Assembly (NCBI RefSeq): GCF_000018145.1
Contig: NC_009952.1
Span: forward strand, 1,860,001 to 1,924,000
Reading direction: 5' to 3'
Origin: Dinoroseobacter shibae DFL 12 = DSM 16493
GTDB lineage: Bacteria > Pseudomonadota > Alphaproteobacteria > Rhodobacterales > Rhodobacteraceae
Length of the DNA: 64,000 nt
Positions 1-64,000 of this stretch are shown here, in pieces. The notes below the pieces were generated by a model. It saw nothing but the letters and a program-made list of their open reading frames with translations. It was not told the DNA's origin and ran no database searches. Each line of letters opens with the position of its first letter. The stretch's first letter is position 1. A program made the position numbers and the translations under genes.

Positions 1-394
1 CGTCCATGTGTACGAAGATATCCTCATCCGCGCCGAACACGTTGAGAAAGCCGAAGCCCTTCACCTTGTCGAACCATTTCACGCGCCCGGGGACCATGGG
101 GACGTCGTCGAAATTCTGCGGCGCACCAAGCGGGCCTTCGTCGTCGAGATCCATTTCCGGGGGCGTGATGGCGACCACTTCGACCGCCTGGATGCCGCGC
201 GGCGTTTCCTGCACGCGGATCTGGATCTGCGATCCATCGGCCACCGAACTCTGCCCGAAATTCCGCAATACGTTGGCATGCAGCAGGATATCGGGGCCAT
301 CGGCCTCGCCCACGACAAAGCCGAACCCCTTCTTGGGATCGAACCATTTGACTGTCCCATAGACAAGGGGACTACTGGTTATCGGCTTTTGCAC
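1..394 (-). CDS. Cold-shock protein with two cold-shock domains (3' part cut off by window edge)
   Basis: Nucleic-acid-binding cold-shock family protein, presumably an RNA chaperone in the cytoplasm. The visible part has a complete first cold-shock domain (GTVKWFDPKKGFGFV, then DILLHA, the RNP1 and RNP2 motifs), a short acidic linker, and the start of a second domain (GRVKWFDKVKGFGFL, DIFVHM). Double-domain proteins of about 180 residues are common in Rhodobacterales, so roughly the last 50 residues lie outside the window. I chose the GTG at 394 because it is the only start just ahead of the first domain. It has no strong ribosome site, so the start is moderately uncertain. The reverse-strand leader between 395 and about 520 is free of genes. 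Confidence 0.85.
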   Translation of the reverse strand, partial: MQKPITSSPLVYGTVKWFDPKKGFGFVVGEADGPDILLHANVLRNFGQSSVADGSQIQIRVQETPRGIQAVEVVAITPPEMDLDDEGPLGAPQNFDDVPMVPGRVKWFDKVKGFGFLNVFGADEDIFVHMD

Positions 395-526
395 GGGCGG
401 TAATCCGGGGTAATCATGAGTGAGTGACAGGTCTTGTAACCAAGGTCTTAATGGTCACATGTGTTTTGGATGGGCGCAACAAAAAGTTGATAGGTCGCCG
501 GGTTTACCTTAATGGTTTGTTAACCG

Positions 527-1132
527 TCAAGGGTTCAAGCGGCTGATTTTCCAATCGCTTTCCCCGTCGGCACGAGTCCACCGATAGCGGTCGTGCAGGC
601 GAAAATCACCATCCGCCCAGAATTCCATTTCCACCGGACGCAGGCGATAGCCCCCCCAAAAGGGAGGGCGGTCCGGATTGAGCCCCTTTTCGAGACCGAG
701 TTTCGCCACACGCGCCATCAGTGCCGCGCGGCTTTCGAGGGGGCGGGATTGCTCCGACGCCCAGGCGCCGATCCGGCTCTGGAGGGAGCGCGACTTGTAA
801 TAGGCATCCGCCTTCGGCCCGTCCTCGCGGCTGACATGGCCGCGCACGCGGATCTGCCGGCGCAGGGATTTCCAGTGAAACACGACCGCGGCCTTGCCGG
901 CCTGGTCCAGTTCGGCCGCCTTGGCGGAGCCGTAATTGGTGTAGAACACGAAGGCGTCGTCTTCGATCTCCTTGAGCAGGACCATGCGCACATTGGGCAG
1001 CCCGTCCGCGTCCACGGTCGACAGCGCCATCGCGTTGGGATCGTTCGGCTCGGAGGCCTCGGCCTCTGCCAACCACGCGCGGGTGATGTCGAACGGGTTG
1101 TCGCCCGCGAATTTGCCGGATCTCTCTGCCAT
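527..1132 (-). CDS. pdxH: Pyridoxamine/pyridoxine 5'-phosphate oxidase
   Basis: FMN-dependent oxidase that makes pyridoxal 5'-phosphate from PNP or PMP, the last step of vitamin B6 synthesis and salvage. The 201-residue product has the family landmarks: RMVLLK at 49-54, FYTNY at 63-67, the FMN-binding stretch [14 protein letters not shown] at 85-98, and the C-terminal GGYRLRP and DRYRW blocks. The frame stays open 11 codons further upstream, but the ATG at 1132 matches the usual N-terminus of the family. It is divergent from fabI, with 104 bp between the two starts. Confidence 0.95.
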
Positions 1133-1236
1133 GGCGGACTGCCTCCGATGGATGGACTGTGGCACCTGTTCTCTTGAAGGCGTTAACCCTTTGGCCTACA
1201 CGGTGCCGAACTGCAGGTAGTGGACAAGGTAAAGAG

Positions 1237-2055
1237 ATGTCAACGGGATTGATGCACGGAAAACGCGGGCTGATCATGGGATTGGCGAATGACAAGTCCA
1301 TTGCCTGGGGCATTGCGCAAGCGCTTGCGGAACAGGGCGCGGAGCTGGCGTTGACCTACCAGGGCGAGGCATTCCGCAAGCGCGCCGTGCCGTTGGCGGA
1401 GCGGCTGGGCGTCACCCAGCTTTACGATTGCGACGTAACCGACACCGCCTCGCTGGACGCGGTATTCGACGGGCTGTCGGAGGCCTGGGGTAAGATGGAT
1501 TTCGTCGTCCATGCCATCGGGTTTTCCGACAAGTCGGAGCTGCGCGGGCGCTATGTCGACACCAGCGCCGAGAATTTCCGCATGACCATGGATATCTCGG
1601 TCTATTCCTTCACCGCCGTGTGCCAGCGCGCAGAGAAGCTGATGACCGATGGTGGCGCCTGCCTGACCCTGACCTATTACGGCGCCGAAAAGGTCATGCC
1701 CCATTACAACGTGATGGGTATCGCCAAATCGGCGCTGGAGACTTCGGTGCAGTACCTGGCCGAGGATCTGGGCAAGAAGAACATCCGCGTCAACGCGATC
1801 AGCGCGGGCACGATCAAGACCCTGGCCGCCTCGGGCATCGGGGATTTCCGCTACATCATGAAATGGAACGAGCTGAACTCCCCCCTGCGCCGCACGGTGA
1901 CCCAGGAGGAGGTCGGCAAATCCGCGCTCTACCTGCTGTCGGACCTGTCCAGCGCGGTCACGGGCGAGGTGCATCACGTGGATGCGGGCTACCACGTTGT
2001 GGGCATGAAGGCGGTGGATGCGCCCGATATCGACGCGGTGACGGGCCGCAAGTAG
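1237..2055 (+). CDS. fabI: Enoyl-[acyl-carrier-protein] reductase (NADH), FabI type
   Basis: Carries out the last reduction of each fatty-acid elongation cycle (trans-2-enoyl-ACP to acyl-ACP). It is a 272-residue short-chain dehydrogenase-fold protein with the FabI signature: Tyr147, Tyr157 and Lys164 in TYYGAEKVMPHYNVMGIAK, the same spacing as the E. coli catalytic residues. The N-terminal nucleotide-binding segment is GKRGLIMGLANDKSIAWG. The frame extends upstream to 1159, but the ATG at 1237 is preceded by AAGGTAAAGAG and fits the family length. A LysE-type gene follows one base after the stop, so the three downstream genes may be cotranscribed. Confidence 0.96.
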   Translation: MSTGLMHGKRGLIMGLANDKSIAWGIAQALAEQGAELALTYQGEAFRKRAVPLAERLGVTQLYDCDVTDTASLDAVFDGLSEAWGKMDFVVHAIGFSDKSELRGRYVDTSAENFRMTMDISVYSFTAVCQRAEKLMTDGGACLTLTYYGAEKVMPHYNVMGIAKSALETSVQYLAEDLGKKNIRVNAISAGTIKTLAASGIGDFRYIMKWNELNSPLRRTVTQEEVGKSALYLLSDLSSAVTGEVHHVDAGYHVVGMKAVDAPDIDAVTGRK

Positions 2056-2056
2056 G

Positions 2057-2668
2057 GTGGACGTCGCGCAGATCCTGGCGTTCAACGTGGCTCTGCTGGT
2101 GGCCATGGCGAGCCCCGGTCCCGCGCTGCTGGTGCTGACGCATACAGCACTTTCGGCGGGGCGGGTGCGGGCGCTCTGGACCGGCTGCGGGCTGGCTTGC
2201 GTGGCTGCGCTCTGGACGCTTGCGGCGCTCTTGGGGCTGGAGGCGCTGTTCACCCTGTTTCCCGCGGCTTACGGGGTGATGAAGACCGCGGGCGCGCTCT
2301 ACCTGATCTATATCGCCCGGGCGACCTGGCGGTCGGCGCGCGCGCCCCTGGCGGACGCGCCGCAGGTGTCAGCGCGAGGCGCGTTCCGGCGCGGTGCGGC
2401 GATCAACCTGCTGAACCCGAAATCGGTGCTGTTCTCGGCCGGTGTCCTCGTGGTGATCTTTCCGCCGGACCTGGGCGTCGGGGCGGTGGCGTTCATCACC
2501 CTGAACCACCTGGCGGTCGAGATCGCGGTCTATGCCCTGCTGGTCACCGCGCTCGCCCGACCCGGCGCGCGGCGCGCCTATGTCGGGGCGAAGACCTGGC
2601 TCGACCGGGTCTGCGCGGTGGTGCTGGGCGGGCTCGGCCTGCGGCTTCTGGCGGAGCGGGCCCCGTGA
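2057..2668 (+). CDS. LysE/RhtB-family amino-acid exporter (first of a tandem pair)
   Basis: Small inner-membrane exporter of 203 residues with about six hydrophobic segments. The N-terminal SPGPALLVL and central NLLNPKSVLF segments are typical of the LysE/RhtB family, which exports amino acids or related metabolites. It starts with GTG at 2057, one base after the fabI stop, and its stop overlaps the GTG start of the next gene (GTGA), so translation is probably coupled. The substrate cannot be read from the sequence. Confidence 0.88.
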   Translation: MDVAQILAFNVALLVAMASPGPALLVLTHTALSAGRVRALWTGCGLACVAALWTLAALLGLEALFTLFPAAYGVMKTAGALYLIYIARATWRSARAPLADAPQVSARGAFRRGAAINLLNPKSVLFSAGVLVVIFPPDLGVGAVAFITLNHLAVEIAVYALLVTALARPGARRAYVGAKTWLDRVCAVVLGGLGLRLLAERAP

Positions 2669-3276
2669 CGCTCGCGGCCTTCGCCTCGATTGCCTTCATT
2701 CACCTTCTGGCGGCGATCAGCCCGGGGCCCTCTTTCGTGGTGATCACCCGAACCGCCGCGGCGGAGGGTCTGGGCGCGGGGCTCTTGCTGGCGCTGGCCT
2801 TCGGGGTCGGCGCGACGGTTTGGGCGGGCGCGGCCCTGCTGGGGCTTGCGGCGCTTTTCCAGGTGATGCCGGTGCTGCTGACTGCGATGAAGCTGGCGGG
2901 GGCCGCCTTCCTGTTATTCGTGGCCTTCATGATGTGGCGCCACGCGCCCGACCCGCTGCCGGAGGCGTCGGGGACGGTGCCGCGCACGGGCTGGGCGACA
3001 TTCAGGCTGGGCCTCTTCACGCAGCTTTCGAACCCCAAGGTGCCGGTGTTCTTCGGGGCGGTTTTCGTGGGCGTCCTGCCCGCCGACATCTCCGGGGGCG
3101 AGATCGCGCTGGTGCTGGCGCTGGTGCTGCTGGTCGAAGGCCTGTGGTACGTGGTGGTGGCGCGGCTCTTCTCGCTGCCCGGACCACGGGCGGTCTATAT
3201 GCGCGCCAAGACCTGGATCGACCGGGTCCTGGGCGGCGCGCTGGCCCTGGTGGGGGCGCGGATCGCGCTGAGTTGA
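2665..3276 (+). CDS. LysE/RhtB-family amino-acid exporter (second of a tandem pair)
   Basis: A second LysE/RhtB-type exporter of 203 residues, the same length as its neighbour. It has the matching motifs SPGPSFVVITRTAAAEG and TQLSNPKVPVFFGAVF and a similar C-terminus (AKTWIDRVLGGALALVG against AKTWLDRVCAVVLGGLG). The two are therefore tandem paralogues, diverged enough to have different substrates. The longer open frame from 2197 has no LysE-like N-terminus, whereas GTG at 2665 puts the first helix at the expected position and overlaps the previous stop. Whether the pair works as homo- or hetero-oligomers is not visible. Confidence 0.87.
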   Translation: MTLAAFASIAFIHLLAAISPGPSFVVITRTAAAEGLGAGLLLALAFGVGATVWAGAALLGLAALFQVMPVLLTAMKLAGAAFLLFVAFMMWRHAPDPLPEASGTVPRTGWATFRLGLFTQLSNPKVPVFFGAVFVGVLPADISGGEIALVLALVLLVEGLWYVVVARLFSLPGPRAVYMRAKTWIDRVLGGALALVGARIALS

Positions 3277-3338
3277 GGGTTCTGGTCACCGGCAACGGGC
3301 TGGATTACAAACACCGCCAAACCGGATGAGGGACGGAC

Positions 3339-3842
3339 ATGACCGATCAACTGCCGCATGAAAAAGGCTTCCACGTCAGCTGGGACCAGATCCACCGGGA
3401 CAGCCGCGCGCTGGCCTGGCGGCTGGACAAGCGCGGGCCGGGGCCGGACGGGTCCTGGCGGATGATCCTGGCGATCACCCGGGGCGGGATGGCCCCGGCG
3501 ATGATCGTGGCGCGCGAGTTGGACATCCGGCAGGTGGCGACGATTTCGGTGCAGTCCTATCACCACCAGACCCAGGGCGAGACCGTGGTGCTCAACGCCC
3601 CGGATGCGGAGCTGATGGGCGACGGGACCGGGGTTCTGGTGATCGACGATCTGGTGGATAGCGGCCGGACGCTGGAGGTGGTGCGCCAGATGTATCCCAA
3701 CGCCCATTTCGCCACCGTCTATGCCAAGCCCAAGGGCGAGCCCATGGTCAACACCTTCATCACCGGGGTGAGCCAAGACACCTGGATCTTCTTTCCCTGG
3801 GACATGGCGCTGCAATACGTGGAACCCTACCGGGGGACCTGA
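3339..3842 (+). CDS. gpt: Xanthine-guanine phosphoribosyltransferase
   Basis: Purine salvage enzyme that joins guanine or xanthine to PRPP to give GMP or XMP. The 167-residue protein has the PRPP-binding loop [15 protein letters not shown] (about residues 98-112), preceded by the [19 protein letters not shown] segment typical of the Gpt subfamily. The C-terminus (DTWIFFPWD) also fits. A GAGGGACGG ribosome site precedes the ATG. The aminotransferase gene starts one base after its stop, so the two are probably one transcript, although no functional link is obvious. Confidence 0.92.
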
Positions 3843-3843
3843 G

Positions 3844-5025
3844 ATGACGCTCCGCCTCGCCCCGGCCATGGCGGCCACCCCGGCCCCGCCGGTGATGGAG
3901 GCGCGGCGCTGGCTCGCCGCGGCGCGCCTGCCCGCGGGGCTGGAGCTGCTGAATGTGAGCCAGGCCGCCCCGGTGGCCCCGCCGCCCCCGGCCCTGCGCG
4001 CGGCGATGGCGGCGGCACTGGAGGAGGATCCGGGCACGCATCTTTATGGTCCCGTGCTCGGTCTGCCGGAGCTGCGCGCCGAACTGGCCGCACAGATGAC
4101 CGCGCGCTATGGCGGCACCGTGGCCGAGGGGCAGATCGCGATCACCTCGGGCTGCAACCAGGCCTTCGCAGCGGTGATCGCCACCCTCGCCGGCCCCGGC
4201 GATAACGTGATTCTGCCGGTGCCGTGGTATTTCAACCACCAGATGTGGCTGCAAATGTCCGGGGTCGCGGCCCGCGCGCTCGACACCGGCGACAGCCTGC
4301 TGCCGGACCCGGAGGCCGCCGCCGCCCTGATCGACGCGCGCACCCGCGCGATCGTGCTGGTCAGCCCCAACAACCCCGGCGGCGTGGAGTATCCTGCCGA
4401 CCTGCTCGCGGCCTTTCGCGATCTCGCGCGCAGGCGGGGCCTCGCGCTGATCCTCGACGAGACCTACCGCGATTTCGACAGCCGCGCGGGTGCGCCCCAC
4501 GGCCTGCTCGCCGATCCCGATTGGGACGAGACCGTGATCTCGCTCTATTCCTTTTCCAAGGCCTACCGGCTGACCGGGCACCGGGTGGGGGCGGTGGCCT
4601 GTGCGCCCGACCGCCTGGCGCAGGTGGAGAAATTCCTCGACACGGTGCAGATCTGCGCGCCGCAACTGGGCCAGCGCGCGGCCCTCTGGGGGCTGCGGCA
4701 CCTGTCGGACTGGCTGGCCGGGGAACGGGCCGAGATCCTGGCCCGCCGCGCGGCGATGGAGGCGGCGTTCCAGGGTCTGCGCGACTGGGAGCTTCTGGGC
4801 TGCGGCGCCTATTTCGGCTATGCGCGCCACCGGCTCGGGATCCCTTCGGACGCGCTGGCGGAGCGGATGGTGTCCGAGATCGGGGTGCTCGCCCTGCCCG
4901 GCACCATGTTCGCGCCCCAAGGCGCCGCGCGGGGAGGTCGCGAGATGCGCTTTGCCTTCGCCAATATCGACGCGGACGGCATCGCCGCCCTCGCCGACCG
5001 GCTGACCACCTACGCCCCGTCCTGA
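3844..5025 (+). CDS. PLP-dependent aminotransferase, fold type I (class I/II)
   Basis: Cytoplasmic aminotransferase of 393 residues. Lys239 in SLYSFSKAYRLTGHRVG is the Schiff-base lysine, NNPGG (about 176-180) and the ETYRDF segment are the usual cofactor-contacting motifs, and the C-terminus (MRFAFANID) carries the substrate-carboxylate arginine. It resembles the broad AspC/aromatic group. The N-terminus has an Ala/Pro-rich lead of about 15 residues that is probably disordered. It follows gpt by one base. The amino-acid substrate is not deducible from sequence alone. Confidence 0.85.
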   Translation: MTLRLAPAMAATPAPPVMEARRWLAAARLPAGLELLNVSQAAPVAPPPPALRAAMAAALEEDPGTHLYGPVLGLPELRAELAAQMTARYGGTVAEGQIAITSGCNQAFAAVIATLAGPGDNVILPVPWYFNHQMWLQMSGVAARALDTGDSLLPDPEAAAALIDARTRAIVLVSPNNPGGVEYPADLLAAFRDLARRRGLALILDETYRDFDSRAGAPHGLLADPDWDETVISLYSFSKAYRLTGHRVGAVACAPDRLAQVEKFLDTVQICAPQLGQRAALWGLRHLSDWLAGERAEILARRAAMEAAFQGLRDWELLGCGAYFGYARHRLGIPSDALAERMVSEIGVLALPGTMFAPQGAARGGREMRFAFANIDADGIAALADRLTTYAPS

Positions 5026-5218
5026 GCCCCCGCGATCAAGTCCCGGAATATCCCTTGGGTCCGGGGGGCCGCGCCCCTCCCTGCCCCGATCCACGTTCAA
5101 AACTGCGCCAAGCGACGCGCGCATCCGCTTGCCGCCCCTGCCGCAAGCGCCTAAACAGACGCCTGACAACGGGCACCGCCACACCGGCGCGGGGCGGGAT
5201 CGGGGAGCGACGACTGCG

Positions 5219-7063
5219 ATGAAGGGTAAAACCTCCAACTTCTTCATGTTCATCCTGCTGGGCCTGCTGATCGTGGCGCTGGCGGGGTTCGGCATTTCCA
5301 GCTTCGGCGGCTCGAACGCGCGCGTGGGCTCGGTGGGCGACACCGACATCACCGTGGATGAGTACGCCCGGGCCTTGCAGACCCAGCTGCGCGCCGCCGG
5401 TCAGCAGCGCGGGCGCGCGGTCTCCATGGCCGAGGCGCGGGAGCTGGGGCTCGACCGGCAGGTGCTGGCACAGCTGGTCAACACGGCGGCCATCGACAAC
5501 GAGGCGGCGAAGCTGGGCGTCAGCGTGGGGGATATGCGCGTGGCCGAGCAGATCCAGACGATCCCCGCCTTTTCCGGGATCGGCGGCGGCTTCGACCGGG
5601 AGGCGTACGAGTTCACCCTGCAGCAAAACAACCTCTCCCCCGAGGAATTCGAGGCCGACGTGCGCAACGAGGCCGCGCGCAACCTGCTGCAGGCGGCGGT
5701 GATCGGCGGGCTGCGCGCGCCGCAGGCCTATACCGGTACGCTGTATGACTTCATCGCCGCGCGGCGGGACTTCACCTGGGCCGAGATCACGCCGGACCTG
5801 GTGGCCCTGACCCAGGCGATGCCAACGGATGCGGAACTGCGCGCGTTCTACGACGCGAACCCGGCGGCCTTCACCGCGCCCGAGACGCGCGAGATCACCT
5901 ACGTGCTGCTGAGCCCGGAGATGATGCAGGACCAGGTCTCGCCCTCCGAGGAGGATCTGCGCGCGGCCTATGACCGGGCCGCGTCGGTCTATGTCCAGCC
6001 CGAGCGCCGCCTGTTGGATCGCGTCGTCTTCGGCACCGAGGCGCAAGCCGCCGAGGCCAAGGCCGCCCTCGACAGCGGCGCGCAGAGCTTCGAAGAGCTC
6101 CTGGCCGCGCGCGATCTGAGCCTGGAGGATGTGGATCTCGGCGAGGTGGCGCGCGACGATCTCGACGACGCGGTGGCAGAGGTCGTTTTCGGCGATCAGG
6201 AGACCGGAATCGTCGGGCCGGTGCGCACGGCCCTGGGCCCGGCCCTGTTCCGGATCAACGCGGCCCTGGCCGCCCAGGTCACCACCTTCGAAGAGGCGCG
6301 CGACGAGCTGACCGCCGCGCTGGCGGGCGATGCCGCCCGCCGGGCCGTGGCCGACGAAATCGAGGCGCTTGATGATCTGCTGGCCGGGGGCGCCACGCTC
6401 GAAGAGCTGGCCGCCGACACGCCGGCGGAGCTGGGCGAGCTGTCGCTGACGGCGACCACCACCGAGGGCATCGCCGCCTATCCGGAAGTGCGCGCCCTGG
6501 CCAACACCCTGAGCGAGGGCGATTTTCCCGAAATCGAGACCCTCGACGACGGCGGTGTCTTTGCCCTGCGGCTCGACGAGGTCGTGCCCCCCCGGCTTTT
6601 GCCCTTCGACGAGGTGCGGGAGGATGTGGTGGCGGGCTGGGAGGCGCAGCGCCTGCAAGACGCGCTGAGCGCGGAGGCCGCGCGCGTGGCCGAGGCCCTG
6701 CGCGGCGGCGAGAGCTTCGCCGACCAGGGCCTGGAGCGGCAGGTGGAGACCGGCCTGACCCGGGAGGCCTTCATCGAGGGCACGCCCCCGGCACTGGTCA
6801 CCGATGTCTTCGCGCTGGAGGCCGAAGGCGACGTGGCGCTCGTGCCCGGCAACGGCGTGGTGATCGTGGCCCAGCTGACCGCGATCCTGCCGCCGGATAC
6901 CGAGGACCCGGATGCGGCGTTCCTGCGCAACGTGCTGGACCAGAGCATTTCCCAGACCCTGGCCGAGGATGTGTTCACCGCCTATGCCACCGCGATCCAG
7001 CAGGAGGCCGGGATCACCATCAACCAGAGCACGATCAACGGCATTCACGCCCAGTTCCCCTGA
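5219..7063 (+). CDS. PpiD/SurA-like periplasmic peptidyl-prolyl isomerase / folding factor
   Basis: Membrane-anchored folding factor of 614 residues. A short cytoplasmic N-terminus (MKGKTSNFF) is followed by one transmembrane segment (about 9-27), then a large acidic periplasmic region. Residues about 35-190 look like a SurA N-terminal chaperone domain. The middle (about 230-390) is a parvulin-like region with weak isomerase motifs, and the C-terminal third is helical. This is the PpiD layout, which helps outer-membrane proteins mature. The open frame starts at 5129, but ATG 5219 begins right at the membrane anchor and has GGGGAG upstream. The 193-bp gap before it holds no gene. trpE follows after 47 bp. 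Confidence 0.85.
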   Translation: MKGKTSNFFMFILLGLLIVALAGFGISSFGGSNARVGSVGDTDITVDEYARALQTQLRAAGQQRGRAVSMAEARELGLDRQVLAQLVNTAAIDNEAAKLGVSVGDMRVAEQIQTIPAFSGIGGGFDREAYEFTLQQNNLSPEEFEADVRNEAARNLLQAAVIGGLRAPQAYTGTLYDFIAARRDFTWAEITPDLVALTQAMPTDAELRAFYDANPAAFTAPETREITYVLLSPEMMQDQVSPSEEDLRAAYDRAASVYVQPERRLLDRVVFGTEAQAAEAKAALDSGAQSFEELLAARDLSLEDVDLGEVARDDLDDAVAEVVFGDQETGIVGPVRTALGPALFRINAALAAQVTTFEEARDELTAALAGDAARRAVADEIEALDDLLAGGATLEELAADTPAELGELSLTATTTEGIAAYPEVRALANTLSEGDFPEIETLDDGGVFALRLDEVVPPRLLPFDEVREDVVAGWEAQRLQDALSAEAARVAEALRGGESFADQGLERQVETGLTREAFIEGTPPALVTDVFALEAEGDVALVPGNGVVIVAQLTAILPPDTEDPDAAFLRNVLDQSISQTLAEDVFTAYATAIQQEAGITINQSTINGIHAQFP

Positions 7064-7110
7064 GCCCGCCTGCCCCGCCTTCGGGCAGATGACCCGCGAG
7101 AGACCCCGCC

Positions 7111-8640
<1,530 letters not shown>

Positions 8641-8667
8641 GGCTCGGGATTTCGTGAACCCGCAGAC

Positions 8668-8758
8668 AAGGCGTTTCGAAACGCCTTGGACAAGCGCCTT
8701 GCAAGGCGCTTGGGACGCGATTTCCAAATCGCGTGGGCAAGCCCGTTCGAACGGGCTT
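8668..8758. repeat. Tandem array of four distinct 20-bp palindromes, 23-24 bp period
   Basis: Four palindromes follow one another in the 126-bp gap between the convergent stops of trpE and the yibQ-like gene: 8668-8687 (half-arm AAGGCGTTTC), 8692-8711 (AAGCGCCTTG), 8715-8734 (ACGCGATTT, two unpaired central C) and 8739-8758 (AAGCCCGTTC). Each differs in sequence but keeps its own internal symmetry. Spacers are GGAC, GGG and GGGC. No T-run follows, so they are not classical terminators. Related single palindromes occur near 15.76 and 15.89 kb. Confidence 0.95.
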
Positions 8759-8766
8759 GGGCGCCG

Positions 8767-10593
8767 CTAGGACCCCGGGGCCAGCAAAAGCGCGGAGATC
8801 GGTGCAAGGCGCAAGGCATCCGGGTCCTGCGCGGCGCTCCAGTCGCGCAGGGCCGACAGCGTCTCGGCCCGGGTCTCGCCCAGCAGGACCGCCTGCCCGT
8901 CCGCGCCGGCGCGCAACGCCCCCTGGTCGAGGCTTCTGCGCAGGGCGTCCTCACCCTCTCCGGACCCGCCAAGGACCCGGCCCACCGAAATCGCGGGCAG
9001 ACCGATCGCCCGCGCCTCCTGCCCCACCGCGTCGAGCCCGCTGAGCGGCGCCACCAGCCCGTGGCCCGTGTCGCCCAACACCGCCACCAGGTGGCGCAGC
9101 AGTTCCCGATCGCCGAAGACCGGGCTCGTCCGGGGCAGCCAGACCCCCATCGCGCCCGGCAGGCGCGCGATATGGACCGCGAGGGCGGTATCGATGTCGC
9201 GCGGCTCGACCGGGTCGGGTAGCCCCGTCAGGGTGATCAGCACCTCGTGCCCCGCCGCGCGCAGCTCGGCCGCGCGCGCATCCGCCTCCGGCCATGTCGG
9301 GTCGAGCGCCACGGCCACGGGATCGGCGATCCGGCTCAGCACATCGGTGATCGCCCGCGCGTCAGAGGTCGCGCGCAGCACCAGGGCGAGCCGCGGCACA
9401 CCCTCCGCCCCTTCGAAAGGCAGCGCATTTCGGGCCAGGGCACCAAGCGGCGCGGGCACCTCCGGCTCTGGCGTCAGGGGATCGTCGGCCTCGGCCACCG
9501 CGGCGGTCTCGCCGATCCGGGGGATCCGCGAGGACAGGCCAGGGCCGCGGGTGCCGAAGCTCTGGTCGCTGCCGAGCACCAGACGGCGGGGCAGCTCCCG
9601 CGGCGGCACGACCAGGGCCGTGCGCCGGTCGTCGGCGGGCGGTGCAGGCGTGTCGGCGGCCGGGCGCAGGTCGGCGGGCAGAGGGCCTGCGGCCGGGACG
9701 GGCGGCTCCGACGCTTCCATGGGGGCCGCGGCCACGGGAGGCAGCGGCAGGTCTGCGGGTGCCAGGGCCAGCCGCGGCGGCGAGCTGTCGGGACGGGCAA
9801 GCTCGACCGGCTCCGGCGGGCCGGACGGCATCGATGGCTCCGCGGCGAGCTCCGGCGGCCGGGGCGGCGCGACAGGCGCCGACGCGACCGGTGGTTCGGC
9901 GGCCGTGCCAGGCACAGGCAGATCCGCGGGCCGGTCCGGCGTCCGCGTCGCCGCCTCGCCGATTTGCCGCGCGCCGGGGGCGGGCAGGATCGCGGCAGGG
10001 CCCGTCAAATCGCCCGGCTCCTGGGCAACCTCGGGGACCGGCAAAGGGGTTTGCAGGGCTGCGAGCGCCTCTCCCGGGGCGCGGTCGCGCACGGCACCGG
10101 GCACCGGCAGGCCCGGCGGCACGTCGGCCATCCGCGGCGCGGTGGCCGACGGGGTATCGGGCCCAGGCGCGGTTGGGACCGCTTGGCCGGGCGCGGGCTG
10201 CGCAACATTCGCCGGGGCGGTCTCGGCAAGTTCCGGGCCCGGGCCAGCGGGCGCGGCGGGGTCCGTCGGCGGCGCGGGCGGCGCCTCGGCAACCGTCGGC
10301 GCGGCCGGTGCAGGGGCATCGGGCGGCGGGCCGCTGTCTGGACGCGGGGTCTGCAACGGGGCCGCGACACGATCGGTCGTGACGGAAGGTTCAGGCTCCG
10401 CAACGCTCGGCTGCACCTCCGCCCCCGGCGGGAGGGGGGGCGGGTCGGCGAGCAACACGTTCTCGCGCACCGGCGCGCGCGGCGCGGTGCGGTCGCTGAT
10501 GTCCCGCAGGGGAAAATAAACCGACGCGGCCATCAGCACGATCATGCTGGCCGCACCGCCCCAGAACAGGCCCGAGAGTATGCCTCTACCCAT
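8767..10593 (-). CDS. YibQ-like divergent polysaccharide deacetylase family protein with long Pro/Ala linker
   Basis: Probable envelope protein of 608 residues. One hydrophobic N-terminal segment (about 5-27) is an uncleaved anchor or signal. It is followed by about 300 residues extremely rich in Pro, Ala and acidic residues, probably disordered and wall-spanning, then a C-terminal domain (from about 385) of the divergent polysaccharide deacetylase (YibQ/DUF610) type, with [23 protein letters not shown] and [14 protein letters not shown]. It lies between trpE and trpG on the opposite strand. The frame stays open 240 codons beyond ATG 10593, but that part overlaps trpG and lacks homology. Enzyme activity is unproven: the family often lacks metal ligands. 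Confidence 0.85.
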
Positions 10594-10776
10594 GCAAAAT
10601 GCCGCGTCTGCCTCACCTGCGGGGCCCCGATCCCGGTGGCCCCTTCTTGCTGCTGGTGCATCATCGCGCGCGCGGCGGGGCGGATGCAAGCCCCGAAGGC
10701 CCCCGGGGCACGGCGCAGGCCCTTGACCCCTGGGGCGGGCTGGTGGATCAAGAGGCCCGAACACAAGGGGCGCGCG

Positions 10777-11382
10777 ATGCTGCTGCTGATCGATAACTAC
10801 GACAGTTTCACCTATAACCTGGTGCATTACCTGGGCGAGCTCGGCGCGCCGGTGGAGGTGTATCGCAACGACGCGCTCGACGTGCAGGCGGCCATGGCGT
10901 TGAACCCGCAGGCGATCTTGCTGAGCCCCGGTCCCTGCGATCCGGACCAGGCGGGCATCTGTCTCGCGCTGACCGAGGCCGCCGCCGAGACCCGGACCCC
11001 CCTGATCGGCGTGTGCCTCGGGCACCAGACCATCGGACAGGCGTTCGGCGGCAAGGTGCAGCGGCATTCGGAGATCGTCCATGGCAAGCTCGGCGCGATG
11101 CATCACGGGGGCACGGGGCTCTTTGCCGGCCTGCCCTCGCCGCTGATGGGCACACGCTACCATTCGCTGGTGGTGGACCGTGACACCCTGCCCGACTGCC
11201 TGGAGGTCACCGCCTGGCTGGAGGACGGCACGATCATGGGGCTGCAGCACCGGGAGTTGCCGATCCACGGGGTGCAGTTCCACCCCGAGAGCATCAAGTC
11301 CGAACACGGGCACAAGATGTTGCAGAACTTCCTCGACACGGTGCCGGGGTTGGCCCCGGGGCGCGCAGAGATGCCCGCATGA
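10777..11382 (+). CDS. trpG: Anthranilate synthase component II (glutamine amidotransferase)
   Basis: Supplies ammonia from glutamine to TrpE. The 201-residue class I amidotransferase has the nucleophile elbow GVCLGHQ and the His-Glu pair in [13 protein letters not shown]. The N-terminus [15 protein letters not shown] is characteristic. The open frame extends far upstream (to 9247) opposite yibQ, but ATG 10777 has AAGGGG six bases upstream. Its stop overlaps the trpD start (ATGA), beginning a run of five translationally coupled genes. The 183-bp divergent gap before it contains no Trp-rich leader ORF. Confidence 0.96.
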
Positions 11383-12398
11383 GCGACGCGCTGAAACCCC
11401 TGATCGGGGCCGCCGCCGACCGTCCCCTGACCCGGGCGGAGGCCGAGGCGGCCTTCGAGATCCTGTTCGAGGGCGAGGCGACGCCGAGCCAGATGGGCGG
11501 GCTGCTGATGGCGCTGCGTACGCGCGGCGAGACGGTGGCGGAATACGCAGCCGCGGCCGCGGTGATGCGCGCCAAATGCAATGCAGTGCGCGCGCCCGAA
11601 GGCGCGATGGACATCGTCGGCACCGGGGGCGACGGCAAGGGGACGCTGAACATCTCCACCGCGACGGCCTTCGTGGTGGCGGGCGCGGGCGTGCCCGTGG
11701 CCAAGCATGGCAACCGCAATCTCAGCTCGAAATCCGGGGCGGCGGATGCGCTGGCGCAGATGGGGATCGAGGTCATGGTCGGCCCGGCGGTGGTCGAGCG
11801 GGCGTTGTCGGAGATCGGCATCGCCTTCATGATGGCGCCGATGCACCACCCGGCGATCCGGCACGTCATGCCCACGCGGGCCGAGCTGGGCACGCGGACC
11901 ATGTTCAACATCCTCGGCCCCCTGACCAACCCGGCAGGCGTCAAGCGGCAGCTGACCGGCGCGTTCTCCCGCGACCTGATCCGGCCCATGGCCGAGACCC
12001 TGGCGGCGCTCGGCTCGGACGTGGCCTGGCTGGTTCACGGCTCGGACGGCACCGACGAGCTGACGATTACGGGCGTGTCCTGGGTGGCGGGGCTGTCGGA
12101 CGGGGCGGTGACCGAGTTCGAGGTCCATCCCGAAGAGGCCGGCTTGCCGGTCCATCCGTTCGAGGCCATCCTCGGGGGCACGCCCGAGGAAAACGGCGCC
12201 GCCTTCCGCGCGCTTCTGGCCGGGGAGGCGTCGGCCTACCGAGACGCGGTGCTCTTGAACGCCGCGGCGGCACTGAAGGTCGCGGGGCGCGTCACCGCCC
12301 TGCCCGATGGCGTGATGCTGGCGGCGGAGGCGATCGACAGCGGCGCGGCCCTGGCCAAGGTGCAGGGGCTGGCACAGATCACATCGGAGGCGACATGA
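11379..12398 (+). CDS. trpD: Anthranilate phosphoribosyltransferase
   Basis: Transfers the phosphoribosyl group of PRPP to anthranilate, the second tryptophan-specific step. The 339-residue protein contains the glycine-rich PRPP loop [17 protein letters not shown], the [15 protein letters not shown] block, and the [11 protein letters not shown] motif of the family. The start codon overlaps the trpG stop and its own stop overlaps the trpC start, each by four bases (ATGA). Confidence 0.97.
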
Positions 12399-13210
12399 CC
12401 GACACCATTCTCGACCGGATCAAGGCCTACAAGCTGGAGGAAGTGGCCGCGCGCAAGGCCGCCCGCCCCCTGGCGGAGGTCGAGGCGGCCGCGCGCCAAG
12501 CCTCCCCCGTCCGGCCCTTCGCGGGCGCGCTGCGGGCGGCGGCCCAGAACGGTTATGCCCTGATCGCGGAGGTCAAGAAGGCGAGCCCCTCCAAGGGTCT
12601 GATCCGCGCCGATTTCGACCCGCCCGCGATTGCCCGCGCTTACGCGGCCGGGGGCGCGGCCTGCCTGTCGGTGCTGACCGATGCGCCGAGCTTCCAGGGG
12701 CATGAGGACTACCTCGTGGCGGCGCGCGCGGCCTGCGCCCTGCCCGTCCTGCGCAAGGATTTCATGTATGACCCCTACCAGGTGCCCGAGGCCCGGGCGA
12801 TGGGCGCGGACTGCATCCTGATCATCATGGCCAGCGTGTCGGACGCCCAGGCCGTCGAGTTGGAGGATGCCGCGACAAGCTGGGGCATGGATGCACTGAT
12901 CGAGGTGCATGACGGCGACGAACTGGACCGCGCCCTGCGGCTGAACTCGCCCCTGATGGGGATCAACAACCGCAACCTCAAGACGTTCGAGACGACCTTG
13001 GACACCACCCGCACCCTGGCGCCGCGTATCCCCGGCGACCGGATGATCGTGGCGGAATCGGGCCTGAGCGGGCCGACGGAGCTTGCCGATCTCGCGGGCT
13101 ACGGCGCGCGCACCTTCCTCATTGGCGAAAGCCTGATGCGGCAGGCGGATGTGGCCGAGGCCACGCGCGCGCTGCTCGCCAACCCGGTTCCCGTGGAGGG
13201 CGCGGCATGA
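12395..13210 (+). CDS. trpC: Indole-3-glycerol-phosphate synthase
   Basis: Closes the indole ring: carboxyphenylamino-deoxyribulose phosphate becomes indole-3-glycerol phosphate. The 271-residue TIM barrel has the family motifs [36 protein letters not shown] and the phosphate-binding [15 protein letters not shown]. It is monofunctional, with no TrpF domain; trpF, trpB and trpA are not in the window. It overlaps trpD by four bases at its start and moaC by four at its end. The reading frame is open far upstream inside trpD, but that portion is not TrpC. Confidence 0.97.
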
Positions 13211-13683
13211 GCGGTCTGACCCATTTCGACGCCCAGGGGGCGGCCCATATGGTCGATGTGTCCGACAAGGAAGTGACCGACCGGGTGGCGATTGCCCGCG
13301 GCGCGGTGCGCATGGCGCCCGAAACCCTCGCAATGATCGAGGGCGGGCGCGCCAAGAAGGGCGACGTGCTGGCCGTGGCGCGGCTGGCGGGGATCATGGG
13401 GGCCAAGAAGACCGCCGATCTGATCCCGCTGTGTCATCCCCTGCCGATCACCAAGGTCGCGCTGGAGCTGGTGCCGGACGCCGATCTGCCCGGCGTGCGG
13501 ATCGAGGCGACGGTCAAGACCTCGGGCCAGACCGGGGTGGAGATGGAGGCGCTGACCGCGGTGTCGGTCGCGGCCCTGACGATCTACGACATGGTGAAAG
13601 CCGTGGACAAGGCGATGCAGCTGACCGACATCCGGCTGGCGTTCAAGGATGGCGGCAAGTCCGGGCGTTTCGAAGCCGAATGA
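13207..13683 (+). CDS. moaC: Cyclic pyranopterin monophosphate synthase
   Basis: Molybdenum-cofactor enzyme that converts the MoaA product to cyclic pyranopterin monophosphate. The 158-residue protein shows the canonical [18 protein letters not shown] active-site segment, [21 protein letters not shown], and the C-terminal [16 protein letters not shown]. It begins in a four-base overlap with trpC and ends in one with moeA, tying molybdopterin synthesis to the trp transcript. The biological reason for that coupling is not evident, but the order is conserved in related genera. Confidence 0.97.
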
Positions 13684-14888
13684 GTGCGCTCATCCCGGTC
13701 TCGCAGGCGCTCGACGCGCTCTTCGCTCTGATCACGCCCCTGGACCCCGAGGACGTGCCCCTGCGCAATGCCGCGGGCCGGGTGCTGGCGCGCGATGCGG
13801 TGGCCCGGCGCGACCAGCCGCCCTTCGCCGCCTCGGCGATGGATGGCTACGCGCTGCGCGGGGATGAGGCGCAGCCGGGCGCACAGTTCGAGGTGGTCGG
13901 GGGCAGTGCCGCGGGCCATGGCTGGACCGGGCGGCTGGGCCCCGGCCAGGCGGTGCGCATCTTCACCGGGGCGCCGGTGCCCGAGGGCGCGGACCGCGTG
14001 GTGATCCAGGAGGATGTCACCGTCTACGAGGGCCGGATCACCCTGCTGGACAGTCTTGGCTCGGGCGACAACATCCGCCCCGCGGGGGGCGATTTCGCCG
14101 TGGGCGACCGGATGGCCGCGCCTCGGCGGCTCGGCCCCGCGGATGTGGCGCTGGCCGCGTCGATGAACCTGCCGGAGTTGTGCGTGGCGCGCCAGCCCGA
14201 GGTCGCGATCATCGCCACCGGGGACGAGCTGGTCCTGCCCGGCGAGACCCCTTCGCCGGACCAGATCATCGCGTCGAACAGCTTCGGCCTGGCCGCGATG
14301 TTCGAGGCCGAGGGCGCGCTGGTGCGGATGCTGCCCGTGGCCCGCGACACGCCCGAAGCCCTGACCGCCGTGCTGGAGCTTGCGCGCGGCGCGGACATGA
14401 TCGTCACCATCGGCGGGGCCTCTGTGGGCGATCACGACCATGTCGGATCGGTCATGGATGCGCTGGGGATGGAGCGGGCGTTCTACAAGATCGCCATGCG
14501 GCCGGGAAAACCGCTGATGTGCGGGCGGCTCGGGGACGCGGTGATGGTGGGGCTGCCGGGCAATCCGGTCTCCTCCATGGTGTGCGGCACGCTCTTTGTC
14601 GTGCCCGCCCTGCGCGCCATGCAGGGCCTGCCCGCGGCCCCCGTGCCGACCCTGACAGGCCAGCTGGCGGTGGCGACCGGACGCAATGGCCCGCGGGAGC
14701 ATTACATGCGCGCCACCCTCGCCGTGCAGGGCGGCACCTTCCGCCTCACCCCCGAGAACCGCCAGGACAGCAGCCTGATGACCGTGCTCGCAGGCGCCGA
14801 TTGCCTCGTCGTTCGCCCGCCCCACGCCCCCGCCGCCCCCGCAGGCAGCGAAGTGCCCTTCATCCCCCTGGTGCCGCTCGCAGGCTGA
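13680..14888 (+). CDS. moeA: Molybdopterin molybdenumtransferase
   Basis: Inserts molybdate into adenylylated molybdopterin in the cytoplasm. The 402-residue protein has the MoeA landmarks [28 protein letters not shown], the MogA-like core [13 protein letters not shown], and [10 protein letters not shown] followed by [11 protein letters not shown]. The start overlaps the moaC stop by four bases. moeA closes the trpG-to-moeA coupled run; 12 bases after its stop comes the TTGACA of the lexA promoter. MoaA, MoaB/MogA and MoaE are not in the window. Confidence 0.97.
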
Positions 14889-14900
14889 GCCTGGACGAAG

Positions 14901-14940
14901 TTGACACAAAGCGGGAACAGGGATAGAACAGTGAGTGAAC
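14901..14940 (+). promoter_or_regulatory. lexA promoter with two overlapping SOS boxes (GAAC-N7-GAAC-N7-GAAC)
   Basis: Three GAAC half-sites stand in line at 14915-14918, 14926-14929 and 14937-14940, each pair separated by exactly seven bases. GAAC-N7-GAAC is the alphaproteobacterial LexA operator, so this reads as two boxes sharing a middle half-site. TTGACA at 14901-14906 followed by 17 bases and TAGAAC (14924-14929) gives a sigma-70-like promoter whose -10 lies inside the operator, consistent with autorepression of lexA about 100 bp downstream. Confidence 0.85.
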
Positions 14941-15042
14941 CCGCTGGGGTTTAAGACCTTGTTTACCAGTTCTTGGTTTTACCAGGGCGCGGGTGTCTGC
15001 GGGCGGTGCCGGGCGACAGGCGTCCGAGAGGAGGGAGCAGTC

Positions 15043-15738
15043 ATGCTGACCAGAAAGCAGATCGAATTGCTGGAGTTCATTCACAAGCGATTGCAACGCG
15101 ACGGGGTGCCCCCGTCCTTCGACGAAATGAAAGACGCGCTGGACCTGCGGTCGAAATCGGGAATCCACCGGTTGATCACGGCGCTCGAGGAACGCGGATT
15201 CATCCGCAGGCTCGCGCACAAGGCACGGGCGATCGAGATTGTGAAATTGCCCGAGGCCCTGATGGGATCGATGCAGGGCGGGTTCGCCCCGCAGGTGATC
15301 GACGGTGACCGTCTGGACCCACCCGTCGGGGCGATGCCGGTGTCGGGCATTCACGCGGTGGAGTTGCCCGTGATGGGCAAGATCGCCGCCGGCACACCGA
15401 TCGAGGCGATCAGCGAAGTGTCCCATACGGTGGCCGTGCCCGGGCAGATGATGCGCCAGGACGCGGAGCATTACGCGCTGGAGGTGAAGGGCGACTCGAT
15501 GATCAATGCCGGGATCAACAATGGCGACATCGTGGTGATCCGGGAGACGAGTGTTGCCGAGAGCGGAGATATCGTGGTCGCACTTGTCGACGGGCACGAG
15601 GCGACGCTGAAGACCCTGCGCAAGCGCGGTAACGCGATCGCGCTGGAGGCGGCGAACCCCGCCTATGAAACACGGGTCTACCCGGCCGAAATGGTGCGGG
15701 TGCAGGGCAAGCTGGTCGGGCTGATCCGCTCCTACTGA
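15043..15738 (+). CDS. lexA: LexA SOS repressor
   Basis: Represses DNA-damage-response genes and cleaves itself when RecA filaments form. The 231-residue protein has an N-terminal winged helix ([17 protein letters not shown]...), the Ala116-Gly117 cleavage site in [10 protein letters not shown], the catalytic Ser152 (GDSMINAGI) and Lys190 (EATLKTL). The linker between DNA-binding and protease domains is longer than in E. coli, as usual for alphaproteobacteria. ATG 15043 follows a strong GAGGAGGGAG site; an upstream in-frame GTG at 14935 lies inside the operator and is rejected. The region 14941-15042 is leader sequence containing two copies of GTTT(T)ACCAG. Confidence 0.97.
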
Positions 15739-15759
15739 GGCGCACGGCCGGGGCGAGGA

Positions 15760-15915
15760 CCAAGAGCTTTCGAAAGCTCTTGGGGCCCGGAGCCCACAGA
15801 TCTTGCAAGGACCGGTCCGCTCGCCCGGTCCAGCCCGCGGTCTTGCGGGAAATCATCCAAACGTTTTGCGCGGCAGCAGGGCTGCGCGCCTCCAAGAGTT
15901 TTCGAAAACTCTTGG
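15760..15915. repeat. Hairpin-filled convergent gap with two palindromes of the same type as the trpE array
   Basis: The 188-bp space between the stops of lexA and comEC holds two perfect palindromes: 15762-15781 (half-arm AAGAGCTTTC) and 15894-15913 (half-arm AAGAGTTTTC). Both extend two base pairs further outward as CC...GG. Between them are three more inverted repeats: GGACCGG/CCGGTCC (15809-15831), CCCGC/GCGGG (15834-15849) and GCGCGGCAGC/GCTGCGCGC (15868-15889). The two main palindromes share the AAG...TTC|GAA...CTT pattern of the array at 8668-8758. Confidence 0.9.
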
Positions 15916-15926
15916 CCCGCGGCGGC

Positions 15927-18011
15927 TCAGCGGGTCGGCTCCGCGCCCGGCGCGCGGGCCAGGCGGCCCGGCGTGGTCGCACGTGCGGCCCCGGTCCACA
16001 TCCGCTGCTCTTCTGCGGACTTCGCGCGGACCACCTGCAACCCGTCCTCGGTCACCGACACCGCCAGCGCACCTGTCCGGCGCAGATCCCAGGCGTCGAT
16101 GCTCTCGCAGGCCCCGGTGCTGCGCGGCAGCCGCGTGTTGGCCACCACCAGGTCCGCCGTGGCACAGGCCTCCGGAAACTGCGCCGCACCGGTCTTGCCG
16201 CGCAGCTGGATCACCCGGTAGGGCCCGAGGGCCACGCTGACCGTCCCCTTGCCCGCCTCGATCCCCGCGCGCGCCGCCGCCACGTCCTGCGTCACCCCGT
16301 CGCCGTCATTCTCCAGCCAGTTGCGCGCCGCGAACCCGTCACCGCGGCCCTTGCTGAGCGCGCGTCCCTGCTCGGTCATCACGCCCAGCAGCCCGCCCGT
16401 GTCGGAGATCAGCAGCTCTGGCCGGTCGGACTGGGTCCAGAGCCCCAGGGCCAGCACCACCGGCGCCAGCCCCGCCCATCGCGCCCGCCAGGGCAAAAGC
16501 CCCACCACCAGCGCTCCCAGCACGATCAACGGCAGCACCACGGGCATCGGGCGGACCACATGGCCCACCGCCCCCTCCAGCCCCGCGACCGTGCCGGCCA
16601 CCCAGAGGATCCAGCGGATCCCGACCTCCATCGCGAAGAGACCGACCCCCTCCAGCCCCAGGGGCACGCCCGCCAGCGCCACCAGCGCGCCGGGCATCAC
16701 CAGCGTGCCCATGACCGGCACCGAGGCCAGGTTCGCGATCAGCCCGTAATGGCCGACGATGTTGAAATGCGCCGCCGCAATGGGGGCCGTGGCCGCCCCC
16801 GCCACCGCCGAGGACAGCAAGAGCGAGGCCGTCCCCTTGGCCCATTTCGGAATGCCCCGCCACCAGCGCACATCGCGCAGATGGGCATAGGTGATGACCA
16901 GCGCCGTGGTCGCGGCAAACGACATCTGGAACCCCGGGCCCAGCACCGCCTCGGGCCTGAGCGCCAGCACCAGCAGCGCCGCCCAGGCGACCGAACGCAG
17001 GGACAGCGCCCGGCGGTCGAAACACACGCCCACCAGGATCATCGCCACCATGATGAAGGCCCGCTCCGTCGCCACGCTCATGCCCGAGATGAACAGGTAG
17101 ACGACCGCCGCGCCCAGGGCGCAGACCGCCGCCACCTTCTTGACCGGCACGCGCAGCGCCAGCCAGGGCCACAGCGCCATTAGACTGCGCAGGCCCAGAA
17201 ACACCGTACCCGTGAGCAACCCCATATGCAGGCCGGAGATCGCCAGCAGATGGGCAAGGTTCGAGCCGCGCAGGTCTTCGACATGGGCGCGGTCGATGGC
17301 CGCCCGGTCGCCGGTGATGATCGCCGAGGCGAAGGCCCCGGGCTGGCCCGCGATCCGGTCGCGGATCGCCTTGGACAGCTTCAGCCGGGTCTCGTAGACA
17401 CGCTCGGCGAAGCTCAGCTGCGCAGGCTCCGCCCAGAGGACCACGGGCACGCGGGTGTAGCCCACGGCCCCCAGCCCCTCGAACCAGGCATGGCGGCGAA
17501 AGTCGAAGCCGCCCGGCTCCACCGGCGCGTTGGGCGGCGACAGATGCCCGGTGGTCATCACGACCTGGCCCGGGCGTAGCGGCACCTCGGGCAACGGCCC
17601 GTGGAGCGACACCCGCACCTGCGCCGGGCGGCGGTCGGGCGCGACATCCTCCAGCCGCACATCCGCGAGGGTCAGGCGCATCGCCCCGGCATAGGAGCTG
17701 TCGATCTCGACGATGCGCCCCTCGATCGGCCCGTAATAGCGAAAGGGCAGCACCGAGGCGGCCACATCCGCCGTGCGCCAGGCCGCGAGCCCGTAGCCCC
17801 CCGCCGCCAGCGCCAGCGCCCAGCCCAGGGGCCGCAGGGACCAGGGCGCAAAGAGCCCCCAGAGCAGGCCGAAGGCAGCACAGGACCACACCAGCCGCAG
17901 CACCGCCAGGGACGGCTCGCCCGCGGGCAGAAAATAGGCCAGCATCCCGCAGCCCAGCACCACGGGGGCCCAGGGGAACAGCACCTGCCGTACCTCTGCG
18001 TATTGGGTCAC
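15927..18011 (-). CDS. comEC: ComEC/Rec2-family DNA-uptake channel protein
   Basis: Inner-membrane protein of 694 residues related to the competence channel that passes single-stranded DNA into the cytoplasm. The order is two N-terminal helices, a soluble OB-like DUF4131 region (about 85-190), the Competence membrane domain with LRGSNLAHLLAISGLHMGLLTG and SVATERAFIMVAMILVG, and a C-terminal remnant of the beta-lactamase-like domain (LLISDTGGLLGVMT...). That last domain seems short and lacks the HxHxDH zinc motif. The start at 18011 gives a normal N-terminus. It is divergent from gltX. Other competence genes are absent here, so the role in uptake is inferred from family. Confidence 0.9.
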   Translation of the reverse strand: MTQYAEVRQVLFPWAPVVLGCGMLAYFLPAGEPSLAVLRLVWSCAAFGLLWGLFAPWSLRPLGWALALAAGGYGLAAWRTADVAASVLPFRYYGPIEGRIVEIDSSYAGAMRLTLADVRLEDVAPDRRPAQVRVSLHGPLPEVPLRPGQVVMTTGHLSPPNAPVEPGGFDFRRHAWFEGLGAVGYTRVPVVLWAEPAQLSFAERVYETRLKLSKAIRDRIAGQPGAFASAIITGDRAAIDRAHVEDLRGSNLAHLLAISGLHMGLLTGTVFLGLRSLMALWPWLALRVPVKKVAAVCALGAAVVYLFISGMSVATERAFIMVAMILVGVCFDRRALSLRSVAWAALLVLALRPEAVLGPGFQMSFAATTALVITYAHLRDVRWWRGIPKWAKGTASLLLSSAVAGAATAPIAAAHFNIVGHYGLIANLASVPVMGTLVMPGALVALAGVPLGLEGVGLFAMEVGIRWILWVAGTVAGLEGAVGHVVRPMPVVLPLIVLGALVVGLLPWRARWAGLAPVVLALGLWTQSDRPELLISDTGGLLGVMTEQGRALSKGRGDGFAARNWLENDGDGVTQDVAAARAGIEAGKGTVSVALGPYRVIQLRGKTGAAQFPEACATADLVVANTRLPRSTGACESIDAWDLRRTGALAVSVTEDGLQVVRAKSAEEQRMWTGAARATTPGRLARAPGAEPTR

Positions 18012-18119
18012 TTGTCCTGTCCCGCCGGGTTGGGTAAGTCCTGCGCAACCTTATCGAAACCTTGGTTGCCAATTGGTTAACGCGCCCGCCGCGCGCCCCC
18101 CAACGCGCAGGAGATCCCC

Positions 18120-19535
18120 ATGAGCCCCACCGACGCCTCGCCCGTCGTCACCCGCTTCGCCCCCTCGCCCACGGGCTACCTGCATATCGGCGGGGCGCGC
18201 ACGGCTTTGTTCAACTGGCTCTATGCGCGCGGCCGCGGCGGCAAGTTCCTCTTGCGGATCGAGGATACGGACAAGGCCCGCTCGACGGCGGAGGCGACGG
18301 AGGCGATCTTCGCCGGGCTGCGCTGGCTCGGGCTCGACTGGGACGGCGACGCGGTCAGCCAGGCCGAGGGCGCCGCGCGCCATGCGCAGGTCGCCCGGGC
18401 GCTGCAGGAGGCGGGCAAGGCCTACAAATGTTTCACCACCCAGGACGAGATCGCGGCGTTTCGCGAGGCCGCCCGCGCCGAGGGCCGGTCGACCCTCTTC
18501 CGCTCGCCCTGGCGCGACGCGGACCCCGCCAGCCATCCGGACGCGCCCTATGTCATCCGGATCAAGGCCCCGCAGGAGGGCACCACGGTGATCGCCGACC
18601 AGGTGCAGGGGGATGTGCGCATCCGCAACGACCAGCTCGACGACATGATCCTGCTGCGCTCCGACGGCTCGCCGGTCTACATGCTGGCGGTGGTGGTGGA
18701 TGATCACGACATGGGGGTGACCCACGTGATCCGGGGCGACGACCATCTCAACAACGCCGCGCGCCAGATGATGATCTACGACGCGATGGGCTGGGACATG
18801 CCGGTCTTCGCCCATATCCCGCTGATCCACGGGCCCGACGGCAAGAAGCTCAGCAAGCGCCACGGCGCGCTGGGGGTCGAGGAATACCAGGCGATGGGCT
18901 ATCCGGCGCAAGCCATGCGCAACTACCTCGCCCGGCTCGGCTGGTCCCATGGCGATGACGAGTTTTTCGGCGATGCCCAGGCGCAGGCCTGGTTCGACCT
19001 GGATGGAATCGGCAAATCGCCGGCACGGCTGGACCTGAAAAAGCTCGACAACCTGTCCGGGCAACACCTGGGCGTCATGGCGGATGAGGCGATTGTCGCA
19101 GGTGCACAAGGATACCTCGCCGCCACCGGGGCACCGCCCCTCACCGAAGCCCAGGAGACCGGTTTGTCGCGTGCGATGTATTGCCTCAAGGACCGGGCCA
19201 AGAAATTTCCCGACCTGCTTGAAAAGGCTCACTTTATCCTGGCGTCGCGGCCAATCGACCCGGACCCGAAAGCCGCGAAATCCCTCGACACTGTATCCCG
19301 TGGTATACTGGCTGAATTGACGCCGCAGCTGCAAAATGCTAGCTGGACGCGCGACACGCTTGAAGGCGTTGTGGGCGGCCTGGCAGAGGCCCATGGGTTG
19401 GGCCTGGGCAAGCTCGCCGCCCCGTTGCGCGCTGCTCTGGCCGGGCGTTCCGCGACGCCCAGCGTTTTTGACATGATGCTCGTTCTGGGCCGCGACGAGA
19501 CGCTCGCGCGCCTGTCCGACGCCACATCCGCGTGA
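18120..19535 (+). CDS. gltX: Glutamyl-tRNA synthetase
   Basis: Charges tRNA-Glu (and possibly tRNA-Gln, later amidated). The 471-residue class I synthetase has the HIGH-type motif HIGG at 22-25 within [15 protein letters not shown], and the KMSKS-type KLSKR at 243-247. The length is normal and the anticodon-binding helical domain is complete. Many Rhodobacterales carry two gltX copies, so this may be one of two. A short divergent region separates it from comEC; gltA follows about 115 bp downstream. Confidence 0.96.
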
Positions 19536-19650
19536 GGGGGACGCCGGTCGACCGGCCCCCCGACACGCCAAGACACAACCGGTCACAAGACCGACCATGC
19601 CAAGATCGCCGCATCCCCCCGGGGCGAGGGCGTTACAAAAAGGGACAGAC

Positions 19651-20943
19651 ATGGCCGAACAGAAAACCGCGACCCTGCACATAGGCGACAAGTCCATCGA
19701 GTTGCCGATCTACTCGCCCACGGCGGGGCCGGACGTGCTGGATATCCGCAAACTCTACGCCCAGGGCAACGTGTTCACCTACGATCCGGGCTTCACCTCC
19801 ACCGCCTCCTGCGACAGCACGATCACCTTCATCGACGGGGACAAGGGCGAGCTGCTGCATCGCGGCTATCCGATCGACCAGCTGGCGGAGAAGTCCCACT
19901 ACCTGGAGGTCTGCTACCTGCTGCTCTATGGCGAGCTGCCGACGGCCGCGGAGCTGGAGGATTTCGAGAGCCGTGTGACCAACCACACGATGCTGCACGA
20001 GCAGATGATGAACTTCTTCCGGGGCTTCCGTCGGGACGCGCACCCGATGGCGGTCATGGTGGGCGTGGTCGGCGCGATGTCGGCCTTCTACCACGACAGC
20101 ACCGACATCGCCGATCCGTGGCAGCGCGAGGTCGCCTCGATCCGGCTGATCGCCAAGATGCCGACCATCGCCGCCTGGGCGTTCAAGTATTCCATCGGCC
20201 AGCCCTTCGTCTATCCGCGCAACGACCTGGACTACGCGTCCAACTTCCTGCGCATGTGCTTTGCCGTGCCGACCGAGGATTACGTGGTCGACCCGATCCT
20301 GAGCCGCGCGATGGACCGGATCTTCACCCTGCACGCGGATCACGAACAGAACGCCTCGACCTCGACCGTGCGGCTGGCCTCGTCCTCGGGCGCCAACCCG
20401 TTTGCCTGCATCGCCGCCGGCATCGCCTGCCTCTGGGGTCCGGCCCATGGCGGCGCGAACCAGGCGTGCCTGGAGATGCTGCAGGAAATCGGCAGCGTCG
20501 ACCGCATCCCCGAGTATATCGCCCGCGCCAAGGACAAGGACGACCCCTTCCGCCTGATGGGGTTCGGCCACCGGGTCTACAAGAACTTCGATCCGCGCGC
20601 CAAGGTGATGAAGCAATCGGCCGACGAGGTTCTCGAACTGCTGGGGGTCGAGAACAACCCGATCCTGCAGGTCGCCAAGGAGCTGGAGGCCGCCGCACTG
20701 GCCGACCCCTATTTCGCCGACAAGAAGCTCTTCCCGAACGTGGATTTCTACTCGGGCATCATCCTCGAGGCGATGGGCTTCCCCACGGCGATGTTCACCC
20801 CGATCTTCGCGGTGTCGCGGACCGTGGGCTGGATCAGCCAGTGGAAAGAGCAGCTGGAGGATCCGAACCTGAAAATCGGGCGTCCGCGGCAGCTTTACCA
20901 GGGCGTGACCCTGCGCGACTACGTGGATGTGGAGAAGCGCTGA
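19651..20943 (+). CDS. gltA: Citrate synthase
   Basis: Condenses acetyl-CoA with oxaloacetate at the entrance of the TCA cycle. The 430-residue, hexameric-type (GltA) protein shows the active-site segments [37 protein letters not shown] and PNVDFYSGI, including the two catalytic histidines and the aspartate. The frame is open from 19597, but ATG 19651 ([15 protein letters not shown]) matches the family and is preceded by AAAAAGGGA. A clear intrinsic terminator follows. Confidence 0.97.
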
Positions 20944-20971
20944 GCACCCCACACCCCCCTGCCAGCACATC

Positions 20972-21003
20972 AAGGGCCGTCCTTCGGGGCGGCCTTTTTC
21001 TTT
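20972..21003 (+). terminator. Rho-independent terminator of gltA
   Basis: GGCCGTCC, loop TTCG, GGGCGGCC (20975-20994) forms an eight-base stem with one G-U pair, ending directly in a T-rich run (CCTTTTTCTTT). It sits about 30 bases after the gltA stop. Confidence 0.9.
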
Positions 21004-21213
21004 GAGCAGAACACCCTCTGCTGTGCATCTGCGCAGAAATTCGACCATAACCGGCGGTTTTGGTGCTACCGTGGAAAGGGTCCGGTGTTCTGCGCGGATT
21101 TGCGCGGCACTGCTGGACCCAGGCTCCGGTCCCGGCCGGGGTAGACGACAGAGGCGGGTTTGTCCCGTCTCGGGCCCCCAAGAACACAAGAAACGGAGAT
21201 TTAGGGATTTACC

Positions 21214-21651
21214 ATGACAAGCAAAATCGTTGTCGGATTGGATGGTAGCCAATCCGGGGAGCGCGCGCTGACCTACGCACAAGGGTTGGCGCAGCGTCTT
21301 GAAAGTTGTGAAATCATCGTCGCGTTCATCATCGAATGGTCGCCATACACCTTCCAGACCGCCGAAGAGAACGCACAGCGCCACAAGCGCCGCGAGGAAG
21401 AGATCTCAACCGCCCGCGCGCGGGTGGTGGACCCGGCGGTCAAGGCCCTGAGCGCGGCGGGATTTGCCGCCACGGGCGTGGTGCGCCACGGGGATGTGGC
21501 CGATCTTCTGGACAAGATCGCCAAGAAGGACGGCGCGGAACAGATTGTCGTGGCCCGAAGTTCCGAGGGCGGTTTCGTCAACCGCGTCTTCGGCACCTCG
21601 ACCGTCAATCTCGTGCTGCATGCCAGCGTCCCCGTCACCGTCGTCCCGTGA
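21214..21651 (+). CDS. Universal stress protein, UspA family
   Basis: Single-domain 145-residue Usp. It has the N-terminal KIVVGLDGS strand, a central helix pair, and a C-terminal nucleotide-binding stretch of the G-2X-G-9X-G(S/T) kind ([32 protein letters not shown]), which suggests the ATP-binding subclass. The AGCS symporter gene begins only 11 bases downstream, so it probably modulates or accompanies that transporter, as Usp proteins do next to many bacterial transporters. The 210 bp upstream (21004-21213) contains no gene and should hold the shared promoter. Confidence 0.9.
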
Positions 21652-21662
21652 GGAACCCCGAT

Positions 21663-23201
21663 ATGAAAACCCCGATCTCTGCCGCGCTCGCCCTCGCGCT
21701 GAGCGCGACGGCCTTGCGTGCCCAGGAGGCCCGCACCATCGACCAGGCCGTCAACGAAACCTTCGCCGCCGTGACCGGGCCCTTCGTCGGCCTGATCTTC
21801 GCGCCCCTGCCGGGGACGTCCTTTCCGTGGATCGTGCTGTGGCTGGTGGTCGCCGCCAGTATCTTCACGGTCTATTTCGGTTTCATCCAGCTGCGCGGCT
21901 TCGTGCACTCGATCAAGCTGGTCAAGGGCGACTATGCCGACCCGGATGACGCCGGCGAGGTCAGCCATTTCCAGGCGCTGGCCACCGCGCTCTCGGGCAC
22001 CGTGGGGCTCGGCAACATCGCCGGGGTCGCGGTCGCCGTGGGCATCGGCGGGCCCGGCGCGACCTTCTGGATGATCTTCGCAGGTCTTCTGGGCATGGCA
22101 TCGAAATTCACCGAATGCACGCTCGGCGTGAAATACCGAAACGAGTACCCGGACGGCACCGTCTCGGGCGGCCCGATGTACTACATCTCCAAGGGTTTCG
22201 CCGAGAAGGGCATGCCCGGCGGCAAGTTCATGGCGGTGCTGTTCTCGATCTTCTGTATCCTCGGGGCGCTGGGGGGCGGGAACATGTTCCAGGCCAACCA
22301 GGCCCATGCGCAGATCTCGGGCATCGTCGGGGACTATCCCGGCTGGATCACGGGCATCATCTTCGCGGCGGTCGTCTTCGCGGTGATCGTGGGCGGGATC
22401 AAATCCATCGCCAAGGTCACCGAGAAGGTCGTGCCCTTCATGGGCATCCTCTATGTCGCAGCGGCGCTGGTCATCCTGCTGGTCAATATCGACCAGATCG
22501 GCTGGGCCTTCGGGCAGATCTTCGAAGGGGCCTTCACTGGGCTCGGCGTGGCGGGCGGTTTCGTCGGCGCGCTGATCCAGGGCTTCAAGCGGGCTGCGTT
22601 CTCCAACGAGGCGGGCGTCGGCTCGGCGGCCATCGCCCACTCGGCGGTCAAGACCAAGGAGCCGGTGACCGAAGGCTATGTCTCGCTGCTCGAGCCGTTC
22701 ATCGACACGGTGGTGATCTGCACCATGACCGCGCTGGTGATCACCATCTCGGGCCAGCTGATGATCAACCCCGATACCGGCCTCTACATGGTCGAGAACG
22801 GCGCGATCATGACCGTGGACGGCAATTCCGGCGTGGCGCTGACCTCGGCGGCCTTCGCGACCGGGTTCTCCTGGTTTCCCTACGTGCTCGCCATCGCGGT
22901 GGTGCTCTTCGCCTTCTCGACCATGATCTCCTGGTCCTATTACGGGCTGAAGGCCTGGACCTACCTCTTCGGGGAGGGCAGGACCAAGGAGCTGGTCTTC
23001 AAGGTCATCTTCTGCGTCTTCGTGGTGATCGGCGCGGCCGCCAGCCTCGGCCCGGTGATCGACTTCTCCGACGCGGCGATCTTCGCCATGGCGGTGGTCA
23101 ACATCGCGGCCCTCTACGTGCTGATGCCCGTGGTCAAGGCGGAGCTTGCCTCCTACCGCGCAAGGCTGGACTCCGGCGAGATCCGCGAGTTCAAGGAATA
23201 A
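21663..23201 (+). CDS. Alanine/glycine:cation symporter (AGCS family)
   Basis: Sodium-coupled amino-acid symporter of 512 residues with about eleven membrane helices. Diagnostic AGCS segments are [47 protein letters not shown] and the C-terminal [14 protein letters not shown]. The N-terminus ([23 protein letters not shown]) looks like a cleavable signal peptide ahead of the first transport helix, which is unusual for a multi-spanning permease though seen in relatives. The frame runs open from 21336 through the usp gene; ATG 21663 is the natural start. Transported substrate (Ala, Gly or another) is not fixed by sequence. Confidence 0.93.
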
Positions 23202-23210
23202 TCGCACCGG

Positions 23211-23247
23211 GGCCGCCTGTCCGGGCGGCCTCGCCCCGTCTTCTTTT
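23211..23247 (+). terminator. Probable terminator after the AGCS symporter gene
   Basis: GGCCGCC (23211-23217) pairs with GGCGGCC (23224-23230) around a six-base loop, ten bases after the stop. The downstream run TCTTCTTTT begins several bases later, so termination is probably moderate rather than strong. Confidence 0.6.
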
Positions 23248-23303
23248 GTGCCGAAATACTCCGGGGGAGTCGCCCGCAGGGCGACGGGGGCAGCGCCCCC
23301 CTT
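23240..23303. repeat. Double-hairpin intergenic element, copy 1
   Basis: The element consists of a T-rich leader (TTCTTTTGTG), the core GAAATACTCCGGGGG, a variable hairpin GTCGCCC-GCA-GGGCGAC (23270-23286 region), and a constant hairpin GGGGGC-AGC-GCCCCC (to 23300). The same architecture recurs at 35581-35644 with a different first-hairpin stem but the same GCA loop. It lies between the convergent stops of the AGCS gene and uvrA. Confidence 0.85.
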
Positions 23304-23360
23304 CTCTGCAAAAGACATGCGCCGTCAGGCGCGCCGTTCCGCAACCGCGGGTGACGCGCC

Positions 23361-26222
23361 CTATTCCGCCGCGACCCGCTTGGCGCCCGCGAGCATGGGC
23401 TTGAGGTAGCGGCCCGTGTGGCTCTCGGCGACCTCGGCCACCTGCTCCGGCGTGCCCGTGGCCACCAGCGTGCCGCCCCCGTCCCCGCCTTCGGGGCCGA
23501 TATCGATCAGCCAGTCGGCGGTCTTGATCACATCGAGGTTGTGCTCGATCACCACCACGGTGTTGCCCTGCTCCACCAACTCGTGCAGCACCTCCAGCAG
23601 CTTGCGGACATCCTCGAAATGCAGCCCCGTGGTCGGCTCGTCCAGGATATAGAGCGTCCGGCCCGTGGACCGCTTGGCCAACTCCTTGCTGAGCTTGACG
23701 CGCTGCGCCTCGCCGCCCGAGAGGGTCGTCGCCTGCTGGCCCACCTTGATATAGCCGAGCCCGACGCGCATCAGCGCATCCATCTTCTCGCGGATCGACG
23801 GCACCGCCTTGAAGAACTCCTGCGCATCCTCGACCGTCATGTCCAGCACATCGGCGATGGACTTGCCCTTGAATGTCACCTCCAGGGTCTCGCGGTTGTA
23901 CCGCTTGCCCTTGCAGGTCTCGCATTCGACATAGACATCCGGCAAAAAGTGCATCTCGATCTTGATCACCCCGTCGCCTTGGCACGCCTCGCAGCGCCCG
24001 CCCTTCACGTTGAAGGAAAACCGCCCCGGCTTGTAGCCGCGCGTCCTGGCCTCGGGCAGCCCGGCGAACCAGTCGCGGATCGGCGTGAACGCGCCCGTGT
24101 AGGTCGCCGGGTTCGACCGCGGCGTGCGCCCGATGGGCCGCTGGTCGATATCGATGACCTTGTCGAGATGCTCCAACCCCTTGATCGTCTCGCAGGGTGC
24201 CGGCGTCTGGCGCGCCCCGTTCAGCCGCATGGACGCGGTCTTGAACAGGGTCTCGATGGTCAGGGTGGACTTGCCGCCCCCCGACACGCCGGTCACGCAG
24301 ACGAACTTGCCCAGGGGGAAATCCACCGTCAGGTCCTGCAGGTTGTTGCCCGTGGCCTTGCGCACCGTGACCTTTTTCTTGTTACCCTTGCGGCGGGTGG
24401 CGGGCACCGGGATCTCGCGCCGCCCGGCGAGGTAATCGCCGGTGATCGAGGCCGGGTTGGCCATGATCTGGGCCGGCGTGCCATGGGCCACCACCTGGCC
24501 GCCATGCACCCCCGCGCCGGGGCCGATGTCGAAAACGTAATCGGCCTCCCGCACGGCCTCCTCGTCATGCTCGACCACGATCACCGTATTGCCCTGGTCG
24601 CGCAGGTTCTTCAGAGTCGTCAGCAGCCGGTCATTATCGCGCTGGTGCAGCCCGATGGACGGCTCGTCGAGCACATAGAGCACCCCGGTCAGCCCCGATC
24701 CGATCTGGCTCGCCAGCCGGATGCGCTGGCTCTCGCCTCCCGACAGGGTCCCGGCATTGCGGCTGAGCGTGAGGTATTCGAGACCCACATTGTTGAGAAA
24801 GCCGAGCCGTTCGCGGATCTCCTTGAGGATAGCGCGGGCGATCTCGTTCTTCTGCACGCTCAGGTGCTCCGGCACGGTCCGGCACCAGTCATGCGCCTCC
24901 CGGATCGACATCTGCACCACCTCGCCCACATGGAGCCCGGCAATCTTCACCGCCAGCGCCTCGGGCCGCAGGCGATAGCCGCCGCAGGTCCCGCAGGAGC
25001 GGTTGTTCTGATAGCGCTCGAACTCCTCCCGGATCCAACTGCTGTCGGTTTCGCGGTAGCGCCGCTCCATGTTGGGGATCACCCCCTCGAAGGCACGGCT
25101 GACCTGATAGACCCGGCCGCCCTCGTCATAGCGGAAGGTGATCTCTTCCTCGCCGGAGCCGCGCAGGAACACCTCCTGCACCTTTTCGGGCAGGGCCTTC
25201 CACGGGGTCTTGGGGTCGAATTCGTAATGCTTGGCGATGGCGTTGATGGTCTGCAGGAAATAGGGCGACTTGCCCTTGCGCCAGGGCGCCAGCGCCCCGT
25301 TGGCCAGCGTCAGCGTGGCATCCGGCACCACGAGGCGCTCGTCGAAGAACAGCTCGACGCCCAACCCGTCGCAGGCCGGGCAGGCCCCGAAGGGCGCGTT
25401 GAACGAAAACAACCGCGGCTCGATTTCCGGAATGGTGAAGCCCGACACCGGACAGGCGAATTTTTCCGAGAACGTGTGCCGCTCCGGCTCCCCCTCCGTC
25501 GGGGCGGTCTCCAGGATCGCGATCCCGTCGGCAAGGTCGAGTGCGGTGCGGAAGCTGTCGGCCAGCCGGGTCTCGATCCCCTCCTTCACAACGATCCGGT
25601 CCACCACCACGTCGATATCGTGGCGGAATTTCTTGTCCAGCGTGGGCGGGCTGTCGAGGTCGTGGAATGCGCCGTCGACCTTCACCCGCTGGAACCCCTG
25701 CTTGCGCAGCTCCAGGAATTCCTTGCGGTATTCGCCCTTGCGGTCGCGGATGATCGGGGCCAGCAGGTAGGCGCGCGTCCCCTCCTCCATCGCCATCACC
25801 CGGTCCACCATGTCCTGCACCTGCTGTGCTTCGATGGGCAGACCGGTGGCGGGGCTGTAGGGTGTGCCGACCCGCGCGAAGAGCAGCCGCATGTAGTCGT
25901 AGATTTCCGTCACCGTACCGACGGTGGAGCGCGGGTTCTTCGAGGTCGTCTTCTGCTCGATCGAGATCGCCGGGCTCAGGCCCGAGATGTGATCCACATC
26001 GGGCTTCTGCATCATGTCGAGGAACTGGCGCGCATAGGCGCTGAGGCTCTCGACATAGCGGCGCTGGCCCTCGGCATAGATCGTGTCGAAGGCAAGCGAC
26101 GACTTGCCCGAGCCCGACAGCCCGGTGATCACGACCAGCCGGTCGCGGGGAATGTCCACGTCGATGGATTTGAGGTTGTGCTCGCGCGCGCCGCGCACCT
26201 CGATCTTCTTCAACTCCGGCAT
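23361..26222 (-). CDS. uvrA: UvrABC excinuclease subunit A
   Basis: Damage-recognition ATPase of nucleotide excision repair. The 953-residue protein has both ABC modules (Walker [15 protein letters not shown] near the N-terminus and [15 protein letters not shown] in the second half), paired signature motifs ([31 protein letters not shown]), and zinc-binding Cys pairs (CPACDG, CGTCGG, CEACQG and CETCKG). ATG 26222 has GAGG five bases upstream. An SOS box lies 68-82 bases before the start. A convergent intergenic element separates it from the AGCS gene. Confidence 0.98.
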
Positions 26223-26289
26223 GGGGGCCTCATGTTAACCGTTCCCTCACACATAGGGGTTGGCGTGCGAGTCTCCAATCGAAAAACGC

Positions 26290-26304
26290 GAACGAAGGGG
26301 GAAC
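26290..26304 (-). promoter_or_regulatory. SOS box (LexA operator) upstream of uvrA
   Basis: GAAC at 26290-26293 and GAAC at 26301-26304 are separated by exactly seven bases; on the uvrA strand this reads GTTC-N7-GTTC. It matches the operator in front of lexA in this window and lies in the 101-bp gap before uvrA, which is SOS-controlled in many alphaproteobacteria. Confidence 0.85.
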
Positions 26305-26323
26305 GGACGCACAGCGCTGCGCC

Positions 26324-27496
26324 TCAGGCGGCGCGTCGCGCCAGGTGCAGCCCCCAATGGGCCGCCGCCCCCGCCAGCAACAGCGCGCAGAGCGTCGCCA
26401 TCATCACCCCGTGCCCGCCCAGGCTCGCCAGCGCGAACAGGACCGGCGTGCCCAGCGTGTTGCCGATATTGCCGGTCTGGGCCATGGCCCCATTGGCCAG
26501 CGCGCGGTCCTGCGCCCCGGGGTTCAGGTCCGGCACGGCGGCAAAACTCGCCCCCTGCACCAGCCCGAGCGCGGCCGCGAACGCAAGGCAGATCGCGGGC
26601 GATCCGGGCACGGCCAGCAGGGCCAGCGCGCAAGCTGCCGAGGCCAGGAACCCGATCTGGATCACCGCGATGGACGACATCCGCCGCAGCATCCACACCC
26701 CCAGGGTCATCGAGGTGGCAATGCTCAGCAGCGGCATCGCCCCGATCAGGAAGGCGCGCTGGCCCGGGTCCAGGTAAGCCGGCAGCAGCGTCAGCAGCGA
26801 CACGAAACAGAAGGTATAGAACAGCCACCCCGCCGCCGGGGCCGACAGCCGCGGGGAGCGGTAGATCGCCAAATGCTGCCGCGCCAGCGCGCCCAGTCCC
26901 GGCAGGGGCGGCACCGGCCCGGTGGGCACCTCCGGCAAGGACCGCGACAGCGCCAGCGCGGCAGCGGACATGAACAGCGCATGGGCCAGAAACAGCGCGG
27001 GCGCCCCGGCCCGGTCCACCAGTGGCAGGCCCGCCCAGCTGAGAATGGCAAAGGCCACCCCGAAAAACGTCCCCCACAGGGTCAGGGTCAGCCCCCGGTC
27101 GCGCTCCGCGCTGAGGCTGGCGATCAGGGTCGGGGCCGCGACCACGATGGCAAGATGCGACGCCCCCTCCACCAGGCGCGAGGCGAGAAACAGCCACAGC
27201 GGCGGCGCCAGCCCCTGCAGCAGCGACATCGCCGCCCCGAGCCACAGCGCCCAGATCAGCGCGCGCCGCAGGGTCAGGCGCGCGACCACGATCCCCGCGG
27301 TGATGCCCAGCACGATCCCCACCCCGCCGACCAGCGAGACCGCCCAACCCAGAAGCGCCCCGGCCTCCGGGTACAGCGCGGGCAGGCGGTCGAAGATCAC
27401 CGACACCTTGCCGTATTGCGCCGCCGCCCCCAGCCCCGCGCCCCACAGAAGGAGAACGCGCGGCCAGTCGGTCACGGAGGGGACGGCATGGGTCAT
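26324..27496 (-). CDS. MFS transporter
   Basis: Major facilitator superfamily permease of 390 residues with about twelve hydrophobic segments. It is recognisable by the helix 2-3 region (GAALIGWAVSL-like, then GIVVARLTLRRALIWALWLG) and the repeated Ala/Gly/Leu helices. It looks like the sugar/drug exporter type, but the substrate cannot be inferred. It is transcribed in the same direction as uvrA and lies upstream of it, with the SOS box in the gap between them, so the two need not share a promoter. lpdA ends 65 bp before its start. Confidence 0.82.
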   Translation of the reverse strand: MTHAVPSVTDWPRVLLLWGAGLGAAAQYGKVSVIFDRLPALYPEAGALLGWAVSLVGGVGIVLGITAGIVVARLTLRRALIWALWLGAAMSLLQGLAPPLWLFLASRLVEGASHLAIVVAAPTLIASLSAERDRGLTLTLWGTFFGVAFAILSWAGLPLVDRAGAPALFLAHALFMSAAALALSRSLPEVPTGPVPPLPGLGALARQHLAIYRSPRLSAPAAGWLFYTFCFVSLLTLLPAYLDPGQRAFLIGAMPLLSIATSMTLGVWMLRRMSSIAVIQIGFLASAACALALLAVPGSPAICLAFAAALGLVQGASFAAVPDLNPGAQDRALANGAMAQTGNIGNTLGTPVLFALASLGGHGVMMATLCALLLAGAAAHWGLHLARRAA

Positions 27497-27560
27497 GGCC
27501 CTGCGCTAGCGCGCCCGGCGGGGCCGCGCAAGGGCGCGCCATGCGCGATCCGCGTGGCGA

Positions 27561-28958
27561 TCAGAAATGCAGGGCGCGGCCGTAGGCGTCGAGCACCGAC
27601 TCGTGCATCATCTCGCTGAGCGTGGGGTGCGGGAAGACCGTGTTCATCAGGTCCTCCTCGGTGGTCTCCAACTGCCGACCCACCACATAGCCCTGGATCA
27701 GCTCGGTGACTTCGGCGCCCACCATATGCGCGCCCAGCAACTCGCCCGTGCCCGCGTCGAACACGGTCTTGATCATGCCCTCCGGCTCGCCCAGGGCGAT
27801 GGCCTTGCCGTTGCCGATGAACGGAAAGCGGCCGACCTTGATCTTGTGCCCGGCCTCTTTCGCCTGGGCCTCGGTCATGCCGACGCTGGCGATCTGGGGC
27901 TGGCAATAGGTGCAGCCCGCAATGCTGTCCGGGGTGACCGGATGCACGTCGTTCCTGCCGGCGATCAGTTCGGCCACCATCACGCCCTCGTGGCTGGCCT
28001 TGTGCGCCAGCCAGGGCGCACCGGCCAGATCGCCGATGGCATAGAGCCCCTCGACGCCCGTCCGGCAATAGGCGTCCGTGACCACATGGGTTTTCTCGAC
28101 CCGGACGCCGAGCGCCTCCAGCCCCAGCTTTTCGGTATTGCCGACGATCCCCACGGCGGAAATCACGGTGTCGAATGTCTCGGCGGTGGTCTTGCCGCCC
28201 TGCTCGATCTGCGCGGTCACCGTGCCCTTGCCGCGCTCGAGGCTCTTGACCATGGCCTTCTCGCGGATGGTCATGCCCTGCTTCTCGAACTGCTTCTTGG
28301 CAAAGCCGCTGATCTCGGCATCTTCGACCGGCAGAATCCGGTCCATCACCTCGACCACGGTCGTCTCGGTCCCCAAGGTATTGTAGAAGCTGGCGAATTC
28401 GATCCCGATGGCCCCCGATCCGATCACCAGCAGCTTCTTCGGCATCCGCTTGGGCGTCAGCGCGTGCTTGTAGGTCCAGACCAGATCGCCATCGGCCTCC
28501 AGCCCCGGCAGCTCGCGGGCCCGCGCGCCGGTGGCCAGCACGACATGGGGCGCGCGCAGGGTCTCGGTGCCCTTGTCGGTCTTGACGGCAACCGTGCCCT
28601 TGGCGGGCAGACTGGCCTCGCCCATGACCACGGTGACCTTGTTCTTCTTCATCAGGTGCGAGACACCGGAATTGAGCTGCTTGGCAATCGCCCGGCTGCG
28701 CGCGACCACGGCGTCGAGGTCGTAGCCGACCCCGTCCGCCTTCAGCCCGAACTCCTTGGCGCGGTGCATCAGGTGAAACACCTCGGAGCTGCGCAGCATC
28801 GCCTTGGTCGGAATGCAGCCCCAGTTGAGGCAGATGCCGCCCATATGCTCGCGCTCGACGATCGCGACCTTGAGCCCGAGCTGGGCCGCCCGGATCGCCG
28901 CGACGTAGCCGCCCGGCCCGGCTCCGACCACCACCATGTCAAAGGATGTCTCAGCCAT
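27561..28958 (-). CDS. lpdA: Dihydrolipoamide dehydrogenase (E3)
   Basis: FAD/NAD-dependent disulfide oxidoreductase that reoxidises dihydrolipoyl groups of 2-oxoacid dehydrogenase complexes. The 465-residue protein has the N-terminal FAD site VVVGAGPGGYVAA, the redox disulfide GGICLNWGCIPTKAM, the NAD-binding LVIGSGAIGIEFASFY, and the C-terminal HPTLSEMMHE with the catalytic His-Glu pair. The pyruvate dehydrogenase E1/E2 genes are expected just beyond DUF924/MFS in many relatives but are not in this window. The complex it serves (PDH or OGDH) is therefore inferred, not shown. Confidence 0.95.
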   Translation of the reverse strand: MAETSFDMVVVGAGPGGYVAAIRAAQLGLKVAIVEREHMGGICLNWGCIPTKAMLRSSEVFHLMHRAKEFGLKADGVGYDLDAVVARSRAIAKQLNSGVSHLMKKNKVTVVMGEASLPAKGTVAVKTDKGTETLRAPHVVLATGARARELPGLEADGDLVWTYKHALTPKRMPKKLLVIGSGAIGIEFASFYNTLGTETTVVEVMDRILPVEDAEISGFAKKQFEKQGMTIREKAMVKSLERGKGTVTAQIEQGGKTTAETFDTVISAVGIVGNTEKLGLEALGVRVEKTHVVTDAYCRTGVEGLYAIGDLAGAPWLAHKASHEGVMVAELIAGRNDVHPVTPDSIAGCTYCQPQIASVGMTEAQAKEAGHKIKVGRFPFIGNGKAIALGEPEGMIKTVFDAGTGELLGAHMVGAEVTELIQGYVVGRQLETTEEDLMNTVFPHPTLSEMMHESVLDAYGRALHF

Positions 28959-29022
28959 TTTCGGTCCTCCCGATCACCTGCGCGGCCATGCCCTAAATTG
29001 GTTTAGCCTTAAACCAAATCGC

Positions 29023-29616
29023 TCAAGCCCGCAAGGAAGCGTCCTCGGCCTCGATCGCGCGGACCACCGCGCCGTATCCGCCGCCGTCGAGAAACCGGGC
29101 CTCCTTCGGGGTCGTGTCCCGCCCCAGGGCGGTGTTGCGATGGGGAAAGCGGCCGAATTGCCGGATCACCCGGCGATGGGCCCGGGCATGGAGCAGATTG
29201 GACGCCCCGGTCTCGGGCATCCGCTCGGCGATCAGGCGCACGCAGCGTTCCTGGTCCGGCAGGGATTCGGCATGCATCATCGGCAGGTAGAAGAACTGCC
29301 GCTCCGGCTCGGCCACGCGAAGGTCCCAGCCGCGCTCCACCGCCTTCTTGGCCGCATGGACCGCGATCCCGTCGGTGGCAAAGGCCCGCCCGTCCTCGCG
29401 GAACATGTTGCGCGGGAACTGGTCGGTCAGGATCAGGTAGGCCAGCGTGCCCCGCGGGGTGACGCACCAGTCGGTCAGGGCCCCGCCCGCGGCGCGCTGC
29501 CACAGGTTGAGATACCGCTTGCGGATATCCGCATCGACGGACGCGTCCTGTTTGTACCACCCGGCCTCGCCCACCGTGTGAAGCCAGAAATCGAGAACTC
29601 CCTTGGGCGTGTGCAT
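29023..29616 (-). CDS. DUF924 family protein
   Basis: Helical 197-residue protein of the DUF924 family, a TPR-like all-alpha fold with no established function. Family landmarks are VLDFWL, WYKQDASVDADIRKRY, LTDQFPRNMFR and the C-terminal FGRFPHRNTALGRDTTPKEARFL. ATG 29616 is preceded by AGGGAGG, making it preferable to the upstream in-frame start at 29658. It lies upstream of lpdA on the same strand with a 64-bp gap. Confidence 0.9.
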   Translation of the reverse strand: MHTPKGVLDFWLHTVGEAGWYKQDASVDADIRKRYLNLWQRAAGGALTDWCVTPRGTLAYLILTDQFPRNMFREDGRAFATDGIAVHAAKKAVERGWDLRVAEPERQFFYLPMMHAESLPDQERCVRLIAERMPETGASNLLHARAHRRVIRQFGRFPHRNTALGRDTTPKEARFLDGGGYGAVVRAIEAEDASLRA

Positions 29617-29689
29617 GCCAACCTCCCTGCGCCGCGCTCGCCCCATACTTGCGGGCAAAGCGGGCGCTGTTCAACACGGGAGTGACCGC

Positions 29690-30979
29690 TCAGGCCGCGG
29701 TTTGTGTCCCGCTCGCCTCCTCGGCCGCCTCTTCGGCGGCCTCCTCGGCGGCTTCGACGGCGGCCTCCTGGGCCACGGCGACAGAAACCGGCGAGGCGCC
29801 CGGCGTGATCGGCTGGTAGGCGCCGCTGTCTTCGACCGAGACACTCGCCCGCCGCGTCATCCGGTAGAGCGCATAGGCGCACAGGCTCGCCATCAATCCG
29901 AAGACGAAGAGGAAAAAGCCCGCAGGCCCCACCTGCGACATCAGCCAGCCGGTAAAGACCGGCCCGGCCACGGCCCCCAGCCCGTTGGAGAACACCAGCC
30001 GCCCGGCGGCCGCGGACATGTCCGACGGTTCGAGATAGTCGTTGGTATAGGCGATCAGAAGACCGTAGAGCGGGTTCGCCGCCCCGCCGATCAGGAAGCT
30101 GCTCGCGATCAGGCCGGGATACCCGCCCAGGCCGAACCCCGCCAGGATCGCCCCCACCGCCCCCATCCCCGCCAGCACGCAGATCAGCAGGCGCCGGTCC
30201 ATCCGGTCCGAGATCCAGCCCACGGGAAATTGCAGCACCAGCCCCCCGAGATAGAGCGTGGCGATGAAGGTCGACAGCTGCCCGATGCTCAGCCCGACCT
30301 CGGTGCCATAGACCGACGCCATCCCGAACAGCGCCGAGTAGACGCCGCCCATCAGGGTCATCCCCACCAGCCCCAGCGGCGAGACGTTGAACACCTGCCG
30401 GAAGCTCATGGGCGCCCCCGCCTCGTAGGGCGGTGCCGGGCTGATCGACAGCAGGATCGGCGCGAAGGAGATCGAGATCAGGATCGACGGCAGGATGAAC
30501 ATGATGTAGCCCGACGCGTCGCCCTGGCTGACCATCCACTGGGCGACCACGATCCCGCCGGTCAGAACCACGCCGTAGATCGCCATGGCGCTGCCGCGGT
30601 TCTCGTTGGTCGACGCGTTGTTGAGCCAGCTTTCGGCGGTGACGTAGACCCCTGCGAAACAGAAGCCTACGAGAATCCGCAACAAGCTCCAGATATAGGG
30701 GTCGGTGAAGACCGGAAACAGGATCAGCGCCGCCGAGATGAACGAACCGAGCGCCGCGAAGACCCGCACATGGCCGACCCGGCGGATCATCTCCGGCGCG
30801 GCACTGGACCCGCCCAGAAAACCCACGAAGTAACCGGTCATCACCAGCGACATCTCGAAGGTCGAGAACCCCTCGATCGCGCCGCGCACCCCGAGGATGG
30901 TGGCCAGAATGCCGTTGCCCGTCATCAGCAGCAGCACGCCGAGAAGCAGGGCCCAGGAGGAGCGGAAAACAGACAGCAT
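29690..30979 (-). CDS. MFS transporter (YcaD-like) with Glu/Ala-repeat tail
   Basis: Twelve-helix major facilitator of 429 residues, similar to the YcaD/UMF2-type permeases (MLSVFRSSWALLLGVLLLMTGNG; AESWLNN; VGWISDRMDRR). The last 30 residues or so form a cytoplasmic tail with consecutive AEEAAEEAAEEA units, probably a short charged helix. Substrate unknown. It starts at ATG 30979; the two tRNA-Asp genes lie immediately upstream on the same strand. Confidence 0.85.
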   Translation of the reverse strand: MLSVFRSSWALLLGVLLLMTGNGILATILGVRGAIEGFSTFEMSLVMTGYFVGFLGGSSAAPEMIRRVGHVRVFAALGSFISAALILFPVFTDPYIWSLLRILVGFCFAGVYVTAESWLNNASTNENRGSAMAIYGVVLTGGIVVAQWMVSQGDASGYIMFILPSILISISFAPILLSISPAPPYEAGAPMSFRQVFNVSPLGLVGMTLMGGVYSALFGMASVYGTEVGLSIGQLSTFIATLYLGGLVLQFPVGWISDRMDRRLLICVLAGMGAVGAILAGFGLGGYPGLIASSFLIGGAANPLYGLLIAYTNDYLEPSDMSAAAGRLVFSNGLGAVAGPVFTGWLMSQVGPAGFFLFVFGLMASLCAYALYRMTRRASVSVEDSGAYQPITPGASPVSVAVAQEAAVEAAEEAAEEAAEEASGTQTAA

Positions 30980-31101
30980 ACCAGTACCCTAGCGACGTAT
31001 CGTGAGACCGTGTCAGAGCGGCCATGGCGGTGCAAGTCCATGACCGACGTGACATGTCGAAAACGGGACATGACGCAAGCGGCTGAACTCGGGGGAAAAA
31101 A

Positions 31102-31178
31102 TGGCGCGGTTGACGGGGCTCGAACCCGCGACCCCCGGCGTGACAGGCCGGTACTCTAACCAACTGAGCTACAACCGC
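31102..31178 (-). tRNA. tRNA-Asp (anticodon GTC), copy 1
   Basis: On the minus strand the cloverleaf starts GCGGTTG, has the D-loop block TAGCTCAGTTGGTTAGAG, anticodon loop CTGTCAC, T-arm GGGTTCGAGCCCC and acceptor CAACCGC, followed by discriminator G and an encoded CCA (31102-31104). The mature sequence is identical to the second copy 183 bp away. Confidence 0.97.
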
Positions 31179-31284
31179 GCGTGGGGGGCGGGATAGGCCA
31201 AGCGCCAGGGCGCGTCAATCGTAAAAACCCGCGAAACGGTAACCCGGGTGCTTCCGGGGATCAGGCAAGTATGGCAGGGAAAAA

Positions 31285-31361
31285 TGGCGCGGTTGACGGG
31301 GCTCGAACCCGCGACCCCCGGCGTGACAGGCCGGTACTCTAACCAACTGAGCTACAACCGC
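31285..31361 (-). tRNA. tRNA-Asp (anticodon GTC), copy 2
   Basis: Identical to the copy at 31102-31178 over the full 77 bases including the encoded CCA, and also over a few flanking bases on each side (AAAA before, GCGTGG after, on the plus strand). The copies are in tandem with a 183-bp period. The spacer between them has no further homology. Confidence 0.97.
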
Positions 31362-31470
31362 GCGTGGAGGGTGGATTAGGGGGTTTGGCGCGCAGCGTCA
31401 ATCACAAAACGACGAAATGCGCGCGGAATTCGCCCCCCGACCCGACGCGGGAAACGGGCCGGAATACCGC

Positions 31471-31525
31471 GTCGGATCGCCGTCGGGCCGGCGTCGGACA
31501 TGTGTCGGGCAAGTGTCGGGCACCT
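31471..31525. repeat. Five helically phased GTCGG direct repeats, 11-bp period
   Basis: GTCGG begins at 31471, 31482, 31493, 31504 and 31515, exactly 11 bp apart each time. The units read GTCGG plus six variable bases, with A/G at position 6. They lie in the otherwise empty 341-bp gap (31362-31702) between tRNA-Asp and the VPLPA-CTERM gene. Farther down, TTGACT at 31607-31612 and TTAACG at 31630-31635 with a 17-bp spacer form a possible promoter. The phasing suggests an activator site of the PhoB/OmpR kind, but no protein is identified. Confidence 0.6.
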
Positions 31526-31702
31526 CCGCGCGCAGGCAACGCCGAAACCGCAACGCTTGCCGGCCCGCCCGGCGGAGCGGCTTGCCCGGCCCTGCGAAGG
31601 CCTTGGTTGACTTGGCCGCGCCGGAAAGGTTAACGGAGAGGCGCGAGCACGCGCCAGCATTCCCCAAAATCAGATATCTCAATACCCTATGGAGGTGACC
31701 TC

Positions 31703-32863
31703 ATGGGCAAATCGACTTTGGCGGTTCTGGCCGCCACAACAGCGCTCGCAACCCCGATACACGCTGCGACCTTCAAGGCCCTGTTTTCGGATCAGACCAC
31801 AGACCAGGTGGTGTTTGCGGCGGACCTGAACAATGATGGCGATGCCAATGACGCCGGAGAGACCAGGGTCTTTTTCGACGCGACCAATGCCAGTGGACTT
31901 GCCGCACCGACGGGAAACGTCTTCCAACTGACGCAGTCCCAAAACGGCGATGTTTTCGTCGGCGACGGCAACACCGACACGGTCTACCGGCTGCGGGATC
32001 TCAACGGAAATGACACCGCCCAGGACGCGGGCGAAGCCTCGGTGTGGTTCTCGTCGCACAACGCGAACGGCTTCGCCTTGCAGACGGCCAATGGCGTGGC
32101 CGTGGGCGGGGACGGCGCGATCTATATCGTCGAGGCCGACACGCTGGGCAATCCGGCCGGAGACGTGGTCTACCGCACCGAGGACCTCAATGGCGACGGC
32201 GATGCCAACGATATCGGCGAAAGCGCGATCTGGCTGGATCTGGGCGCGCTTGACCCGTCATCCTCGCCCTTCGAGATCACCTTCGACGGCAACGCGGCGT
32301 TCATAGCCGACACGGCGGGCGGCACCCCGCGCATCTACCGCGCCGAAGACAGCGATGGCAGCGGCAGTGTCGACATGACGGAAGTCGTCGAATACGTGCC
32401 GCAAGGCGATGCGCCTTTTGCGCTGGCCCTGTCGGCGAGCGACGGCGATCTGTTCGCACAGGACCTGTTTACCGACGGATTGATCAAGTTCACCGACCTC
32501 GACGGCAACGGTCTGATCGACGTCACGAGCGAAGCCTTCGACATCTGGAGCCCGGTCGGCATTCTGGATGGCGCGATTTTCGATTTCGTCATCGATGGGG
32601 ATCGCGGGCTCGTGCCCAGCAACGAGTTCAATGACAACGATCAGATCGTGGCGCTTTTCGACCTGAACGGCGATGGCGATTTCTTCGACGCGGGCGAAAC
32701 CCAAACATTCCTGTCCTTTGCCGACCAGGGCACGTTTCCACAGCGGCCGCGGTCGGTGACCTTCTATAGCAGCGTGGCCCCCATTCCCCTGCCCGCATCC
32801 GCCCTGTTGTTGATCGGGGCGTTGGGCGGCCTCGGCGTCTGGCGCAAGCGGTCCGGGGTCTGA
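31703..32863 (+). CDS. Secreted VPLPA/PEP-CTERM-type protein with calcium-loop repeats
   Basis: Extracellular protein of 386 residues. The N-terminus (MGKSTLAVLAATTALATPIHA) is a signal peptide. The body contains about six EF-hand/dockerin-like acidic loops (DLNNDGDANDAGE, DLNGNDTAQDAGE, DLNGDGDANDIGE, DSDGSGSVD, DLDGNGLID, DLNGDGDFFDAGE), each inside a beta-rich unit that often ends in VWF or IWL, suggesting a propeller-like repeat. The C-terminus (IPLPASALLLIGALGGLG, then WRKR) is a VPLPA/PEP-CTERM sorting signal. Such proteins are normally processed by an exosortase, and none is in the window. A strong GGAGGTGA site precedes ATG. Its function beyond probable calcium binding at the cell surface is unknown. 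Confidence 0.88.
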   Translation: MGKSTLAVLAATTALATPIHAATFKALFSDQTTDQVVFAADLNNDGDANDAGETRVFFDATNASGLAAPTGNVFQLTQSQNGDVFVGDGNTDTVYRLRDLNGNDTAQDAGEASVWFSSHNANGFALQTANGVAVGGDGAIYIVEADTLGNPAGDVVYRTEDLNGDGDANDIGESAIWLDLGALDPSSSPFEITFDGNAAFIADTAGGTPRIYRAEDSDGSGSVDMTEVVEYVPQGDAPFALALSASDGDLFAQDLFTDGLIKFTDLDGNGLIDVTSEAFDIWSPVGILDGAIFDFVIDGDRGLVPSNEFNDNDQIVALFDLNGDGDFFDAGETQTFLSFADQGTFPQRPRSVTFYSSVAPIPLPASALLLIGALGGLGVWRKRSGV

Positions 32864-33247
32864 GGCGCGCATCGCTTCGGCCCGCACCCCGGACCGCGCC
32901 AGACGGGCGGCGGCACCCGGCCCTTGAATATGTATCCGCCGCTAGGGGTCGGCGCGGCGGCAGCGCTTCGCCGACCGCCGACGCCCGGAAGACATGAAGC
33001 ACCGCTCGGCTTGACCGCCGAGCGGTGCGGTAGGTGAAAGACATGCTTGCGCATCTGTTCGCGCCGAGGCGGCTTTGATCGCGGGCCACGGAGAGGGGCG
33101 GTGACCGAGGGCTGTCGCGGCCTCGGGGCGGGCAGGTGTCGCCCGGAGGGGTTGCCCTCGGGTCGGGACGGGTAGTGGAGATGCGGGGCGAGGCCCCCGG
33201 ACCGGTGCGTGCCCGGCCCGGACGCGGGGGCGCGCGCTGCCCCGTGC
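32864..33247. other. 384-bp gene-free region with a perfect 12-bp-stem hairpin
   Basis: No coding frame here has supporting features. At 32999-33028 GCACCGCTCGGC pairs perfectly with GCCGAGCGGTGC around the loop TTGACC. No T-run follows on either strand. It could protect or terminate the transcript of the minus-strand LuxR gene that ends at 33248, or of the plus-strand VPLPA-CTERM gene. The remainder is GC-rich sequence with nothing I recognise. Confidence 0.6.
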
Positions 33248-34045
33248 TCAGTCGCCCACGGTGGACATGGCCGGCACCAGGCCGAGGTTGATCGCCTTGA
33301 GGATGGCGGCGGTGCGGTCGAAGACCTCCAGCTTGCGGAAGATCCGCCGCACCAGTGTGTCGACGGTATGGGGCGAGAGGCCGAGGATGTCGGCGATCAC
33401 GGTCTTGCTCTTGCCGCGGGCCATCCAGCCGAGCACTTCGGTCTCCCGCGCGCTCAGGGCGATCTCGCTGCGGTTGCGCTCTTCGATCAGGCGGCAGGCG
33501 CGCAGGTGCATCAGTTGCGAGACCAGCTGGTACTCGGCCAGTTGCGGCGCGGTCACGTCGCGCGGCCGGTCGCCGAAGCCCATCCCGACATAGCCGTGGC
33601 GCATGTTGGGCCCGAAGACCTGGATCGCCACCCCGTCGCCGACCCGCGCCGGCATGGAGCGTTCGAGGAAGGCCGCCTGTTCCTCGGCCAGCCGGGTCAG
33701 CTCGGCAACCTCGCTCCACAGGAAGGGGACGGCGCGGCGCTGGGCGAGGGCCGGGATCGGGTCGATCTCGTAGAGGTGGTCATCGACATAGATATCCACC
33801 CATTCCCTGGGAAACCCGTGGGCGATGATGTGAAACCGCGGCGTGGCCGAGACGATCACGTCGTCCATCGCGCGGCGCAGGGTGGTCGGGTTGGCCGCCG
33901 CCGCGCCCCATTTCTCGTCGAAGCCGTGGTGGTGGTAGCTGACACGGGCGATCCGCTGGGTCTCGGCATAGTCCAGCATCAGCGTCCACAGCTCGGAGAC
34001 CTGTGTCGCGCTGGTGGCTGCCGCCAGGAGTTCGTCCTTCGTCAT
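33248..34045 (-). CDS. LuxR-family regulator with autoinducer-binding domain (paralogue A)
   Basis: Quorum-sensing-type transcription factor of 265 residues. The N-terminal autoinducer-binding domain keeps the residues that are invariant in TraR/LuxR proteins: W and Y in REWVDIY, D-P in LYEIDPIP, W in VPFLW, then GYVGMGF. The C-terminal LuxR HTH is LSARETEVLGWMARGKS...LSPHTVDTLVRRI. ATG 34045 follows AAAGGA; an earlier start at 34099 is less likely. No luxI neighbour is visible, so it may be a solo receptor. It is closely similar to the gene at 37085-37816. mscS lies 87 bp upstream on the same strand. Confidence 0.92.
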   Translation of the reverse strand: MTKDELLAAATSATQVSELWTLMLDYAETQRIARVSYHHHGFDEKWGAAAANPTTLRRAMDDVIVSATPRFHIIAHGFPREWVDIYVDDHLYEIDPIPALAQRRAVPFLWSEVAELTRLAEEQAAFLERSMPARVGDGVAIQVFGPNMRHGYVGMGFGDRPRDVTAPQLAEYQLVSQLMHLRACRLIEERNRSEIALSARETEVLGWMARGKSKTVIADILGLSPHTVDTLVRRIFRKLEVFDRTAAILKAINLGLVPAMSTVGD

Positions 34046-34132
34046 GCACGCGTCCTTTCGGGTTGCGCGCACTAGAGCAAAGCTGCGGCCCCGTGGCAAT
34101 CGCCCCGGGGGCCTGTCGGTGCCTGGCCGGGC

Positions 34133-35479
34133 TCAGGGCGGGGTGTCGAGGCGGACCGGGCCGCGCAGGGTGACGTCGCGCTGGGGGAAGGGCACCTCGA
34201 TGCCGTGGGCCTGGAATTTCTCCCAGATCAGCAGAAGCACGTCGGAGGTGACGTTGGCCACGCCGTTCTCGGGATCGTTGATCCAGAAGCGCAGCTCCAG
34301 GTCGATGGCACTGTCGCCGAAGCCGCGCATCAGGCAGCGCGGCTCGGGATGGGCCAGCACCCGCAGGACCTCGCCCGCGGCCTCGACGCAGAGCCGTTGG
34401 GCGAGCGGGATGTCGGCGGAATAGGCGACCCCGACGGGGACGCGGCGGCGGATCGGCTTGGCGGTGTGGGACCAGTTGGTGAGCGGGCTGGACATCAGCA
34501 GCTCGTTGGGGATCAGGGTCTCGGTCCCGTCGCGGGTCATCACCGCCACGTAGCGGGTCGTCATCTTGCGCACCTGGCCGTAGGTCGGGCCGCTGACGGT
34601 TTCGATCTCGATCACGTCGCCGGGCTTGATCGACTCGTCGGCCAGCAGGGAGTAGCTGGCGATCAGGTTCTCGAAGGTGCGGCGCAGGGCGAGGCCGACG
34701 CCGACACCCAGCGCGCCTGAGAAGATCGCGAAGGCGGTCAGGTCGATCCCCACGGCGGCGATGGCCACGATCACCGCGAGCGTCAGCAGCACCAGCCGCA
34801 AGAGCCGCACCACCAGCAGGCGCAGGGCCGAGCTCATCTTGCCGGTATGCTCAAGGCGCCGCTCCACCGTGCCGGTAACCGCGTTCGCCCCCCACAGCAG
34901 GAGCGCGGCGAGGATCAGGGCCTTGACGATGCTCCAGGCGCTGATCTCGACCGCGCCCACGGTCAGGGCGGTGGCCTGGAGCCACTCGATCACCACGTCG
35001 AGCAGGCCGACCGCGTTCAGTGCCGCCGCCCCCCAGGCGACCCAGGAGAACACGCGGCTCCAATAGGTCGAGGCGATGAAGATCGAGATGATGTTGATGA
35101 CGATGAAGGCCAGAAGCAGGCTGGAGACCAGCCGCAGGAAGGGAATCGGCATGCCCGCGCTCTCGAACCCGGTGCGCGCGAGCGCCAGGAAGATCACCCA
35201 GACCACCGGCATCGAGATCGACGCGACGGTGCGCAGCAGGCGCTGCACCGCGGGGGCGAGCTTGCGCCCCTGGCCGAGCTCCTGCAGCAGGCGCTTGAAC
35301 CGGCTGTGCAGCAGCCAGGCCAGCGCCAGCGTGACGGCGATCGCCACCAGCTGGTAAGCCGAGGCGACGGTCAGCAGGTTGGCGTCGAACCAGGCCACCA
35401 CCTGTTGCAGCCGCAGCCATGCGGCCTGGGCAAAACTCTCGAACTCCTGCTCGATGATCGTCTGTTCGGTGCCGTCCAT
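34133..35479 (-). CDS. Small-conductance mechanosensitive channel (MscS family)
   Basis: Inner-membrane channel of 448 residues that releases solutes on osmotic downshock. About five or six N-terminal helices precede the conserved pore helix and beta domain: GALGVGVGLALRRTFENLI, then GDVIEIE...GQVRKMTTRYVAVMTRDGTETLIPN, followed by the alpha/beta C-terminal cage domain. The extra N-terminal helices are longer than in E. coli MscS. ATG 35479 has GGAGG upstream; the earlier in-frame start at 35506 is rejected. Confidence 0.92.
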   Translation of the reverse strand: MDGTEQTIIEQEFESFAQAAWLRLQQVVAWFDANLLTVASAYQLVAIAVTLALAWLLHSRFKRLLQELGQGRKLAPAVQRLLRTVASISMPVVWVIFLALARTGFESAGMPIPFLRLVSSLLLAFIVINIISIFIASTYWSRVFSWVAWGAAALNAVGLLDVVIEWLQATALTVGAVEISAWSIVKALILAALLLWGANAVTGTVERRLEHTGKMSSALRLLVVRLLRLVLLTLAVIVAIAAVGIDLTAFAIFSGALGVGVGLALRRTFENLIASYSLLADESIKPGDVIEIETVSGPTYGQVRKMTTRYVAVMTRDGTETLIPNELLMSSPLTNWSHTAKPIRRRVPVGVAYSADIPLAQRLCVEAAGEVLRVLAHPEPRCLMRGFGDSAIDLELRFWINDPENGVANVTSDVLLLIWEKFQAHGIEVPFPQRDVTLRGPVRLDTPP

Positions 35480-35580
35480 GGGCCTCCGGTCCCAAAGCTC
35501 GCCCAAGCTTTGATCGCAGATGCGCGAAAGTCCACCGCTATCGCCGCGAGCCCCCCGCAGGCAGCGGCGGGCACGCCCCC

Positions 35581-35644
35581 CTCTTCATTTGTGTGAAAAT
35601 ACTCCGGGGGGCGCGCCGCAGGCGCGTGGGGGCAGCGCCCCCCT
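35581..35644. repeat. Double-hairpin intergenic element, copy 2
   Basis: This copy repeats the architecture of 23240-23303: leader CTCTTCATTTGTG, core GAAAATACTCCGGGGG, a first hairpin CGCGCC-GCA-GGCGCG whose stem differs completely from copy 1 but is self-complementary, and the constant GGGGGC-AGC-GCCCCC hairpin followed by CTTC. It lies in the 222-bp gap between mscS and the pirin gene. Confidence 0.85.
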
Positions 35645-35701
35645 TCCCGGCATCGGCCCGGCACGGGCCGCGGGCATGCGCGCGCAGCGCGCGCTGCTGG
35701 A

Positions 35702-36640
35702 TCACCGCTCGGGGGCGGGGATGAACTCCTGGTCGTCGCCGGGCGGCAGCTGGAAGCGGCCGTGTTCCCAGTCGCCCGCGCGCCAGGCCTCCTTGGCCTC
35801 CTCGATCCGCTCCTTCGACGACGCCACGAAGTTCCACCAGATATAGCGCGACCCCTCCAGGGTCTCGCCGCCCAGCAGCATCAGCCGCGCGCCCTGCCCG
35901 CCCGCGGTCACCGAGATCCGGTCGCCGGGGCGGAAGACCATCATCCGGCCCGCCGCGTAGGTCTCGCCCGCCACTGCGATCGACCCTTCGACCACGTAGA
36001 TGCCGCGATCCTCGTGATCGTCCGGCAGGGGCAGTTTCGCGCCCGGCTGCAGCACCGCATCGGCATAGAACATCTCCGAGGCGGTCTTGACCGGGGCGCG
36101 CTCGCCATAGGCATTCCCGAGGATCAGGCGGACCTGCTTGCCCTCGCCTTCCATGAAGGGGAGCGCCTCTGCGGGCGCGTGCTGGAATTCGGGGGCGCGA
36201 TCCTCGTGATCCTTGGGCAGCGCGACCCAGGTCTGGATGCCGAAAAAGGGCATCGGTTCGGATTGGGTTTCGTCGTCGGTGCGTTCGGAATGGGTGATGC
36301 CGTGGCCCGCCACCATCCAGTTCACCGCCCCCGGTTCGATCCAGGCATCGGTGCCGAGGCTGTCGCGGTGGTGCATCCGGCCGCGGTAGAGATAGCTGAT
36401 GGTCGCGAGCCCGATATGGGGATGCGGGCGCACGTCGAGCCCCTTGGTGGGCAGAAACTCCGCCGGGCCCATCTGGTCGAAGAAGATGAACGGGCCGACC
36501 ATCTGGCGCTTGGGCGCGGGCAGCGCACGGCGCACCTCCAGCGCGCCGAGATCGCGGGCGCGGGGAATGATCAGGGTGTCGATGGCGTCCACCTCGTCGC
36601 CGAGGGGGCAATGGGGGTCGAGGGCGGGGTTCCAGCTCAT
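35702..36640 (-). CDS. Pirin family protein
   Basis: Bicupin protein of 312 residues. The N-terminal pirin domain has the metal ligands in RPHPHIGLATISYLYRG, MHHRDSLG and the ITHSE motif; the C-terminal pirin-C domain has the EGSIAVAGETY segment. Family members act as quercetin dioxygenases or transcription-linked iron proteins, so the role here is undefined. It starts at ATG 36640. The next gene upstream on the same strand is the small unknown gene at 36712-36984. Confidence 0.92.
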   Translation of the reverse strand: MSWNPALDPHCPLGDEVDAIDTLIIPRARDLGALEVRRALPAPKRQMVGPFIFFDQMGPAEFLPTKGLDVRPHPHIGLATISYLYRGRMHHRDSLGTDAWIEPGAVNWMVAGHGITHSERTDDETQSEPMPFFGIQTWVALPKDHEDRAPEFQHAPAEALPFMEGEGKQVRLILGNAYGERAPVKTASEMFYADAVLQPGAKLPLPDDHEDRGIYVVEGSIAVAGETYAAGRMMVFRPGDRISVTAGGQGARLMLLGGETLEGSRYIWWNFVASSKERIEEAKEAWRAGDWEHGRFQLPPGDDQEFIPAPER

Positions 36641-36711
36641 GGTGGCCTCCTGGCATCTGCGGTGTACCAGATCTAGCCGCCCGCGCGGCGCGGCGCATCC
36701 CCCATGGAGCC

Positions 36712-36984
36712 TCAGCCTTTGTGCATTTGCGCACCGATCTCCATGGATTCCCGGCGGTTGCGCTCGGATATGCAGCCGGCGCGCAGTTCTTCGGCGGCGA
36801 CCAGCAGGCGCAGGCTTGTCTGCGGGTCCAGAGACCGCGCGAGGCTGCGATGGGCCATTTCCGCCAGCGAGGCGGCGACCTCCAGCGCGATCTCGGCCCG
36901 TTCGCTCTCGCTCAGCAGGCCCAGCGCGTCGAGAGAGGCGTCGATATGGAAGCGCACGAGGTCGCGCGTTGTTTGTTTCTTCAT
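36712..36984 (-). CDS. Small hypothetical helical protein
   Basis: Unrecognised 90-residue protein, predicted from composition to be all-helical (RDLVRFHIDASLDALGLLSESERAEIALEVAASLAEMAHRSL). An AGGA lies about ten bases before the ATG. No motif, signal peptide or membrane segment is visible. It sits between the pirin gene and LuxR paralogue B, all in the same direction. A spurious frame cannot be excluded, but the amino-acid usage looks protein-like. Confidence 0.6.
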   Translation of the reverse strand: MKKQTTRDLVRFHIDASLDALGLLSESERAEIALEVAASLAEMAHRSLARSLDPQTSLRLLVAAEELRAGCISERNRRESMEIGAQMHKG

Positions 36985-37084
36985 TGTTAACAGTCCTGAA
37001 AACTCGTTAGCATCGTCGATACGAGTGGCGTGCTTGCCATAGCATATCAGGCGGTGCTGTCACGGGATTACGGGACAAAACGGT

Positions 37085-37816
37085 TTACGTAGCGTAATTT
37101 CCGGGCTGTATCAGGCCTGCGCCGATACCGCGGATCGCCGCCGTGGTCCGGTCGGCCACCTCGAGCTTGCCGTATATCCGGCGCACCAGCGTGTCGACGG
37201 TGTGCGGAGAGACCCCGAGGATCTCGGCGATCACGGAGTTGCTCTTGCCCCGGGCGATCCAGCCCAGCACCTCTCGCTCACGCGGGGTCAGCGCCTCGGG
37301 GGTCGCCACGGGCACGAGGGTGCAGTAGCGCAGGTGGGCGGCCTGGGCGGCGGCCTGCAATTCGCGGATATCGCCGCCCGACAGGTCCGGGTCGGAACTG
37401 GCGAACCCGACGCCCACATAGCCGTTGCGCATGTTCGGTCCAAAGACCTGCAGGGCGAGCCCGTCGCCCAGACCCTGCTGCAACAGCCGCTTGAGAAAAT
37501 CGGTCTCGGGCGCGGTCAGGGGGGTGAGCTTGGCGATATCGCTCCAGCGGAAGGGTTCGGTGGCATGGGCGGCGTAGGCGGGGATCGGATCGACCTCGTA
37601 AAGCCGTTCGTTGACATAGTCGCACAGCCAGGATTCCGGGAAGCCACGGGCGAAGACCGCGGTTTCGGACCCGGGCACGGCCCCGAAAGCCGGGGTGTTG
37701 TGGTAGCTGACCTTGTCGATCCCGAAGCTGTGCGCGAAGGGCAGAACGGCATCCCAGATCTGCGCCGGCGTTTCCGCGCGCGACACGCCATCCATGAATG
37801 TCTCGAGACGTGTCAC
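37085..37816 (-). CDS. LuxR-family regulator with autoinducer-binding domain (paralogue B)
   Basis: A second autoinducer-domain LuxR regulator, of 243 residues. The signal pocket residues are present (W, Y in ESWLCDY; D-P in LYEVDPIP; W in EPFRW; GYVGVGF), as is the HTH (LTPREREVLGWIARGKS, VSPHTVDTLVRRI). It differs from paralogue A mainly at the N-terminus. No luxI is visible. The 158 bp between its start and tRNA-Val contain no clear lux-box palindrome. Confidence 0.92.
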   Translation of the reverse strand: MTRLETFMDGVSRAETPAQIWDAVLPFAHSFGIDKVSYHNTPAFGAVPGSETAVFARGFPESWLCDYVNERLYEVDPIPAYAAHATEPFRWSDIAKLTPLTAPETDFLKRLLQQGLGDGLALQVFGPNMRNGYVGVGFASSDPDLSGGDIRELQAAAQAAHLRYCTLVPVATPEALTPREREVLGWIARGKSNSVIAEILGVSPHTVDTLVRRIYGKLEVADRTTAAIRGIGAGLIQPGNYAT

Positions 37817-37974
37817 TGGCAGACCCTGTCAAAACCGAAATCAAAAGAGATGAAGCTATGACGGCATGCAACCCGATAGGTGACGCTGGGTCAACCCGTA
37901 GCGGAACGCGGTTGGACGACCCGGGGCCGATACGATGCGCGCGACGCGGCGCGCAGGGCTGTTGGCGGAGGACT

Positions 37975-38050
37975 TGGTGGGTGATGAGAGACTCGAACTC
38001 CCGACATCTTCGGTGTAAGCGAAGCGCTCTACCAACTGAGCTAATCACCC
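37975..38050 (-). tRNA. tRNA-Val (anticodon TAC)
   Basis: Minus-strand cloverleaf with acceptor GGGTGAT/ATCACCC, D-arm AGCTCAGTTGGTAGAGC, anticodon loop CTTACAC, T-arm GGGAGTTCGAGTCTCTC-type stem, discriminator A and an encoded CCA (37975-37977). Confidence 0.97.
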
Positions 38051-38150
38051 GGTGGCGGGGTCGTATCCCAGATGCCGGGGCCATGGCAAGAGGGGCTGTG
38101 CGGCGGGCCGGGCCGCTTGGCAGCGTGCGGTGCACGCGCTAGGCAAGGGC

Positions 38151-38933
38151 ATGAGCGCTGCGCCCTCCTTGCTGGTTTTCACCGATCTCGATGGCACCTT
38201 GCTGGACCATGACAGCTATGGCTACGGGCCTGCCCTGCCCGCGCTGGACGCGCTGAAGGCGCGGCGGATCCCCCTGGTGCTGGCCAGCTCCAAGACCGCC
38301 GCGGAAATCGCACCCTTGCGGGCGAAGCTGGGCCGCGAGGACTGCCCGGCGATTGTCGAAAACGGGGCCGGGATCCTGCCGGCCCATGCCGCGCCGGAGG
38401 CGGGGGCGGCGGATTACGCCCGGCTGCGCGCGGTGCTGGATGGGTTGGCGCCCGGGATGCGGGCGCGGTTTTGCGGCTTCGGGGACATGGATGCCGCCGG
38501 GGTGGCGGCGATCACCGGGCTGCCCGACGCGCAGGCGGCCCTGGCCCGGCGGCGCGCGTTTTCCGAGCCGGGGGTCTGGGACGGCACGCCCGCGCAGGAG
38601 GCGGATTTTGTCGCCGCCCTGGCCGCGCGGGGCGTGCAGGCCCGGCGGGGGGGGCGGTTTCTGACCCTGTCCTTCGGCGGCACCAAGGCCGACCGGATGG
38701 CCGAGATCGTTGCGCAGTACCGTCCCCGTCGGACGCTGGCGTTGGGGGATGCGCCCAACGATATCGAGATGCTGGAGGCCGCGGACCGGGGCGTGATCGT
38801 GGCCAACCCCCATGGCACGCCCCTGGCCCCCCTGCCCGGAGAGGCGGACGGGCGTATCAGTCGCACCTCGAAACCGGGTCCGGAAGGTTGGAACGCCGCC
38901 GTGTGCGCCGTACTGTCGGGGCTGGGTGCATGA
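38151..38933 (+). CDS. Glucosyl/mannosyl-3-phosphoglycerate phosphatase (HAD superfamily)
   Basis: Likely removes the phosphate from glucosyl-3-phosphoglycerate (or its mannosyl analogue) to give the compatible solute glucosylglycerate. The 260-residue HAD-IIB protein has the motif-I aspartates in FTDLDGTLLD, motif II LVLASSKTAAE, and the late-motif GDAPNDIEMLEAA. It lies directly upstream of the GT81 synthase; together they form the two-step GpgS/GpgP route. Homologues are often annotated MpgP, and the sugar specificity cannot be read from sequence. The in-frame extension upstream to 38052 overlaps tRNA-Val spacing and is rejected. Confidence 0.86.
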   Translation: MSAAPSLLVFTDLDGTLLDHDSYGYGPALPALDALKARRIPLVLASSKTAAEIAPLRAKLGREDCPAIVENGAGILPAHAAPEAGAADYARLRAVLDGLAPGMRARFCGFGDMDAAGVAAITGLPDAQAALARRRAFSEPGVWDGTPAQEADFVAALAARGVQARRGGRFLTLSFGGTKADRMAEIVAQYRPRRTLALGDAPNDIEMLEAADRGVIVANPHGTPLAPLPGEADGRISRTSKPGPEGWNAAVCAVLSGLGA

Positions 38934-38949
38934 AGCAGGAGCGACCGGC

Positions 38950-40176
38950 GTGGCGGATTTTCATCAGAACGGGAACATCACGACGCTGCACAATCTGCGG
39001 ACGCGTTCGGTCGAGGAGCTGACGCAGGAGCTCAAGGCCTATTCCGTCAGCCGCAAGATCAGCCTGATCCTGCCCTCGCTCTACTCGGAGTTGGAAGGGC
39101 CCGCCCTGCCCCGGATCCTGGATGAGCTGAGCGAGGTGCCCTATCTGCACCGGATCATCATCGGGCTCGACCGGGCCGACGAGGCGCAGTACCGCCATGC
39201 GCGGGATTTCTTCGGGCGGCTGCCGCAGGACCATATCGTCATCTGGAACGACAGCCCCCGGATGACGGGGTTGGGCCGGCGGCTGGAGACCATGGGGCTG
39301 GCGCCGCAGGAGGCCGGCAAGGGCAAGAACGTCTGGTCCTGCCTGGGCTACCTGATGGCGTGTCAGGACAGCGCGGTCATGGCGATCCACGATTGCGACA
39401 TCCTGACCTATGACCGGGACATGCTGGCGCGGCTGGTCTATCCGGTGGTGAACCCGAACTTCCCCTACCAGGTCGCCAAGGGCTACTACCCGCGGATCGG
39501 CGAGAACAGGATCAACGGGCGGGTCACGCGGCTGCTGGTCAGCCCGCTGCTGATCGCGCTGAAACGGGTGATCGGGGATCGCGACTATATCGATTACCTG
39601 CGCAGCTTCCGCTATCCCCTGTCGGGGGAGTTCGCCATGCGCACGGGCATCCTGCCGGACCTGCGCATCCCGTCGGACTGGGGGCTGGAGATCGGGGTTC
39701 TGTCGGAGGCCTGGCGCAACCTCGCGCCCAAGGCGGTCTGCCAGGTGGAGATCAGCGACGCCTACGACCACAAGCACCAGGATCTGAGCGAGGATGACGC
39801 CTCGGCGGGGCTGAGCCGGATGTCCACGGATATCTGCAAGTCGATCTTCCGCAAGCTGGCGATGGATGGCACGGTGTTCACCACCCATGTGTTCCGCACC
39901 CTGAAGGCGACCTATTACCGCTCGGCGCTCGACCTTTTGGAGGCGTATTACTCGGACGCGATGATGAACGGGCTGGCCATCGACCGGCACCGGGAGGAGC
40001 AGTCGATCGAGCTCTTTGCGGAGAACATCATGCGGGCGGGACAGATCTTCCTCGACAACCCGTCGGAGACGCCGTTCATCCCGACCTGGAACCGGGTGCA
40101 TGCGGCGGATCCGGATTTCCTGAGCGATTTCCGCAGGGCCGCCGCCGAGGACGTGGCGGAATACGGGGCGGGCTGA
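38950..40176 (+). CDS. Glucosyl-3-phosphoglycerate synthase-like glycosyltransferase (GT81)
   Basis: Retaining glycosyltransferase of about 408 residues, likely to transfer glucose from an NDP-sugar to 3-phosphoglycerate. The DxD metal motif is in [11 protein letters not shown], and the segment [20 protein letters not shown] is typical of GT81 GpgS proteins. I chose the GTG at 38950 (Met-Ala-Asp-Phe-His-Gln...) because AGGAG lies about nine bases upstream; an alternative GTG at 38926 would overlap the phosphatase stop. The ACR3-type gene starts four bases after its stop. Confidence 0.85.
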
Positions 40177-40180
40177 GCCC

Positions 40181-41206
40181 ATGGGGCGGTTCGAGCGGTA
40201 TCTGTCGGTCTGGGTGGCGCTGGCCATCGGCGCGGGGCTGGTTTTGGGCAGCGTGGTGCCGGGGGTGTTCGCGGGGCTTGCGGCGCTGGAGGTGGCGTCG
40301 GTCAACCTGCCCGTGGCGGTGCTGATCTGGGCGATGGTGTTCCCGATGATGGTGGGCGTGGATTTCGGCGCGCTCGGGGGCGTGGCGACCCGGCCCAAGG
40401 GGCTGGTGATCACGCTGGTGGTGAACTGGCTGGTCAAGCCGTTCACCATGGCCGCGTTGGGCGTGCTGTTTTTCAACCACGTCTTCGCGCCCTTCATCCC
40501 GCCGGAGGATGCTCAGATGTACCTGGCGGGCGTGATCCTGCTGGGGGCCGCGCCCTGCACGGCGATGGTGTTCGTGTGGTCGAACATGACCAAGGGCGAT
40601 CCGAATTACACGCTGGTGCAGGTGAGCGTGAACGACGTGGTGCTGGTCTTTGCCTTCGCGCCCATCGTGGCGCTCTTGCTGGGGGTGACGGATATCGTGG
40701 TGCCGTGGGAGACGCTGCTGTTGTCCGTGGCGCTTTACGTGGTGATCCCGCTGGCCGTGGGCGTGGTGGTGCGCAAACGGCTGCTGGACGGCGGAGGGGC
40801 GGAGGCGCTGGCCGCGTTCCAGGCGCGGGTAAAGCCCGCCTCGGTAGCGGGGCTTTTGCTGACCGTGGTGCTCCTGTTCGGGTTCCAGGGGCGCGTGATC
40901 CTGGAGACGCCTTTGGTGATCGCGATGATCGCCGTGCCGCTGCTGATCCAGAGCTACGGGGTGTTCTTCGTGGCCTATTACGCCGCCAAGGCCTGGCGCG
41001 TGCCGCACGAGGTCGCCGCCCCCTGCGCCCTGATCGGGACGTCGAATTTCTTCGAGCTGGCCGTGGCCGTGGCGATCAGCGTCTTCGGCCTCGGCTCCGG
41101 CGCGGCGCTGGCCACGGTGGTCGGCGTGCTGGTGGAGGTGCCGGTGATGCTGTCGCTGGTGGCGTTTGCCAACCGGACGCGGGGGTGGTTTCCTAAGTCC
41201 CCGTGA
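40181..41206 (+). CDS. ACR3-family arsenite efflux-type permease
   Basis: Ten-helix inner-membrane protein of 341 residues. The conserved Cys-containing helix 4 segment [13 protein letters not shown] and the late [14 protein letters not shown] motif identify the ACR3 branch of the bile-acid/arsenite permease superfamily. ACR3 exports As(III). There is no arsR or arsC nearby, and the gene abuts the GT81 synthase gene, so whether arsenite is its true substrate is open. GC content matches the surrounding core genes, unlike the next gene. Confidence 0.87.
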
Positions 41207-41298
41207 TTACGCCATCGCCGGACTTCTAGAGATCAGTGGCGTTTAAGGACAGAACCCTGAGCAAAACCGAAAGGGCCTCCGCGGTGCAGAAAATGTCA

Positions 41299-41328
41299 GC
41301 TGTGAGCCCACTTTGACCGATGCTGCAA
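41299..41328. repeat. Imperfect direct repeat, left copy, flanking the low-GC gene
   Basis: Shares GCTGTGAGC, then TTTGACCG/TTGACCG, then GCTGCAA with 42449-42479 in the same order and orientation, with different spacing between blocks. The two lie just outside the low-GC gene. Confidence 0.4.
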
Positions 41329-41375
41329 GTATTGTGAAAGTCGGCTTCCTACGATCTCGAAAACACTAGGCGGGT

Positions 41376-42419
41376 TCAACTCGGAGAATTAGCATTCCTC
41401 ACTGAGCCGAGCGCTCTGACAAGTAGGAGGCTGGATTTGTGCGCAGAGTAAGACTGCTCGCGCGTGGAAGCCTCTTCACCGTATCGCACTGCAGCCGAGC
41501 ATTGGATATCAGTTAGGAGGCTGTCCAAATCCAATCCCATGATGGAACGCGCCAGCGCTTCGTAGAGCTTTTTCAGGTTATGAGTCTGAGGAATGGGCGA
41601 TACATCACCTATCACCTCAATCAACCCCTTCATGAACTTCTCAGCAAGTTGGAGCGATGCCCATCTTGCCTGCCCATGGTTCGGGTTCTGACTAGTCATA
41701 TGCATTACAGCAGTCGTCCAATCGCTCTGTGCTTCGGGGAAGAAGTGGCTGGATTTGGAAAATCGGTCGAATGCGTGTCGAACGTCCATGCCTACCATGA
41801 ACATACCATAGACTTCGGCGAGATCATTGTCGCTGAAGTAATTTAGTCGCGCGGCGGTTATGCCCGACAACTGCTTACAGGCGTTCAATCTTGGAGCACC
41901 AACAACTGCGTCGTCCTCATCAGAAATGTCTCTTTCAACTACTGGCGTGAAAAGACCATAGATGATTGGCAGCTTGAGTTCCCATAGATCACCATCAGCC
42001 TGCACCGCGACCTTTGCATTGGCAGACGGATCGAGTTTGATACCGTCGCCATAAACTTCCTCATACCACTCGTGAATTCTTGCCGAGTACTTCCAACTTC
42101 CAATCAGATGGTCAGGGACGTCGGGCTGAGGCTTCGTGAACAAAATCGGCATATTGAAACGCTGTCCGAACTTGATAATCGCATTCATTGGACGACCCAG
42201 CGGAGGCACACCTGCCGCTTTCAATTCTTTGTCGATTTCGCTGATGATTGGGGTGATGTCTTTTGGAATGCGTGACATGAAGGCCCTTAAGTTTTTGCCC
42301 AGTACTTCTGGAGTCCCGCGTCGTTTGATCAACGCCCAGTTTTGAAAAGTATTCAACTCTACCGGAACACAAAAGCGGTCATTCGAGAAGACGCAGCAAA
42401 AGCTCACTTTGTCCCGCAC
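41376..42419 (-). CDS. Low-GC hypothetical protein with possible HEPN-like C-terminal region
   Basis: Unrecognised cytoplasmic protein of 347 residues with no membrane segments. Its DNA is clearly AT-richer than its surroundings (one sampled line is 47% GC), and codon use differs, indicating recent transfer. The C-terminal third (QARWASLQLAEKFMKGLIEV, then THNLKKLYEAL, then AAVRYGEE...SAHKSSLLL) has the helical AE-K / H-L-L / VRYGE spacing seen in HEPN proteins, which include RNases and nucleotide-transferase partners. No R-x4-6-H RNase motif is seen. The GTG start is uncertain; ATG 42278 (MSRIPKDIT) is an alternative. It separates the glucosylglycerate synthase pair from its probable phosphorylase. 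Confidence 0.7.
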   Translation of the reverse strand: MRDKVSFCCVFSNDRFCVPVELNTFQNWALIKRRGTPEVLGKNLRAFMSRIPKDITPIISEIDKELKAAGVPPLGRPMNAIIKFGQRFNMPILFTKPQPDVPDHLIGSWKYSARIHEWYEEVYGDGIKLDPSANAKVAVQADGDLWELKLPIIYGLFTPVVERDISDEDDAVVGAPRLNACKQLSGITAARLNYFSDNDLAEVYGMFMVGMDVRHAFDRFSKSSHFFPEAQSDWTTAVMHMTSQNPNHGQARWASLQLAEKFMKGLIEVIGDVSPIPQTHNLKKLYEALARSIMGLDLDSLLTDIQCSAAVRYGEEASTREQSYSAHKSSLLLVRALGSVRNANSPS

Positions 42420-42448
42420 ATCTGCCCTTTAAGTGGACCAGCTTGTGT

Positions 42449-42479
42449 GCTGTGAGCGTTGACCGCAGTTTCGCTGCAA
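42449..42479. repeat. Imperfect direct repeat, right copy, flanking the low-GC gene
   Basis: Right-hand partner of 41299-41328: GCTGTGAGC, TTGACCG and GCTGCAAA in the same order. It ends close to the GH13 stop (42502), where GC content returns to the local norm. Confidence 0.4.
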
Positions 42480-42501
42480 AAAAACCATGCGTGGGGGAAT
42501 G

Positions 42502-44265
42502 TCAGCCCCGGTTCGAGATCCAGCGGCACTGGTAGGGGGCGAGCACGATTTCGGCGCCGCCGTTGCGGATCGCTTCGCCGCTCAGCAGGTCGTGCCAGCC
42601 CTCGCCTTCGATCAGGTTGATCGCGGCGGGGGAGACCACGACGGTCTCGTCGCTGACATTGTGCAGGGCGAAGATCGACTGGTGCCGGTCGAGGCTTTGA
42701 CGCCAGACACCGAAGATGCGCGGGTCCAGTTGCAGGGTGAATTGCGTGGCGTTGGGGTGGAAGGCCGATTGGCGCGCCCGCAGCCGCAGCCGGTCCGACA
42801 GCGCGCCCAGCACTTGCGCTTGGACCGTGTCGGGATCGTGCAGCAGCGCCTTGAGATGCGGGTAGTCCCAGTTGTGCCGGTTGATCGCCCGGTTCATGCC
42901 GCGCCGCGTGACCTGATCGTGGTCGTTGGGCGTGGCCAGCATGGAATGGATGTAGAAGGCCGGGATGCCTTCGAGGGACATCACGATGGTCTGGGAGCAG
43001 AGGAAGCGCGCGACCTGGTAGTCGTCGCGGCCCTTGTAGGTGGCGCCCATCGCCTCGAAGAAGGTGATGTTGAGCTCGTAAGGGCTCTCGCCGCCGCCCG
43101 GCAGCGCGCGCATGGAGACCAGCCCGCCGAGATCGCGCACGGTGTCGATCACGCGGGCCTTCTCGTCCTCGGGCAGCACGCCCTCGGCCGGGCGCATCCC
43201 GATCCCGTCATGGGAGGCGGTGAAGTTCAGGTAGGCACAGCCGAGCTGCGCGGGCGGCATCCCCGTGCTCCAGCGGTTGAGATAGGTCGCCGTGCCCGAC
43301 ATCATCGCATGCAGCACAAGGGGCGGCAGGGTGAAGTTGTAGACCGCGTGCGCCTCGTTGCGGTTGCCGAAATAGCTCAGGTTCTCGGCATTGGGCACGT
43401 TGGTCTCAGTGAGCAGGATCACCGGCTCCTGCGCGAAGTCGCACAGCAGGCGCATCAGCCGGACGATGGCGTGGGTTTGCGGCAGGTGGATCGAGGGGGT
43501 GCCGATCACCTTCCAGATGAAGGCCACCGCGTCGAGCCGGATGATCCGCACGCCATTGTCGATATGCAGCCGCATGATGCGCAGGAATTCCAGCAGCACC
43601 TCGGGGTTGCGGAAATCCAGGTCGATCTGGTCATGGCTGAAGGTGCACCAGACATGGCGCGGCCCGTTGGCGGTCTCGACCTGTTGCAGCAGCGGCGTGG
43701 TGCGCGGACGGACCACGTCCGACAGGTCGTCCTCGGGGGAGGCTTCGAAGAAGAACCGGTCATAGGGGGCGTGCCCCTGGCGGTAGGCGTTGAACCATGC
43801 GCCCTGGCTGGAGACATGGTTCAGCACCAGGTCCGACATCAGCAGGAACTCGTCGGCGATGCGGTTGATATCGGGCCAGTCCCCGAGCGTCGGGTTCACC
43901 GCGCGGTAGTCGGTGACCGCGAACCCGTCATCGGAGGTGAACGGGAAGAACGGCAGGATATGCACGCCGTTGACCACGCCCTTGAGATACTCCACCAGGA
44001 AGTCGTGCAGCAGGTCGAGCGGCTTGTGCACCCCGTCCATCAGCGAGTTGCCATAGGTGATCAGCACCGCGTCGTGCTCCGACCACAGGTTGTTGCCCGG
44101 CGTGCGCGCCCGTTTGCGCCGCCCGGTGCCTTCGGGGAAGAAGGCGTCGAGCACCTGGCTGCTCAGGATATCGGTGTTCAGGTCCGGGTAGATCTGCCGG
44201 AGCAGTTCGGAAAGACGGACGCTGAGGGTCTGGGTCGGTTTGCGGAGCGGCTTCAATTCGGTCAT
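42502..44265 (-). CDS. GH13 subfamily 18 phosphorylase, probably glucosylglycerate phosphorylase
   Basis: TIM-barrel glycoside phosphorylase of 587 residues, related to sucrose phosphorylase. The catalytic set is visible: nucleophile Asp in VRIIRLDAVAF, acid/base Glu in LLTETNVPN, and the third Asp in TASHDGIG. The ETNVPNAENLSYFGNRNEA-type loop is, from memory, characteristic of the glucosylglycerate-phosphorylase (YcjM-like) group rather than true sucrose phosphorylases. The nearby GpgS/GpgP genes support phosphorolysis of glucosylglycerate to glucose-1-phosphate plus glycerate. ATG 44265 (MTELKPLRK) is the only start near the domain; its ribosome site is weak. Sucrose phosphorylase remains possible. 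Confidence 0.8.
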   Translation of the reverse strand: MTELKPLRKPTQTLSVRLSELLRQIYPDLNTDILSSQVLDAFFPEGTGRRKRARTPGNNLWSEHDAVLITYGNSLMDGVHKPLDLLHDFLVEYLKGVVNGVHILPFFPFTSDDGFAVTDYRAVNPTLGDWPDINRIADEFLLMSDLVLNHVSSQGAWFNAYRQGHAPYDRFFFEASPEDDLSDVVRPRTTPLLQQVETANGPRHVWCTFSHDQIDLDFRNPEVLLEFLRIMRLHIDNGVRIIRLDAVAFIWKVIGTPSIHLPQTHAIVRLMRLLCDFAQEPVILLTETNVPNAENLSYFGNRNEAHAVYNFTLPPLVLHAMMSGTATYLNRWSTGMPPAQLGCAYLNFTASHDGIGMRPAEGVLPEDEKARVIDTVRDLGGLVSMRALPGGGESPYELNITFFEAMGATYKGRDDYQVARFLCSQTIVMSLEGIPAFYIHSMLATPNDHDQVTRRGMNRAINRHNWDYPHLKALLHDPDTVQAQVLGALSDRLRLRARQSAFHPNATQFTLQLDPRIFGVWRQSLDRHQSIFALHNVSDETVVVSPAAINLIEGEGWHDLLSGEAIRNGGAEIVLAPYQCRWISNRG

Positions 44266-44768
44266 GGGCGGTCGTACTGCTGGAACTGGGGCAAAGGGGC
44301 GACCCCATCGGGATACGAAGGCCGCGCCGGTTTGGAAAGCAAACAATGTGCCGCCGCCCCGCGTTTGCCCGTTTGCCGGTCGGATGCCCAAGAACCGGGC
44401 ACAGGCGCGCGGCGCGAGGGACCGCCGGTCCGCGCATCGCTCGGGCATCGGGCCCCGCCCGCATTCGGGTGAGTCTCGGATTAAACCCGTCATCTTGCGC
44501 GCCTTGTGTGCGCGGGACGGGCCGCAGGACTGGATCGGCTTGATCCGCAGGCAGAGCACGGGCGTGCCGTTTCGACCGGCTGCGGCGTGCCGCGCCCGCC
44601 CTGCCCTCGGCCCGCCAAGCGATTGTTCAGAGAGCGTCCGCCATGTTGCGATCCCAGCGGCCGGGCCCGTGCCCTGTCGGTGCCTTGCAGGGGGCGGGCG
44701 CGGGCCTGCCCCGCCCGCCGCGCAGACCGACCGGGCGGAGCGGCGGGCGGGCCGGGCCTGACGCCGTG
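44266..44768. other. 503-bp gene-free GC-rich region
   Basis: This lies between the GH13 start and the pta stop, both on the minus strand. The open frames across it have skewed Arg/Ala/Pro content and no motifs. The part near pta has several GC-rich inverted repeats (for example GGGCGGG with a facing CCCGCCC around 44695-44725) that could stop the taurine operon transcript. The GH13 promoter should lie near 44270-44400. Confidence 0.5.
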
Positions 44769-45794
44769 CTACCGGGCGGCGGCGTGATGCGGCGCGACGT
44801 CCTGGCATTGCGCGGCGGTGGTGGCGATCATGTGCAGCACGTCTTCGGCCGAGCAGCCGCGGGACAGGTCGTTCGCCGGGAGCGCGAGCCCCTGCAGGAT
44901 CGGTCCGATCGCCACGGCCCCCCCGATACGCTGCGCGATCTTGTAGGCGATGTTGCCGGTGTCGAGGTTGGGGAAGACGAAGACATTGGCGCTGCCGCCG
45001 ATGGCGGAATCCGGCGCCTTGGCTGTGGCCACTTCGGGCACGAAGGCGGCGTCGAACTGCAACTCGCCATCGACGGTGACCTCCGGGGCCAGCTGGCGAA
45101 AGATCTCGGTGGCTTCGACGACCTTGGAGACCTTGTCGCCGCTGGCACTGCCGCGGGTAGAGAAGGACAGCATCGCCACCCGCGGTGTCTCGCCGGTCAG
45201 CTGGACCAGCGAGGCCGCCGAGGCCCGGCCGATCTCGGCCATCTCCGCCGCGGTCGGGTCGATCACCAGCCCCGCATCCGCGAACACCAGCCCGCCCTTC
45301 TTCTCGTGGTGGTCCTTGCACAGCAGCATCAGGAAGAAGCTCGACACCATCTTCGCGCCCGGCGCGGTGCCGATCACCTGGATCGCGGTGCGCACGATTT
45401 CGGCGGTGGTGGCCGTGGCCCCGCCGAGGGTGCCGTCCGCATGGCCCAGCCTGACCAGCAGCGCAGCATAGACATGGGGATTGAGGATCGCGGCCTCGGC
45501 GTCGGCTTCGGTGACGCCCTTGTGCTTGCGCAGCTGGTGATAGGTGGCGGCCATCTCGGCGCGGTGCAGATCCTCGCGCGGGTCGTGCACGTCGATCCCG
45601 TCCAGCTCGGCCCCGCCCGCCTCCGCGAGACGGGCGACAATGGTGGCGCGGTCCCCGACCAGCACGACCCGCGCCACGCGCTGCTTGCGGGCCTGCACGG
45701 CGGCCGCGACGACGCGCGGGTCCTCCCCTTCGCTCAGGGCGATCTTGCGGTCCGAGCGCGCCGCGTTGGCCAGGATCATTTGAAGTGGTTTCAT
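44769..45794 (-). CDS. pta: Phosphate acetyltransferase
   Basis: Converts acetyl phosphate plus CoA to acetyl-CoA. The 341-residue short-form Pta has the family segments LSEGEDPRVV, GHADGTLGGATATTAEIVR, MLSFSTRGSASG and VFVFPNLDTGNIAYK. It ends the taurine operon, where it would recover the acetyl phosphate made by Xsc. There is no ackA next to it. The cupin gene ends 52 bp upstream. Confidence 0.95.
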   Translation of the reverse strand: MKPLQMILANAARSDRKIALSEGEDPRVVAAAVQARKQRVARVVLVGDRATIVARLAEAGGAELDGIDVHDPREDLHRAEMAATYHQLRKHKGVTEADAEAAILNPHVYAALLVRLGHADGTLGGATATTAEIVRTAIQVIGTAPGAKMVSSFFLMLLCKDHHEKKGGLVFADAGLVIDPTAAEMAEIGRASAASLVQLTGETPRVAMLSFSTRGSASGDKVSKVVEATEIFRQLAPEVTVDGELQFDAAFVPEVATAKAPDSAIGGSANVFVFPNLDTGNIAYKIAQRIGGAVAIGPILQGLALPANDLSRGCSAEDVLHMIATTAAQCQDVAPHHAAAR

Positions 45795-45846
45795 GGCGTC
45801 AGTCCTTGGAATGAAGGCAGGGGGACAAAGGAGGCGGGCGTGCCGG

Positions 45847-46206
45847 TCAGGCGGGTTCGTGGACCCGGATGACGAAATGCTTGGTCGTCGGCTCCAGCAC
45901 GTGCCAGAACCCGCGAAACCCGTTCGGGATCAGGAAGCTGTCACCGGCGCGGAATTCCTGTTCGGTTCCGTCCTCGCCCACCAGCTTGATATGGCCCGTC
46001 AGCAGCACGCAGAATTCGTCGCGGTCGGTGAAGGCGACCCATTTGCCCGGCGTGCTGGTCCAGGTTCCGGCCAGAAGCGCGCCATCGGGACTGGTGAAGC
46101 GGACCTGGGTTTCGTGGTGCGGATCGCCCTCGACCACGCGGTCGGGCAGGTCCGCGAGGCGGCGTTTGCCGGGGGCGCCGGCGTCCTTGAAATCGACAAC
46201 GCGCAT
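45847..46206 (-). CDS. Small cupin-fold protein in the taurine operon
   Basis: Single-domain cupin of 119 residues, seemingly of the DUF861 (ureidoglycolate-lyase/EutQ-like) type (DEFCVLLTGHIKLVGEDG...FRAGDSFLIPNGFRGFWHVLE). The usual metal-binding His of the first cupin motif is not evident. ATG 46206 follows AAAGGAGA; the longer frame to 46314 overlaps tauZ and is rejected. It lies 16 bases after tauZ and before pta. It is not part of the textbook taurine pathway; a role in handling sulfite or ammonium, or in regulation, is only a guess. Confidence 0.82.
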   Translation of the reverse strand: MRVVDFKDAGAPGKRRLADLPDRVVEGDPHHETQVRFTSPDGALLAGTWTSTPGKWVAFTDRDEFCVLLTGHIKLVGEDGTEQEFRAGDSFLIPNGFRGFWHVLEPTTKHFVIRVHEPA

Positions 46207-46222
46207 GGTCTCTCCTTTCGGG

Positions 46223-47263
46223 TCAGCTGGCGAAATGGGTGATGCCATAGAGGATGAAGGCCGCGATGAAGACGGTCTGGGCGACGATGAGGATGATCGC
46301 CTGCCCGCCCACATCGAAGATCGTGCGCAGCGAGGTCTTCATGCCGACCGCGGCGATCGACACCAGCAGCGCCCATTTCGACAGATCCGCGAGGAAGGTC
46401 TGCAGCACAGCCGGGATCAGGCCGAAGGAATTGATCGCCGCCAGCACCAGGAACATGATCACGAAGAACGGCATCAGCGGCGGGCGCTTGCCGCCCTGCC
46501 CGGGCGCGTCCTCGGCAAAGGCGCGGATCGCCAGCGCGAAGACCAGCACCACCGGGGCCAGCATGGTCACACGGATCAGCTTGACCAGGGTCGCGGTCTC
46601 GCCGGTTTCGTTGCTGACCGAGAAGCCCGCGCCGACCACCTGGGCCACGTCGTGGATGGTCCCGCCCAGGAACACCCCGGCGGCGAGATCGTCGAGATCG
46701 AGCCAGGCGGTGATGACCGGGTAGGCGATCATCGCGATGGTGGACAGGATCGTGACACTCAGCACCGTGAAGATCAGGTTGCGCTCGGAATGCTCGTTCT
46801 TGGGCAGGACCGCCGCGATGGCCATGGCGGCCGAGGCGCCGCAGATCGCCACCGCCCCGCCGGTCAGCAGCGCGAAACGCCAGCCACGGCCCAAGAGCTT
46901 GGCGCCCAGAAGTCCGAAGAGGATCGTCAGGATGACCCCCGCCACCACCAGCCCGATCAGCTTCGGCCCCAGCCCGATCAGCAACTCGACACTGATCCGC
47001 GCGCCCAGCAGCGCCACGCCGATGCGCAGCACGGTCTTGGAGGTGAACGCGATGCCGGGGACGCAGCGCCCTTCCTCGGCCAGAAAGTGAAACGCGATCC
47101 CGAGCAGCAGCGCCATCAGCATCGCCGGGGCACCGTAGTGATCCGACAGGAACTGCGCGCAGACCGCGATGACCACGGAGACCGCGAAACCCGGCCCGTT
47201 CTCGGTCAGAAAGCCGGTGGTCCGCCCGGCCAGGGTCGGGGAGGATTCCGAAGTTGTGGACAT
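46223..47263 (-). CDS. tauZ: TauZ-like putative sulfate/sulfite exporter (YeiH/UPF0324 family)
   Basis: Inner-membrane protein of 346 residues with about ten helices, of the YeiH/COG2855 family (LLGARISVELLIG; CGASAAMAIAAVLP; AGVFLGGTIHDVAQVVGAG). In Rhodobacter and Paracoccus taurine clusters the corresponding gene is tauZ, proposed to export the sulfur anion released by Xsc. The function is thus inferred from synteny. ATG 47263 is preceded by GAGGAGAT; the frame stays open to 47332 without support. The 138-bp gap after xsc contains a hairpin. Confidence 0.87.
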   Translation of the reverse strand: MSTTSESSPTLAGRTTGFLTENGPGFAVSVVIAVCAQFLSDHYGAPAMLMALLLGIAFHFLAEEGRCVPGIAFTSKTVLRIGVALLGARISVELLIGLGPKLIGLVVAGVILTILFGLLGAKLLGRGWRFALLTGGAVAICGASAAMAIAAVLPKNEHSERNLIFTVLSVTILSTIAMIAYPVITAWLDLDDLAAGVFLGGTIHDVAQVVGAGFSVSNETGETATLVKLIRVTMLAPVVLVFALAIRAFAEDAPGQGGKRPPLMPFFVIMFLVLAAINSFGLIPAVLQTFLADLSKWALLVSIAAVGMKTSLRTIFDVGGQAIILIVAQTVFIAAFILYGITHFAS

Positions 47264-47361
47264 GGGACAGGATCTCCTCGCGGCGCCGGTTGGGGGTCGG
47301 CGTGCCACTACGGTTGGAACGAGCCGCAACACGCGGATGCGCCTTGCGGGCCCGGGATTGG

Positions 47362-47387
47362 GGAGGGCACCCCGTGGGGCGCCCTCC
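47362..47387 (-). other. Intercistronic hairpin between xsc and tauZ
   Basis: GGAGGGCACC pairs with GGCGCCCTCC (one G-U type mismatch) around a six-base loop, 15 bases beyond the xsc stop on the minus strand. No T-run follows, so it more likely protects the upstream message or limits read-through than terminates fully. Confidence 0.6.
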
Positions 47388-47401
47388 AGGGTTTTTCAGG
47401 C

Positions 47402-49183
47402 TCAGACGACCTGCTGCGGGCGCATGTCCTCGCGATTGATCCCGGCAACCGAGACCGGCTTTTTCATCGCGTCGCGGCGGAAAGGCTCGCCCAGTTCCTG
47501 GTTCAGCACGACTTCGATGAAGGTGGTCACGCCATCGTTCATCTGCTCGCGCACAGCGGTGTTGAGCGCATCGGTCAGCTCTTCCATGCCGGTGCATTGC
47601 ACGCCCTTGAGGCCGCAGCCCTTGGCGATCTCGGCATAGTTGACGCCCTCGTTCAGCTCGGTGCCGACGAAGTTGTCCTCGAACCACAGGGTCGTGTTGC
47701 GCTTTTCCGCGCCCCACTGGTAGTTGCGGAACACCACCATGGTGATCGCCGGCCAGTCGCCGCGCCCGCAGGCGGTCATCTCGTTCATCGAGATGCCGAA
47801 GGCGCCGTCCCCGGCAAAGCCCACCACGGGGACGTCCGGGCAGCCGATCTTGGCGCCGAGGATCGCCGGCAGGCCGTAGCCGCAGGGTCCGAAGAGGCCG
47901 GGCGCGAGGTACTTGCGGCCCTTCTCGAAGGACGGATAGGCGTTGCCGATGGCGCAGTTGTTGCCAATGTCGGAGCTGATGATCGCGTCCTTGGGCAGCG
48001 CGGACATGATCGCACGCCAGGCCTGGCGCGGCGACATGTGATCGGGCTTGGCCTTGCGGGCGCGCTCGTTCCAGTCGATGCCCTCGTCGGAATCGTCCTC
48101 GTGATCCATCGAAGACAGTTCCTGCGCCCAGCGGGATTTGGTCAGCGCGATCAGTTCCTTGCGCGCCTTGCGGCCCTTGTCGCCCGCCCCGTCGGAGAGG
48201 TTCTCCAGAAGCTGCTCGGCCACGCGCTTGGCGTCGCCCTGGATGGCCACGTCGACCTTCTTGGTCAGACCGATGCGGTCGGAGTTGATGTCGACCTGGA
48301 TGATCTTGGCGTCCTTCGGCCAGTAGTCGATGCCGTAGCCGGGCAGCGTGCTGAACGGGTTCAGACGGTTACCGAGGGCCAGGACCACGTCGGCCTTCTG
48401 GATGATCTCCATCGCCGCCTTGGAGCCGTTATAGCCCAGCGGGCCAACGCCCAGCGGGTGCGAGCCGGGGAAGGCATCGTTGTGCTGGTAGTTGCAGGCC
48501 ACGGGCGCATCCAGCGCTTCGGCCAGTTTGGCGGACGCCTCGATCCCGCCGGACAGGACCACGCCCGCGCCGTTCAGGATCACCGGGAACTCGGCTTCGG
48601 AGAGCAGCTTGGCGGCGTCCTTGACGGCCTGCTCGCCACCCTGCGGGCGCTCCAGACGGATGATCTGGGGCAGCTCGATGTCGATCACCTGGGTCCAGTA
48701 GTCGCGCGGGATGTTGATCTGCGCCGGGGCGGAGCCGCGCCAGGCTTTCTCGATCACCCGGTTCAGGACTTCGGCCATGCGCGAGGGGTCGCGGACCTCT
48801 TCCTGGTAGCACACCATGTCCTCGAACAGTTTCATCTGCTCGATTTCCTGGAAGCCGCCCTGGCCGATGGTCTTGTTGGCCGCCTGGGGCGTGACCAGCA
48901 GAAGCGGCGTGTGGTTCCAGTAGGCGGTCTTCACGGGCGTCACGAAGTTGGTGATGCCGGGGCCGTTCTGGGCGATCATCATCGACATCTTGCCCGTGGC
49001 GCGGGTGTAGCCGTCGGCGATCATGCCGCCGGAGGTTTCATGGGCACAGTCCCAAAACTTGATGCCCGCCTGCGGGAACAGGTCGGAGATCGGCATCATG
49101 GCGGAACCGATAATGCCGAAGGCGTTGTCGATACCGTGCATCTGCAGAACCTTCACGAAGGCCTCTTCGGTCGTCATTTTCAT
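47402..49183 (-). CDS. xsc: Sulfoacetaldehyde acetyltransferase
   Basis: Thiamine-diphosphate enzyme that cleaves sulfoacetaldehyde with phosphate to sulfite and acetyl phosphate, the C-S bond-breaking step. The 593-residue protein has the conserved Glu49 in AHETSGGMIADGYTRATG, and the ThDP/Mg motif GDGAFGISMNEMTACGRGDW...VVFRNYQWG. Strong colinearity with Xsc, in particular the KTIGQGGFQEIEQM segment, separates it from acetolactate synthases. AGAAAGGA precedes ATG 49183. It lies 24 bases after tauY. Confidence 0.96.
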   Translation of the reverse strand: MKMTTEEAFVKVLQMHGIDNAFGIIGSAMMPISDLFPQAGIKFWDCAHETSGGMIADGYTRATGKMSMMIAQNGPGITNFVTPVKTAYWNHTPLLLVTPQAANKTIGQGGFQEIEQMKLFEDMVCYQEEVRDPSRMAEVLNRVIEKAWRGSAPAQINIPRDYWTQVIDIELPQIIRLERPQGGEQAVKDAAKLLSEAEFPVILNGAGVVLSGGIEASAKLAEALDAPVACNYQHNDAFPGSHPLGVGPLGYNGSKAAMEIIQKADVVLALGNRLNPFSTLPGYGIDYWPKDAKIIQVDINSDRIGLTKKVDVAIQGDAKRVAEQLLENLSDGAGDKGRKARKELIALTKSRWAQELSSMDHEDDSDEGIDWNERARKAKPDHMSPRQAWRAIMSALPKDAIISSDIGNNCAIGNAYPSFEKGRKYLAPGLFGPCGYGLPAILGAKIGCPDVPVVGFAGDGAFGISMNEMTACGRGDWPAITMVVFRNYQWGAEKRNTTLWFEDNFVGTELNEGVNYAEIAKGCGLKGVQCTGMEELTDALNTAVREQMNDGVTTFIEVVLNQELGEPFRRDAMKKPVSVAGINREDMRPQQVV

Positions 49184-49207
49184 CGGTCTTGTCCTTTCTT
49201 CAGGAAT

Positions 49208-50602
49208 TCAGAGAATTTCGTCGCGTACGTAGTAGTAGGGATAGGCGATCCGCTGGCCCAACCTGCGGAAGGGGGTGAGGATGCCGTGGCTCGGCAGTTG
49301 CGAGGTGAAGATCGGCAGCTTCAGCTCCCGGCCCTGCCCCGCCACCATCTGCGCCATGCGCTTGCCGGCCTGTGCGGAGTACATGACCCCGTTGCCGCCA
49401 TAGCCCATCGCGTAGAAGATCGTCTGCTTCGGGTCGGGCTGGAAGATGCGGGGCATCATGTCGTGGCTGACATCCACCCATCCCCACCAGGAGTAATCCA
49501 GCTCGATGCCTTCGAGCGCCGGGAACTTGCGGTAGAGCCCTTTTTGCAGCAGATCCAGGTGCTTGGGGTTCTCCGCATCCGGGCCCGTGATGGCGCTGCG
49601 ACTGCCGATCTGGACGCGGCCATCGGGCAGGAAGCGGTAGTAATGCCGCAAGGTCCGGGTGTCGGTCAGGGGCGATTTCACCTGGAAGCCGCATTCGGCC
49701 TTCTCGTCATCGGTCAGCGGACGCGTCACGATGGAGTTGGACAGGATCGGCATCAGCCGGTGCTTGGTCTTCTCGTTCAGCCCCGGCGGAGTGTAGCCGG
49801 CCGTGGCCAGCGCCACCGCACGCGCGCGCACGGTCCCGCCCGGTGTGGTCAGGTGATGCACGCCGTCGACGATCTTCCAGCCCATGACCGGGCTGGCGGT
49901 ATGGATCTTGGCCCCGAGCTTGCGCGCCAGCCGGACATAGCTGAAGGCCAGCTTGGCGGCGTGCACCGAGGTGCCGTCAGGCTCCCACAGGGCGCCGTGG
50001 GCCTCCTGGTCGCGCACGTATCTCTCGTGCAGCTCCGCGCGGGACACCATGCGCGCGCCGTAGCCGAACACGTCGTTGAGCACGGCGCATTCCTTGGCCA
50101 GCTTCGGCATGACCTTGTCGCGGTGGGCGGTGTAGAAATGGCCCCCCGTCTGCGGATCGCAGTCGATGTCGTCGGACCCGATCAGGTCGTTGAACAGCTC
50201 GAACGCCTCGCAGACTTCGGCGTGCATGTCCTTGGCGACCTCGACGCCCCAGCGCTTGATCCACTCGGACCGCTTGAGGCGGCCGGACGAGATCTGCGCC
50301 TGCCCGCCATTGCGGGTGGAGCAGCCCCAGGCAACGGTGTTGGCTTCGAGAACATGGGCCTTGATGCCATGCTCCTTGGCCAGGTGGATCGCCGTGGATA
50401 GCCCGGTATAGCCGGAGCCCACGACCACCACGTCGGCGTCGATATCCCCCGTGATCGGGCCGTCATCCTCGGGCGGGGTGCCCGCGGTGTCGATCCAGTA
50501 GGTCGGCGCGTGGTCCCGGTTATGCCCCGGGCCCGCGTCGATGATCGGATCGTAGCGTGGATCGTAGCTGGCCTTGGGCCAGTGCTTCGGTCTGTGTGGC
50601 AT
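49208..50602 (-). CDS. tauY: Taurine dehydrogenase large subunit (FAD-dependent)
   Basis: Flavin oxidoreductase of the glycine/D-amino-acid oxidase (DAO) family, 464 residues. The dinucleotide-binding fold is VVVVGSGYTGLSTAIHLAKEHG followed by the ARNGGQAQ-type active-site loop (CSTRNGGQAQ), and the C-terminal FAD-contact segment is YAMGYGGNGVMYSA. With TauX it oxidises taurine to sulfoacetaldehyde and ammonium, passing electrons to the respiratory chain. Identification rests on position between tauX and xsc plus family. tauX ends 27 bp upstream. Confidence 0.9.
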   Translation of the reverse strand: MPHRPKHWPKASYDPRYDPIIDAGPGHNRDHAPTYWIDTAGTPPEDDGPITGDIDADVVVVGSGYTGLSTAIHLAKEHGIKAHVLEANTVAWGCSTRNGGQAQISSGRLKRSEWIKRWGVEVAKDMHAEVCEAFELFNDLIGSDDIDCDPQTGGHFYTAHRDKVMPKLAKECAVLNDVFGYGARMVSRAELHERYVRDQEAHGALWEPDGTSVHAAKLAFSYVRLARKLGAKIHTASPVMGWKIVDGVHHLTTPGGTVRARAVALATAGYTPPGLNEKTKHRLMPILSNSIVTRPLTDDEKAECGFQVKSPLTDTRTLRHYYRFLPDGRVQIGSRSAITGPDAENPKHLDLLQKGLYRKFPALEGIELDYSWWGWVDVSHDMMPRIFQPDPKQTIFYAMGYGGNGVMYSAQAGKRMAQMVAGQGRELKLPIFTSQLPSHGILTPFRRLGQRIAYPYYYVRDEIL

Positions 50603-50629
50603 TTTGGTGCTCCATCAAGGAGATGAAAG

Positions 50630-51016
50630 TTATGCTTTGAACGGGGGCCGGGATTTGCGCAGGGCCTGTTTGACGACGATCTTGCCGTCGCGCAGGGTGA
50701 AGAGGTCCGCACCCTGTGCCTCGACGCGCATGCCGTCGGCATCGGTCCCCGAGAAGGTCCATTCCGACACCGCGCGGTCGCCATGCACGAAATGGCTGTG
50801 GTGGTCCCAATGGGCGTCCGACATGGAGCCCCAGACCCCGGAGAAGGCCTTGGCGATCGCCTCGGCGCCATCGATGCGGGTGCCGTGGGCCTCGTTGCCG
50901 CCGACGGTGTAGAACACGCAATCGTCGGCGAAATGGGTCATCACGCCGTCGATGTCATGCCGGTTGAAGGCATCGAAGGTCTCGGACAGGTCCTGGGCGG
51001 TCAGTGTCTTGGTCAT
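50630..51016 (-). CDS. tauX: Taurine dehydrogenase small subunit (SnoaL/NTF2-like fold)
   Basis: Small 128-residue protein with an NTF2/SnoaL-like cone fold (FDAFNRHDIDGVMTHFADDCVFYTVGG...VWGSMSDAHWDHHSHFVHGDRAVSEWTFSGT). In Paracoccus and Rhodobacter the corresponding protein is TauX, the small subunit paired with TauY. Its exact contribution to catalysis is not known from sequence. The gene lies 24 bp after the usp gene and 27 bp before tauY. Confidence 0.85.
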   Translation of the reverse strand: MTKTLTAQDLSETFDAFNRHDIDGVMTHFADDCVFYTVGGNEAHGTRIDGAEAIAKAFSGVWGSMSDAHWDHHSHFVHGDRAVSEWTFSGTDADGMRVEAQGADLFTLRDGKIVVKQALRKSRPPFKA

Positions 51017-51040
51017 CGGTGATACTCCTGTTATTGGGGG

Positions 51041-51544
51041 CTAGGCGCTCGGGGCGGTATCGCGATACGGGACCACGAGCGTCGGAATGGTGGATCGGCG
51101 CAGAACGCGTTTCGCGACGGTGCCGAGGAAGGTGTGCGAGAAGCCGTGTTCATGGGCCCCCAGCACGATCAGGTCGCATTCCAGTTCGGTCGCCCGGCGC
51201 AGGATGACCTCGGCCGGGTGGCCATCGACCAGCTCGATCGACGCCACCTGGTTCTGGATGTCGCGGTCTTCCTCGCTGACATGGGCCCAGAATTCGCGCT
51301 GGCGCTCGGCCATGACAGTCTTGAGATGGGCATGCCGGGCCTTGTCGGCGGTTTCGCTGGATCCGGTGGTCTGCATGTAGAGTTGCAGCGCGATCCGGGT
51401 CTCGTCGCTCATCGGCTGGACCGCGTGCACCAGGTGCAGCTTGGCGCCGGTCACCGCCGCCAGGTTGGCCGCGTGGCACATGGTATAGGCCGAGTGCTTG
51501 GACAGGTCGGTCGCGCACAGGATGTGGGTGATCATCTGTTTCAT
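51041..51544 (-). CDS. uspA: Universal stress protein in the taurine operon
   Basis: UspA-domain protein of 167 residues with the ATP-binding signature at the C-terminus (LIVLGAHEHGFSHTFLGTVAKRVLRRSTIPTLVVP). A Usp gene is a regular companion of TRAP transporters and is part of the homologous taurine clusters. ATG 51544 has GGAG upstream; the in-frame TTG at 51556 is less likely. It may gate or sense energy for the TauKLM transporter, an inference from such pairings. Confidence 0.9.
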   Translation of the reverse strand: MKQMITHILCATDLSKHSAYTMCHAANLAAVTGAKLHLVHAVQPMSDETRIALQLYMQTTGSSETADKARHAHLKTVMAERQREFWAHVSEEDRDIQNQVASIELVDGHPAEVILRRATELECDLIVLGAHEHGFSHTFLGTVAKRVLRRSTIPTLVVPYRDTAPSA

Positions 51545-51568
51545 GGGAAACTCCAATTCCGACCGGGG

Positions 51569-52909
51569 TCAGTAGCCGAGAAGCCGCGGTAGCCAGAGCG
51601 TGATTTCGGGGACGAAGGCGATGATGAAGATCGCGACCGTGTTGATGAAGGCGAAGGGCAGTGCCGCGACCGAGATCCGCTCGATCGAGATGTTCGAGAT
51701 GCCCGAGGCGATGAACAGGTTCTCCCCCAGGGGCGGGGTCTGGAACCCGATTCCGAGACAGCACACCATGACCACACCGAAATGGATCGGGTCGATGCCG
51801 ACGCTGTAGGCCACCGGCAGCATCACCGGCACCAGGATCAGGATGGTGGCCAGCGTTTCCATGAACATGCCGACAAACAGCAGGAACAGGATCACCAGCG
51901 TCCAGATGATGTAGATGTTGTCGGTGATCGACAGCATGCCATTGGCGATCACGGCGGGGATCTGGTTTTCCACCAGCAGCCGCCCGAAAACGGTCGCGGT
52001 GAACATGATCAGCAGCACCCGCCCGGTCAGCCAGGTCGTGGTCTCCAGCGCGGTGAAGAGCTTCTGCCAGCTCAACTCGCGGTAGATGACCGTGCCCACC
52101 ACCAGCGTGTAGAAGATCGCCACGATGGCCGCCTCGGTCGGCGTGAAGAAGCCCGAATAGATGCCGCCCAGGATCACCAGCGGCGCCATGAGCGCCCAGA
52201 AGCCGCGATACAACTCGCACCAGATCTGGCGCGCGGACCAGCCCTCGGCGGAGCCCTTGTAGCCGTGCTTCTTGGCCAGGATGTAGTTCATCAGCAGCAG
52301 GCTGCCGGCGATCAGGAAGGCAGGCATGAAGCCGGCGATGAACAGTTTCGGGATCGACACGGTCTGGAAGGTGCCGAATTTCTCCACCGCTTCGGGCGGC
52401 GCGGGCATGCCGAGCGCGGCGATGCCGAAGATGATGAGCGGAATCGAGGGCGGGATCACGATGCCCAGGCCGCCCGACGACGCGGTGATGGCCGAGGAAT
52501 AGCTGCGCCCGTAGCCGCGCTGGATCATCGCCGGGATCATCAGCATGCCGACGGCCGCCGTCGTCGCGGGCCCGGAGCCCGAGATCGCCCCGAAGAACAG
52601 GCAGGCGAACACGGTTGCCGCGGACATGCCGCCGGTGAAGGGCCCCGCGAAGCTCTCGGCCACGTTGATCAGCCGCCGCGACAGTCCGGATGCCTCCATC
52701 AGGGCGCCCGCCAGGATGAAGGCCGGCAGGGCCATCAGCGGGAAGGAGCCCACCGAGGTGAAGGCGATCTGCACGAACTTGATCGGGTTCTCGCCGAGAT
52801 AGAGGAAGGAGATCAGCGTGGAGACCCCGAGCGCGACCGTGATCGGTGCGCCGATCAGCAACAGCGTCAGGAACCCGCCGAACAGGATCAGGATGATTTC
52901 GCTTTCCAT
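51569..52909 (-). CDS. tauM: TRAP transporter large membrane subunit (DctM), taurine import
   Basis: Twelve-helix DctM-type subunit of 446 residues that carries substrate across the membrane using the sodium gradient. Landmarks are LMALPAFILAGALMEASGLSRRLI, GPATTAAVGMLMIPAMI and ITASSGGLGIVIPPSIPLIIFG, the last being the typical DctM pore segment. It overlaps the tauL stop by one base (TAATG). Taurine specificity is inferred from the cluster. Confidence 0.93.
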   Translation of the reverse strand: MESEIILILFGGFLTLLLIGAPITVALGVSTLISFLYLGENPIKFVQIAFTSVGSFPLMALPAFILAGALMEASGLSRRLINVAESFAGPFTGGMSAATVFACLFFGAISGSGPATTAAVGMLMIPAMIQRGYGRSYSSAITASSGGLGIVIPPSIPLIIFGIAALGMPAPPEAVEKFGTFQTVSIPKLFIAGFMPAFLIAGSLLLMNYILAKKHGYKGSAEGWSARQIWCELYRGFWALMAPLVILGGIYSGFFTPTEAAIVAIFYTLVVGTVIYRELSWQKLFTALETTTWLTGRVLLIMFTATVFGRLLVENQIPAVIANGMLSITDNIYIIWTLVILFLLFVGMFMETLATILILVPVMLPVAYSVGIDPIHFGVVMVCCLGIGFQTPPLGENLFIASGISNISIERISVAALPFAFINTVAIFIIAFVPEITLWLPRLLGY

Positions 52910-53475
52910 TAGTTCTGCTCCTCATCGCGGCGCGGCTTGCGTGCGGCGTCGTCGGTTCCAGCGCGGACTTCGTCGAGGTCGATGGCGTCGGGATCGCGCA
53001 AATCCTCGCCCAGAACGATCTTGCGGTAATTCACCTGCAGAACCCGGAACGTCATCAGCGAGAACGCGATGGGCAGCACGATGTAGACCCAGCTGAGGTG
53101 GAACCCCATGGTCTGGGACGACTGGAACCGGTTCATCTTGTTGAAGATGAAATCGATCGCCAGGTAGACGAAATAGACGTTGAAGAAGATCCAGAAGAGA
53201 TCGGCAAACGCCTCGATATACTTGATTTTGCGCGGTGGCAGGAACTTGAACTGAAAGGTGACGCGGTTATGCGCGCCCATCTTGGCGGCATAGCTGGCCC
53301 CGAAGAACACGAACCAGACGAACATGTAGATCGACAGCTCTTCGACCCACGAGAACGAGAAGTCGAACAGTGTCCGGACGATCACCTGCAGGAACAGCAG
53401 GCAAACGAAGATCGCCAGCAAGGTCCGACAGATGTAGCTCTCGATATTGTCGACGATGTGCCAGAATTTGGTCAT
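52909..53475 (-). CDS. tauL: TRAP transporter small membrane subunit (DctQ), taurine import
   Basis: Four-helix DctQ subunit of 188 residues (SWVEELSIYMFVWFVFFGASYAAKMGAHNRV is the family hallmark, spanning helices 2-3). The C-terminal 35 residues are charged and soluble, longer than in typical DctQ proteins. It lies 63 bp after tauK, with a perfect hairpin in between, and is coupled to tauM. Confidence 0.92.
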   Translation of the reverse strand: MTKFWHIVDNIESYICRTLLAIFVCLLFLQVIVRTLFDFSFSWVEELSIYMFVWFVFFGASYAAKMGAHNRVTFQFKFLPPRKIKYIEAFADLFWIFFNVYFVYLAIDFIFNKMNRFQSSQTMGFHLSWVYIVLPIAFSLMTFRVLQVNYRKIVLGEDLRDPDAIDLDEVRAGTDDAARKPRRDEEQN

Positions 53476-53496
53476 GGTCCCCTCCCACTCGGCTGA

Positions 53497-53520
53497 GACA
53501 GGCGCCCGGGGGCGCCTGTC
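53497..53520 (-). other. Perfect 10-bp-stem hairpin between tauK and tauL
   Basis: GACAGGCGCC (53497-53506) is exactly complementary to GGCGCCTGTC (53511-53520), with a four-base loop. It has no T-run and lies 18 bases after the tauK stop. Such intercistronic hairpins commonly stabilise the binding-protein message so that more SBP than permease is made. Confidence 0.8.
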
Positions 53521-53538
53521 ATGCTTTCGGCGTCCGAC

Positions 53539-54555
53539 TTATTCGGTGACGGGATCGCGGCCGATCTCGGCCAGGACGGCATTCATCTTCTCGATGCCGC
53601 CGATGCTGTCGTAGAATTTCGGCCAGACGGCCTCGGTCGCGAGCGTGATGAACTCTTCCTCGTTGTTCACCGGATCCATGATCTCCATGCCCTTTTCGAT
53701 GAGCAGTTCCTTGATCTCGGCTTCCTTCTCGCGGAGGAACTGGGACGAGGCGGCCGTGGCGCGCTTGCCGGCTTCGAGAACGATCTCCTGGTCTTCGGCG
53801 GAGAGTTCCTGAAACACCTGCTCGGAGATGATCAGCGGCTCGATCGAGAAGATGTAGCGCAGGTTCGTGACGTACTTCTGTACCTCGTAGAACTTCATCG
53901 CGTTGATGGTGATGTAGGGATTGTCCTGGCCATCGACGACCTGGGTCTGCAGGCCGGCGAAGGTCTCGGACCATGCCATCGGCGTCGGGCTGATGCCCCA
54001 GGCCTTGTAGGTGTCGATCATGATCTCGTTCTTGGGAACGCGGATCACCAACCCCTGCAGGTCGGCGACCGAGGTGACCGGCTGCTTGGAGTTGGTCAGG
54101 CGCCGGAAGCCGGTGTAGGTCCAGGCAATGATGCGCACGCCTGCGTCGTTGATGGTGTTCTCGGTCAGCTCTGCGCCGATCGGACCCTGGGTCAGCTTCT
54201 CGGCATCTTCGAGGCTGAGGATGACATAGGGCAGCGAGAACACGCCCACGGTGGGCGAGAAGGGCGTGACGTTGTTGATGGCCAGGATCGACATGTCGAG
54301 CGTGCCGATGGCGGCCTCGTTGACGGTGTCCTGCTCGGAGCCGAGCTGTCCGTTCAGGAACAGGGTTCCGGTGTGCTCACCGCCCGAAAGTTCTTCGAGG
54401 GCTTCGACGAAGGCGAGACCGGTGGCCTCCTGGCTGCTGCCGCCGCTGTCACCGACGGCGATCTTGAAGTTCTTTGCATCGGCCACGCCCATGCTCATGA
54501 TGGTCGCGGTCAGTGCAATTGCCGCACTGGACGTCATCCGGGAAAGAAATGTCAT
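53539..54555 (-). CDS. tauK: TRAP transporter substrate-binding protein (DctP), taurine import
   Basis: Periplasmic binding protein of 338 residues with a signal peptide (MTFLSRMTSSAAIALTATI to about ADA). It has the DctP core, including the ligand arginine in GLVIRVPKN and the AWSETFAGLQTQVVDGQDNP hinge segment. ATG 54555 is preceded by GGAGGA; the upstream ATG at 54567 contains that ribosome site and is rejected. It is the first gene of the operon, divergent from tauR, so its promoter is the one TauR is expected to control. Confidence 0.93.
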   Translation of the reverse strand: MTFLSRMTSSAAIALTATIMSMGVADAKNFKIAVGDSGGSSQEATGLAFVEALEELSGGEHTGTLFLNGQLGSEQDTVNEAAIGTLDMSILAINNVTPFSPTVGVFSLPYVILSLEDAEKLTQGPIGAELTENTINDAGVRIIAWTYTGFRRLTNSKQPVTSVADLQGLVIRVPKNEIMIDTYKAWGISPTPMAWSETFAGLQTQVVDGQDNPYITINAMKFYEVQKYVTNLRYIFSIEPLIISEQVFQELSAEDQEIVLEAGKRATAASSQFLREKEAEIKELLIEKGMEIMDPVNNEEEFITLATEAVWPKFYDSIGGIEKMNAVLAEIGRDPVTE

Positions 54556-54659
54556 ATGGTCCTCCATTTTTGGCTGCGCCTTGGCGCATCGCTTGCAGGA
54601 AATGCGTCATGTCCTCCCCCCAAGCTGTGGGCTGGTTAAGGCGAATCCCGGACTCGACG

Positions 54660-54691
54660 TTAGGGCCAGAAATTTTATTGACTTAGACCAG
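54660..54691. promoter_or_regulatory. Candidate TauR operator: two direct repeats in the tauK-tauR gap
   Basis: TTAGGGCCAG (54660-54669) and CTTAGACCAG (54682-54691) start 22 bp apart, two helical turns. Read on the minus strand they are CTGGCCCTAA and CTGGTCTAAG. These resemble the CTGGACTTAA direct repeats that, as I recall, were described for TauR in Rhodobacter capsulatus. They lie about 105-135 bases before tauK, where an activator of that operon would bind, and only 20 bases before tauR, so autoregulation is possible. Confidence 0.6.
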
Positions 54692-54711
54692 TTCGGCTAA
54701 CATGCTGAGCC

Positions 54712-56187
54712 ATGGCCAAACCTCGTATCGCGGCGGATGTCTTCTTTCTCGACCGGACGACCAACAGACCGCTGCAAACCCAGATTCGCGAAACCGTCGT
54801 GGCGTCGATCCTGTCCAAGCAGGCGTTGCCGGGGGCGCTGATGCCGTCCTCGCGCAAGCTGGCCGCGCATCTCGGGGTCGCGCGGATGACCGTCACCCTG
54901 GCCTTTCAGGAGCTGGTCTCGCAGGGCTATCTCGAAGCCCACAGCCGCAGCGGCTACCGTGTGGCCGACACCGAGACCCTGTCGCTGCTGCCCGTGGGGA
55001 CCGAGGCCGAACCGGTCGACAACAGTGCGCTTTGGCGCAACGTGCTGTCGGAGAACCTGCGCGCCCGGCGCCGGGTGATCAAGCCGAAGGACTGGCGCGC
55101 CCTGCCCTACCCGTTCGTTTTCGGCGAGATGGACACCAGCCTGTTCAATCACACCGCCTGGCGCGAATGCGTCCGGCAGGCGATGGGCACGCGGGATTTC
55201 GACCTGATGGCCAGCAACGAGGCCACCGACGACCCGCTCCTGGTCGACTACATCCTGTCGCGGATGTTGCCGCGGCGGGGGATCACGGCCACGCGCGACC
55301 AGGTGCTGATCACCGTTGGGGCGCAGAATGCCCTGTGGCTGGCGATCGAGCTTCTGACCCGCGCGCCGCTGAAGGCGATCTGCGAGAACCCGTGCTATCC
55401 CGACACGCTGCAGGCGCTGCGCTGGTGCGGGGCGGAGGTCACGACGGTGGATGTGGACCGCGACGGGCTGGTGCCGCAGGACATTCCCGCGGGCACCCAG
55501 GCGGTGTTCGTCACCCCCAGCCACCATGCCCCCACGGGCGCCACGCTGACGCGGGCACGGCGCGAACGGCTGCTGGAGATGGCGCAGGCGCGCGATTTCA
55601 TCGTCGTGGAGGACGATTACGAGTTCGAGATGAGCTTTCTCGAACCGCCGAGCCCGGCGCTGAAGGCGATGGACCGGCATCAGCGCGTGCTCTATGCGGG
55701 CAGCTTTTCCAAGGCGATGTTTCCGGGGCTGCGGCTGGGCTACCTGGTTGGTCCGGCGCCGGTGATCGCCGAGGCGAAGGAGTTGCGCACGATGATGCTG
55801 CGCCATCCGCCCGGGCATCTGCAGCGCACGGCGGCCTATTTCCTGGCGCAGGGTCACTACGATCTGCTCATGCGCGACATGCGGCGGGAGTTCGCCAAGC
55901 GCCGCATGGCCGCGGTGGAGGCGTTGGACGGAACCGCCCTGGAGATGGTGGGTGCGGCCCGGTTCGGGGGCACGAGCCTGTGGATCAAGGCGCCGGACGG
56001 GGTCGATACCGTGGCGCTGGGTCAAGCGCTGCTGCGCGACGGCGTGGTGATCGAGCCGGGTGCGCCGTTCTTCAGCGGCCCGGACCAACCGACGGAATTC
56101 TTCCGGCTGGGCTATTCCTCGATCCCGGCGGACCGGATCGCCGAAGGGATCCGCCGGATCGACGCCAAGGTTGCGGAGTTCTGCTAG
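54712..56187 (+). CDS. tauR: MocR/GntR-type taurine regulator TauR
   Basis: Transcription factor of 491 residues: an N-terminal GntR winged helix (about 15-80; LHTQIRETV-type helix, SRKLAAHLGVARMTVTLAFQELVSQGYL), a linker, and an aminotransferase-fold effector domain. The PLP lysine is Lys334 in LYAGSFSKAMFPGLRLGYL; VVEDDYEFE is the PLP-ring aspartate region. In relatives TauR with PLP and taurine activates the taurine genes. It is divergent from tauK across 156 bp containing the candidate operators. The ATG is very near the operator, so the transcript leader must be short. Confidence 0.92.
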   Translation: MAKPRIAADVFFLDRTTNRPLQTQIRETVVASILSKQALPGALMPSSRKLAAHLGVARMTVTLAFQELVSQGYLEAHSRSGYRVADTETLSLLPVGTEAEPVDNSALWRNVLSENLRARRRVIKPKDWRALPYPFVFGEMDTSLFNHTAWRECVRQAMGTRDFDLMASNEATDDPLLVDYILSRMLPRRGITATRDQVLITVGAQNALWLAIELLTRAPLKAICENPCYPDTLQALRWCGAEVTTVDVDRDGLVPQDIPAGTQAVFVTPSHHAPTGATLTRARRERLLEMAQARDFIVVEDDYEFEMSFLEPPSPALKAMDRHQRVLYAGSFSKAMFPGLRLGYLVGPAPVIAEAKELRTMMLRHPPGHLQRTAAYFLAQGHYDLLMRDMRREFAKRRMAAVEALDGTALEMVGAARFGGTSLWIKAPDGVDTVALGQALLRDGVVIEPGAPFFSGPDQPTEFFRLGYSSIPADRIAEGIRRIDAKVAEFC

Positions 56188-56615
56188 GCTGCGGACGCAT
56201 GGATTTCCGCGTGGCAGCGCGAGGCGCGTTTTGAGAACGAGCGGTGAGCATGTGGACCCTTCTGGCCGACGCAGGTGCGTCTGCTCCCCTTGCGCCCGAA
56301 GTCCCACGGCCATCCTCGCGGTGATGAGGGGTATGTGCGTTCGGGCATTTTTCAGCCGCGAAGGCTTGGGGCGGCGGGACGCGCCCGGAGGATCGATTGC
56401 GGCCTCTGGAAAACGGGGCGCCGGAGAGACACGTTCTGGCACAGACCGGAGGGCATAGACGGGACGGATGCGCCGCCCGACGGCCACGCCGCCTCGCGCC
56501 GCTGGTTTTCGCCCCCTGCGCAGGGATCCCCCGCGCACAAATCCAGGGCCAGCCTGCGCGACGGATCCGCCCGCCCAGCGAGGAGTGTTGAGCCGGGGAA
56601 CGTATCAGGTGTGGA
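56188..56615. other. 428-bp gene-free region
   Basis: This lies between the tauR stop and tRNA-Leu. The overlapping open frames have high Arg/Gly/Pro content and no motifs, and none has a ribosome site. I see no terminator with a T-run after tauR. Confidence 0.5.
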
Positions 56616-56700
56616 TGGTGCGGGTGAAGGGACTCGAACCCCCACGCCTTGCGGCGCCAGAACCTAAATCTGGTGCGTCTACCAGTTCCGCCACACCCGC
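56616..56700 (-). tRNA. tRNA-Leu (anticodon TAG)
   Basis: Minus-strand class II tRNA with acceptor GCGGGTG/CACCCGC, anticodon loop containing TAG (ATTTAGGTT), a long variable arm (GGCGCCGCAAGGCGT), T-arm GGGGGTTCGAGTCCC, discriminator A and an encoded CCA (56616-56618). Confidence 0.96.
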
Positions 56701-56866
56701 GATGGGCGGCTCTTAGCAAACCGCGGCCGCCTTTCAAAGGGGCATTTGCAGCCGTCCGGGTTTCGTGCCAGTAACAAATTAAGAATTGTGATGTATCCCT
56801 CGAAACAGATGCTTGTATGCGCGTCCGCAGCGGGAAACAGCGCCGTGTGTCAGTGAGAGTAGCAAG

Positions 56867-57976
56867 ATGGAAACCTACCAGATCTGGGCGCTGGCCGCCG
56901 ATCAGGTCCTCGTGCAAGAGGGGGTGACCGGCAGCGATGGTGTGCCTGTCCCCGGGACCGCGGTGCCCGACGGGTTGTCGGGCGGTAACCAAGGCGCGGG
57001 ACGCCATCTGCCGGACCGATTCATCACGCTGCAGAGCAACGGCTGGGTGCCGATCTCGATCCGCGATAACGAGGGGGATGTGAACTTCGCCGACAATGAC
57101 GGCACGCAGGCCCTTGCCGCGACCACCCAGTTCGGCGGTACGCAGTACGCCCCCGGGCGGCGGGTGGAGGCCGAGTATACCCTGCAGGTCACTGACGGTA
57201 CCGACACCTACACCATCATCGGCTTCAACATTCGCGAGCCGGATTCCGAGTTCAACAACTCCTTCGGCAGCACCGAAGGGCTGGCCTTCATCGGGACTTT
57301 TCCACCCGTGGGCGTGCCGCTGCGGGTGATCAGCGCCTCCGAAGGTCCGGGCAGGACCGCGACACCGGCTGCCACCTACGCCACCCCGCCTTGCTTCACC
57401 CCGGGGACCCTGATCGAGGTGCCCGGTGGCACCTGCCCGGTGGAGGCATTGCAGGTGGGCGATCTGGTGCTGACCCGCGATGATGGGGCGCAGCCGGTGC
57501 GCTGGGTCGGGTCCGCGCGGATCGACAGCGCGAAGCTTGCCGGCAACCCACGCTTCCGGCCCATCCTGCTGCGCGCGGGCGCGCTGGGGCCGGGGCGGCC
57601 GGCGCGGGACATGCGCGTGTCGCGGCAGCACCGGGTGTTGTTGGAGGATTGGCGCGCGGACCTGCTGTTTGGCAGCGCGCAGGTGCTGGCGGCGGCGGCG
57701 CATCTGGTGAACGACGACACCATCGTGCAGGTCTACGACCTGGAGCCGGTCACCTATCATCATTTCATGTTCGATCGGCACCAGATCGTGCGCGCGGACG
57801 GGATCTGGGCCGAGAGCCTGCGCCCCGGCCCCGCGATCCTGTCGACCCTGGGCCGCGCCGCCCAAGAGGAGCTGTTCGAGATCTTCCCGGAACTGCGCGA
57901 GGCCGAGGATGCCCCCTTCCCCGCTGCAAGGCCGCTCCTGCGGGATTGGGAAACCGAGGTGCTGCTCAAACCCTGA
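56867..57976 (+). CDS. Hint-domain (Hedgehog/intein-like) protein
   Basis: Protein of 369 residues. The first half (to about 180) is beta-rich and unrecognised (METYQIWALAADQVLVQEG...). The second half is a bacterial Hint_2-type domain: it opens with a Cys in PCFTPGTLIEVPGG, has VEALQVGDLVLTRDDGAQPVRWVG, the block RVSRQHRVLL, and ends VTYHHFMFDRHQIVRADG/IWAESLRPG. No signal peptide is seen. Such proteins are frequent in Rhodobacterales, with unknown biology; self-cleavage by the Cys and His residues is possible. Its stop is one base from that of the convergent nnr gene. AGAGTAGCAAG precedes the ATG. Confidence 0.85.
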   Translation: METYQIWALAADQVLVQEGVTGSDGVPVPGTAVPDGLSGGNQGAGRHLPDRFITLQSNGWVPISIRDNEGDVNFADNDGTQALAATTQFGGTQYAPGRRVEAEYTLQVTDGTDTYTIIGFNIREPDSEFNNSFGSTEGLAFIGTFPPVGVPLRVISASEGPGRTATPAATYATPPCFTPGTLIEVPGGTCPVEALQVGDLVLTRDDGAQPVRWVGSARIDSAKLAGNPRFRPILLRAGALGPGRPARDMRVSRQHRVLLEDWRADLLFGSAQVLAAAAHLVNDDTIVQVYDLEPVTYHHFMFDRHQIVRADGIWAESLRPGPAILSTLGRAAQEELFEIFPELREAEDAPFPAARPLLRDWETEVLLKP

Positions 57977-57977
57977 G

Positions 57978-59549
57978 CTACGGCGTATCGAGGGCGCGGA
58001 TCACCTGCGGCAGCATCTCCGGCAGGTCCTCGGCGATCAGGCCCGGACCGAAGGCGCGGGCGGCCTCGACATGAAGCCAGGCGCCGGTCTCGGCAGCCTC
58101 CTGGGGGGGAAGCCCGCGCGCCAGAAGCCCCGTGATCATCCCGGCCAGCACATCGCCGGACCCGGCGGTCGCCAGCCAGGGGGCCGCGCGCGCATAGGCC
58201 GCCGCGTTGATCGCACAGCGCCCGTCCGGCGACGCGATGACCGTATCGGGCCCCTTGTAGTGCACCGTACAGCCCGCCCGCGCCGCCGCCGCCCGGGTGG
58301 CATCAACTTTGGAGTAGGCCGGACCCCTGGTGGCAGGGGCAGCGAGTTTCTCGGCGATATCCGGAAAGAGCCGCGCGAACTCGCCGCCATGGGGGGTCAG
58401 CACCGTGTGCGGATGCAGGTCGCGGAACAGGGCATCGGGCGCCTCGGCAAAGGCACTGAGCGCGTCCGCGTCCAGCACGGTCGCCCGCCCCGCAGCCAGC
58501 GCGGTCGCCACCAGCGCCCGGGTCTCCGCCCCGATGCCCAGACCGGGCCCGAGGCACAGGGTGGTCAGCCGCGCATCCTCCAGCGCCGCGGCCAGCCCCT
58601 CGGCCCCGTCGCAGCGCCGCAGCATGATCGCGGTCAGTTGCGTGGCGCATTCCATCATCGCCGCGCCCGGCGCGCCCACCGTCACCAGCCCAGCGCCGAC
58701 CCGCAACGCCCCCCGCGCCGCAAGGCGCGCGGCACCCGAACGCCCCATCGGCCCGGACAGTACCAGCGCATGCCCATGGCCATATTTGTGATCCTCCGCA
58801 CCCTTGGCCAGCGCCCGCGCCGCGGGGGCTCCGACCGCATGAACGCCGTCCTCCGCCCGCGCGGGCGGCGTCCGGTCGAGGCCGATACCCGCCACGACGG
58901 TCTTGCCGCAGAGCGCCGGCCCATCGCCGAGCCAATGGCCGCATTTGCAGGCATGAAATGTCACGGTCAGGTCGGCAGGCAGCGCGGTCCCGAGAATGCG
59001 GCCGCTGTCCGAACAGAGCCCGCTGGGCAGATCGACCGCCACCGCACGGGTTGCATCCGCCCGCAACTGTGCGCGCACCGCGGGCGCGGCGAAGACCGTG
59101 AAAGGCCCGGTGAAGGGCCGCCCCAGCCCCGTCCCGAAAAGCGCATCGACCAGCAGGTCGACCCGTTCGGGCACGGCGAGGCTGTCGTCCTGCGGCGGCG
59201 CAGAGTCGATCGCATGCACCGTCACCGGGCCGAGCGCGCACCACCGGTCGTGATTTGCCCGCGCGTCGGGCGGCAGCTTCTCGGGATCGCCGTAGAGACA
59301 CACCTCCACCGCCCAGCCCCAGCCGTACAACAAGCGCGCGATCACGAACCCGTCGCCGCCATTGTTGCCCGGCCCGCAGAGCACCAGCGCGCGGCGCGGG
59401 GCCGCCGCCAGATCCGGCCATTGGGCAAAGACCGCCTCGACCACGCCGCGCCCGGCGCGCTCCATCAACTCCAGCCCGGTGACCGCGCCACTGTCCATCG
59501 CGGCCTGCTCGATGGCCCGCATCCGGGCCGCTGTCAGGAGTTCCGTCAT
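57978..59549 (-). CDS. nnr: Bifunctional NAD(P)H-hydrate epimerase / ADP-dependent dehydratase
   Basis: Repairs hydrated NADH/NADPH. The N-terminal YjeF epimerase domain (about 1-205) has the GPGNNGGDGFVIARLL and DALFGTGLGRP motifs. The C-terminal YjeF/Nnr dehydratase (ribokinase-like, about 225-523) has GHALVLSGPMGRSGAARL, VLTPHGGEFARLFPD and the ATAGSGDVLAGMITGLLARG nucleotide-binding end. The 523-residue length is normal for the fusion. It is divergent from glnB, with a 170-bp gap containing a short inverted repeat. Confidence 0.95.
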   Translation of the reverse strand: MTELLTAARMRAIEQAAMDSGAVTGLELMERAGRGVVEAVFAQWPDLAAAPRRALVLCGPGNNGGDGFVIARLLYGWGWAVEVCLYGDPEKLPPDARANHDRWCALGPVTVHAIDSAPPQDDSLAVPERVDLLVDALFGTGLGRPFTGPFTVFAAPAVRAQLRADATRAVAVDLPSGLCSDSGRILGTALPADLTVTFHACKCGHWLGDGPALCGKTVVAGIGLDRTPPARAEDGVHAVGAPAARALAKGAEDHKYGHGHALVLSGPMGRSGAARLAARGALRVGAGLVTVGAPGAAMMECATQLTAIMLRRCDGAEGLAAALEDARLTTLCLGPGLGIGAETRALVATALAAGRATVLDADALSAFAEAPDALFRDLHPHTVLTPHGGEFARLFPDIAEKLAAPATRGPAYSKVDATRAAAARAGCTVHYKGPDTVIASPDGRCAINAAAYARAAPWLATAGSGDVLAGMITGLLARGLPPQEAAETGAWLHVEAARAFGPGLIAEDLPEMLPQVIRALDTP

Positions 59550-59576
59550 CTTGCCTCACCCAGGAGTTTTCGCCTT

Positions 59577-59591
59577 GCCCAATTCTTGGGC
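59577..59591. promoter_or_regulatory. Short perfect inverted repeat in the nnr-glnB divergent gap
   Basis: GCCCAA-TTC-TTGGGC forms a six-base inverted repeat with a three-base centre, about 28 bases before the nnr start and 129 before glnB. It could be an operator; no known consensus matches, and no sigma-54 (GG-N10-GC) site is convincing in this gap. Confidence 0.35.
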
Positions 59592-59677
59592 ATGCCGCAC
59601 AAATCGCAGACAGCGCCCTGCTTTTCAGCGAACGCCACCGGACGGGGACACGCTACCGAATTGTGGAGGAGATTTGA

Positions 59678-60058
<381 letters not shown>

Positions 60059-60125
60059 CCGCGGGCGTCAGCCGGGTCCGGGACACAATCACAACACATA
60101 CAATCGACTGAAAAGGAAAGGTCAC

Positions 60126-61532
60126 ATGAGCAAGGACGCTGTTCTCAAGACCATCGCAGACGAGGAAATCGAATATGTCGATATCCGCTTCACGGACCCG
60201 CGCGGCAAGCTGCAGCACGTGACGGTGATCGCCGACCAGGTGGATGCCGACTTCCTCGAAGAGGGCTTCATGTTCGACGGCTCCTCGATCGCCGGATGGA
60301 AGTCCATCGACCAGTCCGACATGAAACTGATGCCGGACACCAACAGCGCCTATGTCGACCCGTTCTACGCGGAAAAGACCCTGTGCCTGCACTGTTCCAT
60401 CGTCGAGCCCGACACCGGCGAGGCCTATGACCGCGACCCCCGCGGCACCGCCGAGAAGGCCGAGGCCTATCTGAAATCCTCGGGCATCGGCGACGTGGCC
60501 TATTTCGGGCCGGAAGCGGAGTTCTTCCTGTTCGACGACGTGCGCTTCTCGGTCGAGATGAACAAGGTCTCCTTCGAGGTGGACGCACAGGATGCGGCCT
60601 GGAACTCGGATGCCGAGTACGAGATGGGCAACATGGGGCATCGGCCCGGCATCAAGGGCGGCTATTTCCCGGTCAACCCGATCGACGCGGCGCAGGATCT
60701 GCGCTCGGAAATGCTGTCGACCATGAAGCGCATGGGGATGAAGGTCGACAAGCATCACCACGAGGTGGCGTCCTGCCAGCACGAGCTGGGCCTGATCTTC
60801 GGCTCGCTCACCCACCAGGCCGATGAGCTGCAGAAGTACAAGTACGTGATCCACAACGTCGCGCATGCCTATGGCAAGTCGGCGACCTTCATGCCCAAGC
60901 CCATCGCGGGCGATAACGGGACCGGCATGCATGTGAACATGTCGATCTGGAAGGACGGCAAGCCGCTCTTCGCGGGCGACAAATATGCCGACCTGAGCCA
61001 GGAGGCGCTGTATTTCATCGGTGGCATCCTGAAACACGCCAAGGCACTGAATGCCTTCACCAACCCCTCGACCAACTCCTACAAGCGCCTGATCCCGGGC
61101 TTCGAGGCGCCGGTGCTGCGGGCCTATTCCGCGCGCAACCGCTCCGGCTGCGTCCGGATCCCCTGGGCCGAGAGCCCCAAGGCCAAGCGCGTCGAGGCCC
61201 GCTTCCCGGACCCGGCGGCCAACCCCTATCTGTGCTTCGCCGCGCTGCTGATGGCCGGTCTCGACGGGATCAAGAACAAGATCGACCCGGGCGAGGCGTC
61301 CGACAAGGACCTCTACGACCTGCCCCCCGAGGAGCTGGCCGAGATCCCGACCGTCTGCGCCTCCCTGCGCGAAGCGCTCGATGCGCTGGAGGCGGATCAC
61401 GAATTCCTGCTGGCGGGCGACGTGTTCACCAAGGACCAGATCGACGGCTATTGCGAGCTGAAATGGGAAGAGGTGTATGCCTACGAGCACACGCCGCACC
61501 CGGTGGAATACAAGCTCTATTACAGCTGCTGA
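60126..61532 (+). CDS. glnA: Glutamine synthetase type I
   Basis: Makes glutamine from glutamate, ammonia and ATP. The 468-residue GSI-beta enzyme has the adenylylation site Tyr397 in [10 protein letters not shown], the metal/substrate segments [19 protein letters not shown] and the [13 protein letters not shown] block. AAGGAAAGG precedes ATG 60126. It is cotranscribed with glnB and followed by a strong terminator. It would assimilate ammonium, including that released from taurine. Confidence 0.98.
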
Positions 61533-61550
61533 TCCCGCGGGAGCGGATAG

Positions 61551-61575
61551 AAAGGGCGCCTTCGGGCGCCCTTTT
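61551..61575 (+). terminator. Rho-independent terminator of glnA
   Basis: AAAGGGCGCC, loop TTCG, GGCGCCCTTT makes a perfect ten-base stem ending in TTTT (61571-61575), 18 bases after the glnA stop. Confidence 0.92.
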
Positions 61576-61698
61576 GCATGGCGCACCGATTGTTTCATCG
61601 TGCCCGCGCGTCGTCACCCTTGCGTGACGGGGCTGACACATGGGTTGTTCACGGCACGGCCCGCGCCCATTCTCTGGCTCCAACCACGGAGCTGCCCC

Positions 61699-62916
61699 AT
61701 GCCTACCGAAAAGCTGACCTTCACCGGCCATTCCGGCGACACCCTTGCCGCGCGTCTCGACCTGCCCGAGGGCCCGCACCTGGCCACCGCGCTCTTTGCC
61801 CATTGCTTCACCTGCTCCAAGGACATCCCCGCCGCGCGCCGGATCGCGCAGCGGCTCGCGGCCATGGGGATCGCGGTTTTGCGGTTCGATTTCACCGGGC
61901 TGGGGCATTCGGGGGGCGAGTTCAGGAACACCACGTTTTCGTCCAACGTCGCCGACCTGCGGCTGGCGGCGGAGGCGCTGGCGGCCCGCGGCATGGCGCC
62001 CAGCCTGTTGATCGGGCACAGCCTGGGCGGGGCGGCGGTGCTGAAGGCGGTGCGCAGCATTCCGGGGGTCAAGGCGGTGGCGACGATCGGCGCGCCCTTC
62101 GATCCCGGGCATGTCACCCATAATTTCGCCGAGGCGCTGGAGACGATCGCGGCGCAGGGCGAGGCCGAGGTGCAGCTGGGCGGGCGGCCCTTCCGGATCC
62201 GCAAGGCGTTCGTCGAGGATGTGACGGCCGAGAAACTGGCCCCCGAGATCGCCGCGATGAAGGCCGCCCTTCTGGTGCTGCACGCGCCGCTGGACGCGCA
62301 GGTGGGGATCGAGAACGCCACGCAGATCTTCGCGGCCGCGAAACATCCCAAGAGCTTCGTCACCCTCGACGATGCGGACCACCTGATCACCCGCGCTGCG
62401 GATGCGGATTACGCCGCCGAAGTGATCGCCGCTTGGGTCGGGCGATACCTGGACCTGCGCCCGCCCGCCCCGCCCCCGGGCGTGCCCGAGGGGATCACCC
62501 GGGTGTCGGAGGCCGATCCCGCCGGGTTCCTGCAGGACGTGAGCGCGGGCCCCTCCCATCACATCCAGGCCGATGAGCCGCTGGCCTATGGCGGCACCAA
62601 TCGCGGGCTGACACCCTACCAGTTGCTGGCCGCCGGGCTGGGCGCCTGCACCTCGATGACCCTGCGGATGTATGCCCGCCAGAAGGGCTGGCCCCTAACC
62701 CATGTCTCGGTCGACGTGATGCACGACAAGGTGCACGGCCAGGACGCCAAGGGCGCTCATGACCGCATCGACAGTTTCGTGCGCCGCATCCACCTGGAGG
62801 GCGATCTGGACACGGCGCAGCAGGAGCGGCTGCTGGAGATCGCGGACAAGTGCCCGGTGCATCGCACGCTCGAGACCGGCGCACGCATCGTCACCGAACT
62901 GGCCGTGCCCGCCTGA
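61699..62916 (+). CDS. Alpha/beta-hydrolase fused to an OsmC-like domain
   Basis: Two-domain protein of 405 residues. Residues 1 to about 255 are an alpha/beta hydrolase (nucleophile Ser in LLIGHSLGGAAVL, His in DDADHLIT). Residues from about 265 are OsmC/Ohr-like, with both redox cysteines (GLGACTSMTLRMYARQKG and IADKCPVHRTLE). OsmC proteins reduce organic hydroperoxides; this fusion is widespread, and its natural substrate is unknown. ATG 61699 is close to the domain start (MPTEKLTFTGHSGD); the open frame upstream overlaps the glnA terminator. Confidence 0.93.
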   Translation: MPTEKLTFTGHSGDTLAARLDLPEGPHLATALFAHCFTCSKDIPAARRIAQRLAAMGIAVLRFDFTGLGHSGGEFRNTTFSSNVADLRLAAEALAARGMAPSLLIGHSLGGAAVLKAVRSIPGVKAVATIGAPFDPGHVTHNFAEALETIAAQGEAEVQLGGRPFRIRKAFVEDVTAEKLAPEIAAMKAALLVLHAPLDAQVGIENATQIFAAAKHPKSFVTLDDADHLITRAADADYAAEVIAAWVGRYLDLRPPAPPPGVPEGITRVSEADPAGFLQDVSAGPSHHIQADEPLAYGGTNRGLTPYQLLAAGLGACTSMTLRMYARQKGWPLTHVSVDVMHDKVHGQDAKGAHDRIDSFVRRIHLEGDLDTAQQERLLEIADKCPVHRTLETGARIVTELAVPA

Positions 62917-63040
62917 GAGAGGTCCTACCGACGCGCGCAGAACCCCAAGGTTCGACATGCGTATTCGCACAAAGCCGAAGACCGCCAAGCGACCGGGCGG
63001 TCAAGGTTAACGACCCGGGCTTGGCGCACGCATCCTCTTT

Positions 63041-63060
63041 CATCTTTGCAAAAATACTCA
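63041..63060. repeat. Fragment resembling the leader and core of the double-hairpin element
   Basis: CATCTTTGCAAAAATACTC matches the T-rich leader plus AAATACTC core of the elements at 23240 and 35581, but neither hairpin follows. It may be a decayed copy in the 191-bp gap between the OsmC-fusion gene and the DUF6314 gene. Confidence 0.5.
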
Positions 63061-63107
63061 TGGCACGCCGCTGGCCCGGGGTGCCGCGCCGGGATGGTGC
63101 GGCCCCG

Positions 63108-63518
63108 TCAGTCCGCGCGCCGGTAGCGGCTGGTCATTTCGTAATCCTTGCGCGGGCCGCGGACGGTCCAGCGGCTCGTCCAGTCCGGCCAGGCGGAGAA
63201 ATCGTAGGCAACGTCGTACTGGTCCGGCGCGCAGAAATGGGCCGCCTCCGGCCGTTCGCTCAGCGCGAAGCGGTGAAAGAACGCGCCATCGGCGAAATGC
63301 ACCGCCACCGTCCCGCCCTCATCGCGCCAATCATAGCTGCGCTGCGCCGCGAAGGCGCCGCCGCGGGCCAGGGTCAAGCTCCCCTCTTCCTCATACAGCA
63401 ACCCGTCCGGGCTGGGGCTGAACACCGCCGCCCCGTCAAACCGCCCGGACCCGCCCAGCCGGTCCGCGATCTCGCGCGACAGGGACCAGCGGCCCGTGAA
63501 CTCCGCCAGGCTCAGCAC
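63108..63518 (-). CDS. DUF6314 family protein
   Basis: Small beta-barrel-like protein of 136 residues that I recognise as DUF6314: FTGRWSLSREI, then RFDGAAVFSP, YEEEGSL, the YDWRDEG segment, DGAFFHRF, and the C-terminal GPRKDYEMTSRYRR. Its function is unknown. I place the start at GTG 63518 (V/M-L-S-L-A-E-F), preceded by GAGGGG eight bases upstream. The open frame continues to 63878 but there overlaps purB in antisense. It is divergent from purB. Confidence 0.8.
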   Translation of the reverse strand: MLSLAEFTGRWSLSREIADRLGGSGRFDGAAVFSPSPDGLLYEEEGSLTLARGGAFAAQRSYDWRDEGGTVAVHFADGAFFHRFALSERPEAAHFCAPDQYDVAYDFSAWPDWTSRWTVRGPRKDYEMTSRYRRAD

Positions 63519-63602
63519 CGCCTGCGACCCCTCTGATCCTTGTTCGTCCTGCCCATGCCCCGTATGACGCCCGCAAACTGTGTCAAACGCAAGGCTCCGC
63601 CC

Positions 63603-64000
63603 ATGATCCCCCGCTATTCCCGCCCCGATATGGTCGCCATCTGGTCGCCCGAGACCAAGTTCCGCATCTGGTTCGAGATCGAGGCCCATGCCTGCGACGC
63701 CATGGCGGATCTCGGGGTGATCCCGCGCGAGAATGCCGAGGCCGTGTGGAAGGCCCGGGATGTGGAGTTCGACGTGGCCCGCATCGACGAGATCGAAGCG
63801 GTGACAAAGCATGACGTGATCGCGTTCCTGACCCATCTGGCCGAACATGTCGGCGCCGAAGAGGCGCGCTTCGTGCACCAGGGCATGACCTCGTCCGATG
63901 TGCTCGACACCTGTTTCAACGTGCAGCTGACCCGCGCGGCAGATATTCTTATCAAGGACTTGGAAGACCTTCTTGAAGCTTTGAAGCGCCGCGCGCTGGA
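63603..64000 (+). CDS. purB: Adenylosuccinate lyase (N-terminal part, cut by window edge)
   Basis: Splits adenylosuccinate and SAICAR in purine synthesis. The first 132 residues match the fumarase/aspartase-fold N-terminus of PurB: MIPRYSRPDMVAIWS, then EAVTKHDVIAFLTHLAEHVG and the HQGMTSSDVLDTC catalytic-loop motif. ATG 63603 is a normal start. The rest lies outside the window. Confidence 0.94.
   Translation, partial: MIPRYSRPDMVAIWSPETKFRIWFEIEAHACDAMADLGVIPRENAEAVWKARDVEFDVARIDEIEAVTKHDVIAFLTHLAEHVGAEEARFVHQGMTSSDVLDTCFNVQLTRAADILIKDLEDLLEALKRRAL

Follow-up and report, generated by a model that had tools for sequence, protein, structure and literature searches.

A dispersed family of gene-end palindromes in Dinoroseobacter shibae and other Rhodobacteraceae keeps the symmetry of its arms rather than their sequence

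Extragenic palindromes are hard to interpret because their sequence, mobility and function are usually inseparable. The closest described systems are the REP and BIME elements, for which roles in supercoiling, termination and mRNA stabilisation have been proposed, according to the available text of PMC3733652. Perfect inverted repeats are also enriched behind bacterial stop codons, peaking between +50 and +80 in the accessible part of PMC13155455, and replication template switching can make and repair perfect stems, as the portion of PMC8794818 at hand describes. The arrays reported here resemble REP and BIME, as these are portrayed in the excerpted text of PMC3733652, in being extragenic palindromes of the 20-40 bp class that occur in many copies, single or grouped. 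Term searches of the open-licence PMC literature listed no paper with such arrays in its title or abstract.

The stretch analysed, referred to as the window, comprises 64,000 nucleotides of the Dinoroseobacter shibae DFL 12 genome (G000; 4.42 Mb, 6 contigs), at C1:1860001-1924000. Four 20-bp palindrome cores start at 8668, 8692, 8715 and 8739, at spacings of 24, 23 and 24 bp; on recheck, these starts and spacings proved exact as given in the preliminary description. The whole array spans 8667-8759 and lies between the upstream gene trpE (7111..8640, plus strand; anthranilate synthase component I, Pfam PF00425 and PF04715) and a convergent gene of the YibQ-like divergent polysaccharide deacetylase type (8767..10545, minus strand; PF04748), the start of the latter being that called by a codon-model script (the mechanical ORF extends to 11313). 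P1 (8667..8688, CAAGGCGTTTCGAAACGCCTTG) has the centre CG and lies 26 bp behind the trpE stop, followed by P2 (8691..8712, CAAGCGCCTTGCAAGGCGCTTG) with the centre GC. P3 (8715..8734, ACGCGATTTCCAAATCGCGT) starts with ACG and has 9-bp arms around the centre CC, and P4 (8738..8759, CAAGCCCGTTCGAACGGGCTTG), with the centre CG, is separated by 7 bp from the convergent gene's stop codon.

The array region folds as four hairpins on both strands, with RNA z-scores of -5.1 and -5.3 and a DNA z-score of -6.3 on the plus strand. An Rfam covariance-model search of window positions 7000-17000, at E up to 5, gave no match to a known RNA family at the array; its sole match was mir-598 at 11798-11831, which scored 19.9 bits where the gathering score is 69. 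Eight palindromes in the window have arms of at least 10 bp, against 0.95 expected from 20 first-order Markov sequences, while arms of at least 8 bp occur in 17 palindromes against 13.9 expected. Five of the eight belong to the array family (P3, with its 9-bp arms, falls outside this count). The remaining three, at 32999, 53497 and 61551, are non-family hairpins. That at 32999-33028 is of another kind, with 12-bp arms (GCACCGCTCGGC...GCCGAGCGGTGC), and that at 61551-61574 (AAAGGGCGCCTTCGGGCGCCCTTT) has an A-rich base resembling a bidirectional terminator.

Like REP elements, the arrays are dispersed, extragenic and multicopy, with 95 sites in the D. shibae genome and three of 125 clusters inside called ORFs. 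Unlike RAYT-linked REP elements, they have no shared arm sequence, are perfectly symmetric and include rows of four (tetrads) with position-coded centres, and their host genome here encodes no RAYT. REP tags show no enrichment: within 8 bp beyond either end of 326 palindromes, GTAG occurred 2 times, CTAC 0, CGTC 13 and GACG 8, compared with 6, 3, 15 and 18 in control stretches 80 bp away. In all, three of the four REP features tested are absent, which places the arrays outside the RAYT-linked REP families as far as these features go. By analogy, they may be a kind of extragenic palindrome that works like REP and BIME and is set apart from the REP family.

Neither chance occurrence nor confinement to one locus, the two outcomes against which the preliminary description was set, agrees with the copy numbers. 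The pattern CAAG-N4-TTNNAA-N4-CTTG was found 95 times in the D. shibae genome and its reversed-pattern control not at all. P3 as ACGCGATTTNNAAATCGCGT (18 letters around a free centre) has 8 copies there and 11 in G030, and each of the eight occupies an inner position in a row of four. At least eight four-palindrome arrays are present in this genome, the window's array included, and eight of them have the same third palindrome. The family is dispersed and extragenic, occurs as singles, dyads and tetrads, and is placed almost wholly on the main chromosome. The 3.79-Mb contig C1 carries 78 listed strict sites, three more at 3.0156 Mb and 11 in 3.02-3.22 Mb, which leaves at most 3 of the 95 for the remainder of C1 plus the five small contigs. 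These small contigs, which are probably plasmids, total 628 kb, and 13.5 sites would be expected on them by length; the 200 kb of small contigs checked held 0 family sites.

Across the Rhodobacteraceae, the CAAG pattern is present in 85 of 295 genomes, with the control never exceeding two, and by our own count of the table 25 of the 295 have at least five sites. Of the 394 family genomes sampled, 27 matched the tandem pattern, with control columns of 0 throughout, and most sampled genomes of the family are without a tandem array. A class-wide draw of 367 genomes returned the pattern in one, D. shibae itself, and in 0 of the 362 that belong to other families of the class. Array presence has a scattered distribution on a 106-row TrpE tree, a one-gene tree whose positives are 23 array genomes plus four named loci with family palindromes and which omits the array genomes G170, G175, G243 and G248, where no full TrpE was available. 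The label requires 21 changes on this tree where shuffling gives 24.2, a number as low as 21 being reached in 28 of the 500 shuffles, and well-supported branches force at least six of the changes. The TrpE of array genome G358 is the same as that of Tropicibacter alexandrii.

Within the genus, P3 has 0 copies in the five other genomes. G002 and G003 have gaps of 56 and 19 bp behind trpE, compared with 126 bp for the window, and both lack the array; G004 and G005 have longer stretches with no family palindromes in the 300 bases covered, and G001 gave no trpE. A second locus of the window, a pair of spaced palindromes between lexA and a comEC-type gene, is absent from all five relatives, where the distance between alignment ends is 69 bp (G002), 24 bp (G004), 9 bp (G003), 36 bp (G005) and 9 bp (G001), against 188 bp in the window. 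These shorter gaps indicate that both the trpE array and the lexA-comEC pair are extra DNA in D. shibae, which is a gain in its own lineage or a loss in the others.

The preliminary description had offered a mobile palindrome family as one explanation. Dispersal and patchiness agree with it, but Y1 and Y2 transposases do not follow the arrays. The RAYT/Y1 transposase (PF01797) was rejected as a driver, being absent from the D. shibae genome and present in 3 of 27 array genomes compared with 4 of 27 others. The same applies to the IS91-type Y2 transposase (PF04986), found in 4 of 27 array genomes, among them D. shibae with three copies on contig C2, and in 3 of 27 others. The 27 others of both comparisons are genomes without a tandem match, one of which, G010, has 8 CAAG sites. 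IS91 presumably targets CAAG/CTTG-like tetranucleotides. Of the groups formed by 677 array-adjacent genes, the 25 with the widest sharing include no mobile gene.

Plasmid and phage sequences were also considered. The window array (106 bases) gave no blastn match at E up to 1e-5 among 72,556 plasmid and 50,697 phage records, which is a weak test since the arms vary. A plasmid or phage origin is not supported. Among 64 viral contigs matching the tandem pattern just one, L325 (IMGVR_UViG_2890578919_000001, around 8546-8610), resembled a genuine array. This array is possibly host sequence beside a provirus. A CCTGTT-type repeat recurs in most of the 64 contigs, most of them without the symmetry of the arrays; in the viral contigs L281-L344, runs of CCTGTT-like units precede tandem units that resemble TTCGAAGGGGCTT or TTCGAAGCCCCTT.

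A selfish palindrome family spread by a machinery with a preference for gene ends and lacking a host function, its patchiness being the product of gain and loss, would account for the patchy presence described above, for the lack of P3, the lexA-comEC pair and the trpE array in relatives, and for the many arms common to the tetrads of one genome. It agrees poorly with the near-absence of sites off the main chromosome, with transposases that are uncorrelated with the arrays, with the lack of mobile genes among the most shared neighbour groups, and with gene ends that are shared across genera. Some other factor might nevertheless move the family. We consider this explanation, one of the two main rivals of the preferred reading, rather unlikely.

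The strongest feature of the family is the near-total Watson-Crick symmetry of its varying arms. An anchor-only search leaves four arm positions (N4) free, and at 190 of 196 such sites in array genomes these were fully symmetric, with 777 of 784 pairs Watson-Crick, 2 G-U or A-C and 5 other. In the background, 17 genomes with at most two matches each, 3 of the 23 listed matches and 30 of 92 pairs were symmetric (Fisher p 3e-20 for symmetry in array genomes against background). The 67 distinct sites, or 603 cells, contain 142 both-sided changes relative to the commonest pair, compared with 2 G-U/U-G and 5 unpaired cells, and their covariation score is 0.547 against 0.108 when shuffled. The 67 distinct 22-mers have just 12 letters in common, which are the search anchors. 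The earlier statement that symmetry rather than sequence is conserved is hence borne out quantitatively.

A constraint on an RNA stem alone normally tolerates G-U pairs. Their near-absence suggests that the symmetry is imposed on DNA. In codirectional gaps one strand is the message, and an RNA-only constraint should leave G-U pairs there; even so, palindromes between codirectional genes, in rows preselected as near-perfect palindromes, have 1519 of 1530 pairs Watson-Crick, with 1 G-U in the sense strand, 2 A-C and 8 other, which speaks against such a constraint. Symmetry at the DNA level seems to come from a factor that reads DNA hairpins or from template-switch copying between the arms. The paired changes without visible intermediates and the perfect stems resemble template-switch hairpins as treated in the available part of PMC8794818. 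In contrast to the RNA genes of that account (PMC8794818), the arrays also fix the letters of base and tip, the length and the spacing; template switching alone is thus not a sufficient explanation.

The symmetry of the free positions also bears on an array of operators for a sequence-specific dimeric DNA-binding protein, which the preliminary description had listed as a binding array. Units set regularly at 22-26 bp, or some 2.1-2.5 helical turns, would suit such an array. However, the arms vary and yet remain symmetric, and a dimer that reads the fixed letters alone needs no symmetric N4: an operator would leave the paired changes at its unread positions unexplained. In addition, arrays are absent from all 134 promoter-bearing divergent gaps of the genomic sample described below. 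The dimeric-protein array is disfavoured, to the point that we regard it as scarcely credible.

The architecture is as constant as the arms are variable. Grouping palindromes within 30 bp of each other gave 192 distinct clusters, comprising 88 singles, 64 dyads, 10 triads and 30 tetrads, at loci that were partly selected by pattern, such that the class shares are not frequencies. No cluster has more than four perfect palindromes; in L251 a degenerate fifth unit can be seen by eye. In 29 distinct tetrads from at least eight genomes, the successive spacings are 24-26, 22-24 and 23-25 bp, and the centre CG occupies the first position in 29/29, the fourth in 29/29, the second in 5/29 and the third in 7/29. 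Over 30 tetrads, outer centres are CG in 60/60 and inner centres in 12/60. The tandem search pattern starts with TTCGAA, and loci found with it consequently favour CG centres; the 15 tetrads found via the third palindrome, which lack this bias, also have CG at both ends throughout. The third palindrome starts with ACG in 21 of the 29, 14 or 15 of which were found through that very pattern. Tandem palindromes within an array differ from each other, while the tetrads of one genome share many arms, and some arm sets recur.

Palindromes of the family also occur as spaced pairs, singles being frequently found as like pairs with a distance of about 120 bp. For example, between lexA (15043..15738, plus strand; PF01726 and PF00717) and the gene for a comEC-type competence protein (15927..17984, minus strand; PF03772 and PF13567), one palindrome (15760..15783) stands 21 bp behind the lexA stop and another (15892..15915) 11 bp from the comEC stop, separated by a 108-bp spacer (15784..15891). 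The two differ by one base pair, altered on both sides, and the spacer folds at the level of its shuffles (z -0.42; other strand -0.53). In the D. shibae genome, 21 of 25 neighbouring singles 70-180 bp apart are alike (at most one difference), and spaced clusters, 85-177 bp apart, come as a rule in twos. Neisseria dRS3 elements are palindromes of about 20 bp that bracket unlike stretches; compared with them, by description, the present elements are like pairs around unique spacers behind stop codons. They also differ from a CRISPR array, as tandem palindromes are unlike each other and spaced clusters usually come in twos.

Two candidates for a function of the spacers found no support. A structured RNA is not indicated by 27 spacers, whose mean z against shuffles was 0.03 (other strand 0.19), nor is a C-rich Rho site, C and G being about equal by eye. 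Comparison of the 27 spacers with each other and with 41 stretches of the D. shibae genome gave no convincing similarity, just short matches of 16-20 bases. Whole dyads are duplicated in G348 (behind mlaE) and in G340. Behind mlaE, G348 (L250 2505-2656) has the dyad twice and G007 (L245) once with the same arms, and the G348 spacer between the doubled dyads itself holds inverted repeats by eye. This comparison is a possible view of how spaced pairs arise.

The family has a marked place at gene ends. Among 125 clusters, 45 are convergent, 69 codirectional and 4 divergent, with 3 in called ORFs and 4 undetermined; the nearest stop codon lies at a median of 13 bp and within 30 bp in 94 of 114, on gene calls from a home-made codon model that may err in starts and in a few neighbours. 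Three genomes contributed 1 Mb of contiguous chromosome, in which gaps of 60 bp and upwards were counted: 10 of the 65 convergent gaps contain an array, as do 14 of the 283 codirectional and 0 of the 134 divergent ones (gene-end against divergent gaps, p 0.0006; convergent against codirectional, p 0.006). These stretches are on contigs with previously listed hits and their densities are not representative: the D. shibae part has 11 strict sites in 200 kb, and the genome mean would give about 4. Counted gaps contain 24 of the 26 clusters in the sample, and one of the 24, in G030, is without the AAG/ACG base. Given the general enrichment of perfect inverted repeats behind stop codons, as far as PMC13155455 sets it out in the text available, the place of the arrays alone is not new.

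Some gene ends are shared between genomes. Cross-genome comparison found a similar gene end in 13 of 6624 cluster pairs, where a hand estimate expects about 1.7, and some of the 13 may be paralogues. Behind mlaE, the arms are the same in G007 and G348. The gap around trpF, a small ORF and trpB (named by Pfam) holds unlike arrays in G000, G090 and G100, which represent three genera, and G167 has an array before trpB that differs from these in arms and number. The trp-gap loci are L127 (3982-4160), L173, L254 and L159. Two ends of monomeric isocitrate dehydrogenase genes were also noted: that of D. shibae (L136 3890-4300) has a classical-looking terminator, a palindrome and a decaying second palindrome, and in G305 (L261) a tetrad stands directly behind the stop.

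This place raises the question of termination. The expectation that plain intrinsic termination is unlikely fits the window, which has no T or A run longer than three in 8641-8766. Ordinary bidirectional intrinsic terminators of a high-GC genome would likewise be hairpins directly behind stop codons, and perfect inverted repeats in that place are common in bacteria at large (PMC13155455, in the part available). At convergent ends in D. shibae, a simple finder identified a classical terminator in 6 of 38 with an array and 14 of 36 without (p 0.036). The corresponding figures are 1/6 and 18/44 in G030, 1/6 and 7/38 in G374 (where the share was counted as not lower with an array), and 8/50 and 39/118 in the three genomes pooled (p 0.025). 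Arrays partly replace classical terminators at convergent ends. At codirectional ends in D. shibae the share is not lower with an array (6/27 against 19/93), and some ends, seen by eye at L001, L012 and L136, carry both a classical-looking terminator and family palindromes.

Unlike intrinsic terminators, however, the array of the window has no T run, and the arrays place up to four hairpins in a row with position-coded centres, read the same on both strands and also sit shortly before the next gene. Specifically, no more than 40 bp separates the end of 14 of 69 codirectional clusters from the next called start, as with the array between mlaE and an ABC-transporter gene, which makes full termination there unlikely. 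The arrays can hardly all be full terminators, and ordinary intrinsic terminators are a very improbable explanation of the family.

The position relative to genes gives the best support to another suggestion of the preliminary description, a multi-hairpin 3' end for converging mRNAs. The convergent part of it is too narrow, since codirectional clusters outnumber convergent ones. The reading preferred here, to which we assign a probability of roughly 0.45, is that the arrays are hairpins at gene ends whose symmetry is renewed at the DNA level and whose targets are the 3' ends of mRNAs coming from either side. Each unit would be transcribed as a tight hairpin with an 8-9 bp stem and a 4-nt loop, the same on both strands, such that one array could serve mRNA from either direction. 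A row of these hairpins may protect the upstream message against 3'-to-5' exonucleases at its 3' end, and may slow or partly stop RNA polymerase and so damp read-through. Maintenance would most simply rely on template switching in replication, with one arm copied from its partner; one-sided mutations would in this way become paired ones without G-U intermediates. In the available text of PMC7866481, 3' ends enriched in wild-type Rhodobacter sphaeroides relative to a pnp mutant show no general shift to stronger folding. This result (PMC7866481, as far as its text was available) counts against the exonuclease-shield explanation. The preferred reading is also weakened by the scarcity of G-U pairs in codirectional gaps, by terminator shares that are no lower with an array at codirectional ends or in G374, by ends that carry both kinds of element, by the few clusters in divergent gaps or called ORFs, and by the many family genomes that have no tandem array.

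Alternatively, the arrays may act as DNA. Extruded cruciforms, lagging-strand hairpins or sites for a structure-reading protein, for instance a sink for supercoils or a site for gyrase or a nucleoid protein where transcription units end, would have a fixed A-A/C-G base and a TT-NN-AA tip to be read, and arms that need just pair. Watson-Crick symmetry with almost no G-U, position-coded tetrad centres, narrow spacing, near-confinement to the main chromosome and the preference for convergent over codirectional gaps all favour such an element. Against it, stems of about 9 bp make the spontaneous extrusion of a cruciform unlikely, no protein was found, and a location directly after stop codons agrees at least equally well with RNA. 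A DNA-level element is a serious alternative to the gene-end hairpin reading, though on the whole an unlikely one.

A bolder and quite doubtful proposal is that a patchily inherited factor reads the hairpins, as DNA or RNA, by their base (AAG or ACG), their tip (TT-NN-AA) and their position-coded centre, which is CG outside and mostly not inside. Such a factor would require the arms to pair without requiring a given sequence, and would build and maintain gene-end units of one, two or four palindromes, or like pairs when spaced. If this were true, self-perfecting palindromes would carry heritable information in their symmetry, not in their sequence.

In summary, arm letters turn over across many genera in this family, while length, tip, base, spacing, number and place are fixed. 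This, in a D. shibae genome without the known RAYT transposase, separates structure from sequence. The arrays make it testable how perfect palindromes remain perfect, and what role hairpins have at mRNA ends, above all in the gaps common to convergent genes.
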